The notes under the pieces are model-generated. The model made no database searches. It was not told the origin of the DNA and was given only the letters and a program-made list of their open reading frames with translations. A DNA stretch of 36,951 bases from a virus. The position numbers were made by a program, and so were the translations under genes. The stretch is from positions 1 to 36,951 of the IMG/VR virus record IMGVR_UViG_3300010403_000041, one strand, 5' to 3'. The stretch's first letter is position 1. Each line of letters begins with the position of its first letter. This document shows positions 1 to 36,951 of the stretch, piece after piece.

Positions 1-43
1 GTCGGCGGACTACCTTCGACCTTTTGAAATCTCCCCCCCCGCC

Positions 44-322
44 CTACGCTTGCGGGGTGTGCCCCTCTCTTACAGCGACCGCGATGCACTCGTCACAGAA
101 CGCCGGGCGACGCATGCGCGCGAACGCCTGCATGGGCGAATTGCAAGCGATGACCGCGCCGTGTTCGCAGCATGCCGCGTACCCGCTGGCGATCAGCACG
201 ACGGCGGAACGCGATCCCCATTCGTTGCGATAGCCAACAGAGATAACGCCAACGCATCCGGGCGGCTCAGGGAAGGGGAGTTCGAGTCCCCTTGCGCGTG
301 CTTCGCTTATCAGTCTCGACAT
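44..322 (-). CDS. Small Cys-rich phage protein of unknown function
   Basis: A 92-residue protein that I do not recognise. The frame has consistently GC-rich third positions, which supports coding. Cysteines cluster in the second half (ACCEHG, then AC, then FCDEC), so a metal-binding fold is plausible. I chose the ATG at 322; an in-frame extension upstream to 463 would run into the HNH gene and has poorer composition. It follows the HNH gene after a 65-bp gap on the same strand, so the two are probably cotranscribed. The stop lies just inside the window, next to a run of eight C at 33-40. Confidence 0.6.
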   Translation of the reverse strand: MSRLISEARARGLELPFPEPPGCVGVISVGYRNEWGSRSAVVLIASGYAACCEHGAVIACNSPMQAFARMRRPAFCDECIAVAVREGHTPQA

Positions 323-387
323 GTCATGGCCCCGTTGTTGATCGCCGAACAGGTATGCCCTACAGGTCTGAAGGAAGGATGATGCGA

Positions 388-714
388 TCATCCGGTCCGG
401 TTCCAATGGTGACCGGGTGCGGTAGGCCATCCCGAGCGGTCCACTGGACGAAGGTCGGACCATAGGCCAGCGGGCGCCCCGGTTGCCTTGTGTGCATGGC
501 GCTTGGCGTCACAGTTCACACACAGCACACGAAGGTTAGAGTCGACCAGAGCAAGGTCAGGGCGTACAGCGCGCGGGATGATGTGGTCCACACGGGAAGC
601 CCCTTTCCCCGAGACGTCCGCAGTGCAGTTCTCGCAACGCTTGTGCGCGCGCTTGACTGCGTGTCCGCGTGCCGCCTGCCATTCCCGCGTTTTATAAAAC
701 GGATTGTTCGGCAT
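388..714 (-). CDS. HNH endonuclease
   Basis: A 108-residue HNH nuclease. Visible landmarks are the FYKTREWQ start typical of phage HNH proteins, a first zinc pair C27/C30, the catalytic DH at 43-44 in RVDHIIPRA, N60 in SNLRVLC, a second zinc pair C65/C68 and the closing His residues at 73 and 75. All core residues are present, so it should be active. In HK97-like phages this protein is encoded beside cos and works with the terminase in cutting and packaging DNA. Its place at one end of this window, on the same strand as the portal, fits that role. No terminase is in the window to confirm it. Confidence 0.9.
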   Translation of the reverse strand: MPNNPFYKTREWQAARGHAVKRAHKRCENCTADVSGKGASRVDHIIPRAVRPDLALVDSNLRVLCVNCDAKRHAHKATGAPAGLWSDLRPVDRSGWPTAPGHHWNRTG

Positions 715-811
715 AGCGTAAGGATAGCGCCATGCCGTTGAAATGCGGGCGGAATTATGAGATACCGGCGTAACACCTTGTTTCTATGCCGTTCTTAGGC
801 ATTGACGGCTA

Positions 812-839
812 TTGCATTTCCTTACGCTAGGCGTATAAT
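812..839 (+). promoter_or_regulatory. Sigma70-type promoter of the early plus-strand operon
   Basis: TTGCAT (812-817), a 16-bp spacer and a perfect TATAAT (834-839). It sits in the gene-free stretch 715-1021, about 180 bp before the first gene of the plus operon. Between it and the gene lie a small hairpin (GCCGG/CCGGC, 901-920) and the first copy of the structured leader. An imperfect inverted repeat ATGCC..GGCAT lies just upstream at 786-802 and could be an operator. No other good sigma70 promoter is visible between here and 5752, so it probably drives all twelve genes. Confidence 0.75.
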
Positions 840-932
840 TCTGTATGTACCTGTTGCACTCGTCTGATGGTCCGCGAGATTAAACGAAAGGGATCAGCGC
901 GCCGGAGTTCGAAAACCGGCTTTCACCAAACG

Positions 933-1015
933 AACCGCGCGAGTCGCGCGGACAGCGAACCGAAGCCCCGCTGTCCGGGCGACTTGTTCCCCGATCAAAA
1001 CCACTGACGAAAGGA
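933..1015 (+). repeat. Structured leader, copy 1 (divergent)
   Basis: First and most divergent copy. Hairpin A is CCGCGC-GAGTC-GCGCGG (935-951). Hairpin B keeps the GGACAGCG/CGCTGTCC arms (950-957 and 969-976) but has a longer 11-nt loop. Hairpin C (GGGC...) is degenerate. It ends with CCACTGACGAAAGGA at 1001-1015, six bases before the ATG at 1022. The paired bases of hairpin A differ from the other copies on both sides, so pairing is kept. Confidence 0.85.
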
Positions 1016-1021
1016 TTCATC

Positions 1022-1795
1022 ATGAAAGCAGCAACCCATTACGGCGAATGTCAACTGTGCGGCCACACGCAAAAATTGCCCTACGGCGGGCGTCTTTCGT
1101 TGCACGGGTACAGCGTGCAATGGAATATGTTTGTCGGCACGTGCGACGGTTCGCGTCATCTGCCTTACGAACAGTCGAAAGACTTGCTTGCGGACCAGAT
1201 TGTGCGCCAACGCAAAGTCATCGTCGACCGGCAAGCGTTCCTGAAGGAAATCACGTCGCCGACATTCACGGACATATTCATTTCCGAATATCAGCGCGAA
1301 CGCAACGGCGGGAAGGGCGGATATATCGGTCGCCGGTTGACGGCCGCAGAATACACGATGGAAGAACACAAGCACGAAAGTTATTCATCGTTCCGCATCA
1401 CGTGGACCAAGCAGGACGGCAAGCAAGGCGAAGTCAAACAGTATGATGTGACCAGCGCCGCCGCGCTGATCGCCTACGCGAACCGGAACACGGTGCGCGA
1501 AGTCAGCGACGAGATAAAGAATCGCGAAGACTACATCGTTTGGCTTCAGGCCCGGATTGATAACTTCAAGGTGCGCGACCTGAAGCCGATCCCGCAAGAC
1601 GAACAGGGCACGAAGACGCGCACGATGCACTTTTCAGTTCCCATGTACGGCTACAAAAGCGCGTCCGCCTGTTCGGCTTCGGCAATGGGCGCGCAAAAGT
1701 CGAGTTACTCGCACGCGCAAACGACGGACCGCAGCAAAGTAACCTGCGTCCGTTGCCTGAAGGAAATCGCGCGCCGCGAAGCAAAGAAGGCGTAA
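1022..1795 (+). CDS. Phage protein with N-terminal zinc-finger-like domain
   Basis: A 257-residue protein of unknown function and the first gene of the early operon. Residues 9-50 carry a CQLCGH motif followed by a LSLHGY...GTC.GS.HLPYE block that I have seen in other phage and bacterial hypothetical proteins. A second CxxC pair (VTCVRCLKEI) sits near the C terminus, so the ends may form a zinc site together. The middle (about 60-200) is charged and probably helical. The start is fixed by the leader-borne AAAGGA six bases upstream. Confidence 0.8.
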   Translation: MKAATHYGECQLCGHTQKLPYGGRLSLHGYSVQWNMFVGTCDGSRHLPYEQSKDLLADQIVRQRKVIVDRQAFLKEITSPTFTDIFISEYQRERNGGKGGYIGRRLTAAEYTMEEHKHESYSSFRITWTKQDGKQGEVKQYDVTSAAALIAYANRNTVREVSDEIKNREDYIVWLQARIDNFKVRDLKPIPQDEQGTKTRTMHFSVPMYGYKSASACSASAMGAQKSSYSHAQTTDRSKVTCVRCLKEIARREAKKA

Positions 1796-1796
1796 T

Positions 1797-1875
1797 GCAG
1801 GACCGCATGCGAGTCGTGCGGACAGCGACCGCGCTGTCCGGGCGACTTGCCCGAAAAACCACTGACACGAAAGGA
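1797..1875 (+). repeat. Structured leader, copy 2
   Basis: A full copy that starts one base after the stop of the preceding gene. Hairpin A is CCGCATGCGAGTCGTGCGG, hairpin B is GGACAGCGACCGCGCTGTCC, and hairpin C is GGGC-GACTT-GCCC. A two-base insertion changes the ribosome-binding segment to CCACTGACACGAAAGGA. The next ATG is at 1882. Confidence 0.9.
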
Positions 1876-1881
1876 ACACGA

Positions 1882-2187
1882 ATGATTGATTTCAAACTAC
1901 AGCCGGAAGAATTCGCCGTCGTCGAACGCATCGCATGCCGCGCCCTCGACATGGCGGACAGGTTCAACGTCGATTACACGAAGACGGAAGCCGTCATGGA
2001 CCTGACGGCGTGCCATCGCAACGGATGCCCGCTGTCGCTCGACGAACTCGAAGCCGCGCCGGATGGCGACTTCGCGCACGACGTCTTCGGCATTCGGCGG
2101 CACATCAACCGGGAAACCGGCGCCCTCGAAGATTGCTTCATGCCGCGCTTCGCCGCCGCGTATCACACGGCGCGCGCCGCCAGCTAA
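1882..2187 (+). CDS. Conserved phage hypothetical protein
   Basis: A 101-residue acidic protein without a function I can name. It contains a block (MDLTACHRNGCPLSLDEL, then FAHDVFGIRRHINRETG) that resembles a family common in Burkholderia and Pseudomonas phages. There is no signal peptide or membrane segment. The ATG at 1882 is chosen over the longer in-frame start at 1753 because the earlier codons cover the structured leader, and because AAAGGA lies six bases before 1882. Confidence 0.8.
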   Translation: MIDFKLQPEEFAVVERIACRALDMADRFNVDYTKTEAVMDLTACHRNGCPLSLDELEAAPDGDFAHDVFGIRRHINRETGALEDCFMPRFAAAYHTARAAS

Positions 2188-2188
2188 C

Positions 2189-2262
2189 GCAGGACCGCAT
2201 GCGAGTCGTGCGGACAGCGACCGCGCTGTCCGGGCGACTTGCCCGACCACTGACGAAAGGGA
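2189..2262 (+). repeat. Structured leader, copy 3
   Basis: A full copy beginning one base after the previous stop. Hairpins A, B and C are identical in sequence to copy 2. The A-run that links hairpin C to the CCACTGACGAAAGGG segment is the shortest of all copies. The next ATG is at 2269. Confidence 0.9.
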
Positions 2263-2268
2263 ACAACG

Positions 2269-2634
2269 ATGATTAAGACCACAAAGGCGGCACTCGGCGA
2301 ACTGGCACACAAGGCCCGCATCGTCGCCGACGAACCCGACTTGCAGGAAAGTTACGGCATCACAGAGCAGGAAGCCATCGACGTCACGTTCGACCTGATG
2401 CGCATGCAACGAAAGGGCGCGATGTTCTACAGCGGCGGCAAGTCGAACGTCGTGTTGCGGATGCTTGCCGACGAAGCGGAAGACGCCGCCGTCGTGTTTC
2501 GCGATATCGCGCGCGCTGCGACGTCGCCGTCGGAGCGGAAGAAAGCGCGCGAAGCCGCGCTGGACTTGGACGTGTTGGCGCAGAACATAAACGCGACGAT
2601 CACGGCGAACGCGTACAAGGCGGCATCGAAGTAA
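2269..2634 (+). CDS. Helical hypothetical protein
   Basis: A 121-residue protein rich in Ala, Glu, Asp and Lys and predicted to be almost entirely helical. Runs such as LADEAEDAAVVFRDIARAA and ARAALDLDVL-like segments suggest amphipathic helices or a helical bundle. I recognise no catalytic motif. It is the third gene of the early operon, with its own leader copy on each side, so it forms a self-contained cassette of leader plus gene. Confidence 0.75.
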   Translation: MIKTTKAALGELAHKARIVADEPDLQESYGITEQEAIDVTFDLMRMQRKGAMFYSGGKSNVVLRMLADEAEDAAVVFRDIARAATSPSERKKAREAALDLDVLAQNINATITANAYKAASK

Positions 2635-2636
2635 AC

Positions 2637-2711
2637 GCAGGACCGCATGCGAGTCGTGCGGACAGCGACCGCGCTGTCCGGGCGACTTGCCCGAAACCAC
2701 TGACGAAAGGA
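2637..2711 (+). repeat. Structured leader, copy 4
   Basis: A full copy starting two bases after the previous stop. All three hairpins match copies 2 and 3, and it ends in CCACTGACGAAAGGA. The next ATG is at 2718. Confidence 0.9.
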
Positions 2712-2717
2712 ACGCAA

Positions 2718-2957
2718 ATGGAAATCGAATTCGAAAACGAAAGGTTGATGCACTCGACGCTTGTCAACGACCTGACCGCCATCGCGGCGAAGTGCAACAC
2801 GCTGGACGAAGTGCAAACGGCGGTCGACGCCCTCGCGCTGAATCCGCATTGGTGGCAAGTCTACCGCGGCGGTCATCACATCGCGCTGTTGTTCCGGGAA
2901 GGGTTCGACCGCTTTCATCGCGCCGTCGTCATCAACGAACCGGGGCGGCGCGCATGA
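2718..2957 (+). CDS. Small hypothetical protein
   Basis: A 79-residue protein with an acidic, helical N-terminal half and a C-terminal half containing HWWQVYRGGHHIALLFREGF, which looks like beta strands. I do not recognise the family. The start is set by the leader segment AAAGGA six bases upstream. The stop overlaps the next start as ATGA, so the next gene is translationally coupled and needs no leader copy. Confidence 0.75.
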   Translation: MEIEFENERLMHSTLVNDLTAIAAKCNTLDEVQTAVDALALNPHWWQVYRGGHHIALLFREGFDRFHRAVVINEPGRRA

Positions 2958-3166
2958 GGGCGGACGACGCGAAGCGCATCGCGAGTCAGGGCGGGTGCGT
3001 GTTGTGGTATGACAGGCAAACCCGCTTATGGTATTTGCATGCGGTCGGCGCGCTTGAAGTCGAAGCGTCCGGCGGTTGCTTCATGAGTCCCGGACAACTG
3101 TCGGTCCTGACGCGCGCGCAGTTCGGCGCCCGGGTCGCCGACGCCGTTAAATCAACGAAAGGGTAA
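2954..3166 (+). CDS. Small hypothetical protein
   Basis: A 70-residue protein of unknown function that starts inside the ATGA overlap with the preceding gene. It contains CVLWYDRQTRLWYLHAVG, an aromatic beta-hairpin-like stretch, and no obvious metal site. Its upstream in-frame extension covers leader copy 4 and is rejected. It has no leader of its own and depends on coupling to its neighbour. Confidence 0.7.
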   Translation: MRADDAKRIASQGGCVLWYDRQTRLWYLHAVGALEVEASGGCFMSPGQLSVLTRAQFGARVADAVKSTKG

Positions 3167-3169
3167 GCC

Positions 3170-3370
3170 ATGGTCGACGAGAAACGGAACTATCGCGTTA
3201 CGCGACTTTGCTGCATTAGCGGCATGTGCTTGGAGTGCCGCGCGGTCGCGACCGGCGGCAAGCGCAAGCGCATCGTGCATGCGGACAACGTCACGAAGGC
3301 ATATGCCGAACAGTGCCTCACGGGTTGGGCGGCATGGGAACCGAAGGCGGAACGTGTGCCGGGAAGGTAA
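3170..3370 (+). CDS. Small basic Cys-containing protein
   Basis: A 66-residue basic protein with four cysteines near the start (LCCISGMCLEC), spaced to bind one metal ion. It starts three bases after the preceding stop; GAAAGGG just inside that gene supplies the ribosome-binding site. I do not recognise a family. It is the third gene of a three-gene unit (2718-3370) served by a single leader copy. Confidence 0.7.
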   Translation: MVDEKRNYRVTRLCCISGMCLECRAVATGGKRKRIVHADNVTKAYAEQCLTGWAAWEPKAERVPGR

Positions 3371-3371
3371 A

Positions 3372-3447
3372 GCAGGACCGCGCGCGAGTCGTGCGGACAG
3401 CGACCGCGCTGTCCGGGCGACTTGCCCGAAAACCACTGACGAAAGGA
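3372..3447 (+). repeat. Structured leader, copy 5
   Basis: A full copy that begins one base after the previous stop. Hairpin A reads CCGCGCGCGAGTCGTGCGG, so the fifth pair changes from A-U to G-U in RNA and can still pair. Hairpins B and C are unchanged. It ends in CCACTGACGAAAGGA, and the next ATG is at 3454. Confidence 0.9.
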
Positions 3448-3453
3448 ATCGAA

Positions 3454-3765
3454 ATGGAAAGGCAATGGACTTTGTCCGCGGGCGAAGCGACGGTCGACGC
3501 GGCGGGGCAAGACAGCATCGAATGCGGCGACGTCGTGCGTTCGTATGACTTCCCCGGCTTGGACTCGGGGTGTTATGTTGAAGGCGTCGTGACCGAGCGC
3601 GACGACGAAGCCGTCATGATTCACGTGATCCGTGACGTATGGGCCAACAAGGACGAACAGGTCGGCGCGCGGCTTCAGGTTTGCGCGCCGCTTGGCATCT
3701 CGTCGTCGCGTGGCGTCCCGGCGGTTTACCTGATCGCCAAGCGCGTCAAGAAAAGCGACGAATGA
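3454..3765 (+). CDS. Conserved phage hypothetical protein
   Basis: A 103-residue acidic protein. The segment IECGDVVRSYDFPGLDSGCYVEGVV is recognisable as a recurrent block in phage hypothetical proteins, and the rest looks like a compact beta-rich domain. I know of no function for it. Upstream in-frame codons back to 3226 overlap the previous gene and the leader, so the ATG at 3454, six bases after AAAGGA, is used. Confidence 0.75.
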   Translation: MERQWTLSAGEATVDAAGQDSIECGDVVRSYDFPGLDSGCYVEGVVTERDDEAVMIHVIRDVWANKDEQVGARLQVCAPLGISSSRGVPAVYLIAKRVKKSDE

Positions 3766-3767
3766 AA

Positions 3768-3782
3768 CCACTGACGAAAGGA
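3768..3782 (+). promoter_or_regulatory. Short leader: ribosome-binding segment only
   Basis: CCACTGACGAAAGGA, identical to the 3' end of the full leaders but without the three hairpins. It lies between the stop at 3765 and the ATG at 3789. Confidence 0.8.
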
Positions 3783-3788
3783 CAGGAA

Positions 3789-4058
3789 ATGAAAACGAAA
3801 GCGGTCAATCGCAAGGACCTTGTGCGCGTCGACCTGACCGTCGACGAAGCGGAATCCGCCGGTCATCATGTCTATGACTACACGGTTCGATACACGATCA
3901 ACGGCGCGAAGTTCAAGCGCCACTTCCGTTCGGGCAAGGACGCCCGCGCGTACATGGACGTTTTGCAGGAAAACGGCATCGCCGCAAACTACGCGGCGAA
4001 GCGGCACAAGGCGGACAAGGCGAAGGGGTTGCAGTACATGCAACCGGAAAAGGAATAG
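3789..4058 (+). CDS. Small basic hypothetical protein
   Basis: An 89-residue basic protein. The stretch YTVRYTINGAKFKRHFRSGKDARAYMDVL has the strand-strand-helix rhythm of the arm-binding or AP2-like domains of tyrosine recombinases, similar in outline to the protein at 4676. The C terminus is Lys-rich. That likeness is my reading of the pattern, not a firm family call. It uses the hairpin-less short leader. Confidence 0.7.
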   Translation: MKTKAVNRKDLVRVDLTVDEAESAGHHVYDYTVRYTINGAKFKRHFRSGKDARAYMDVLQENGIAANYAAKRHKADKAKGLQYMQPEKE

Positions 4059-4060
4059 CC

Positions 4061-4285
4061 ATGGACGCCGCCTTGACGCTGTTGTTTCTTGTCGTTGCTT
4101 TTTTGTATTTGTCCCCGCCGCTGTACGTTATTTTTTCGAGCCGTTCCCGCGGCGGCGCAAAGTTCGGATGGTTACTTGTTGTCGTGTGTTTTTCTTGGAT
4201 CGGGTTTGCCGTGTTCCTGATCGTCACGCAATCGCCTGACGCGAAGGCACCGGCATCGTTTGACCGGGTCGACCCGCGCTTTTGA
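4061..4285 (+). CDS. Small two-span membrane protein
   Basis: A 74-residue protein with two hydrophobic segments (about 4-26 and 36-56) joined by a basic SSRSRGGAKFGW turn, followed by a polar tail. The layout resembles small inner-membrane proteins such as PLDc_N-like or superinfection-immunity-like proteins, which have two spans and a basic loop. If it does act in superinfection exclusion, expression from the early operon would fit. This is an inference from topology only. It starts two bases after the previous stop. Confidence 0.7.
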   Translation: MDAALTLLFLVVAFLYLSPPLYVIFSSRSRGGAKFGWLLVVVCFSWIGFAVFLIVTQSPDAKAPASFDRVDPRF

Positions 4286-4289
4286 TCTT

Positions 4290-4365
4290 GCAGGACCGCA
4301 CGCGAGTCGTGCGGACAGCGACCGCGCTGTCCGGGCGACTTGCCCATAATCCACTGACGAAAGGA
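4290..4365 (+). repeat. Structured leader, copy 6
   Basis: A full copy. Hairpin A reads CCGCACGCGAGTCGTGCGG, turning the U-G closing pair of copies 2-4 into a C-G pair. The linker after hairpin C differs (CATAAT in place of CGAAA). It ends in CCACTGACGAAAGGA, and the next ATG is at 4372. Confidence 0.9.
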
Positions 4366-4371
4366 AACACA

Positions 4372-4593
4372 ATGAAGGTTTACTTGCACAAGCGCATTGC
4401 AAAGGGCATGGGCGTTAGCGCCTCGCGAAAAGTCGACGGCACGTTCATCGGTGCTTTGCTGGGGTTCGGTTTGGTGCGCGGGGCGATCAAGCTTGTATGC
4501 ATGCCGTTCGCAGAATGGCGCAACGGAAAGCGGGTCAACGCAATCCTGACGCTTGTCGCCGTGTTGGCTATCGCATCGCTGTTCGTGTTCTAA
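4372..4593 (+). CDS. Small membrane-associated hypothetical protein
   Basis: A 73-residue protein with a basic N terminus, a Gly/Leu-rich weakly hydrophobic stretch (about 24-45) and a strongly hydrophobic C-terminal segment (NAILTLVAVLAIASLFVF) that should span the membrane. Function is unknown. It forms a leader-plus-gene cassette between copies 6 and 7 of the leader, next to another small membrane protein at 4061. Confidence 0.7.
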   Translation: MKVYLHKRIAKGMGVSASRKVDGTFIGALLGFGLVRGAIKLVCMPFAEWRNGKRVNAILTLVAVLAIASLFVF

Positions 4594-4594
4594 C

Positions 4595-4669
4595 GAAGGA
4601 CCGCATGCGAGTCGTGCGGACAGCGACCGCGCTGTCCGGGCGACTTGCCCGAAACCACTGACGAAAGGA
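4595..4669 (+). repeat. Structured leader, copy 7
   Basis: A full copy starting one base after the previous stop. Its first bases read GAAGGACC instead of GCAGGACC, while the three hairpins match copies 2-4. It ends in CCACTGACGAAAGGA, and the next ATG is at 4676. Confidence 0.9.
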
Positions 4670-4675
4670 AACATC

Positions 4676-5083
4676 ATGATAAAAAAGAGACGAAGCTTTC
4701 ACGGCGTTACCCGTTCTCAAGACGCGGCGGGCGAAGACAGATTCTTGGCGCAAGTGCGCGTGAGGGGTGCGCCGCATATGTCGAAAATGTTCAAGCATCA
4801 GGACGAAGCGATCGCATGGAAGCGCGCGATGGAAATCGACGTAAAGCAAAAGCACGGCATCGTTACCCAGTCCGTCCGCAGTCAAACCGGATATTGGCCC
4901 TATTGGCGCGGCTTCCAAAAGGTCGCGGCCGAACATCATCAGGCCATTTCGGAACTGTTGGAAGCGGCGCGCGACGTCGTCTTGTTTTCCAACAAGGAAG
5001 GCGGCGTTCCGGCGCGCAAACTCGGCGCCCTGAAGGCGCAAATTCGCGCATACGAAATCGCCGCGTATGGCTTTGACGTTTGA
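4676..5083 (+). CDS. Possible DNA-binding protein with integrase-arm-like N terminus
   Basis: A 135-residue basic protein. Its first 55 residues (FLAQVRVRG....SKMFKHQDEAIAWKRAMEID) follow the strand-strand-strand-helix pattern of the arm-type DNA-binding domain found at the start of tyrosine recombinases, but no catalytic domain follows. The C-terminal part (about 75-135) is helical. It could be a stand-alone DNA-binding or excision-related protein. That is a weak inference. The ATG at 4676 is placed by the leader. Confidence 0.65.
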   Translation: MIKKRRSFHGVTRSQDAAGEDRFLAQVRVRGAPHMSKMFKHQDEAIAWKRAMEIDVKQKHGIVTQSVRSQTGYWPYWRGFQKVAAEHHQAISELLEAARDVVLFSNKEGGVPARKLGALKAQIRAYEIAAYGFDV

Positions 5084-5089
5084 AATCCG

Positions 5090-5106
5090 CCACTTTGACG
5101 AAAGGA
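5090..5106 (+). promoter_or_regulatory. Degenerate short leader
   Basis: CCACTTTGACGAAAGGA, the ribosome-binding part of the leader with a two-base insertion and no hairpins. It follows the stop at 5083. AAAGGA is 8 bases from the ATG at 5115 but only 2 from the ATG at 5109, so 5115 is the better start. Confidence 0.65.
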
Positions 5107-5114
5107 CAATGCAA

Positions 5115-5378
5115 ATGAACTATCTTTATCACACGATCAGGCAAAGCGACCGCGGCGGCTTCGACGTGCATGGCTTCTTCGTGCAACCCGGCGGCGTGCT
5201 TGCCGGGCAAACGCTGAAGCGGTTCATCGAGTCGTTCCCGACGATGGAAGCGGCGCAAGCGGCCTACCCGCAAGCGCGCACGGGGCATGCCTTGCTCGAC
5301 CCCGAAGTCACGCTGTCGCATTTGCCGGGAGAAAACGACCCGGTTCCCGGCGGCATGTACCCGGACGATATCGAATGA
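5115..5378 (+). CDS. Conserved phage hypothetical protein
   Basis: An 87-residue protein with a very recognisable phage block: FVQPGGVLAGQTLKRFIESF, then ATGHALLDP-like residues, then HLPGENDPVPGGMYPDD. Close relatives occur in many phages and proteobacterial prophages without an assigned function. In-frame ATGs also exist at 5067 and 5109. The start at 5115 gives normal spacing from AAAGGA. The stop overlaps the next gene as ATGA. Confidence 0.75.
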   Translation: MNYLYHTIRQSDRGGFDVHGFFVQPGGVLAGQTLKRFIESFPTMEAAQAAYPQARTGHALLDPEVTLSHLPGENDPVPGGMYPDDIE

Positions 5379-5725
5379 AGCCGCGCCGGGTCCTGAACCG
5401 GCGGCGCGCCGCTTGGCGGGCGCGGATCACGTTGCTAGAGCATCAGGCAATCGAAAGCGGCGACCCGCAGCGCGGCGAACTCTTGTTGCGTCAAGCGGAA
5501 GCCGCGCGCGAACGCCTTGCAGTGATCGAAGCGCAGTTGAACGCGGATCGTCGGCAATTGCTTTTGCGTCATCGGATCGCAGGGTATCGCGCCCGAGCAA
5601 CACAAACCCGAAACCTTGCGGCCAGCGTCGGGGACCCCGTGAAAGCGGCAACCCTGCGCACGCTGGCAAACAAGTTCGAGAAAACCGCCGGGGAACTGGC
5701 GGCGTCGCTATTGACCAATCCGTAA
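5375..5725 (+). CDS. Basic coiled-coil-like hypothetical protein
   Basis: A 116-residue, strongly basic protein, Arg/Ala/Leu-rich and almost certainly helical, with heptad-like runs around 15-60 (ITLLEHQAI, LLLRQAEAARERLAVIEAQL). The charge suggests nucleic-acid binding, but no named family is evident. It is the last gene of the early plus operon, coupled to its neighbour by ATGA and followed seven bases later by an intrinsic terminator. Confidence 0.7.
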   Translation: MKPRRVLNRRRAAWRARITLLEHQAIESGDPQRGELLLRQAEAARERLAVIEAQLNADRRQLLLRHRIAGYRARATQTRNLAASVGDPVKAATLRTLANKFEKTAGELAASLLTNP

Positions 5726-5731
5726 CCCTTC

Positions 5732-5756
5732 AAGCCGCCTTCGGGGCGGCTTTTTT
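5732..5756 (+). terminator. Intrinsic terminator of the early plus operon
   Basis: AAGCCGCC / GGCGGCTT stem (5732-5739 and 5745-5752) with a TTCGG loop, followed by six T on the plus strand. It ends the transcript from the promoter at 812. The minus operon ends at 5755, inside the T tract. On that strand no T run follows the stem, so the hairpin looks effective in the plus direction only. Confidence 0.9.
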
Positions 5757-6009
5757 ATTTCCGGGTCAGCAACGCGTCGGCACGCTGGCACGCGTCGATG
5801 ACCGCGAATTCCTTTTGCGCGCGATCCTTCGGCCCGGGCCGTTGCCACCTGTGCAGTGCTAGCCGGTATTGATGGTCGCAGACCTTGCGCAGCGCCCGCA
5901 AGGCGCGTTCTAGTTCGTCGATCCGGACCGTTGCGGCGCACGTACACGGGACGCCCGGCGGCACGATTTCCCCGCACCATTCGCAACGGCCGGTTTCGCC
6001 CGCGGTCAC
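5755..6009 (-). CDS. Small GRCEWC zinc-binding-like protein
   Basis: An 84-residue protein starting with GTG at 6009 inside a GTGA overlap with the stop of the preceding gene. GRCEWCGE near the N terminus plus CTC at about 22-24 gives a four-Cys zinc-site pattern; the rest is a basic helical segment. The first dozen residues match the start of the protein at 7259-7546 (GRCEWCDE), so the two share a zinc knuckle. It is the last gene of the minus operon, and its TAA lies in the T tract of the opposing terminator. Confidence 0.7.
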   Translation of the reverse strand: MTAGETGRCEWCGEIVPPGVPCTCAATVRIDELERALRALRKVCDHQYRLALHRWQRPGPKDRAQKEFAVIDACQRADALLTRK

Positions 6010-6263
6010 GTCTTCCCCGGCCCGACGTAAACGCCCGGGCGCCACTTGTCTACCCGGGGCGGCGCGTCGCCCGCGTCTTCGAACCAGTGAAACGGTAACG
6101 CGTTCCACTCGTCGAGCGTGAGCCGCACGGAAACGGTTTCGTCGTCGCTCATGCAATACGCGTCGATGTACACGCACGCGGGCGGCAACGCCATGCCCAG
6201 CGCGACGAGATAGCGGCGCCCGTCGCGTTCCATGACCTTGCAGCGCAAGCGGAATGCGCTCAT
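6006..6263 (-). CDS. Small hypothetical protein
   Basis: An 85-residue protein of mixed composition (RRYLVALGMALPPACVYIDA, then a C-terminal half rich in Trp, Asp and Pro) with no family I can name. The ATG at 6263 overlaps the preceding stop as ATGA. A longer in-frame reading back to 6524 is Arg-rich and is just the shadow of the neighbouring gene. Both of its boundaries are translationally coupled. Confidence 0.7.
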   Translation of the reverse strand: MSAFRLRCKVMERDGRRYLVALGMALPPACVYIDAYCMSDDETVSVRLTLDEWNALPFHWFEDAGDAPPRVDKWRPGVYVGPGKT

Positions 6264-6505
6264 GCGCCGGGTTGTGGTTTCCACGGGCGCAGCGTGACGG
6301 GCTTGCCTTCGATCAGGTCCCGGAATTCCCCGCCCTCGAATAGCACGGGCATCATGCCGACGTAGCCGCCTAGCATCGCCTGAAAGCAGAGCATGAGCGA
6401 CAACCCGTTCGACGACGCTAGCGTCACGTGCCCAATCACGTGAATGCCTTCGCGGCCGATCATGACTTCGTCGTTTTGCCGGAAGATGTGCGGCGGCGCG
6501 TCCAT
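6260..6505 (-). CDS. Small hypothetical protein
   Basis: An 81-residue protein starting with MDAPPHIF. The middle (VMIGREGIHVIGHVTLASSNGLSLMLCF) looks like beta strands and the rest is mildly hydrophobic without a clear membrane span. The start at 6505 has GAGGA six bases upstream and shares its A with the stop of the 28-codon gene before it (TGATG). Function unknown. Confidence 0.65.
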   Translation of the reverse strand: MDAPPHIFRQNDEVMIGREGIHVIGHVTLASSNGLSLMLCFQAMLGGYVGMMPVLFEGGEFRDLIEGKPVTLRPWKPQPGA

Positions 6506-6591
6506 CAACAATCCTCGTCGACAAAGCGAACGAAGCACGTTGCGCACATCTTGCGTTGCACTTTGAAAACGGCTTCGCGTTTTGGCTTCAT
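6505..6591 (-). CDS. 28-residue CxxC micro-protein
   Basis: A tiny reading frame, MKPKREAVF then KVQRKMCATCFVRFVDEDC. It fills the only gap between two coupled genes exactly: its ATG overlaps the preceding stop as ATGA and its TGA overlaps the next ATG as TGATG. A CxxC pair and a final Cys suggest metal binding or redox activity. The perfect coupling on both sides argues that it is translated. Its shortness keeps the confidence moderate. Confidence 0.55.
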   Translation of the reverse strand: MKPKREAVFKVQRKMCATCFVRFVDEDC

Positions 6592-7262
6592 GCTGGCATC
6601 AACCGCGCGAGTTCGTCATGCCAGTATTCGAGCGACGCGAGTGCGGCGCCGCCGTCGGCGGCGTCTCGCAGGATCGGCATTCCGCTGTCGACTGACTCGA
6701 CGCATTCCGCGCGCGTCGCAGGTCTGCCCTCGCGATACCAAATGCACTCGACCGGGTCCCCGAGCGTGAACATGATCCCCGGCGACAGCGGTTCGCCGCC
6801 GTTGCCGTGTGCCGACTTCATGACCGGCGCGCGAAATGTTTCGTAATAATCCGTAAGCCACAGCAACGACACGCCCGGGTTGCGCGACAGCATGACGCCC
6901 GTTTCCTGTAGCGGCGCATCGGGGAACGCGGCTTCGCGACGCTGCGCACGTGGCAAGGTCAGGAAGGGACACGCCTTGACGCTGAACTCGGCGCATTCTC
7001 GATGCGATGGCGGTTCGGCACTCACGCGATTGACGCCGCACATCGGGCCAATGACGAAGCACATAATTTCGAGATGCCCGAACTTGTCCCCGCAAACCCA
7101 GCATCGCCGATCCTTGACCGCGCGCGCCATCTTGCGCGAATCCATGACGCGGAAGTCGGGCTTGCCGTCGAACCATTGAACAAACCACGGCACGGGATAG
7201 CCGCGCACGTCGACGGGAAGCTTCGCGATCCGCGTCGGGATTTTTCCTTGATATCGCATCAT
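6588..7262 (-). CDS. Conserved phage hypothetical protein (224 aa)
   Basis: One of the larger proteins in the minus operon, and one I have seen as a hypothetical protein in other phages. It opens with YQGKIPTRIAKLPVDVRGYPVPWFV and FRVMDSRKMARAVKD, then has a CWVCG pair and a MCFVIGPMCG stretch that may complete a zinc site, then SHRECAEFSVKACPFL. The first half is therefore Cys/His-rich and may fold around metal. No catalytic signature is evident. ATG 7262 overlaps the previous stop as ATGA. Confidence 0.75.
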   Translation of the reverse strand: MMRYQGKIPTRIAKLPVDVRGYPVPWFVQWFDGKPDFRVMDSRKMARAVKDRRCWVCGDKFGHLEIMCFVIGPMCGVNRVSAEPPSHRECAEFSVKACPFLTLPRAQRREAAFPDAPLQETGVMLSRNPGVSLLWLTDYYETFRAPVMKSAHGNGGEPLSPGIMFTLGDPVECIWYREGRPATRAECVESVDSGMPILRDAADGGAALASLEYWHDELARLMPA

Positions 7263-7546
7263 GATTTTTTGCCCGCCCTCGGGTTGTCGAACAGTGTTTG
7301 CAATTCACGAACCCAATAGAAAACCTTTTGCGCCAAGCGCGCCGCCTCGCGCCGGGTCAGTTCCGGCGGGTCGGGCGGCAACGTGCCGCCGCAGCACGTG
7401 CAAAGTTTCAAAAGGTGATTCGCGCCGCCGAGAATGGCCCGCATGCCGCATTCGTGATGCATCAGGACGTTGCATTCCGCGACCGGGTCGTCCGCACGGA
7501 CCGGCTCGTCGCACCATTCACAGCGGCCCGCCCGTTCGTCCTTCAC
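7259..7546 (-). CDS. Zinc-binding-like phage protein
   Basis: A 95-residue protein starting with GTG at 7546 in a GTGA overlap. Metal-ligand candidates are GRCEWCDE, then ECNVLMHHECGMR, then LCTCCGGTLPPDPPELTRREAA. The H.EC.MR and CxCC-PPD pattern is typical of a widespread family of phage zinc-binding hypothetical proteins. Its N terminus resembles that of the protein at 5755-6009. Function unknown. Confidence 0.75.
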   Translation of the reverse strand: MKDERAGRCEWCDEPVRADDPVAECNVLMHHECGMRAILGGANHLLKLCTCCGGTLPPDPPELTRREAARLAQKVFYWVRELQTLFDNPRAGKKS

Positions 7547-7749
7547 AAGCGGCCTTGTCTGTGACCGGCGCGGATTTCCGCCGCCATGTGTTCGAGAATC
7601 TCGGGAAGCCGCAGTGTCGTCGCCATATCGGCCTGACACTCGAAGCCGTTGCCGTCGACGCCGTCGATGACGATCAGAATCGCGGCGACCGCTTTCGTGC
7701 GCTGGCGTATCTCGGTCACTAGGTCGTTATATTTGCCGGGTCCGATCAT
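7543..7749 (-). CDS. Small hypothetical protein
   Basis: A 68-residue protein (MIGPGKYNDLVTEIRQR, AILIVIDGVDGNGF) with a hydrophobic strand ending in Asp-Gly and a helical C terminus. ATG 7749 overlaps the previous stop as ATGA, and its own stop overlaps the next GTG. The longer in-frame extension to 8100 is Arg-rich and covers other genes, so it is rejected. The fold is not recognised; the ILIVIDGVDGNG strand-turn could belong to a small alpha/beta domain. Confidence 0.7.
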   Translation of the reverse strand: MIGPGKYNDLVTEIRQRTKAVAAILIVIDGVDGNGFECQADMATTLRLPEILEHMAAEIRAGHRQGRL

Positions 7750-7916
7750 GGCAGATAACCCCGCTCGAACCGGAAGCACGCGCGGCAACGATAACGCGAC
7801 GGCGATGCGAGATACAACGCGACGTCCGGCTTGTAGCGCTTGCGGCGACAGCGCTCCCCGCAGCAAATCCCCGTTCGCGTTCGCGGTTCCTGTTCGCTTC
7901 GTTCCCAGCGCGGCAT
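7746..7916 (-). CDS. 56-residue basic four-Cys protein
   Basis: A short reading frame, MPRWERSEQEPRTRTG followed by ICCGERCRRKRY and later RCRACFRFERGYLP. Two Cys pairs plus many Arg and Lys residues suggest a small zinc ribbon that binds nucleic acid. It fills an otherwise empty stretch, has a strong AGGGGAG site eight bases upstream of its ATG, and its stop overlaps the next start as ATGA. I therefore regard it as real despite its size. Confidence 0.65.
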   Translation of the reverse strand: MPRWERSEQEPRTRTGICCGERCRRKRYKPDVALYLASPSRYRCRACFRFERGYLP

Positions 7917-7931
7917 GCTCGATGCTCCCCT

Positions 7932-8267
7932 CTAGTGTTTGCTTTGTTTGTCTTGTGCGTCTTGCGCGTCTTGCGCGGCTTGCGCGGCCCGGAAAACTTT
8001 GTCCATCTCGGGAAAGTTGATCGTGTTCAGTTCCTCGACGAACGCCCGAAACGCGATCCACGCGACTTCGCGCGTCTCGGGATGGTGCCCGCCAAGCCAA
8101 CGCGAGACGAGTTCGCCCAGCGCGGCGCCCTGCAAGCTAGGGTTGCGCCCGGCTAACAGGTCCCCAATCGCGACGATCAGTTCAAGCGCTTCCTTGACGA
8201 CCGCTTTTTTTTCTTCGTCCGTCATCGCCAGATCGTCGGCGATTTGATCGAAGGTCCACGTTTTCAT
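7932..8267 (-). CDS. Helical hypothetical protein with repetitive C terminus
   Basis: A 111-residue acidic protein, MKTWTFDQIADDLAMT followed by long helices, ending in a low-complexity AAQAAQDAQDAQDKQSKH tail. The tail comes from short DNA repeats (about 7938-7985) and may vary in copy number between relatives. The ATG at 8267 overlaps the previous stop as ATGA. Function is not recognised. No Cys-rich motif is present, unlike many neighbours. Confidence 0.7.
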   Translation of the reverse strand: MKTWTFDQIADDLAMTDEEKKAVVKEALELIVAIGDLLAGRNPSLQGAALGELVSRWLGGHHPETREVAWIAFRAFVEELNTINFPEMDKVFRAAQAAQDAQDAQDKQSKH

Positions 8268-8494
8268 ATCCACGTTTCCACGATGACGGAGTCGTCCCCG
8301 GGATTGCGATCCAAGCGGGTGAGCAGGAATGTCGCCCTCATCCTGATGCCAGCGCGCACGTTGTCGAGCGTGTCCGCGACGACGACGTCGTGCGTCGGCT
8401 TGTCCAGTTCGAACCGGCGCGCGACGAACTTGCCGGGGTAATCGCTGGGGTTGTAATACACGGTCCAAAGGGAAAGGGGCGGGTCCGGTTGCAT
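8264..8494 (-). CDS. Small hypothetical protein
   Basis: A 76-residue protein, MQPDPPLSLWTVYYNPSDYP, then GKFVARRFEL and DDSVIVETWI. The short strands look like a small beta-sheet domain of the kind found in many phage hypothetical proteins. Its ATG shares one base with the preceding stop (TGATG), and its stop overlaps the next start (ATGA). Upstream in-frame codons are shadow sequence. Confidence 0.7.
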   Translation of the reverse strand: MQPDPPLSLWTVYYNPSDYPGKFVARRFELDKPTHDVVVADTLDNVRAGIRMRATFLLTRLDRNPGDDSVIVETWI

Positions 8495-8910
8495 CAGTGA
8501 TCCGTCCGCTTTTTGACCGGCGGACGGTGCGGCGTGAACTTCCCGCGCGTCGTTTCGATTTTCAGTCCGCCGTGCTTTTCGAGCATCATTGTCAGCAAGT
8601 CGCAGTTCGCGACCAGTCGTTTTCCGTAGTCGGCGAAATGGAAAATCATTCCGACCGTGCGTTCGAGTTCGTCGCGTTGCCTTTCCTTGTCGCCGCCATA
8701 GTCCGCCGCTTTCGAGCGAATGCGGACGGCGCCGGTTTCTTCGTCGTGCGTCATGCGTGACCACGTCGGCTCGACGAACATCAGTTGTTCGCTTTGATGG
8801 TCGTCATAGAGCAACACGGCCGCGGCAACGTCCGCGCGCGCGCACGTCTCGCGAATGTCCGCCATGAGTGCGCGCAATTTGTCCTGCCGGGCTTGTTGTT
8901 CGTCGTTCAT
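8494..8910 (-). CDS. Helical hypothetical protein (138 aa)
   Basis: A charged protein with a helical N terminus (MNDEQQARQDKLRALMADIRE), a central AAAVLLYDDHQSEQLMFVEP strand region and a C-terminal helix (TVGMIFHFADYGKRLVANCDLL) followed by a basic tail. No catalytic motif stands out. ATG 8910 overlaps the previous stop as ATGA; another in-frame ATG exists upstream at about 8949 but would overlap the neighbour further. Function unknown. Confidence 0.7.
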   Translation of the reverse strand: MNDEQQARQDKLRALMADIRETCARADVAAAVLLYDDHQSEQLMFVEPTWSRMTHDEETGAVRIRSKAADYGGDKERQRDELERTVGMIFHFADYGKRLVANCDLLTMMLEKHGGLKIETTRGKFTPHRPPVKKRTDH

Positions 8911-9191
8911 CGGCGCGGAACCTTTCCCCGGTTTCGTGCGATCCATAGGCAAACCCAAACCCAAAACGTCGCGCGTTCGCCGTGCATCGCGATCAGTACA
9001 ACCCACATGCCTTGCAGGATCATGCGCAGGAATCGCAATAGCGCATTGTCGAGTTCCCCTTGCGACACGGCCCACAGCATGAGAATCGAACAGGCCAGCA
9101 TAAACACGCTAGACGCGGTGCGCCAATAGGCCCGCGTGACGAACCCCTCGGGAATGTTGCGCGGATCAAGGACGGGAAGGCGGTCGATCAT
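8907..9191 (-). CDS. Two-span membrane protein
   Basis: A 94-residue protein with two hydrophobic segments (about 30-50, SSVFMLACSILMLWAV, and 66-88, ILQGMWVVLIAM...FWVWVCLWIA) and a basic tail (RNRGKVPRR). It is paired with another two-span protein just upstream (9188-9475), coupled by ATGA. Tandem small membrane proteins of this kind can be holin/antiholin pairs, but here they lie in the early-type operon away from any endolysin, so that role is only a possibility. Confidence 0.7.
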   Translation of the reverse strand: MIDRLPVLDPRNIPEGFVTRAYWRTASSVFMLACSILMLWAVSQGELDNALLRFLRMILQGMWVVLIAMHGERATFWVWVCLWIARNRGKVPRR

Positions 9192-9475
9192 GGTTTGCTG
9201 TTGTGCCGGTTGATGCGCCATGCGTTAAAGATAGCCCACGCGTAACGGTAAGTCAGGGACGCGTTCAGCGCAAACAGGATCGCGCCGCCCGCCTGCGTCA
9301 GGGTCGAGTTCTCTTGCGTGCCGACCCACATTACCCAAATCGAGATTGCGACTGCAATGCTGCCGTGTATCAGGCCGCGGCGCGCCATTCGCATGAACTC
9401 GCGATAGCGGGCTTCGGACACTTCGACGAAACCGGCGGGCGGCTTGCGCGTGCGCCTAACGAAACGGGTTGTCAA
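9188..9475 (-). CDS. Two-span membrane protein
   Basis: A 95-residue protein with a basic N terminus (TTRFVRRTRKPPAGFVEVSE), then two hydrophobic segments (about 35-53 and 62-82) separated by a polar GTQENSTL loop. The likely start is a TTG at 9475 overlapping the end of the preceding gene by 20 bases. No ATG is available before residue 28, so the exact start is uncertain. It is coupled to the membrane protein downstream. Confidence 0.65.
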   Translation of the reverse strand: MTTRFVRRTRKPPAGFVEVSEARYREFMRMARRGLIHGSIAVAISIWVMWVGTQENSTLTQAGGAILFALNASLTYRYAWAIFNAWRINRHNSKP

Positions 9476-9755
9476 GGCGCGCCGTCAGTTCGTGGAAAAA
9501 CGCGGGCGTCTTAATCCGCCCCTTCAGGATGCCGCGCAAGCGTTCCTGCGCCGCTTCCCGGCCCTCGAATGTTGGATAGGCGATCAGTTGCCACGTCATC
9601 AGCGTGTGCGACACGTTGAACCCGGCGCAGCACGCGCCGCAATAAATGTTGACCGACGCGCCGCCGTGCGGTCCTTCCCAAAACTCGCCGCTTTGCTTGC
9701 AGAAAATGCAGTGCGAATGAAGTTCCGCCTTTTCGACTTCGGTTAGGTTTCTCAT
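9456..9755 (-). CDS. Small zinc-ribbon protein (MRxLT family)
   Basis: A 99-residue protein beginning MRNLTEVEKAELHSHCIFC with a second pair CGACCAGFNVS: a classic two-CxxC zinc ribbon of about 50 residues, then a helical tail. The whole first half aligns with the protein at 17622-17858 (MRDLTPDERECL...CPYC...CPQCGAQFNV), so the two are diverged paralogues in different parts of the genome. The ATG at 9755 overlaps the previous stop as ATGA. It probably binds nucleic acid or acts as a protein adaptor. Confidence 0.75.
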   Translation of the reverse strand: MRNLTEVEKAELHSHCIFCKQSGEFWEGPHGGASVNIYCGACCAGFNVSHTLMTWQLIAYPTFEGREAAQERLRGILKGRIKTPAFFHELTARLDNPFR

Positions 9756-10012
9756 TGCCGGGGTTCCTGATCGTCAAACGCCTGCGATACCGCCAAGGTC
9801 ATCGCCATGTTCGCCAGCGCCCGCGGCATGTCTTCGTGAAACATCTTCGCGACCGCGCCGGTCCCGGCGATGCAAACGCCGGTCTTGGCGTTTTCCTTGC
9901 CAGCGATCAGCACGACGTCGCATCCGAGTTCGCGCGCTGCATTCTCGGCAATCTCGTCGCACTTGCGCACCCATTCGGCATCAAGCGGCAACTGGTTTAG
10001 CGGGTTCGTCAT
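9752..10012 (-). CDS. Small hypothetical protein
   Basis: An 86-residue protein: MTNPLNQLPLDAEWVRKCDE, a helix with AARELGCDVVLIAGKEN, then KTGVCIAGTG and a C-terminal helix. The strand-loop pattern hints at a small alpha/beta fold, but there is no catalytic signature. ATG 10012 and the stop are both in ATGA overlaps, which makes the boundaries firm. Function unknown. Confidence 0.7.
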   Translation of the reverse strand: MTNPLNQLPLDAEWVRKCDEIAENAARELGCDVVLIAGKENAKTGVCIAGTGAVAKMFHEDMPRALANMAMTLAVSQAFDDQEPRQ

Positions 10013-10212
10013 GAATCATCAAGGAAGTGAAAGTCGGCGCCGGGGTCGATGCGCGCGACTTCGGCTTCGCAACCCGCGATGTATGCGCGCAACGCCGCCT
10101 CGGTTTTGAAGTGTTCGTGAAGCCGCCGCAAAATCGTATCGTAACTGTTGAACGTCCCCGCGGCGACCGACCGGGACATGCGGCGCGCGACGCGTTCAAA
10201 GTAGTCCGGCAT
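10009..10212 (-). CDS. Small hypothetical protein
   Basis: A 67-residue protein, MPDYFERVARRMSRSVAAGT followed by NSYDTILRRLHEHFKTEAAL, largely helical, with an acidic C terminus (DPGADFHFLDDS). I chose the ATG at 10212, which overlaps the previous gene by 17 bases; the longer ORF to 10338 is not believable because it covers most of that gene's 3' end. Function unknown. Confidence 0.65.
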   Translation of the reverse strand: MPDYFERVARRMSRSVAAGTFNSYDTILRRLHEHFKTEAALRAYIAGCEAEVARIDPGADFHFLDDS

Positions 10213-10495
10213 CGCCGAGTGCGCCCGGTCCCAAGCGATCCGCGCGGCCCGCGCCCTTGTGCTTGATCCAAGGCCCGGGCGGATCGCCCGTGCCGTCCCA
10301 TTGGCGAAATGCGATGGCGACGTCGGCGGCGTCTTCATAGCAATAGCGGCTTTGATAACTCCCGTCGTCGCAACCGACCATCAAGCCGAACGTGGACCAC
10401 ATCGGACAAACGCCAATGACCGGACCGTCGCGAATGCGGCGCACGTCAAGGTAACCTTGCGCGCGCAGCGATGCGAACAGTTCGGCGTCGTTCAT
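10196..10495 (-). CDS. Small hypothetical protein
   Basis: A 99-residue protein, MNDAELFASLRAQGYLDVRR then VIGVCPMWSTFGLMVGCDD and YCYEDAADVAIAFRQWDG, ending in a Gly-rich tail. The pattern is a helix followed by a beta-rich domain with an aromatic loop. I do not recognise the family. ATG 10495 overlaps the previous stop as ATGA. Confidence 0.7.
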   Translation of the reverse strand: MNDAELFASLRAQGYLDVRRIRDGPVIGVCPMWSTFGLMVGCDDGSYQSRYCYEDAADVAIAFRQWDGTGDPPGPWIKHKGAGRADRLGPGALGDAGLL

Positions 10496-10911
10496 GACGG
10501 ATCGGGGTTGGACTGCAACAGTTTCAGCAACGCGTCGGCGACCTGTTTGCGTTCCGCGCGCAGCGCAGTGAAGCCGCGCAATTTGCGGTCAATGACCGTC
10601 ATGCGGTGCGCCAGCGCGCCGACGTCGTTCATGTCGAGCGGTCGCGGCGTGCGCGATCCCTTTCCCTTTTTCGGACGCGGCGGGAAATTCTTGACCGACA
10701 TGGACCCGGTAACAACGCCGTTCCCCTTGCCGTTCGGCCGGGTCGGCAAACCCAAACTGACCGCGGTGCGCCGATAGGTGCCTTCGCTTAAATCGAATTT
10801 TTCGCAAGCATCCCGCGCCGTCATGCCGCCCGCGATCAGCGGCGCAATTTTGCGCGTCAGTTCTTCGATTTCCTCGCCGGACCGTCGTGTTCCCTTTTTT
10901 GGTTTCGCCAT
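10492..10911 (-). CDS. Putative HTH DNA-binding protein
   Basis: A 139-residue very basic protein. Residues 14-56 (EEIEELTRKIAPLIAGGMTARDACEKF, then DLSEGTYRRTAVSLGL) match the helix-turn-helix pattern of resolvase-tail or terminase-small-subunit-type domains, where a Gly turn precedes the recognition helix. The middle is Lys/Pro/Gly-rich and disordered, and the C-terminal helix (RKLRGFTALRAERKQVADALLKLL) could dimerise. It could regulate the minus operon or bind phage DNA. This is a family-level inference only. Confidence 0.65.
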   Translation of the reverse strand: MAKPKKGTRRSGEEIEELTRKIAPLIAGGMTARDACEKFDLSEGTYRRTAVSLGLPTRPNGKGNGVVTGSMSVKNFPPRPKKGKGSRTPRPLDMNDVGALAHRMTVIDRKLRGFTALRAERKQVADALLKLLQSNPDPS

Positions 10912-10915
10912 GATC

Positions 10916-11212
10916 CTAGACCGTCGTGTCTACGGAATGCGAACTGCGCCAGAATTTTATCTGCGATCCTTGGCGATGATATTGCCCGCGCAAGCCGCCG
11001 TTGCGACAGTCGAAGATTTCGAAAACCGAATCGCCTTTCGACCATGCCGCTTCCGACAGCGCGCGCGTGTGTGCGTGCCGCAGACTCTTGAAGTAGGCCC
11101 ATCGGACTTGCTCTTTTGCCGCGGAGTCCCATAGCCTGAACGGTCGTTTCACTTCGTCGGCGTCTTCCGCTATCGGGAATTCGCGCAGTTGCCGGACGTT
11201 TAGTGCGTGCAT
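10916..11212 (-). CDS. Small hypothetical protein
   Basis: A 98-residue protein, MHALNVRQLREFPIAEDADE, then WDSAAKEQVRWAYFKSLRHAHTRALSEAAW and a C-terminal beta-like IFDCRNGGLRGQYH segment. I chose the ATG at 11212, which has AAGGGA seven bases upstream; the ORF extension to 11311 overlaps the previous gene. Its stop is four bases before the next ATG. Function unknown. Confidence 0.65.
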   Translation of the reverse strand: MHALNVRQLREFPIAEDADEVKRPFRLWDSAAKEQVRWAYFKSLRHAHTRALSEAAWSKGDSVFEIFDCRNGGLRGQYHRQGSQIKFWRSSHSVDTTV

Positions 11213-11243
11213 GATGCTGTCCCTTTCCTTTCGCTGTTGTGGA

Positions 11244-11663
11244 TCAAGTCCCGCTTTGTTGCTCCCTGCCGTTTTGCCTTGTTTCCTCGGCGTTCGCCCG
11301 CTCGATGGCATCGCCGACCGCTTGCAGCGTGGCGCGCGCCCTCATGGGCGTCAGACTGCCGGGATTGTTCACCTGATCGCGCAGCGCTTCATGCGCCGCT
11401 TTGAGTGCGTCAAGGTGCGAGTCCGCCAGCGCGGCGCGGCGGAAAAGAAAAATCAGCGTTTCGGGTTCCTGAATGAAGGCGCGCATTCGCTCGATGGCGC
11501 CGTCGCCGTCTTGCGCGACTCGAAAGGTCATGTCGTTGTTGACGATCAGCATCGACAGACAAATCGCGCACAGTGTCGCGTGTCCCGCCTGAAGCGGCCC
11601 ATTGAATCCGCGCGCGTTGTCGAGATGCGTATCGCATACCGGACAGTTCGGTTTCGTGTTCAT
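11244..11663 (-). CDS. Cys-pair hypothetical protein
   Basis: A 139-residue protein with CPVCDTHLDN at the N terminus and LCAICLSMLIV at about 31-41, a likely zinc site of the treble-clef or ribbon type. Long helices (EALRDQV, MRARATLQAVGDAIERANAEE) follow. ATG 11663 overlaps the stop of the methyltransferase-like gene as ATGA, so the two are coupled. It may be a zinc-dependent adaptor; function is not known. Confidence 0.7.
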   Translation of the reverse strand: MNTKPNCPVCDTHLDNARGFNGPLQAGHATLCAICLSMLIVNNDMTFRVAQDGDGAIERMRAFIQEPETLIFLFRRAALADSHLDALKAAHEALRDQVNNPGSLTPMRARATLQAVGDAIERANAEETRQNGREQQSGT

Positions 11664-12265
11664 GTTTTTTTTAGTGTGGCCCAATAGTCGGACAGCGCGT
11701 TGCGATTCCCGCAATGCCATCCGTCGAAAAAAGTTAGTTGATATCCCAGCGCGGCGCCGAAGGCTTCGATACATTCGCGCATGGCCTGAAGGTAAACGTC
11801 GGCAAGCCGCCCGCCGTGGCGCCCGATAATTTGCGTAACGCGCGCCAAGGCGATTCCCTTTGTGTTCGCCGCTTTCAGTCGACCCGCGTCGCGCACGACG
11901 ACTTGCACGACCGGCGCGAAGGTCCGGCCGGGCCGGAACAGCGCATCGAGCATCGCCAGCGCGCGCCCCTCGACGTCGACGTCGACCACGTCGAACGGGC
12001 GATCCTTGGCGAATCCGCCCGCGAGTGCCCGCACGGCGTCGCCCTGATAGACCGACCAGTGCGGGCGCGCGCGCGCCAGAGATGCCGACAGGGTTTCGGA
12101 TTCCTCGAAGACCACGCCCGAGCGGGCGTGATGCCAAACGCGATCAAACGCGCGGCCCATTGAACCGCGCGTTTCCAGAACATCCGGCGTGATGCATGAG
12201 GCAAGGACGCGTCGGCGAAGGCGTTGCGCCCGGTCGGCTTCACGTTCCTTTCGGACATTAGTCAC
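11660..12265 (-). CDS. Class I methyltransferase-like protein
   Basis: A 201-residue protein with the motif order of a Rossmann-fold SAM methyltransferase. A motif I-like VLETRGSMGRAF lies at 29-40, an acidic residue (E54 in GVVFEES) follows the second strand, GDA is at 75-77, and a motif IV-like FDVVDVDVEG at 91-100 resembles the DVVDVDPYG of Trm1-type RNA methyltransferases. A later FDGWHCGN segment could bind substrate. Motif I is atypical (GSMG for GxGxG), so activity is uncertain. The GTG at 12265 is preceded by GGAG five bases upstream. The ATG at 12295 is the alternative start. Confidence 0.55.
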   Translation of the reverse strand: MTNVRKEREADRAQRLRRRVLASCITPDVLETRGSMGRAFDRVWHHARSGVVFEESETLSASLARARPHWSVYQGDAVRALAGGFAKDRPFDVVDVDVEGRALAMLDALFRPGRTFAPVVQVVVRDAGRLKAANTKGIALARVTQIIGRHGGRLADVYLQAMRECIEAFGAALGYQLTFFDGWHCGNRNALSDYWATLKKT

Positions 12266-12460
12266 GGTGTCTCCCGTAGGGGTCCCGCCCGCCATGCGGT
12301 CGCTAGGCCACTCCACTGCCCCGACGATGCGACCGGGGCGACCCCGCAAGTATTAAAAACGAAAGTTTCGTTTATAGCAAGACGGTTTAATGCCGTTCTA
12401 GTACACATATTGCCTATGTTTAGAACGAAATCTATCAATTGATAGGATTGGTATTGGACC
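12266..12460 (-). promoter_or_regulatory. Internal control region of the minus operon
   Basis: An AT-rich gap in a GC-rich operon, before the methyltransferase-like gene. It holds AAACGAAA-G-TTTCGTTT (12357-12373), the perfect palindrome CTATCAATTGATAG (12432-12445), and, overlapping the stop of the upstream gene, the hairpin ATTGGAC-CTTA-GTCCAAT (12453-12470). TATAAA on the minus strand (12371-12376) is a possible -10 box, without a convincing -35. The layout suggests an internal regulated promoter, perhaps after a weak terminator without a T run. Confidence 0.5.
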
Positions 12461-12787
12461 TTAGTCCAATTGACTTCCGCCCGGGCGAAAGGCAAGGGTC
12501 GTGCAAATGGCCCGCACTTCCTCGCCGGTCATGGTCCATTCGTTCGCCGTAATCGACGCGATCACGCGCGCCTTGAAGTGTTGATGAATGCGCACGGCAA
12601 GCGCGTCGTGATTCAGTTCGTTTGCGCATATCGCAAGCGCCAGTTGCGCCGGGCCGGACCCTGAATAGCCCCATTCGAACCCGGTCGGGCTATGGTTGAA
12701 CAGGTCCAAGCGCAAGCGCAGCGGCTTCCCGTTGACGGTCACGGCCGCACTGCCATTCGACGCGCGCATCCCTTTGTAGATGTTCAT
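12461..12787 (-). CDS. DUF6166-like protein
   Basis: A 108-residue protein. FEWGYSGSGPAQLALAIC followed by a helix and HQHFKARVIASITANEWTMTGEEV matches my memory of the DUF6166 signature (GYGGSGPAQLALA... FK..V), a small phage and bacterial domain of unknown function. ATG 12787 overlaps the preceding stop as ATGA. Its stop lies in a hairpin (ATTGGAC/GTCCAAT), the last coding base before the internal control region. Function unknown. Confidence 0.75.
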   Translation of the reverse strand: MNIYKGMRASNGSAAVTVNGKPLRLRLDLFNHSPTGFEWGYSGSGPAQLALAICANELNHDALAVRIHQHFKARVIASITANEWTMTGEEVRAICTTLAFRPGGSQLD

Positions 12788-13239
12788 AGCAGACCGTCCG
12801 AGTCGCGCTTCGCGCGCTGAATGATTTCGCCGGTCGCCCGGTCAAGGTCAAGGGTTCGCTGTTCGTCGTCGGGCTTCACGTCGCCGAGTCCGCCGAGATA
12901 ACTTTCCATGTCGCACAGCACGATGACGACATTCGTCCCGAGCGCGTCCAGCAAATCATGCTTTTCGCGCGTGCCGTCGACCGTCAGCAACAGTTTGCAA
13001 GCGTCCTTCAAGGCCATCGACTCGACCTTCGCCGCGACCGACACGCGCCCGGTCGACGCAATCGAACGCACGGCTTCGCGCACGTTCGACGTGACACGCG
13101 CGCGCAATCGCTCGATGACTTCGGCTTGCTCGACTTCGGGCAAGGACGGCCACGGTTTAGGGATCAAGCGGATTTCGTCGATCAGCGCGGACAACAGGTC
13201 GCCCGCCATGCGGTCGTGTTGCAATTGAACTTCGATCAT
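12784..13239 (-). CDS. Conserved phage hypothetical protein (151 aa)
   Basis: A helical protein that resembles a recurrent phage family: WPSLPEVEQAEVIERLRARV, then a basic VREAVRSIASTGRVSVAAKVESM block and HDLLDALGTNVVIVLCDMESYL. ATG 13239 has AGGGG six bases upstream; the extension to 13281 is not needed. I know no experimentally assigned role. It lies in a block with a ParB-like protein and the 149-residue protein, a trio often seen together in siphophages. Confidence 0.7.
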   Translation of the reverse strand: MIEVQLQHDRMAGDLLSALIDEIRLIPKPWPSLPEVEQAEVIERLRARVTSNVREAVRSIASTGRVSVAAKVESMALKDACKLLLTVDGTREKHDLLDALGTNVVIVLCDMESYLGGLGDVKPDDEQRTLDLDRATGEIIQRAKRDSDGLL

Positions 13240-13258
13240 CGTTTCCCCTTTCAGGTAA

Positions 13259-13477
13259 TCAATTCGCCGCCCGCTTGGCACACTCGGCGGAAAACCAGTG
13301 CAGCGCGTCGGCGTCGTTCGCGAACGCCTCGATGGCGAGAATCGTTCCGGTATTGGTTTGCGCGTCCAGCGTCAACAGGATCGCGGCCCGCGGTTCGCCG
13401 TCCGGCGGGTCGAAGGCCAGATGAAAACCGCCCTCGGGAAAAAGCCGGTGTCCCGGCGGCCACTCGCGTTCGATCAT
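13259..13477 (-). CDS. Small hypothetical protein
   Basis: A 72-residue protein, MIEREWPPGHRLFPEGGFHL then RAAILLTLDAQTNTGTILAIEAFAND, apparently an all-beta domain with a helical C terminus. ATG 13477 overlaps the stop of the ParB-like gene as ATGA. The in-frame extension to 13516 falls inside that gene and is discarded. Function unknown. Confidence 0.7.
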   Translation of the reverse strand: MIEREWPPGHRLFPEGGFHLAFDPPDGEPRAAILLTLDAQTNTGTILAIEAFANDADALHWFSAECAKRAAN

Positions 13478-14154
13478 GGCGCGCCCTTTCCGAGTGTCTG
13501 CAAGTAGGATTTGCAAATCGTGTTCAGTGCGTCTTCGCGGTTTAGCAACCCGGTTGCCGCGATGGCGCGTTCGAACAGGTCGGACGATTCCAGCGCCAGC
13601 ACGGCGCGCACGATGACCTGACGGTCGCCCGACTTCGCGGTCGGCGCGCGGCCCGCGGTGTCGCTCAGTTTCGGCGCGGCCGGGCGGAAGTCCGCCGCGA
13701 GTTCGGCAAGTTCGTCGTCAGAGAATCCGACAGGCAACCCGACTTCGCGCAGCGATGGCAGTTGCGCCAGCAATTTCGCTTCGTCGAAGTGCGACAGTTC
13801 GCCCGCGCGGTTGTCGGCAATCGCGAACGCCCGGCGCTTGTCGCCCTCTAGGCGCGTGACGACGACGTCGATGCGATCCCATTTCAGGTCACGCGCGGCG
13901 ATGACGGTTCCATGTCCGGCAACGATGACCCCGTCAGCGTCGATCACAATCGGCTTTTGCTGCCCGAATTCTTTCAGCGATTCGCGGATCGCTTGGATAT
14001 TGCGCGGGTTGTGTTCGCGCGCGTTGTTCGGATCGTCGCGCAGTGCGGCGATGTGCATCGACTTGATTGCCAGCGCGGCCGGGATCGCCGCGTCGCCCAG
14101 CGCCGCCAGTTCCGGGTCCGGCGTGCGTGTCTTGCGTTTATTCACTGCCTTCAA
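13474..14154 (-). CDS. ParB-like nuclease-domain protein
   Basis: A 226-residue protein with a ParB/sulfiredoxin-type domain at about 32-105. RDDPNNAREHNPRNIQAIRESL gives the N-terminal box; KEFGQQKPIVIDADG and IVAGHGTVIAARDL form the nucleotide-binding box, with Thr where classical ParB proteins have Arg (GHGR); DRIDVVVTRLEGDKRRAFAIADNR follows. The C-terminal half is helical and may bind DNA. Stand-alone ParB-domain proteins in phages often act with methyltransferases or in DNA metabolism. The start is a TTG at 14154 or a GTG at 14145; neither has a good Shine-Dalgarno. Confidence 0.85.
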   Translation of the reverse strand: MKAVNKRKTRTPDPELAALGDAAIPAALAIKSMHIAALRDDPNNAREHNPRNIQAIRESLKEFGQQKPIVIDADGVIVAGHGTVIAARDLKWDRIDVVVTRLEGDKRRAFAIADNRAGELSHFDEAKLLAQLPSLREVGLPVGFSDDELAELAADFRPAAPKLSDTAGRAPTAKSGDRQVIVRAVLALESSDLFERAIAATGLLNREDALNTICKSYLQTLGKGAP

Positions 14155-14587
14155 GCGCCAATTGCTTGTTGGTCAATGCCGTTTCCAACACGGTCTTTCC
14201 GGACGGCAACAGAATTTGTCCAAGGAACGCGCCTTCGAACGACAGGACGCCGACTTCGATTGCCGTCAGTTGCCCCTTGATCCAGTCGCGCAGGATCGAA
14301 CATGTACTGATCCGCGCTTGCGTCATTGCCGCCGCTTCGTGTTCGGCCCGGGTCCGGCGCGTGCGGCCCGGCGAGTAGGGATACTCTTTTAGCCACGCCG
14401 CCGCATAGCCGCGGAACGATGCCTTGACGACGATTTCGCGACCCTTGTAATTGAACTGGACGATGACTTCGCCCTTTTCGCTGTCGGTCATCGTGCCGAA
14501 GCGCTGGCATCCGAACTTCGTCAGGATGCGTTGTATGTCGTCGAGTGCGCGGCTTCCGCTTGTGGCCCGGTCATAGGGTAGGGTCAT
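14138..14587 (-). CDS. Conserved phage hypothetical protein (149 aa)
   Basis: A recognisable phage family. The protein runs MTLPYDRATSGSRALDDIQ, then CQRFGTMTDSEKGEVIVQFNYKGREIVVKAS, then AWLKEYP, then a helical region ending in IKGQLTAIEVGVLSFEGAFLGQ. A beta-sheet core with a C-terminal helical part is likely. It usually travels with the ParB-domain protein found immediately downstream here. The ATG at 14587 is preferred over the Arg-rich upstream extension. Function unknown. Confidence 0.75.
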   Translation of the reverse strand: MTLPYDRATSGSRALDDIQRILTKFGCQRFGTMTDSEKGEVIVQFNYKGREIVVKASFRGYAAAWLKEYPYSPGRTRRTRAEHEAAAMTQARISTCSILRDWIKGQLTAIEVGVLSFEGAFLGQILLPSGKTVLETALTNKQLALEGSE

Positions 14588-14594
14588 GACAGTT

Positions 14595-14831
14595 TCACGC
14601 CTCGCCTTCGACAACCTGCTTATGGAACGCCCGGCATTCGTCATAGAGGGCTTGCAATTCCGCGACGCCCGCGTCGTCGTCCGCCGGTAACTGCCTGACG
14701 ATATCGAGCAAGGAAAGTGCGCCGCCATAGAACGCGCGACGCGTTTCGGTTACCTGCGTCGGGCTTGCGCCGGGCGGGACCACTCGCGCCAAGTAGCTTT
14801 CCCATTTTTCCCTAATCGTTCGCATTCGCAT
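14595..14831 (-). CDS. Small helical hypothetical protein
   Basis: A 78-residue protein, MRMRTIREKWESYLARVVPP, then VTETRRAFYGGALSLLDIVRQL and a C-terminal helix ending in VEGEA. It resembles small helical phage proteins seen beside nuclease genes, and I cannot assign a role. The ATG at 14831 has GGGGGA six bases upstream and overlaps the nuclease gene by 20 bases. Confidence 0.7.
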   Translation of the reverse strand: MRMRTIREKWESYLARVVPPGASPTQVTETRRAFYGGALSLLDIVRQLPADDDAGVAELQALYDECRAFHKQVVEGEA

Positions 14832-15270
14832 CGCCAGTCCCCCGCCTGTTCGCCGCGCCGACGCGGATCGCCGCCACGCGCGCGACTTGCAGATTCATTG
14901 CGTCCCATACCACGGCCGCGGCTTCGTCGGATCGCACTTGCGCGGGCGCGAAGCGCAGCAACAGCCATCCATCGAGACAAACGCGGTTGTATTTTTCCAA
15001 GTCGCTCAGGAAGCGCGATTCGATGCGATGGACCTGTCCTTCGATTTCGACGGCGATCAACAGGTCGACGTGCGCGAAGTCGAGCCGCCAGCGGCGCAGC
15101 GGGTTGAATTCGTATTCGCGCACGAACCCCAGCGGCGACAGCGCGCGCCAAAGGATGCGCTCCGACTCGGAGTCGACGCGCGGCGGACGCGGTTTTTCCG
15201 CGGCCGGGTTTTGCCGTCGCTCGAACTCGCGCAACTGTGCCTCGTCCCATCGAAGGCCAATCTTCGCCAT
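14812..15270 (-). CDS. DUF559-type PD-(D/E)XK endonuclease
   Basis: A 152-residue protein with the Vsr/DUF559 restriction-endonuclease-like core. A helix SESERILWRAL carries E37; then comes REYEFNPLRRWRLDFAH with D64; then IAVEIEGQVHR provides the ExE pair E75/E77; then FLSDLEKYNRVCLDGWLLLRF closes the fold. All catalytic positions are present. A single-strand or structure-specific DNA nuclease is expected. It is the first gene of the minus operon after the control region, with AAGGA six bases before the ATG. Confidence 0.8.
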   Translation of the reverse strand: MAKIGLRWDEAQLREFERRQNPAAEKPRPPRVDSESERILWRALSPLGFVREYEFNPLRRWRLDFAHVDLLIAVEIEGQVHRIESRFLSDLEKYNRVCLDGWLLLRFAPAQVRSDEAAAVVWDAMNLQVARVAAIRVGAANRRGTGDANAND

Positions 15271-15482
15271 ATCGGGTCCTTGCCGAACCGCTTTTGTGTT
15301 TCGGTTGCCTGACCACGTACCCGCACCATGGGCACGGCTTGCAGTGGCGCGCTTGTCGCGCCGGTATCGCGCGCTTTGTCGCGCGATTCATTCCAGATCA
15401 GAAAGCATCGCGCGATCAGCGCGATTCCAAAAAGTCGCCCCTTATTAGGTTTTAATAAAAAACCATATATAGGTGTGCCCGT

Positions 15483-15520
15483 CGTCCCAAATCATCCCGG
15501 CGCATCCCGGGGCGTCTCGT
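15483..15520 (+). repeat. 10-bp phased array 1
   Basis: Four units beginning YR-TCYC with T at 15485, 15495, 15505 and 15515: CGTCCCAAAT, CATCCCGGCG, CATCCCGGGG, CGTCTCGTTG. The period is exactly one helical turn. The array overlaps a possible minus-strand promoter for the nuclease operon (TTGGGA, 17 bp, TATGGT, reading away from about 15493). Confidence 0.7.
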
Positions 15521-15547
15521 TGCGCGTCGCATCACATTCCGCAAAAG

Positions 15548-15585
15548 TGTCCCGGGTCGTCCCGCGGTGTCCCGCTGGCGTCTTG
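15548..15585 (+). repeat. 10-bp phased array 2
   Basis: Units with T at 15550, 15560, 15570 and 15581: TGTCCCGGGT, CGTCCCGCGG, TGTCCCGCTGG, CGTCTTGCCG. Like array 1 it is three TCCC units then one TCT unit. Both arrays, the DnaA box at 15646 and an A/T-rich stretch (15444-15472) lie in 15271-15684, where I see no gene. Confidence 0.7.
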
Positions 15586-15645
15586 CCGTATCCGCGTTTT
15601 TTGGCGAATCCGGCGCCCGCGCGATATACCCGGTTTATACAGAGT

Positions 15646-15654
15646 TTATCCACA
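15646..15654 (+). promoter_or_regulatory. DnaA box
   Basis: A perfect TTATCCACA, the consensus binding site of host DnaA, in gene-free DNA next to the two phased arrays. It could mark a replication origin. A single box is weak evidence and can occur by chance. Confidence 0.45.
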
Positions 15655-15684
15655 GGGTTATGCACCGAATTTGCTGCGGTGCGC

Positions 15685-15909
15685 TCAGGCATTCCCGGCA
15701 TGAATGAACGCGCACGCGGCCAGCGCCAGCGCGTCGGCGACGCCCTTGTCCCGGGCGATGTGCGCCGCGCACGCCAAGCGCAGGCACACGACTTCGAGCG
15801 GGCGCCCGCTGTTGAAGGCGTCAATCGCGGCATAGCGTGCGACGGCATCGCGTTCGCGCCGGGTCAGTTTGCGTGTAAGGGCGTGTCGTTCGAAAGCTTG
15901 TCTATCCAT
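15685..15909 (-). CDS. Small hypothetical protein
   Basis: A 74-residue helical protein, MDRQAFERHALTRKLTRRER, then DAVARYAAIDAFNSGRPLEVVCLRLACAAHIARDKG. I do not recognise it. I use the ATG at 15909, which overlaps the HTH_17 gene by 46 bases; a shorter start inside the frame is possible. It is the downstream partner of the regulator in a two-gene minus unit and may be a regulatory cofactor. Confidence 0.55.
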   Translation of the reverse strand: MDRQAFERHALTRKLTRRERDAVARYAAIDAFNSGRPLEVVCLRLACAAHIARDKGVADALALAACAFIHAGNA

Positions 15910-16142
15910 GCGATCACGTCGCCAGTCCTGCACATGCGCCGGTTGCCCATGAAAAACCATTTCGGTCCGTTGCCCTCTTTGGTCATGCGGTACAGCCGCG
16001 ACCGCGGAACCGACGTGAAGGCGACGACTTCGTCGACGGTCAGGTTTGGCTTGTGCTTCAGTTCGGAGGGCATCAGCGGGACCCGTGGAAGGGATAACTT
16101 GCGGGGTCGCCCGCCGTGTGCCTGTTTTTTCTTGCCTGCCAT
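15864..16142 (-). CDS. AlpA/HTH_17-like transcriptional regulator
   Basis: A 92-residue protein. After a basic N terminus (MAGKKKQAHGGRPRK), residues 33-81 read NLTVDEVVAFTSVPRSRLYRMT, then KWFFMGNRRMCRTGDVIAWIDKL: the winged MerR/HTH_17 fold used by AlpA-type activators and excisionases. GAGGGGGA lies about five bases upstream of the ATG. It points away from the XRE-like gene at 16591, and the shared intergenic region carries the reverse-oriented phased array. It may act as excisionase or as one side of the lysogeny switch. Confidence 0.75.
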   Translation of the reverse strand: MAGKKKQAHGGRPRKLSLPRVPLMPSELKHKPNLTVDEVVAFTSVPRSRLYRMTKEGNGPKWFFMGNRRMCRTGDVIAWIDKLSNDTPLHAN

Positions 16143-16590
16143 GTGTTCCCCCTCGAAAGTTAGGCGTGTTTAGCCGCCTTTGGAACGCTTGAAGCCGTTG
16201 CCGGGACGGAAGTCCCGCGGACCGACCAAGTTACGCTTTGCGAAGCGGGCGCGCAAGGGTCCGGGCGGCGTGTGCTTTCGCAAAACGAAAGCGGGCAAAT
16301 AAGATTCATGCCCGCGCTAAGGCATGCGCTGTATCCGGGGACGACTTTCGCTTTTCGTCAAATGGGCCAAATGCCCGTTTTCCGCTGGCTTGCGCTTGTC
16401 GCTTGCGCAAAACAACAACAGTGCTAGCATGGCGCGCTGATCGTTCTCAGACGACCTGAGACGATCTAAGGCGCTTTTAAGACGCTTTGAGCCGCGCTAG
16501 GACAAACTAGACAGCGGACTTAGAAAGGCGAGTCATAAAGGGCACGCAGGACAGACCCATAATTTCATATAGGCATAGGACTAAGGGACA
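16143..16590. promoter_or_regulatory. Divergent regulator intergenic region
   Basis: A 448-bp gap between the HTH_17-like gene (minus) and the XRE-like gene (plus). It holds a hairpin GCTTTCG-caaaa-CGAAAGC (16274-16292), GACGA/TCGTC arms (16340-16359), phased array 3 and A/T-rich DNA just before 16591. TTGACG on the minus strand (16361-16356) is a possible -35 box without a clear -10. This is a probable switch region. Confidence 0.55.
16445..16513 (-). repeat. 10-bp phased array 3 (reverse orientation)
   Basis: Seven units whose plus-strand GACG-like cores start at 16450, 16460, 16470, 16481, 16491, 16501 and 16510 (TCAGACG, TGAGACG, TAAGGCG, TAAGACG, TGAGCCG, TAGGACA, TAGACA). Read on the minus strand the unit is CGTCTYA. 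The first two units also form the perfect inverted repeat TCTCAG-acgac-CTGAGA (16445-16461). It lies about 80 bp upstream of the XRE-like gene. Confidence 0.75.
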
Positions 16591-16908
16591 ATGGACGCAA
16601 ACGCACTTACATCAGCACAGTTGAAAGCGGCGCGCGCGTTGTTGGGATGGACACAGTCGGACCTTGCGAAGCAATTGCAGGTATCCGCTGTAACCATTCG
16701 GTCATGGGAACGGCACGAAGGACCCATCAAGTCACGACCGGAACGACTGCGCGAGATTGTCGCGGGACTGGCGAAAGCCGGAATCGAGTTCGAGACACAA
16801 CGGACGCGCGAGTTCGACAAGCTTCACATTTCGCTTGTGAAGCGGCGCAAGCCGAAGAAACCGCGGGCCAAGGCGGCGGCGCCCTCGAAGATCAGCGAAG
16901 CGGCCTAG
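16591..16908 (+). CDS. XRE-family (Cro/CI-like) regulator
   Basis: A 105-residue regulator. Residues 8-60 (SAQLKAARALLGWTQSDLAKQ, VSAVTIRSWERHEG) are a textbook XRE helix-turn-helix: the GWTQSDLA helix, a short turn, then the TIRSWE recognition helix. LREIVAGLAKAGIEFE extends the fold as in short repressors. The C terminus is basic and has no peptidase domain, so it is more like Cro or a small repressor than like lambda CI. A weak AAGGGA lies just before the ATG. It probably controls the divergent genes through the array upstream. Confidence 0.85.
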   Translation: MDANALTSAQLKAARALLGWTQSDLAKQLQVSAVTIRSWERHEGPIKSRPERLREIVAGLAKAGIEFETQRTREFDKLHISLVKRRKPKKPRAKAAAPSKISEAA

Positions 16909-16913
16909 AACGG
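16896..16913 (+). repeat. 18-bp direct repeat, copy 1
   Basis: CGAAGCGGCCTAGAACGG, covering the last codons and stop of the XRE-like gene. The identical 18-mer ends the next gene at 17466-17483, and the following 40 bp are also related (GATCGA, GGCGC, GGTCC and CTTG blocks in the same order). Confidence 0.7.
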
Positions 16914-16995
16914 ATCGAGCCGTCGTCGGCGCGCCGGTCCCTTCACTTGCCCGCCGTAGAATGTCAGTCGTTCGCATTCTCGGGTCGGGGCACAC

Positions 16996-17478
16996 ATGAA
17001 GCGAATCGTAAAGGCGACACATCAGGCCGAAGCGTCCCCGGACGCCTTCGCTAGATTCCTGCGCGGTGACAACAGCGGGTTGCGCTGTACGCGCTGCGGC
17101 GCGCCCGCTGGCGAGTGTGATTGCTGGACGCCGTGCGCGTGCGGATGGACCTTCGCAAAAGGGACCGCCTGCAATAACCCGGATTGCACGGCCGCGCCGC
17201 GACCGCGCGTCCACAGCATGCGCGCCGGTCGGGATGCCTATCCCGCTGATGCCGTGCGGATCGACCGCACGACGAAATGGGGTAACCCGTTCTTTATCGG
17301 ACGGGACGGGTCACGCGACGACGTGATCCGGAAATATGAGCATTGGCTAAGGCTTCGCCGCCCGGACCTTGTCGCCGCGGCGCGACGCGAGTTACGCGGC
17401 AAGGACTTGCTGTGTTGGTGCGCCCCGCTGGCCTGCCATGGCGACGTGTTGCTCGAAATCGCGAACGAAGCGGCCTAG
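16996..17478 (+). CDS. DUF4326 protein with Cys-rich N terminus
   Basis: A 160-residue protein in two parts. The N-terminal 70 residues hold eight Cys in pairs (CTRC, CDC, CAC, then C59 and C64), likely two zinc knuckles. Residues 86-157 are a DUF4326 domain: DAVRIDRTTKWGNPFFIGRD, then a helix with YEHWL, LRGKDLLCWCAPLACHGDVL at the end. The WGNPF and CWC..CHGD signatures are intact. The domain is common in phages and has no firm function known to me. The gene sits between two 18-bp direct repeats, which suggests a cassette. Confidence 0.85.
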   Translation: MKRIVKATHQAEASPDAFARFLRGDNSGLRCTRCGAPAGECDCWTPCACGWTFAKGTACNNPDCTAAPRPRVHSMRAGRDAYPADAVRIDRTTKWGNPFFIGRDGSRDDVIRKYEHWLRLRRPDLVAAARRELRGKDLLCWCAPLACHGDVLLEIANEAA

Positions 17479-17483
17479 AACGG
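17466..17483 (+). repeat. 18-bp direct repeat, copy 2
   Basis: The second CGAAGCGGCCTAGAACGG, 570 bp after the first and again spanning the last codons (EAA) and TAG of a gene. The pair brackets the whole DUF4326 gene. Confidence 0.7.
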
Positions 17484-17528
17484 CTCAGGATCGACGCAGG
17501 GCGCCCGCGGGTCCTTTCCCTTGTCGGA

Positions 17529-17545
17529 CTTTCGAAAAACGAAAG
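17529..17545. other. CTTTCG/CGAAAG hairpin
   Basis: CTTTCG-aaaaa-CGAAAG, an inverted repeat with an A-rich loop between the convergent DUF4326 gene and the small zinc-ribbon gene. The same CTTTCG/CGAAAG arms with a CAAAA loop occur at 16274-16292. No T run follows, so it is not a standard terminator. Nothing else is recognisable in 17484-17621. Confidence 0.5.
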
Positions 17546-17621
17546 GCGGGCGATCCTGACGCGGCGCGACCCCGGAATTCCACTAGGCGACCATGTGGAA
17601 TGTTCGGGGTCCGGCGTCAGG

Positions 17622-17858
17622 TCAAAAGTTCGTGTTCCCGCGATCCCATGGGGCGACCAGCAATTGCCCGGGCGGCAAGTCGAAGCCGCGGCGTTGATGG
17701 CGCCGCATGACGACATTGAATTGCGCCCCGCATTGGGGACAGGTCACGCACAGCATGACGCCCTCGCGCGGGCCGGGGATGAACTCGCGACCCCGGCAAT
17801 ACGGGCACGCGTGGCGGGTATAGAGGCATTCCCGTTCGTCCGGCGTCAGGTCGCGCAT
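17622..17858 (-). CDS. Small zinc-ribbon protein (MRxLT family)
   Basis: A 78-residue zinc ribbon: MRDLTPDERECLYTRHACPYC, a GP..GV turn, then LCVTCPQCGAQFNVVMRRH. The start at 17858 is chosen because from this Met onward it aligns with the paralogue at 9456-9755; an in-frame ATG at 17885 would add nine residues. It is transcribed away from the GAGATAAC palindrome that lies about 65 bp upstream, so it may be under the same control as the integrase. Confidence 0.7.
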   Translation of the reverse strand: MRDLTPDERECLYTRHACPYCRGREFIPGPREGVMLCVTCPQCGAQFNVVMRRHQRRGFDLPPGQLLVAPWDRGNTNF

Positions 17859-17922
17859 TGCCCCGGGGTCCTGAAGTTTTGGCATAGGTTTGGCATAACT
17901 TTGCCGGTCCGTGCCCCTGAAG

Positions 17923-18161
17923 CGAGATAACATTATCTCGCGTTGTTCGAAGAATCAGTGAGTTAGACGCGGAAATGGCGGAGAGGGAGTCCCCTTTTTG
18001 CCGTTTTGCTGTCCCGTGTTATCTCACGGCGTCCCATAGCGTCTCAAGCCGTTTTCATAGGGGAAAACGACGCTGTCCCGGAACCCCTAAAATGCGTCCC
18101 TCTCCGCCCGAAAGTGTGTAAAATGCCTGAAGTGAGATAACGGATTGGCGGTTGTTATCTC
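17923..18161. promoter_or_regulatory. GAGATAAC operator cluster upstream of integrase
   Basis: The 18-bp palindrome CGAGATAACATTATCTCG (17923-17940), a single GTTATCTC (18018-18025), and the inverted pair GAGATAAC (18134-18141) / GTTATCTC (18154-18161) 12 bp apart. They span the gene-free region between the zinc-ribbon gene (minus) and the integrase (plus). They could be repressor operators or integrase/excisionase arm sites. TGTGTAAAAT at 18115-18124 is a possible extended -10 for the integrase. Confidence 0.65.
18011..18046 (+). repeat. 10-bp phased array 4
   Basis: Units with T at 18012, 18022, 18032 and 18042: TGTCCCGTGT, TATCTCACGG, CGTCCCATAG, CGTCTCAAGC. The period is exactly 10 bp and the second unit is also part of a GTTATCTC site, so the two motif classes overlap here. 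Confidence 0.7.
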
Positions 18162-18179
18162 GCCTTTATGCAAGCAAAC

Positions 18180-18194
18180 CCACTGACGAAAGGA
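18180..18194 (+). promoter_or_regulatory. Early-operon ribosome-binding segment before integrase
   Basis: CCACTGACGAAAGGA, identical to the 3' end of the early-operon leaders, six bases before the integrase ATG at 18201. It decides that start over the upstream in-frame ATG at 18168, whose codons run through the segment itself. Confidence 0.8.
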
Positions 18195-18200
18195 ATCGAG

Positions 18201-19520
18201 ATGGACAGGACACTTTTGGAAATCACGCAGCAAGGCGACTGCGAACGCAAGTTGTTGCCGGGGATGCATCCGACGAACGTCGATGGTCTTTGGCTAAAGG
18301 TCAAGGCAACGGGAAGCAAGTCGTTCGTTTGGCGCGGGCGCATGCAGGTCAACGGCAAGTCGACGCCGGTCATGCGCGGACTCGGGCCGTTCCCGGCAGT
18401 CTCATTCAAGCAAGCCGAATCCCTCGCGATTCAGGAACGCGCGAAAGCCACAAGCGGCACGCTTGCCCCGAAGGTCGACCGCGCGGCGAAGGCAAAGGCC
18501 CGCGTCGGACTGGCGGGCGATCAGACCACGTTCGAAACCGCGGCCCGCGAATACGTGACCTTCTATCGGCCGGACTGGAAGAACGCGAAGCATCACAAGG
18601 ATTGGCTTAACACGCTTGAACGCTGGGTTTTCCCGGCGATTGGCGGCAAGCAAGTCGCCGCCGTGTCGGTCGACGACGTCATCGCGATATTGAAGGCGAT
18701 CACGACGCCGAAGAACGACAAGGCGAAGCCGCGCTATGAAACGGCGGAACGGGTCCGGTCACGCATCGAGAAAATCATCGACCGTTACTTCGTCCTTCGT
18801 TTCGTCACGACGTACACGAACCCGGCATTGAAAAAGATCGTGTCGCATCACGTCAAGATTCTGCCGAAGTCCAAGCGCGTGAAGCGTCAAAAGTCGATGC
18901 GCTGGGAATTGGTCCCGGCGTTCGTCGCGGAACTGCGCAAGGTCAAAGGCGTGTCGGCGCGTGCGGTCGAATTCGTGATCCTGACCGCCGCCCGCGACAA
19001 CGAAGTCCGCTTCATGCAATGGGAACATGTCGACTTCAAAAAGCGCGTTTGGGCCGTGCCCGCGGAAGGTATGAAAATGAGCATCGCCCATCGCGTCCCG
19101 CTGTCGACGCGCGCAATCGAAATTCTGCTAGAGATGCGCAAATCAAAAGTCGACGGTTCCAACGTCGTGTTCCCGACGACGTGCAAAGGCAAGGAAGGCG
19201 TCGCCCTCTCTAACGGCGCGATGCTGGCGACCATTGACCCGTTTCGTTCACGCAAGGGACGCGAGACGGCTTACGGGGACTTCGTGACGCACGGGTTCCG
19301 GTCGTCGTTCAAGGTATGGGCAACCGACGAAGCGCACTATGACCGACTGACGTCCGAATACGCGCTGGCGCACACTATCGGCGGGTCGGAAGGCGTCTAT
19401 TCGGAAGACGCGGACCAGTTCAAAAAGCGCATCGAGATGATGGAAGAATGGTGCGAGTTCGTCGGGTCCGCGAAATCGAAAGTCGTCCGCATGCAGGGCA
19501 AACGGCGCGCCGCCGCCTGA
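18201..19520 (+). CDS. int: Tyrosine integrase (P4-like)
   Basis: A 439-residue site-specific recombinase. Residues 20-95 form a DUF4102-type arm-binding domain (LWLKVKATGSKSFVWRGR, LGPFPAVSFKQA). Residues 108-215 are the helical core-binding domain. The catalytic domain shows R265 in LTAARDNEVRFMQWEHVDF, a Lys near 292, HGFR at 364-367, H391 in LAHTIGGSEG and the nucleophile Y400. The final EEWCEFV helix is typical of the P4 group. All catalytic residues are present, so it should integrate the phage. It has its own control region upstream and a terminator downstream. Confidence 0.95.
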   Translation: MDRTLLEITQQGDCERKLLPGMHPTNVDGLWLKVKATGSKSFVWRGRMQVNGKSTPVMRGLGPFPAVSFKQAESLAIQERAKATSGTLAPKVDRAAKAKARVGLAGDQTTFETAAREYVTFYRPDWKNAKHHKDWLNTLERWVFPAIGGKQVAAVSVDDVIAILKAITTPKNDKAKPRYETAERVRSRIEKIIDRYFVLRFVTTYTNPALKKIVSHHVKILPKSKRVKRQKSMRWELVPAFVAELRKVKGVSARAVEFVILTAARDNEVRFMQWEHVDFKKRVWAVPAEGMKMSIAHRVPLSTRAIEILLEMRKSKVDGSNVVFPTTCKGKEGVALSNGAMLATIDPFRSRKGRETAYGDFVTHGFRSSFKVWATDEAHYDRLTSEYALAHTIGGSEGVYSEDADQFKKRIEMMEEWCEFVGSAKSKVVRMQGKRRAAA

Positions 19521-19611
19521 TGTAAAATGACGACGCTTTCCATCGTCAGTGGTAAGCAACCGGAAACCCCGCCGCCCTTAAAAAAGGCGACGGGGCGGAA
19601 GGTGAAAAAGG

Positions 19612-19639
19612 GACCCGGTTAAAACCGGGTTCTTTTTTT
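19612..19639. terminator. Bidirectional terminator between integrase and late operon
   Basis: Stem ACCCGGT / ACCGGGT (19613-19619 and 19624-19630) with a TAAA loop. On the plus strand it is followed by TCTTTTTTT; on the minus strand by CCCTTTTT. It can therefore end both the integrase transcript and the late operon, which stops at 19645. A weaker hairpin (CCCCGCCGCC/GGCGACGGGG, one mismatch) lies at 19567-19596. Confidence 0.85.
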
Positions 19640-19644
19640 CGTCC

Positions 19645-19824
19645 CTAGTCCTTGTTCTCGCCGTGTTCGCGCGCGACGGCGTCTTTCATCTCGTCAGAGA
19701 TGAACCACTTTTCGCCGTCCCATGCATGCGCTTCGCTGGGGCGCATGGGGACTTCCTTGTCGATGGCGTTGCGTGGCGTTTCCGCTTCATAGTATTCAGC
19801 GTCAAGCGTCATGAATCCCTTCAT
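19645..19824 (-). CDS. Small tail-end protein
   Basis: A 59-residue acidic protein, MKGFMTLDAEYYEAETPRNA then SEAHAWDGEKWFISDEMKDAV. The WDGEKW(F) pattern is reminiscent of the small proteins that follow tail-fibre genes and may be a fibre assembly factor or a trimmed chaperone. The ATG at 19824 has GAGGA six bases upstream. It is the last gene of the late operon and ends six bases before the shared terminator. Confidence 0.65.
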   Translation of the reverse strand: MKGFMTLDAEYYEAETPRNAIDKEVPMRPSEAHAWDGEKWFISDEMKDAVAREHGENKD

Positions 19825-19908
19825 CGCTTTTCCTCTCATGTGCGGACCGGCCCGCCGTCAACAGAACTGCGCCGCGCTTCCGGTCGGGCGGCGTCCTGCG
19901 AAATCCGA

Positions 19909-20601
19909 TCAATAAAATTCCTCGACGATCACAACGCCGCCTGCGCCGCCGCCGCCTGCGCGCGCGGCTTGACTGACGTGATTGCACGCGCCGCCGCCGC
20001 CCGCACCAATGGCAAGCCCCGGATTGCCCGCGTTGTTGCTTACCGTGCCGCGTCCGCCGCCGCCGAAAATAGAATTGCCGCCACTGCCCGACACGTTGCC
20101 GCCGCTGGGCCATGCCCCGCCCGGCCCGCCGCCGCCGCCGCCGAAGCCAATGCCGCCCGCGGCGCCCGACGCGCCGCCGCCCGTTCCGCCTTGCGATTCG
20201 ATTGCCCCCGCCGGTCCCGAAGGGTTGCCCCCGATCCCGCCGCCGCCGCTTGCGTGTGCGCCGAATGACGACGGGTTGCCATTGCTGCCCGTCGTGCCGT
20301 TCACGCCCGCGCCGCCCGCGCCGACGGTGACCGCGACCACCGCGGCGAGTGACGCGGCGTCAAGGTAGACGATGTACGCGCCGCCCGAGCCGCCGCCGCC
20401 GCCGCCGGACAACTGACCCGCCGCCGTTGCCGGTGCGCCGCCGCCCGCGCCGCCGCCGCCTACGCATGTGACCTTGATCGACTTCAGTCCCGCGGGCTTG
20501 TTCCAGTTTCCGTTCGCGTTGAATACCCGCATCACGGGCGGAGTAGTCGAATCTGGCGGCGGCGTGTCCGCAAGTGCCGGTGCGTTGCCGATATAGTTCA
20601 T
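19909..20601 (-). CDS. Glycine-rich tail tip or fibre protein
   Basis: A 230-residue protein: MNYIGNAPALADTPPP, a short adhesin-like start (RVFNANGNWNKPAGLKSIKVTCVG), then about 170 residues of Gly/Ala/Ser-rich loops of the kind seen in phage receptor-binding polyglycine domains, ending in VVIVEEFY. It shares the NYIG start, the GNW.KP.GLKSIKVT motif and the VVIVEEFY end with its upstream neighbour, so the two are tandem paralogues, but it lacks the collar domain. The ATG shares one base with the previous stop (TGATG). Confidence 0.8.
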   Translation of the reverse strand: MNYIGNAPALADTPPPDSTTPPVMRVFNANGNWNKPAGLKSIKVTCVGGGGAGGGAPATAAGQLSGGGGGGSGGAYIVYLDAASLAAVVAVTVGAGGAGVNGTTGSNGNPSSFGAHASGGGGIGGNPSGPAGAIESQGGTGGGASGAAGGIGFGGGGGGPGGAWPSGGNVSGSGGNSIFGGGGRGTVSNNAGNPGLAIGAGGGGACNHVSQAARAGGGGAGGVVIVEEFY

Positions 20602-21764
20602 CAATAAAACTCCTCAACAATAACGACGCCAGCGGCGCCCGCGCCGCCCGCTTGTTGGGCGCTAGACGTGGCGAGAGCGGCGCCACTGCCACCGCCACCA
20701 TAAGCGCGACCGGCGGCGCCAGCATTGCTGGCGGTCGCCTGCGCCCCGCCACCGCCATGCGCGGACGAACCGCCAGCGCCGCCCCACAGGACGGATGCGC
20801 TCGACATTGCATAGGCAACGCCGCCGCCACCGCCGCCAATGTTCACATCGCCGCCAGCGCCAACGCCGCCAGCGCCGCCGGGCGCCTGACCAGAGGCGGC
20901 GGGCGCAAAAGTGTTGCCACCGCCGCCGCCCGTCGCCGAACAGTGCGCGCCGAAGTTGCTTGTTCCCCCGACGCCCCCGGCGCCGCCGACAGGGTTCGCG
21001 CCGCCGCCGCCGACCGTCACGACTTCACTCGCGCCGAGCAATGCGGCGTCAATCATCTTGATGCTAGTGCCGCCGCCGCCGCCGCCCGCGCCGCAGGAAT
21101 ATTGCGCGCCGCTAGTGCCGCCGCCGCCACCGCCACCGCCGCCACCGCCGACGACGGTTACTTTGATCGACTTCAGTCCCGGCGGCTTGCTCCAATTGCC
21201 GGACGCGGCGAATACCCGCAGCGCTGGCGGGATGCCCGGGGAGGTGGGCGGCACCACATACGCAGACGTCGCCTTGATGCAAGCGACGAGCGCGATGTTA
21301 CTGGGGCGCGTTTCGGTCGTGCCGACATTCGCGTCGGTCGGGGCTGTAACGCGGTTAAGTGTTGGTGACGGACTGCCGGGGCAAAATGAGCCGCTGCCGC
21401 CCACTTGCAAATATCCGTGCGTGTGGGGTCCGACGGTGTCGGCTTGCAACACGCCGAGCGCAGCAGCCACATGGTTCGCGTCGACCTGTCCCGTCGACCG
21501 CATGAAAAGCCCCGAGAAATTCGGCAGCGCGAAGGTCGCCGCGTCGATGTCGCGGAACAGGCCGGGGTTCGCCGCTTGATTGGCGGTCAGGTAGGGTTGC
21601 GCGTAGGCCCACAAGAGCGGGTAAGCGGCCTTTTGCACAGCCTGCCCGTTCAGTTGCAGATAGCTTGCGTTCGGGACGCCGTGAAACCAGCCGATAGCCC
21701 CGACGGGATTCACGTCGCCGACGAGAGTAATTCCCGGACTGCGGCCGATATAGTTTTCGCTCAT
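20601..21764 (-). CDS. Tail fibre protein: collar domain plus glycine-rich domain
   Basis: A 387-residue fibre protein. Residues 20-170 contain a phage tail collar domain: VGAIGWFHGVPNASYLQLNG, AAYPLLWAY, FALPNFSGLFMRSTG, GPHTHGY and TRPSNIALVACIKA. Residues 182-387 are a polyglycine region introduced by FAASGNWSKPPGLKSIKVT and ending VVIVEEFY. Such glycine-rich domains form the receptor-binding tip in several siphophages. The start overlaps the preceding stop as ATGA. The GCC/GGC-rich DNA is prone to slippage and recombination with its neighbour. Confidence 0.9.
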   Translation of the reverse strand: MSENYIGRSPGITLVGDVNPVGAIGWFHGVPNASYLQLNGQAVQKAAYPLLWAYAQPYLTANQAANPGLFRDIDAATFALPNFSGLFMRSTGQVDANHVAAALGVLQADTVGPHTHGYLQVGGSGSFCPGSPSPTLNRVTAPTDANVGTTETRPSNIALVACIKATSAYVVPPTSPGIPPALRVFAASGNWSKPPGLKSIKVTVVGGGGGGGGGGGTSGAQYSCGAGGGGGGTSIKMIDAALLGASEVVTVGGGGANPVGGAGGVGGTSNFGAHCSATGGGGGNTFAPAASGQAPGGAGGVGAGGDVNIGGGGGGVAYAMSSASVLWGGAGGSSAHGGGGAQATASNAGAAGRAYGGGGSGAALATSSAQQAGGAGAAGVVIVEEFY

Positions 21765-22096
21765 GCGTCTAACTCCAAATAGCTGGCGACGATATCGAAG
21801 GCGTTCGCCTTGTCGCCGAGTGCGACCAATTGGTCGCCCGCCTGCATGACGACCTTGCGCGGGGCGCCGACGACGACCATCGAACTTCCATAGGGGATCG
21901 GCCCGTCCTTTATCAAGTGCGCCGTTTTCACGCCCGAGACGTGGCGCACGGTTCCGAGTACCTGCGACTTACCCGGCTCGACGTTCGCGCATGACACGTC
22001 AATAAGCGTGATGACCTTCGCCGCGGCAACCGTCAACACGGTGACCGCGCCGACGCCGACGTTTGGTTCGATTGCTTTTTTGAACGCGGATGCCAT
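21761..22096 (-). CDS. Tail-associated hypothetical protein
   Basis: A 111-residue beta-rich protein, MASAFKKAIEPNVGVGAVTV followed by VITLIDVSCANVEPGKSQV, HLIKDGPIPYGSSMVVVG and KVVMQAGDQLVALGDKANAF. It looks like a small jelly-roll or beta-sandwich, as in phage tail accessory proteins. GGA lies six bases upstream of the ATG. Its place between a fibre-like gene and the collar protein suggests a role in the distal tail. Confidence 0.7.
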   Translation of the reverse strand: MASAFKKAIEPNVGVGAVTVLTVAAAKVITLIDVSCANVEPGKSQVLGTVRHVSGVKTAHLIKDGPIPYGSSMVVVGAPRKVVMQAGDQLVALGDKANAFDIVASYLELDA

Positions 22097-22112
22097 GTGT
22101 TTTCCTTTTCAG

Positions 22113-22499
22113 TTAACCGAGTGCAATCGCGTATGCGATGGCGTCGTCGGCGGACGTTGCCCAGCTAGCGCCGCCGAATACCTCGAAAGCGTTTTGCGTC
22201 GAATTGAATCGCACGTCGCCCGCAACCGGGACCGCCGGGCGTTGCGCGGTCGTGCCGACCGGGACGCGCATCGCGCCCGTGCCGGTCGCCCTCAGATATC
22301 CGGCGACGTCCTGATCGCCTTGCGCGGTAATTTTTCCGGTCACGGTTTCGGTCCCGTCAATCGTGACGTTCCCCGTGATGACGCCGCCGCCGATTGGCAC
22401 GGCGCCCGCCTTCACGCGCTTGATGTTTTCGCGAAGCGTGTCGATCACGTCCGCAAAAAGCGAAGTCATGATCGGCATGTTTAAGTCGTTCAGGTCCAT
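22113..22499 (-). CDS. Tail fibre-like protein
   Basis: A 128-residue protein. MDLNDLNMPIMTSLFADVI opens a helix, then VITGNVTIDGTETVTGKITA forms beta-repeats, and the end GTTAQRPAVPVAGDVRFNSTQNAFEVFGG..W matches the RP..P..G.IRFNS....FE...G..W motif of phage fibre ends. ATG 22499 is 13 bases from the end of the J-like gene; an upstream extension overlaps that gene and is rejected. It probably forms part of the fibre attached to the tip. Confidence 0.75.
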   Translation of the reverse strand: MDLNDLNMPIMTSLFADVIDTLRENIKRVKAGAVPIGGGVITGNVTIDGTETVTGKITAQGDQDVAGYLRATGTGAMRVPVGTTAQRPAVPVAGDVRFNSTQNAFEVFGGASWATSADDAIAYAIALG

Positions 22500-22512
22500 T
22501 GCGTTTCCTTTC

Positions 22513-25500
22513 CTAGTAGCCGCGCGAAGTCCACGAAACCGAACCCGCCATCGGCGCGCCGGTCGCATCGAAGGCGTAAAGCGTCAACCCGGACTTGTCC
22601 GGCGCGATGACGAAATTTGTATAGGCCACGCCCGGCGATGCGCCCGACGTCACGACGTTGACGACGACGTTATAGTCGACATGAAACGGGACGAAGGTCC
22701 CGCCAATGGCGACCGGGTCCATCCCCTGATCGGTCACGTAATGAACGTCAAGCGTGTAATCCACGGCGCGCATGATCGCCATGCCCTCGCCGTCCGCGCC
22801 CGGCTCGACGTAAACGATTGCCTGAACGAAGCGCACGTTCGGCGGAACCGATCCTTGCAAGCCGTTAAACGCCAGCGTCCACGGGTCGCCCGGCAATGTC
22901 TTGATGTTGACCAGTCCGCGCACGACCGGCGTCGGCGCCAGCACGTCCCGGGCGGCTTGAAGCGTCAGTCGAACTTGCGGGATCACTTGCCCGTAATCAT
23001 GTTCAAAGGTGATTGACCCTTGTGCGCTGGGCGGTTGCGCGAACAGCGGAAACCCGGCGTCGACTTGCGCTTGCGGGGTCGCCCATGCGTTCGCGGTGAA
23101 GTGCCCTTCCCATGTTTGCGCCGTGTCGAAAGCCATGATGTGATCTTCGGCCGCGGCGCCGTCGTGATAAGTGAACTCGGCGTCGGCGTCGATCCCGAGC
23201 GCGTCGACAAGGACCGACAGCGGGATAATGTCGTCGACGTGATCGAGTTGAAAAAAATTGTCGGGCGGGGTCAACAGCAAATCGACATAGGCCCATGGCG
23301 CCATGTTTCCGGCGACGTCGACCGCGCGCACGCCATAGCGCCAATTGCCTTCGACCTGTTCCGACAGGACGACGAATTCGGTCGATGACCGCCCGACGCC
23401 GGTCGGCGGATCGTAATCAGGCCATACCGGCGGGTCCTTGGCGACGCGCTGCGTGCCGGGCGGCGGGTCAGGCAACGACACGGCGCGAAGCCGCGCGGGG
23501 TTCGCGAGTATGTGTTCGGGCGGCGTCAGTCGCCGCAGCGGCGGCGCGGCGGTTTGTTTCGCCTTCGCAATTTCATAATAGGCAATGCGATGCGTTGTCT
23601 GAGCGGTCCAGCCCGGATTTCCGAGTGCCAGCGATCCATAGCGCAGATAAGCCGTATTCGTGACCGTGTTCGCGATGATCGTCACGGCCAGCGGGTTGAC
23701 GACCGTGAAGGGGACAGGACCCGCGGCCAAATCCGACAAGCGCCCGGCTTGGTCCACGGTCTTGACCATGACGTTATAGGTCCCCGCCAAGTGCGGCGGG
23801 ATGAACTGGACAAGCGTCTTGTTCCGATATTCTTCCGTCGCGGTGTCCCAATCCGGACCGATCCGCACGACGTACAGGTCAATAAAATCGTATGCGACCG
23901 CGTTCCATCGGATTTCGATTTCGTCGGGGCGCGTTTGCACGGTAAGCCCGGTCGGCGCGGGCGGGTTCGGCCACGGGTCCGCGGCCGGGTCCAGCGTAAC
24001 GACCGCGCTTGCGATTTCACTACCGGCGCCGTTGGCGGAAAACGCCTGAACGCCGAAGGTCAGCGGGCCGGGCGTGACATTGCCCGCGGGAACGGAGTAT
24101 TGGAAACGCGTGTCCTTGGTCGTCCCGAGTTCGCGCCATGCGCCGTCCGCGTCCTGAATCATGACGCGATACAAACCTGCCAGCGGGGAACGATTCCAGT
24201 TCAGTGCTATGTCATAGACGCGCGCGCCGTCCTTCACGGTGTACGTGACCAGCGGCACAAGCGGGGCGGGACTGGCAAGCGTGCCGTCCGGGTTCAGGCC
24301 CGGCTTCGGCACGCGCGCGGGAATCGGACCCTTGTCGGCGTCGCGCACTTCCGGCCGGTTTTCAAGCACGTCAATCGTGAACGTATTGAAGTTTGCGCCG
24401 GGCCGCACGCCCTCGACGATGTAATCGCCGACGATGACGTCCGTCGTTCCTAGAATGATTATGTCGCCCGGGGCGAAGCCGGTCACGTCGGCAAGGTCGA
24501 CCGTCACGACGTCGACCACGGTCGCGGCGATCACGGCCGAGAGTCCGCGCTGATCGCTGCGCCGCACGCGCGCCGCGTTCGCTGCGCCGAACTGAATCGG
24601 TTCATCGACCCGGACTTGCGTCCCGATAATTTCGACGATGCGCGACGGGAAGCCGCCGACTTTCATCGTGTCGTGCGCAATGCCGATCAGGTCCCCGCGT
24701 TGCGGGATCAACCCTTCGGCGTCCATCGTGACGCTTGCGCGTTCACGCCGCAGCAACGCTTGCGCCAGATAGTAGCGGCCGAATCGCCAAGCCTGATTAT
24801 GGCGAACGATGCCCGGCAGTTTCAGTTCCTCGAATAGCGACGCGTTCGACAGGTTGTAGCCATCGGCGTAAACCGGGATCGTGTTTTCGGTCCACGATGT
24901 TTCGTCGAAAAAAGTCACGTTCAGCGCGTGCGCGCGGTCGAGATAGGGAATCGACGCGTTGAATCCCCATGAATTGCGCTTCGTGATGATTTGCACGGCC
25001 GCGCCCGGGTCGGCGTCACGGATCACGGAAAAGCGCCCGTCGCGCATGTTCAGTGCCGCGCGACCGCACGCCGCGACGGTTTGCAATACCTCGCGCACGG
25101 TCGCCCGCCAGTCGACGACTAGGTCGCAACAGTATTGCGGGACGCCCGGATCGTTCGGCGTGGCGGCGGCGCAGTCCTGCGACCACAACAGCAATTCGGG
25201 AAGGTCGATGCCCGCGTCGGCGACCGGCCGATTGTTTGCCGACCCGCGCAACACGTCGGCGAATATCCAAGCGGGGTTCCGCGTCGGGACCGGCGCCGAC
25301 CACACGGACCCGTTCCACGTCGCAAGTTTCGACGTCGCAATCGCGGACAGCGTGTCAATGGTCCCGGACAACTGATCGTTCGCCCGCACCCTGACTTCTA
25401 GGATTGTGTGCGGGACCTTGATCGCAAGCGGCGCGGTCGTCTTGACCGTGCGGAATTGCCACCATGTCGCCTTTTCTATGTAGCTGGGTTGTTCGTATGT

Positions 25501-26634
25501 CGTGCCGCGCGTGACGGTGATATCGCGCGCGCCGGGAGTCTGAAATTCAACCCATACCGAGATGCTGAAGGGCGTTGCGTTCTTGATCGACGACACGCCG
25601 AACAACCCGTCCCAATCCCATCCGGGACCGCCGACATTGCCGAACAGGAATTCAAGTCCGCCGCGGCTTCCCTGCATGTTGACGATGCGCGCGCCGGACG
25701 CGCTGGGCACGGCGCCATTTATCAACAGATTGAACGCGGCGCCGAGCGTGCCAATGCTGCCGTTGCTTGTGTTGACGGCGTACAGCCCGGCGGGGAAGGT
25801 CAGGTCGATGACGGCTTGCGTCGCATCCGCGGCCGTCGTGCGCGTGCCGGTTTGTCCCTGATGGTCGAGCGTGACGGCGACGCCCTCGGATACCTGATCG
25901 CCGTTGACCAGCGTCAGCGGGTCGCCCGCGATCCAGTTTTCATGCACGACATAGGACACGCCCTGATAGTCCGCAAGCGGGGTCGAGCCGATCCGGATAT
26001 CTTCGATCAGCAACGGCCCATAGCCGAAGTCATAGACCGCATGCAGGTAATTCGCGCCGGACAGGTTGACCGAATAGGGCACGACCGCGACGCGCGGGAA
26101 GATGCGAAGCCGCCCGTAAACGCGCGGGATCACGCCATACGGGGTCAACTGATTCGATTGCGCAAGGATGGAATATTGTTGCGACGGCGTGTCCGCAATG
26201 CCCAGCGACGGAAGCGGCGGCTTGAACAGCGCCGACAGCGCCAGCGCGCCGACGATGGTTATCCCGGCGGCGAGTGCGGTTGCCGCGAGCGTGCCAGCGC
26301 TCCCCGCGCCAAGGATCGCCACGGACAGCGGACCCGCGGCCAGCGCAAGCCCGATCATGGCGACAAGCCCGAGCATCTGCTTTCCGCTTGAGCCGCCCGC
26401 GGGGATCAAGCGCACGTCCACACGCCCGCCGGTCAGCGTGACGTGATCCCATTCCGGCCGCAGGATTTCGACGCCGTCGACGAAAAAGCGCGTGTAGCGG
26501 TCGCGCCCTTCCGGCCAATCTATTTCGTCAAGGACTTCGCCCGGGGTCAGTCCGACGAACAGCGACGCCCGCAGTTCGGCATCGGGCCGGAACGGGTGCG
26601 GGAACGCGTTGACGTTTAGGACCGGGCGCGCCAT
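22513..26634 (-). CDS. Host-specificity (lambda J-like) tail tip protein
   Basis: A 1373-residue protein, by far the largest gene here. The N terminus has hydrophobic stretches (about 88-140) as in many J-like proteins. ADTPSQQYSILAQSNQLTPYGVIPRVYGR, near 165, opens the conserved tail-tip body. DVL....NNRPV..IDLPELLLW and EVLQTVAACGRAALNMRDGRFSV belong to the central J module. Fibronectin-III-like repeats follow (APTGLTVQTRPDEIEIRWN), and the C-terminal part is presumably receptor-facing. It forms the baseplate hub and central tip. It overlaps the NlpC gene by 19 bases. Confidence 0.9.
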   Translation of the reverse strand: MARPVLNVNAFPHPFRPDAELRASLFVGLTPGEVLDEIDWPEGRDRYTRFFVDGVEILRPEWDHVTLTGGRVDVRLIPAGGSSGKQMLGLVAMIGLALAAGPLSVAILGAGSAGTLAATALAAGITIVGALALSALFKPPLPSLGIADTPSQQYSILAQSNQLTPYGVIPRVYGRLRIFPRVAVVPYSVNLSGANYLHAVYDFGYGPLLIEDIRIGSTPLADYQGVSYVVHENWIAGDPLTLVNGDQVSEGVAVTLDHQGQTGTRTTAADATQAVIDLTFPAGLYAVNTSNGSIGTLGAAFNLLINGAVPSASGARIVNMQGSRGGLEFLFGNVGGPGWDWDGLFGVSSIKNATPFSISVWVEFQTPGARDITVTRGTTYEQPSYIEKATWWQFRTVKTTAPLAIKVPHTILEVRVRANDQLSGTIDTLSAIATSKLATWNGSVWSAPVPTRNPAWIFADVLRGSANNRPVADAGIDLPELLLWSQDCAAATPNDPGVPQYCCDLVVDWRATVREVLQTVAACGRAALNMRDGRFSVIRDADPGAAVQIITKRNSWGFNASIPYLDRAHALNVTFFDETSWTENTIPVYADGYNLSNASLFEELKLPGIVRHNQAWRFGRYYLAQALLRRERASVTMDAEGLIPQRGDLIGIAHDTMKVGGFPSRIVEIIGTQVRVDEPIQFGAANAARVRRSDQRGLSAVIAATVVDVVTVDLADVTGFAPGDIIILGTTDVIVGDYIVEGVRPGANFNTFTIDVLENRPEVRDADKGPIPARVPKPGLNPDGTLASPAPLVPLVTYTVKDGARVYDIALNWNRSPLAGLYRVMIQDADGAWRELGTTKDTRFQYSVPAGNVTPGPLTFGVQAFSANGAGSEIASAVVTLDPAADPWPNPPAPTGLTVQTRPDEIEIRWNAVAYDFIDLYVVRIGPDWDTATEEYRNKTLVQFIPPHLAGTYNVMVKTVDQAGRLSDLAAGPVPFTVVNPLAVTIIANTVTNTAYLRYGSLALGNPGWTAQTTHRIAYYEIAKAKQTAAPPLRRLTPPEHILANPARLRAVSLPDPPPGTQRVAKDPPVWPDYDPPTGVGRSSTEFVVLSEQVEGNWRYGVRAVDVAGNMAPWAYVDLLLTPPDNFFQLDHVDDIIPLSVLVDALGIDADAEFTYHDGAAAEDHIMAFDTAQTWEGHFTANAWATPQAQVDAGFPLFAQPPSAQGSITFEHDYGQVIPQVRLTLQAARDVLAPTPVVRGLVNIKTLPGDPWTLAFNGLQGSVPPNVRFVQAIVYVEPGADGEGMAIMRAVDYTLDVHYVTDQGMDPVAIGGTFVPFHVDYNVVVNVVTSGASPGVAYTNFVIAPDKSGLTLYAFDATGAPMAGSVSWTSRGY

Positions 26635-27014
26635 CGGTAAAACCCGTCAATGCGACTGCGCCAAGCGATATCGGTCACGCGGTCGATGCGCGACGTCGAG
26701 TTCGGCAACACGTGAAGGAAGCTTCGCGCGTCGAGCATCAAGCCTGTATGCAGCGGTTGCCCGCGCAGTGTCAGGCAAACCACGTCGCCCGCTTCGGGCA
26801 CGGCCACGCGATCCCAGCGCGCGAAGTTCTCGCGCATGACCCGCCCGGCATCCGACAGGAACAAACAGTCCGGGTCCGGGAACTCGACCCCGAACAGGAC
26901 CGCGCCCGCGCGGCGTACCAGTTGCCAGCAATCGACGCCGCCATCGGCGCCGCGGAAGCCGTAAGGCAAGCCAACGAAGTCAGGCAAACAGGCCCGGGAA
27001 TTGGATTGGATCAT
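26616..27014 (-). CDS. NlpC/P60 tail peptidase (lambda K-like)
   Basis: A 132-residue cysteine peptidase. FVGLPYGFRGADGGVDCWQLV carries the nucleophile C29, AVPEAGDVVCLTLRG precedes PLHTGLM with the catalytic H89, and the third polar residue would be near 101-105. Such proteins cut peptidoglycan during DNA entry and sit between the L-like and J-like genes, as here. The ATG at 27014 overlaps the preceding gene by 35 bases and lacks a good Shine-Dalgarno. The longer ORF to 27101 is basic shadow sequence. Confidence 0.85.
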   Translation of the reverse strand: MIQSNSRACLPDFVGLPYGFRGADGGVDCWQLVRRAGAVLFGVEFPDPDCLFLSDAGRVMRENFARWDRVAVPEAGDVVCLTLRGQPLHTGLMLDARSFLHVLPNSTSRIDRVTDIAWRSRIDGFYRWRARS

Positions 27015-27477
27015 ACGTCGGATAGCGGGAAGGGAACGCCAGCGAAAACACGTCGTTCGCCTGTACGGTTCCCGTGATGGTCTGGACGTCCCATTGCACA
27101 TTTCGCAACAGGTAATTTTCTATCGTGAGTTCGACGAAGTCGGGCACGTCGGACCACACGCCCTCGACCTTGATCGACGGCGGATCGGCGACCGCGCGAA
27201 GCGCGTCGATCATCGCAAGGTCGACGTTGTCGATGCGCAGTTCGCAATCGGGCGTGCGGTCGAGTGCGTCTTCGGGCATGACGAACTCGAACGCGCAGGG
27301 TTCGAAAGTCAACCCGCGCGAAACAATCGGTTCGGTATTCGGGACGACGCGGAAAATCGTTTCCGATCCGCCCGCGGGCGGCGCCGGGATTGTGATCGTC
27401 AACAGCGGCAAGAAAACGGCGCCCTCGACTTCATCCTGAACGCCGCGCAAGCCCCGGGGCGTGAGATTACGCGGCAT
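26980..27477 (-). CDS. DUF1833 tail protein (lambda L position)
   Basis: A 165-residue protein. FLPLLTITIPAPPAGGSETIFRVVPNTEPIVSRG, FEPCAFEFVMPED, ELRIDNVDLAMIDALRAV and FVELTIENYLLRNVQWDVQTITG follow the DUF1833 family of siphophage tail proteins. It occupies the place of lambda gpL, between an M-like protein and the NlpC peptidase. The ATG at 27477 overlaps the previous stop by 11 bases. It is probably a distal-tail hub component. Confidence 0.85.
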   Translation of the reverse strand: MPRNLTPRGLRGVQDEVEGAVFLPLLTITIPAPPAGGSETIFRVVPNTEPIVSRGLTFEPCAFEFVMPEDALDRTPDCELRIDNVDLAMIDALRAVADPPSIKVEGVWSDVPDFVELTIENYLLRNVQWDVQTITGTVQANDVFSLAFPSRYPTYDPIQFPGLFA

Positions 27478-27832
27478 ACGGCAATTGCTCCCATAGCATC
27501 GAAACCGTGATGGCAAGCGCGTTCATGTTCGAAATCTCGAACGGGGACACGAACCGGAAGGATTCGACGTTGCCCGTGTAGGGATGGCGGAAGGTGTGCC
27601 AGTTGATCCCCTGCGCGAGTTCAATATCGAAAAAGTCGCGGAAGGTTTCATACTGGTCAGCGCGCAAGACCATCGTGCAACGCATCTCGCGCATGGGTGC
27701 CGTGAAGCGGCGGCGGACCTTCGGCGGACCCGCGTCCATGTTCGTGCGCGTGATGCTTTCGCGTTCGGTTTCCTGCCACGATTCGAGACAGTCCGGAAGG
27801 TCAACGGGCCAAGGGACAGTCAATGCGGCCAT
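27467..27832 (-). CDS. Minor tail protein (lambda M position)
   Basis: A 121-residue protein: MAALTVPWPVDLPDCLESWQ, MRCTMVLRADQYETFRDFFDIELAQGINWHTF, then RHPYTGNVESFRFVSPFEIS. The size and place directly after the tape measure match lambda gpM-like proteins, and the F..FF...L..G...F pattern is typical of them. The ATG at 27832 begins one base after the tape-measure stop. It likely joins the tail tube to the tip. Confidence 0.75.
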   Translation of the reverse strand: MAALTVPWPVDLPDCLESWQETERESITRTNMDAGPPKVRRRFTAPMREMRCTMVLRADQYETFRDFFDIELAQGINWHTFRHPYTGNVESFRFVSPFEISNMNALAITVSMLWEQLPYAA

Positions 27833-27833
27833 G

Positions 27834-30056
27834 TCAGTTCCTTCCCCGGCGGGCCACGCCGTAGTTGCTCGAAAGCGTTTGGTCGAACCGGCCGGTCGCG
27901 AAGCCGCGTTCGACGGCGTCTTCGACCATGACCCGCACATCGAGTCCGCCATCGGCGCGCCGCTGTTCCGACGTCGTCGCCCTCGCGCCGGTTGCGTTGT
28001 TGATGACGTACACGTTCGTTTCCCCGCCCGAGCCGCGCACGCCAAGGTCCCCGGACGCCGTGCGCGCAAGCGGCATGATGGCTTCGGGTCCGGCTTCGCC
28101 CATGAGTCCGACGCCATTCGCAAACGGGAACAGGGTTGGCGATGACACGACCCCGCCGCGTGCGAACGGGATCAACCCTTCCGGCCCGAACACATTGCCT
28201 TGCGCCGAACCGACGATCCCGAAGGACGCCTTTATCGCGTTGAACAGCGGCAAAACGATCATCGCTTGCGTCGTCATGACGGCCAGTTGATGCAACACGC
28301 CCTTGACCATGTCGGCGAAGTTCCCCTCGACCCCGCTTGCAAAGTCGACGATGGCTTCGGACGCCTGCCGGGAAAATCCGTTGATCGCATCGAGCAAGTC
28401 ATCGCGGAATGTCTTTTCGACTTTCTTCGCCGCGTCGTCGGTCTTGTCGAGTGCGCCCGCCATGCGTTCGAGTGCAAGTGCGCCGTCGTTCCACTCGATT
28501 TCGCCCTGCATCATGGCTTCGCGTATGGCGTCCATTTCCTCGCGCAGTTTGTGCGTCGGGTCGATGACGTCCTGAACGCCCTCGCGCAGTTTTTGCAAGC
28601 GCTCGAACTCCGCGTCGGCCGCGGCCTTGATCGACGCGGCGGCTTCGGCCATCGCCTCGGCGCGCATCTGATCAATTTCAATCTGAAACCTCGCCATGTC
28701 GGCCGCGTCCGCGCGCACCCTCGCGAGTTCCTTTTCGGCGTCGGTCGCGGCGTTTAGCGCGACGGTTATTTGCGCAATCGCGTCCGACATTTCGTTCAAC
28801 GTGAGTTTGCGACCGAGCGTTTTTTCGAGATTGTTCAGCACGTCCGCCATTTGCTTGACGTTGTCCAGCGGAATCCCGCGGTCGAACAGTCCCAGCGCCA
28901 TTTGCGCCTCGACCGCTTGGTCTTCGAGTTTGCCAAGCGACTTCGTCAGCGCATCGACCAGCGATACATGCTTCGCCGTGTCTTCGATCCCGCCGCCCGG
29001 GGCGCCGGGCGGTTTCGGGCGCGGGGCAAGGGGCGCGTTCTTCGCCTTTTCGAAATCTGATTTCAATTTCGTAATGCGCGCGTTCGCCTGTTCGCCGAGT
29101 TTGTCTATGTCGGCGATCATCGAACCCATGATGTTTTTGGCTTGCCTGAACTCGCCGGACCCGAGCGCGACCGCGGCGGCGGCGACCCCGCCCAGCAATT
29201 TGCCCAGCGCCTCGACGGTCGCGCTTGCCTTGATGAACTGTTCAGCAAGCCATATCGCCATTTGCCCGATTGAGTCGCCGACGTTGACGAATGTTTGCCC
29301 GCCCTTTACCACGTCGAAAAACGCGGTCGCGACCGCTTGCAGCGCGGGCAACATGCCTTGCGCCATCTGCTTGAACGCGCCGCCGCCGACTTTTTGAATC
29401 TTCGATATCGTGTCGTTGAATTCTTCCGCCGCGGCCAGCGTGCGCCCCGACATGATGATGCCGAGTTCTTCGGCTTCCTTGCCCATCTCGCGCAAACCCT
29501 TCGATCCCTGATTCAATAGCGGGATCAGTTGTTCCGCGCCCTTGCCGAGTGCCTCGACCGCAAGCGCCGTCTTGCGCGCGCCGTCGGGCATTTTCTGAAA
29601 CGCATCGGCGATTTTCATCAGCGCTTGTTCGGGCGAATCCGTGCCCTTGACGCCCATCGAACGCAGCGCCTTCGCCGATTTGCTGGCGCCCTCGTCGACC
29701 TCTTGCAGGTTGACCGACAATTTCGTCAGCGACTTCGTCAGTTGTTCCGTCGACACGTCCGCCAAGTCGGCGGCGTATTGCAGTTTTTGAAACGCTTCCG
29801 CCTCGATGCCGACCTTTTGAATCTCTTTGTTCAGCGCGTCCATTTGGTCTATGGCGCCTTTGATCCCGGCCGCGAACGCGCCGACTGAAAACGCGCCCGC
29901 AAGTCCGATTGCGAATTGCTTTAGCGTGTCCTTTGCCGTCGACAGCGTGCGTTCCATACTCTTGACGTTCGAGTCGACCGCTTTCAGGGTCGCCAGTGCG
30001 CCCGACGCAATCTTCGCGTCAATCTCGATTACGCGGCGTGTGACTAGGTCGGTCAT
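27834..30056 (-). CDS. Tape measure protein
   Basis: A 740-residue protein. Residues 1-45 are helical, followed by a hydrophobic FAIGLAGAFSVGAFAAGI segment, then long coiled-coil helices (KEIQKVGIEAEAFQKLQYAADLA and others) with a second hydrophobic stretch near 270-300, a Pro/Gly break at about 343-356 and a C-terminal domain ending VYVINNATGARATTSEQRR...GLDVRVMVEDAV, common at tape-measure ends. It sets tail length and is ejected with the DNA. The gene length would predict a tail of about 110 nm by the usual rule of roughly 0.15 nm per residue. Confidence 0.9.
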   Translation of the reverse strand: MTDLVTRRVIEIDAKIASGALATLKAVDSNVKSMERTLSTAKDTLKQFAIGLAGAFSVGAFAAGIKGAIDQMDALNKEIQKVGIEAEAFQKLQYAADLADVSTEQLTKSLTKLSVNLQEVDEGASKSAKALRSMGVKGTDSPEQALMKIADAFQKMPDGARKTALAVEALGKGAEQLIPLLNQGSKGLREMGKEAEELGIIMSGRTLAAAEEFNDTISKIQKVGGGAFKQMAQGMLPALQAVATAFFDVVKGGQTFVNVGDSIGQMAIWLAEQFIKASATVEALGKLLGGVAAAAVALGSGEFRQAKNIMGSMIADIDKLGEQANARITKLKSDFEKAKNAPLAPRPKPPGAPGGGIEDTAKHVSLVDALTKSLGKLEDQAVEAQMALGLFDRGIPLDNVKQMADVLNNLEKTLGRKLTLNEMSDAIAQITVALNAATDAEKELARVRADAADMARFQIEIDQMRAEAMAEAAASIKAAADAEFERLQKLREGVQDVIDPTHKLREEMDAIREAMMQGEIEWNDGALALERMAGALDKTDDAAKKVEKTFRDDLLDAINGFSRQASEAIVDFASGVEGNFADMVKGVLHQLAVMTTQAMIVLPLFNAIKASFGIVGSAQGNVFGPEGLIPFARGGVVSSPTLFPFANGVGLMGEAGPEAIMPLARTASGDLGVRGSGGETNVYVINNATGARATTSEQRRADGGLDVRVMVEDAVERGFATGRFDQTLSSNYGVARRGRN

Positions 30057-30784
30057 AGCGAACCCCGCGCGCGGCGCCCGCTTTTATATCGGATCATCAG
30101 GCCCGGTCCGGATGCATCGCCGCCGAACGCGCGGAACGCCTGCGTCGATAGCCATGCTTCCTTGATCGTCAGCACGCGCCCGTATTTGCGTTTTAATGCG
30201 CGCTCGACAATGCGGTGCATGGGTTCGCGATAGGCGACCTTGACCTTTATTTTTTCCCCGCCGAAGGTGCGATATTCGCCGCGGGTTTTTTTGACCGTGC
30301 GCGAACGCAGGGCGCCTTCCTGACCGCCCGCGGGGTTCCAGTAAAGTTTCCGCCCGTAGGGGACGACCGGCCCATACACGACCGCGTTGTCGCGATTGGT
30401 CATGCGCGAAGCCACCGCGGCGATTGCGCCCTCATTGCCGACCGGCGAGTCATTCACGTACAGGAAGAATTCGCGGCGGGCGCGGCCGGTCTGAATGCGC
30501 GTCAGTTGCCGCAGCATCGCGAACGCTTCGGTCAACGCCTGTTGCAGCATGCGCGAGTCGGCGAACAATGCCTGAACGCGCCGGTTGGCGGACTCGATGG
30601 ATTGCTGCCGACCGTCGACGATGATTGCGGACGGGTAGTTGCCGAACGCGCGCTGTTGCTCGATTTCGAATGCGGACACTTGCCGCAGCGTGTCGCGAAG
30701 GTCAGCGGGTAATACGGTCGTGACGAACTTGGACAGGTCGTCGGTTTCCTTGACCGCTTGAAGCTTGATTGTTGCTTCCGCCAT
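30053..30784 (-). CDS. Late hypothetical protein (243 aa)
   Basis: A 243-residue basic protein between the tail chaperone and the tape measure. Blocks include SAFEIEQQRAFGNYPSAIIVDGR, RRVQALFADSRMLQQALTEAFAML and a C-terminal DREPMHRIVERALKRKYG-like helix with basic tails. I do not recognise the family; similar-sized proteins occur here in Mu-like and Burkholderia siphophages. AGGGG lies seven bases before the ATG. The stop overlaps the tape-measure start as ATGA. Confidence 0.7.
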   Translation of the reverse strand: MAEATIKLQAVKETDDLSKFVTTVLPADLRDTLRQVSAFEIEQQRAFGNYPSAIIVDGRQQSIESANRRVQALFADSRMLQQALTEAFAMLRQLTRIQTGRARREFFLYVNDSPVGNEGAIAAVASRMTNRDNAVVYGPVVPYGRKLYWNPAGGQEGALRSRTVKKTRGEYRTFGGEKIKVKVAYREPMHRIVERALKRKYGRVLTIKEAWLSTQAFRAFGGDASGPGLMIRYKSGRRARGSL

Positions 30785-31106
30785 TCGTCGCCCCTAGTTT
30801 CTTTTTCGCCTCGCCTGCCTTCCAAGAATTCAGGCCCGAGAGTCCCGCCCTAACGACGTCGAGTAGCTCGAAAGATTCTTCGCCGGTCAAACCTATCTTG
30901 TCGCCGAACGCCATCAGGTCGGACACTGTCGGATGCGCGCCGCCGTTGCTCAGGATCAACGCCGCCTGAAGGTTGAACACGTCGAGAAAATCCATTTCCG
31001 GGCGGAGTTCCAGCGCCCGCACGGGTTCGCCCGTGTCCGCTATCGCTTGCAGTCTTTCTAAATGCGGTCCCCATTGCGCAAGCCAAATCAAATGGTCCGC
31101 GAGTCT
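30702..31106 (-). CDS. Tail chaperone extension reached by -1 frameshift (lambda T-like)
   Basis: A frame that continues the chaperone after a -1 slip at the slippery site 31112-31106: after Lys132 translation would run RLADHLIWLAQWGPHLERLQ and on for 134 residues, ending in a polar SGQGNRRP tail, to give a fusion of about 266 residues. In lambda, gpG and gpG-T are made this way and both are needed for tail assembly. A TTG at 31091 in a TTGA overlap could allow separate initiation instead. The extension overlaps the next gene's start by 83 bases. Confidence 0.75.
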   Translation of the reverse strand, partial: RLADHLIWLAQWGPHLERLQAIADTGEPVRALELRPEMDFLDVFNLQAALILSNGGAHPTVSDLMAFGDKIGLTGEESFELLDVVRAGLSGLNSWKAGEAKKKLGATNGGSNNQASSGQGNRRPVQVRHDRITR

Positions 31107-31501
31107 TTTCCCTGTTCATCGACTTGCGCCGCCTGAAAATTGGCGATGCGTTCGGCTTCTTCCTTGATGATGCGAAAAACTTCCGGCACTTCGACGAACA
31201 GCCGCGTGACATTCGCCCGGTTGAATTCAAGCGCCGCGCCGTCGAGTTCGACCCCGCGCCATCCGGTAACGATGGTCGCCGCATAGACGTCCATCAACAG
31301 CCGTTCGGCTTCCGCGCCCTCGATTGATCCGGCATCAATGGCGCGCTTGTGCTTCGAGTACATGCGCCGCGTCTCGCGCAGGTAGGCCAGATTCGAGCCG
31401 CCCGCGCGGCGGACCGTGACGAACGCGTCGCCGCCGAGATGCACATCGACGCCGTCGGTTTCCATCGCGCCGACGGTCCCAAACTTTTCTTTCAGGTCCA
31501 T
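31088..31501 (-). CDS. Tail assembly chaperone (lambda G-like)
   Basis: A 137-residue protein located between the tail tube and tape measure, as tail chaperones are. DVHLGGDAFVTVRRAGGSNLAYLRE opens it, then helices (KHKRAIDAGSIEGAEAERLLM, VTRLFVEVPEVFRIIKEEAERIANFQA). The helical C-terminal half is typical of gpG-like proteins. A slippery site six codons before the stop allows a longer fusion. AAGGGA lies six bases before the ATG. It should guide tape-measure folding and tail tube polymerisation. Confidence 0.8.
   Translation of the reverse strand: MDLKEKFGTVGAMETDGVDVHLGGDAFVTVRRAGGSNLAYLRETRRMYSKHKRAIDAGSIEGAEAERLLMDVYAATIVTGWRGVELDGAALEFNRANVTRLFVEVPEVFRIIKEEAERIANFQAAQVDEQGKDSRTI
31106..31112 (-). 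promoter_or_regulatory. Slippery heptamer for -1 frameshifting
   Basis: G GGA AAA on the minus strand, in the exact X XXY YYZ register of the chaperone frame (GGA begins at 31111, AAA at 31108). It is one base different from lambda's GGGAAAG. The -1 frame is open right through to 30702. Confidence 0.85.
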
Positions 31502-31518
31502 GTTGTTTCCCTTCGCTC

Positions 31519-31559
31519 AAAAAAGGTGAGGCGGCTTTTCCCGGATTCCCGAAGCCGCC
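31519..31559 (-). terminator. Attenuator-like hairpin between tail tube and chaperone
   Basis: GGCGGCTT / AAGCCGCC stem (31552-31559 and 31530-31537) with a 14-base loop, then TCACC and six T on the minus strand. The gap before the T run makes it weaker than a standard terminator. It may lower chaperone expression relative to the abundant tail tube. The arms match the early terminator at 5732-5752. Confidence 0.55.
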
Positions 31560-31640
31560 CGAAACGGGGTTGAGCGTGGCGGCTCGATAACCCGGTCAAT
31601 CTTCGGGCACGCGCCGCCACTTACCGGACGTCCGGGACGA

Positions 31641-32618
31641 TCAGGGCATCGCGACACGCGTTACCTTGCAGGTATAACCCTGCGTCGAGTCGTATATCGC
31701 CTGCATTGACATGTCGATGACGACGGGTTGCCCGGTGCCGCCAATGTTGACCGGCCCGCCGGTTATCTTCACTTTCGGGAAATCGAATTCGTATGCGTTG
31801 CCCTCGGAATCTTCCATCCGCACGACGACCGGGAAAGAATCCTGCGCAAGGAATTTTTCGACGAGAGTGTCGTCGCTGTAATACATCGTCCCCGTGAGTG
31901 TCGCGGCGAACTTGCCGAGCAACAATTCGCGCGGTCCCAGCGTGCCGATACACTCGACGGCGGTCAGGTTCGAATTAAAGTTCATGACGAACGCCGACAC
32001 GCACTTCGCCGCGACGGACCCCGTGTCGATGGACAGCGTTTTGACAAGCGGCGCGGTCATGATCGGGTTGTCGCCGCCGGAATCGTAAGTCGACCCGACG
32101 ATTTCCGCGTCGTCGACGGTTTGCGTTCCGCCCGTCATGTTCGCCGTGCCCGTGATCGGTTGACCCGGATCAATCGAGATTGAAAGCGACTCGACGCCCG
32201 ACGGGGCGAAACGATGATAGGTATAGGTCAGCGGCGCGTCGGCGACTTGAAAAGTCTTTTCGACGGCGAACGATTCCAAGATCAATCCCGGGATCAGGTC
32301 GTCCGCACCAATCGCAACGGGCGGCGTGCCCGCATCGCCCGTGCCCCATTCGTTGCGAAACACGCCCGCCAGCAAATCTTCCAAGAACGGATTCTTGGAC
32401 ACTTCGAAATTGACGGCGCCCGACGTTTGTCCGCCGGTCAGAATGGAATCTTTTACCTGCCCGGACGGATCGAGTTCGCCCGACTGCGTGACGGTCGGTT
32501 GAAACGCGATGCTTTCGCCAGTGAACCGCGCCACTTGCCAAGCGGGCGTTGCGGGAATTACTGGCGGGTTCCCGGTCATTCTTGCGATGGCAAGCCTTGC
32601 TGAATCGGCGGAAGTCAT
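31641..32618 (-). CDS. Major tail tube protein
   Basis: A 325-residue protein directly upstream of the chaperone pair. It fits the phage tail tube family: TPAWQVARFTGESIAFQPTVTQSGEL at the N terminus with DPSGQVKDSILTGGQTSG, then NPFLEDLLAGVFRNEW and a C-terminal domain with TGGPVNIGGTGQPVVIDMSMQAIYDS. Beta-strand-rich throughout. It should be one of the most strongly expressed genes of the operon; AAGGGG precedes its ATG by five bases. Confidence 0.88.
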   Translation of the reverse strand: MTSADSARLAIARMTGNPPVIPATPAWQVARFTGESIAFQPTVTQSGELDPSGQVKDSILTGGQTSGAVNFEVSKNPFLEDLLAGVFRNEWGTGDAGTPPVAIGADDLIPGLILESFAVEKTFQVADAPLTYTYHRFAPSGVESLSISIDPGQPITGTANMTGGTQTVDDAEIVGSTYDSGGDNPIMTAPLVKTLSIDTGSVAAKCVSAFVMNFNSNLTAVECIGTLGPRELLLGKFAATLTGTMYYSDDTLVEKFLAQDSFPVVVRMEDSEGNAYEFDFPKVKITGGPVNIGGTGQPVVIDMSMQAIYDSTQGYTCKVTRVAMP

Positions 32619-32627
32619 GGATTCCCC

Positions 32628-33101
32628 TTATTCGTAAGTGTCGAGTTCGAAAGGAACGCCGACGACAGCGGAAAAAAACCGGCCGTTGGCATCCGACGGA
32701 GTCATCGGCGGCGCCGGGACCAGTGTTCGAATATCGCGCGCGGGCGCGGACGCGATGCGCTGCGCGCGCTGCATGAAAAACGTCGCGATCATTGCGGCGA
32801 TCATCAGGACCGGGACGTCGGTTTCGAGTCCCGCCTTGCAGGCAATGACGACGTTCGCGGTCCCGGTTTCGCGCTTGCATCCGGGTTGCCCAATGCTGGC
32901 GGCTAACTTCGCGCCGGACCCGGCCGGGAATTCCAGCGTCGTCCATTGGTCGGGCATCGCGTCGGACTTGAACGTGTTCACGGTTTCAAAGTACGGCGCA
33001 TACAGCGGGTCGGCGGGATCGACCGTTGACCACAGCGCCGCCATTTCGGCACGGAACCAGTTGCGCGCATCAAGGGACGCCAAGGGAGTCGCCTTGCACA
33101 A
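32628..33101 (-). CDS. Tail completion or terminator-like protein
   Basis: A 157-residue protein immediately before the tail tube gene, the usual place of the tail terminator. SLDARNWFRAEMAALWSTVD, ETVNTFKSDAMPDQWTTLEFPAGS and the final GRFFSAVVGVPFELDTYE are consistent with the small alpha/beta terminator fold. The start is uncertain: the ORF begins at a TTG (33101), another TTG at 33083 follows AAGG at better spacing, and the first ATG is at 33044. It overlaps the preceding gene. Confidence 0.65.
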   Translation of the reverse strand: MCKATPLASLDARNWFRAEMAALWSTVDPADPLYAPYFETVNTFKSDAMPDQWTTLEFPAGSGAKLAASIGQPGCKRETGTANVVIACKAGLETDVPVLMIAAMIATFFMQRAQRIASAPARDIRTLVPAPPMTPSDANGRFFSAVVGVPFELDTYE

Positions 33102-33402
33102 TGAGACGGTAGGAAATGATCCGGGCGCCGACGCGGCGCGGGCGCACTTCCTGAATGGCCTTCGGGATCGAGTCGATTATCAGCGTGTCGAATTTTTCCG
33201 GCGTGCCGAAGGAAGCCAAGTGTTCTACCTGCAAACGGTTTTGATCGTATGCGTTCACGAACTGCGAATCGCGCGGGAAGACGCCCGACGTCGCGTCGCA
33301 CGCATATTTGAACGTGCCGTCGGGTTGCGTGACGGCAATCGGCCGCGGCGCGGCGCGGATCATTAGCGCGATGGCGGTTTCGAAAAGCGAAGCGGTGTTC
33401 AT
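33070..33402 (-). CDS. Neck or tail-completion protein
   Basis: A 110-residue protein: MNTASLFETAIALMIRAAPRP, then TQPDGTFKYACDATSGVFPRDSQFVNAYDQNRL and DTLIIDSIPKAIQEVRPR. The position between the connector and the tail terminator suggests a head-tail joining role, but I cannot name a family. ATG 33402 overlaps the stop of the 30-residue membrane gene as ATGA. Confidence 0.65.
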   Translation of the reverse strand: MNTASLFETAIALMIRAAPRPIAVTQPDGTFKYACDATSGVFPRDSQFVNAYDQNRLQVEHLASFGTPEKFDTLIIDSIPKAIQEVRPRRVGARIISYRLIVQGDSLGVP

Positions 33403-33491
33403 GAGCGCGACCCGCATTGCACGACGACGAACACGGCAAGCGCCGCGATCAGCACGACTTCGGGAAACGAAAACGGGAAGGGGAAGCGCAT
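33399..33491 (-). CDS. 30-residue single-span membrane protein
   Basis: A tiny protein, MRFPFPFSFPEVVLIAALAV then FVVVQCGSRS, almost all one hydrophobic helix. The ATG at 33491 shares one base with the stop of the lipoprotein gene (TGATG), and its stop overlaps the next start (ATGA), so it is placed by coupling on both sides. It may work with the lipoprotein upstream. It could be a small holin-like or spanin-related piece; that is only a guess. Confidence 0.5.
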   Translation of the reverse strand: MRFPFPFSFPEVVLIAALAVFVVVQCGSRS

Positions 33492-33694
33492 CAGGGCGCC
33501 TGCAATTCGTTCACACATGGCGCGGACACGGGCACGGCCGCGGGCGCGCGGCGGATGGTCACGGAGCAACGCGCAAACAGGCATATCGTGACCAGCGCGA
33601 CCGGCGCAAGCGTGTCCGTGCGTTCCGTCGGCGGCGACGTCGCGCATCCCGTCAGGGCGATCAGCGTCAATATCATGCATTTTTGTACATACAA
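33491..33694 (-). CDS. Putative small lipoprotein
   Basis: A 67-residue protein with a short signal sequence (MYVQKCMILTLIALTGC) ending in an LTGC lipobox, so Cys17 should be lipidated, then a Pro/Thr-rich segment and a second hydrophobic patch (APVALVTICLFARC). Small Pro-containing lipoproteins in phages are often Rz1-like outer-membrane spanins, but the location among head-tail genes is unusual. The start is a TTG at 33694; the ATG at 33676 would remove the basic N-region. GC-rich third positions support this frame over the overlapping one at 33701. Confidence 0.55.
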   Translation of the reverse strand: MYVQKCMILTLIALTGCATSPPTERTDTLAPVALVTICLFARCSVTIRRAPAAVPVSAPCVNELQAP

Positions 33695-33697
33695 AAT

Positions 33698-34351
33698 TCA
33701 TGGTCCGGGCGGGACGACTTCGCCAAGGTCGTATGTTTCGCGATAGAGCGGTTCGCCGCCGACGCCAGCGCCCGCGCCGACGACGAAAGCGTCAACGACC
33801 GCACCATACGGTCCGAAAAAATCCGTAAACGAATCCCCGCTTTTGAATTCAAGGGACCCGACGTCGACAAGGGAAATCTTCGACGGCGTGAACGGGCCGA
33901 TTGCCCCGGACTCGATTGCGTCGATGTATTGCTGCAACAGGTTCAACAGCGCGTCGAACAGTTCGCCGGGCACGCGTTCATAGCCCGCCTGATAGGTGAA
34001 TTCGAGTTCGGAATAAATCGCATACGGCGCGGCGTAAAACGAAATCCGCCCGTCGGTCGTCACGGGATACAAACTCACGTCATCGACCGGGACGCCGTTG
34101 ATTTTCAGTTCTTCGAGCAACGCGACAGGATGCTTGCGCGGCGTGTAGCCGTCCATATGGTCGGCGCCCTCGAAGCGGGTCCCGTGGTAAATCTCTTTGA
34201 AGCGGCGAATCGGGTACAGCACGGCGCCCGTGCGCTTGCGCATGGCGTCAAGGATCAAGTCCCCGCGCTGCATCAGCAACGCGTCTTTTTCCGTCTCGTC
34301 GGCGGGAATCGACAAGCCGATTTTGATCGCGGCGAGTAGTTCGGGCGTCAT
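33698..34351 (-). CDS. Head-tail connector protein
   Basis: A 217-residue protein located after the portal region. MTPELLAAIKIGLSIPADET opens a helical first half, as in gp6-like connector proteins. VALLEELKINGVPVDDVSLYPVTTDGRISF and YSELEFTYQAGYERVPGELFDALLNLLQQYIDA follow the connector pattern of beta-hairpin plus long C-terminal helix. The extra Gly/Ala-rich tail makes it longer than the typical connector of about 100-120 residues. ATG 34351 overlaps the preceding stop as ATGA. Confidence 0.75.
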   Translation of the reverse strand: MTPELLAAIKIGLSIPADETEKDALLMQRGDLILDAMRKRTGAVLYPIRRFKEIYHGTRFEGADHMDGYTPRKHPVALLEELKINGVPVDDVSLYPVTTDGRISFYAAPYAIYSELEFTYQAGYERVPGELFDALLNLLQQYIDAIESGAIGPFTPSKISLVDVGSLEFKSGDSFTDFFGPYGAVVDAFVVGAGAGVGGEPLYRETYDLGEVVPPGP

Positions 34352-35583
34352 TGCATCGCCCCGCCGTCCGCGTTGCCGCGGATCATCAGTTGCCAGTCGT
34401 CCGAGCGGTCGGAGCGGTACGGCGGCGCGCTAAGTGTGATGCGAAGCGCCGCGTATATGCCCGACGGCGACCGCACGACGTCGCCCGCCTTGTATGTCTT
34501 GCCCGGTTCCCAATCGCCGCGCCAGTCGAGCGAATGCCCGTCCTTGCCCTTGTCCCCGCGCTTGACCGCAAGGCGCCATCCTGAATCCGCTTCGCCGGGC
34601 TTGGCGTCCGTGTCGCGGTCGGCGATCCACAGCCCGCCCGAATGCGTGACCGAATCCCCGCACTTGTACGCGCGCGCGGACCACGTTCCACGGTAAACAA
34701 TCGCGGGAAGTTCGACGACTTCCGCGACTTGGTCCCCGGATGACAGTTCCATTGCAATTCCGAATTCGCGCACGCCGGTCTTGCTCATCTCGACGCGCGC
34801 AATGCCGTTGCACAGCAACGCCCATTCGGCGCCCGCGTGCGGTTCTTCCTTCGTGGCGGTGCGGCAATACCACAAGCCGCCGCGATGCAGGACCAGCGCG
34901 CCGCGCAACACAGTTGCACCCTCGGCCCATTGAACCGGCTCGATGAACTCCCCCGGCGCGCCGTCCTTTCCATCGGCCCCCGCCGCATCCTTGCCGTCGC
35001 GCCCGTCCTTGCCGTCGCGCCCGTCGCGCGGCGTCGGGATCGCGGCTTGCACGGCCAGAATCGCCCGGCGTTCGACGTCCATCAACGACGATTCCATGCG
35101 GTCGGCGATCAGTTCTTCGGCGTATTCGTCGAGTTCGGCGGTCGCCGTCTTGAAGTTTTCCGTAATGCGTTCGTCGAGTTGCTTCAGGTCTTCGCGGATG
35201 ACGCGCGTCAGTTCGGCTTGCGTGGCGGCGCGCTCCCGCTCGATGGTTTCATCGACCCGCTTCGTCAACGCGATCAGGGAGTCGCCCACGCCGCCGACGA
35301 CGCCCTCGTCGTGAAGGGTCACGAATTTTTTGACGTCTTCAATCTGCTTGCGGATCGCTTCGGCCATGTCAAGGCGCATGCGGTCGCGATCCTGTTGCAT
35401 GGCGACGGCGGTTTGCTCGATGGATTCATCGAGCCGCTTCGCTAGCGCGGCAACGGACGCGGACAGCGTCGCCGCCATTTCGGCGCAGCGGTCGCGCACG
35501 GAATCCTTGACGCTGGCGATTTCCTTGCGGATCGCGGCGCCGACAAGTTCGAGAATCACGCGGTCGCGGTCAGTCGGTTGCAT
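34348..35583 (-). CDS. Coiled-coil, collagen-like, carbohydrate-binding-like virion protein
   Basis: A 411-residue protein with a modular layout. Residues 1-175 are long coiled-coil helices. Residues 186-211 are a collagen-like G-X-Y run (GRDGKDGRDGKD and on). Residues 217-400 hold three repeats of about 45 residues with the pattern GxWxxGxxYxxGDxVxxxxGlwxAxxxxxxxxPxxxxxWxL (for example RGDWEPGKTYKAGDVVRSPSG), close to the ChtBD3/carbohydrate-binding type-5/12 fold. It lies between portal and connector, where protease and capsid genes usually are. It is probably a trimeric fibre or decoration protein. Function inferred from architecture. Confidence 0.7.
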   Translation of the reverse strand: MQPTDRDRVILELVGAAIRKEIASVKDSVRDRCAEMAATLSASVAALAKRLDESIEQTAVAMQQDRDRMRLDMAEAIRKQIEDVKKFVTLHDEGVVGGVGDSLIALTKRVDETIERERAATQAELTRVIREDLKQLDERITENFKTATAELDEYAEELIADRMESSLMDVERRAILAVQAAIPTPRDGRDGKDGRDGKDAAGADGKDGAPGEFIEPVQWAEGATVLRGALVLHRGGLWYCRTATKEEPHAGAEWALLCNGIARVEMSKTGVREFGIAMELSSGDQVAEVVELPAIVYRGTWSARAYKCGDSVTHSGGLWIADRDTDAKPGEADSGWRLAVKRGDKGKDGHSLDWRGDWEPGKTYKAGDVVRSPSGIYAALRITLSAPPYRSDRSDDWQLMIRGNADGGAMQ

Positions 35584-36951
35584 CGGCGTCGACGGGATGA
35601 ATGATCCGCTCTAGGAATTCGGCGAACGCGGCCTGTTCGTCGGCACTCGGCGGCGCCGGGTCGGCGGCGGGTGCGGCGGGCGGCGGCGGCGCAGCGGGCG
35701 CGGGTGCGGGTTCGCGCCCGGCATCGAGCGGGATATTTTCCGCGCGGTCGGAAATGCGTTGCAATTGCTGTTGCACGAACGGCTCGTCGCCGCCATCGAC
35801 CTTCGGCAAGCCCTCGCGCGCGCGCGCTTCGTTCGGCGCGAACAGCCCGCCCGTGATGCCCTTGGTCAACGCGTCGATGCGCGCGGCAAACTCGGATCGC
35901 AACAGATAGTCCGTATCGAACTCAATCCATTCCGACTCGGGAAGCCGGAACAGGTAGTCGAAGGACTGTTCGAGATGCTCAATCACATACCCGAGTCCGG
36001 TCGCGATCCAATGGCGCAACAGCGTTTCCGTGTTCGCGAACGTGGCGCCGCCGAGTTCGCCAATGATCGCGGGCGGCACGCGAAAGACGCGCGCAATGTC
36101 GGCAACCGTCAGTTTGTAGGATTCGATCAGCGCGGAGTCGACCGCGGTCATCGTGAGCGGCTTCCATTCGAGTCCGCCATACAGGATCGCGGTTCCGCCG
36201 GTCTGTTCGCCGGTCGTCGCTTCCTTCCAGCTAGCCTTATTTTCCGCGCGGATTTCCGGCGCCATCGCGTCCTTTGTCGACAGCACGCCGGACGGGCGGG
36301 ACATGTTTTGGAAAAAGGTTGCCGTGTGTGCGCTGATCGAGTTCCCCGCGGCGACCGCCATCATCGCCGCCGTCAGCGGCGTTTCGCCGCAAAGCGGATC
36401 GCGGTTCGTGTGAAGCCGCACGTGCAACACGTCACGCGCCGGGACATAGCGGGCCGGGTCAAAGGCTTGTTCGCCATCGACCAGCGGGTTAAAACCGAAT
36501 TGGTAAAAAATGGCGCCGTCTTCGGGGTCGACATACGGCGACACGATGCGCGGGGACCCGAGATGCAGTTCCCGAATCTGAAAGCGGTCGTCGCGCACGG
36601 CTTGCGCGTACCCGTTGCCCTGAAACAGTTCCGAGCGCAACAAGTTGACGATGAATTCCGAACGCGTTTGGTAACTGTTCGGGCGGCGCATGACGCGATA
36701 GGCGGGCGACGTGATGACGCGTTCGCGACCGCCGTCGTCCGTCTCGCGCCAGTGATTGACCGGCATCATCGCGATGGATTGCGAAATGGCGGAAATGCAG
36801 GATTCAACGGCCGCGCTGGCGCCGTTGTAGGGAAGCGGGTTGCGCCCGGTTTGCCAGAAGTTCCACGGCCACGAATACGGGATCGCGCCTTCGAAGGTCA
36901 TCGCGTGCGGGCGTGACGATCCATAGCCACGCAACCCGACAGCGTTCGCGA
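35570..36951 (-). CDS. HK97-type portal protein (start may lie outside window)
   Basis: A phage portal. ASAAVESCISAISQSIAMMPVNHW is the conserved N-terminal helix. RRPNSYQTRSEFIVNLLRSELFQGNGYAQAVRD, DVLHVRLHTNRDPLCGETPLTAA and PPAIIGELGGATFANTETLLRHW are the core. A Pro/Ala-rich segment (about 405-435) precedes a C-terminal helix. It forms the dodecameric DNA gate of the head. The reading frame stays open to the window edge; candidate starts are TTG 36934 and ATG 36901, but the real start may be outside. It overlaps the next gene by 14 bases. Confidence 0.9.
   Translation of the reverse strand, partial: ANAVGLRGYGSSRPHAMTFEGAIPYSWPWNFWQTGRNPLPYNGASAAVESCISAISQSIAMMPVNHWRETDDGGRERVITSPAYRVMRRPNSYQTRSEFIVNLLRSELFQGNGYAQAVRDDRFQIRELHLGSPRIVSPYVDPEDGAIFYQFGFNPLVDGEQAFDPARYVPARDVLHVRLHTNRDPLCGETPLTAAMMAVAAGNSISAHTATFFQNMSRPSGVLSTKDAMAPEIRAENKASWKEATTGEQTGGTAILYGGLEWKPLTMTAVDSALIESYKLTVADIARVFRVPPAIIGELGGATFANTETLLRHWIATGLGYVIEHLEQSFDYLFRLPESEWIEFDTDYLLRSEFAARIDALTKGITGGLFAPNEARAREGLPKVDGGDEPFVQQQLQRISDRAENIPLDAGREPAPAPAAPPPPAAPAADPAPPSADEQAAFAEFLERIIHPVDADATD

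Follow-up and report, generated by a model that had tools for sequence, protein, structure and literature searches.

Cluster K mycobacteriophages carry two kinds of repeat beside start codons, the Start-Associated Sequences (SAS) and the Extended SAS (ESAS) (Pope et al. 2011, PMC3203893). The SAS are short and asymmetric, include a Shine-Dalgarno sequence a few bases before the ATG, serve many non-structural genes and are thought to act in translation (PMC3203893), while the ESAS are inverted repeats (about 17 bp, spacer variable) that lie upstream of a subset of SAS and have been regarded as probable DNA sites or promoters. Papers of 2024 and 2025 continued to call the role of these repeats, known since 2011, unclear or ill-defined. 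RNA elements are also known within phage operons, as clustered prophage hammerheads stand beside single genes or short blocks of genes and have been suggested to break a long transcript into parts (Perreault et al. 2011, PMC3088659), and the early polycistronic mRNA of phage T7 is cut by RNase III into mono- and dicistronic units (PMC4858673). Repeated regulatory stem-loop cassettes in gaps, termed promoter early stem-loops (PeSL), occur in T4-type phages and, as summarised in a later source, were suggested to aid gene shuffling (Arbiol et al. 2010, cited in PMC4503421).

Here we describe a leader of about 80 bases, in which a long RNA hairpin leads into a fixed ribosome-binding tail, and which is present in seven copies in the window, our term for the whole 36,951-base IMG/VR virus record that was analysed (IMGVR_UViG_3300010403_000041, positions 1-36,951). 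The original prediction, made from the sequence alone, held that no element like it had been described, which is too strong, as both SAS/ESAS and the prophage hammerheads are similarly placed. Start-linked leaders are already known, and the window leader is new in sequence and form.

A repeated leader in a temperate phage operon

Portal, tape measure and integrase genes are present in the window, which therefore represents part of a temperate tailed phage of near 45 kb or more. A second contig, G001 (IMGVR_UViG_3300009176_000084), overlaps the window with 99.9% identity across 13.9 kb and extends 7.8 kb past its right end, where open frames resemble small terminase, large terminase and capsid genes. 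The TerL assignment was confirmed through its relatives, which are mostly in proteobacterial genomes and show 45-56% identity for near-full matches.

All seven leader copies are on the plus strand, spanning 933-1021 (first) to 4595-4675 (last), and their placement in the gaps gives one leader per gene or gene group of a single operon (Table 1); on the number, position and distribution of the copies the original prediction was borne out. Copies 2 to 7 are nearly identical and share a common core of about 57 bases with few substitutions, while copy 1 (933) is divergent and unlike the others in loop, 5' flank and spacer. In six leaders no more than 4 bases separate the start from the preceding gene's stop codon, as predicted for all; copy 1 departs from this rule, having no preceding stop codon and lying in the 5' UTR of the operon, where a promoter-like site has its -10 box about 100 bases upstream. 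In the other six the first stem base is 13-16 nt past the stop codon, and from the end of the stem to the ATG there are 26-34 nt in every copy, so that neither a terminating nor an initiating ribosome, given the size of ribosome footprints, should need to open it. A leader that is coding sequence was rejected, as the distance from stem to ATG ranges over these 26-34 nt and the reading frame is not kept.

Chance is excluded as the origin of the repeats, because the 14-base tail CCACTGACGAAAGG has 8 matches in the window at up to two mismatches against 0.17 expected in shuffles, and because the window's repeated 16-mers have no counterpart of such kind among the screened loci of relatives.

The promoter-like site, upstream of copy 1, is the top sigma-70-like site on the window's plus strand according to a simple scoring matrix of our own; a stricter consensus promoter scan of 700-5800 listed no promoter, the site at 812-839 included. 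No sigma-70-like promoter is present in the leader copies, whose scores fall between the 16th and 82nd percentiles of random window segments. The other terminator-like hairpins found are weaker than that at the operon end. Among the fetched loci, DUF6874 is the only gene of the operon with relatives. A candidate operator, CCTTACGCTA, which forms an inverted pair at 714 and 820, was rejected, as 8 of 100 shuffles match as often.

Table 1. Coordinates of the leader copies, genes, tails and predicted signals (window positions unless stated).
Feature	Position	Strand	Remark
Promoter-like site TTGCAT-16-TATAAT	812-839	+	only strong candidate for whole operon
Leader copy 1	933-1021	+	divergent; 11-nt loop; stem 939-987
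Gene 1, 257 aa	1022-1795	+	after leader copy 1
Leader copy 2	1797-1881	+	stem 1809-1850
Gene 2, DUF6874 (PF21779)	1882-2187	+	after leader copy 2
Leader copy 3	2189-2268	+	stem 2201-2242
Gene 3, 121 aa	2269-2634	+	after leader copy 3
Leader copy 4	2637-2717	+	stem 2649-2690
Three-gene group (2718-2957, 2954-3166, 3170-3370)	2718-3370	+	after leader copy 4
Leader copy 5	3372-3453	+	stem 3384-3425
Three-gene group (3454-3765, 3789-4058, 4061-4285)	3454-4285	+	after leader copy 5
Tail alone CCACTGACGAAAGG, no hairpin	3768-3781	+	before gene at 3789
Leader copy 6	4290-4371	+	stem 4302-4343
Gene 10, 73 aa	4372-4593	+	after leader copy 6
Leader copy 7	4595-4675	+	stem 4607-4648
Three-gene group (4676-5083, 5115-5378, 5375-5725)	4676-5725	+	after leader copy 7
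Degenerate tail CCACTTTGACGAAAGGA	5090-5106	+	before gene at 5115
Intrinsic terminator-like hairpin, operon end	5732-5752	+	sole strong one on plus strand
Tail alone	18180-18193	+	before integrase start at 18201
Tail alone	G001, near 4170-4180	minus	overlapping contig of same phage

A single predicted stem in every copy

RNAfold predicts one long stem in all seven copies (z -4.0 to -5.2), composed of 18 bp in which 9 bp, a G.G mismatch and a further 9 bp follow one another, with the sequence GCGAGUCG[U/C]-G-CGGACAGCG / CGCUGUCCG-G-GCGACUUG[C/U]. The loop measures 4 nt in the common copies versus 11 nt in copy 1 and differs there in sequence too, while the stem is kept. Standard pairs fill 126 of the 126 pair cells, and slid versions pair at 29-49%. 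G.U wobbles are among the pair types, one of them kept in every copy, and the only two stem pairs that vary do so on one side each (G-C to G-U and U-G to C-G), with pairing retained. The three hairpins per leader of the original prediction did not hold up, as forcing its hairpin A, or the three-hairpin fold, is 8.8-11.5 kcal/mol worse than the single stem in all seven copies. Its hairpin C is moreover weakened in copy 1. An alternative or switching fold during transcription is possible on the folding models, because copy 1, too, retains a pairable 5' arm of hairpin A.

Since only two pairs vary, one side each, and six copies are near-identical with one divergent, the alignment provides no proof by covariation, and the predicted structure rests on folding energy. 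The covariance check proposed with the original prediction was run and, with seven near-identical copies, was without power and found no true relative.

The strands differ in predicted stability, the common stem having -35.1 kcal/mol in sense versus -25.5 in antisense (about 10 better) and the copy 1 stem -34.6 versus -30.5 (4 better). Because the sense strand pairs better, the copies hold no promoter and the best such site lies before copy 1, we read the leader as a cis-acting RNA. That the copies act as RNA and not as promoters, as originally proposed, is the more plausible view and is supported by the lack of an internal promoter, the sense-strand bias and the G.U wobbles; the same gap placement and the same orientation of all seven copies further support an RNA leader.

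The tail as a separate module

The tail CCACTGACGAAAGG is a module separable from the hairpin and is found before start codons with or without a stem. A stem accompanies seven of the ten full tail sites, and at the other three (3768, 18180 and the minus strand of G001) the tail stands alone, so that its assignment to the hairpin leader in the original prediction is not always correct. Its AAAGGA ends 6 bases ahead of the ATG, as predicted for every copy; copy 3 (2189) is the exception, with AAAGGG at 7 bases. Measured from the last G of GAAAGG, the distance to the ATG is 7 bases at nine of the ten tail sites and 8 at one. The tail is thus conserved beyond the Shine-Dalgarno core and kept at a nearly constant distance from the ATG, and it is not invariant, as copy 2 (1797) reads CCACTGACACGAAAGG and copy 3 carries the AAAGGG variant. 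The separate use of the tail, together with the fixed order of stop codon, stem, tail and start codon, underlies our reading of the leader as two modules and suggests, by analogy, an arrangement as in the cluster K SAS/ESAS.

The likeness to the cluster K repeats is close in layout. As with the SAS, a short asymmetric repeat with a Shine-Dalgarno sequence lies a few bases before the ATG (PMC3203893); as with the ESAS, an inverted repeat precedes it, in the window an 18-pair stem with a spacer of 4 or 11 nt; and in both systems the orientation is mostly single. The sequences, however, are unrelated, the 13-bp SAS consensus GGGATAGGAGCCC having no match in the window at up to two mismatches. Unlike the fully paired window stem, the ESAS arms give no support for RNA pairing, and whereas the window copies show no promoter above background, ESAS hold putative SigA-like promoters in Adephagia (PMC11373665). 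The PeSL likewise differ, carrying an early promoter according to the source that summarises them, while the window copies hold none. The prophage hammerheads resemble the window leader as RNA elements beside single genes or short blocks in phage operons (PMC3088659), but the window element is without a working hammerhead core.

Searches for relatives and parallels in other phages

The leader was found in no other phage across INPHARED, IMG/VR patterns, GTDB contigs, the loci of relatives and 399 genomes, collections that may omit records very near the window. Searches by blastn against INPHARED gave no match to the leader, and exact and relaxed stem patterns gave no true relative in IMG/VR and GTDB genome contigs. 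Most matches to the tail alone in IMG/VR look like chance, and one is the same phage. No repeated leader of such kind was found at the loci of TerL relatives. A covariance model of the leader, R1, produced no convincing match outside the phage in 62 sources, the weak ones resembling palindromes or tail-only sites. In the 399 genomes of Caballeronia's order R1 had a single match, rejected as a chance palindrome beside a chromosomal queA-like gene. Rfam gave no covariance match up to E 1 across 800-5200.

Repeated leaders of another kind emerged at two of the 21 DUF6874 loci, L309 (66.4-kb record, G006) and L323 (63.6-kb record, G007), which have DUF6874 as the sole gene in common with the window phage. 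These leaders mostly start directly past a stop codon. Their layout, CCCC-CUGANGA-stem II-GAAA-stem III-UH-GGG, matches, judged from sequence, that of a type I hammerhead ribozyme in the order of its parts. Across 16 aligned copies, 93.3% of cells are paired, and seven pairs show two-sided changes versus 2.1 in shuffles. Many of the putative hammerheads are then followed by AAGGA and an ACCCCATG start. A model built from the aligned copies, R2, finds nine strong copies in G006 (plus one marginal) and eight in G007, of which Rfam lists only one, below gathering score. R2 has no match in the window, and neither it nor a descriptor scan (CUGANGA - stem II - GAAA - stem III - UH - stem I) finds any hammerhead there, so the window leader was rejected as a hammerhead.

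Function of the leader

On the modelled structure, we give an even chance to a role in which the stem splits the polycistronic mRNA into processed or protected, independently translated units. The leader would be a cis-acting RNA of two modules, a stem-loop of 18 bp, interrupted after 9 bp by a G.G mismatch, and an unpaired tail, CCACUGACGAAAGGA, containing the Shine-Dalgarno sequence. The promoter at about 812-839 would probably drive one long mRNA for 1022-5725, within which the stem would set each gene or gene group apart as its own unit. Most likely, an RNase III-type double-strand-specific nuclease would cut the stem, or the stem would block exonucleases; each unit would thereby gain its own protected end, and its translation would be uncoupled from the preceding gene and begin at a standard site. 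By analogy, processing, which was among the roles offered in the original prediction, or end protection is our first choice, because ribozymes fill the same gap elsewhere and T7 divides its early mRNA by RNase III, with insulation of translation or a bound regulator placed second. The T7 sites, like the window stems, are placed within a polycistronic mRNA, although cutting in the window is only presumed, and to our knowledge they are not copies of one sequence joined to a constant start tail. Counting against cutting by RNase III, the 18-bp stem is shorter than two full helical turns.

Control or insulation of translation without cutting, whereby the stem would keep ribosomes from reinitiating and a regulator of phage or host origin would bind the tail, perhaps also the stem, to set the translation of all units together, is possible but less probable. 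It fits the conservation of the tail past its Shine-Dalgarno core, the near-fixed distance to the ATG and the stemless tails at three further places, as well as a stem that abuts both ribosome footprints and the part in translation attributed to the cluster K SAS (PMC3203893); taken alone, it gives no reason for a long stem next to a ribosome site that is open. That the repeats are DNA sites, either repressor operators or recombination sites for the exchange of gene cassettes, we regard as distinctly unlikely. The near-identity of the copies does suggest recent spread or gene conversion, and ESAS repeats are considered to be DNA sites or promoters, but a DNA site would not account for the better pairing of the sense strand, the G.U pair kept in all copies with a loop of varying length, or the confinement of the copies to the stop-to-start gap in one orientation. 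Spread of leader and gene as a recombining cassette, part of the original prediction, is compatible with homogenised copies, but the searches turned up the repeat in no other phage, which also weighs against the DNA-site reading.

Two further readings keep the leader as RNA and assign it another activity. A self-cleaving ribozyme of an undescribed class would sit where G006 and G007 have their hammerhead leaders, yet there is no working hammerhead core, no R2 match in the window and no Rfam match, and a conserved unpaired tail that also occurs stemless is unexpected for part of a catalytic core, making this very improbable. Least probable of all is antitermination at a nut-like or HK022 put-like signal, the latter also raised in the original prediction. 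Structured RNA near the 5' end of the operon is consistent with it, but processive antitermination needs no site before every gene, which would make seven copies superfluous, the lone strong plus-strand terminator is at 5732-5752 with none between genes, and Rfam offers no match.

Returning to the processing of the message, the window offers a clean promoterless RNA stem and a tail that is found both beside this stem and alone, which makes the modules testable apart. The parallel with the hammerhead leaders would tie start-associated repeats to mRNA processing, which would give phages a simple route from one transcript to independent units. A broader and more doubtful extension, drawn from the analogies, is a general class of phage leaders between stop and start codons, each with an exchangeable RNA module (hammerhead, varied hairpins or fixed stem) that would cut or cap the message and a constant tail, specific to the genome, that would start translation, with the window stem as a new member, perhaps catalytic or protein-binding. 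The varied hairpins are those of an unrelated phage, G003, in which ten same-strand copies of CGACAGARAGGA are present, most of them behind strong hairpins of varied sequence and ahead of start codons; like the leaders of G006 and G007, these are analogies to the window leader and not homologues.

Arrays and repeats in other phages

Two phages that share only a DUF6874 gene with the window (G006 and G007) carry arrays of predicted type I hammerhead ribozymes, typically with a single copy in each gene gap, and both stem II and stem III show compensatory changes between copies. Among all these copies, Rfam returned only one match, with a score below threshold. In a third phage (G003), unrelated to the window, the majority of the CGACAGARAGGA copies are followed by start codons and have strong hairpins, of varying sequence, on their 5' side. 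A blastn comparison of this phage with INPHARED gave zero matches.

Features and their coordinates
Feature	Copies	Location
Predicted type I hammerhead array	9	L309 2209-8770 (G006)
Predicted type I hammerhead array	8	L323 420-7167 (G007)
CGACAGARAGGA, all one strand	10	L035 and L285-L294 (G003, IMGVR_UViG_3300036826_000040)
CCTTACGCTA inverted pair		window 714-723 and 820-829
HNH endonuclease gene		window 388-714, left end
Region with terminase genes, overlapping contig		L132 73-3565

Left end of the window

To the left of the operon, the CCTTACGCTA pair adjoins both the start of the divergent HNH gene and the promoter-like site, and its two sites are possible operators, though 8 of 100 shuffles reach an equal match count. 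Because the HNH gene is oriented like the overlapping contig's terminase genes, the phage genome probably closes at this end, with a gap between the two. Elsewhere in the window, densely packed CCG/GCC-rich direct repeats (19924-21230) lie close to the tail genes.
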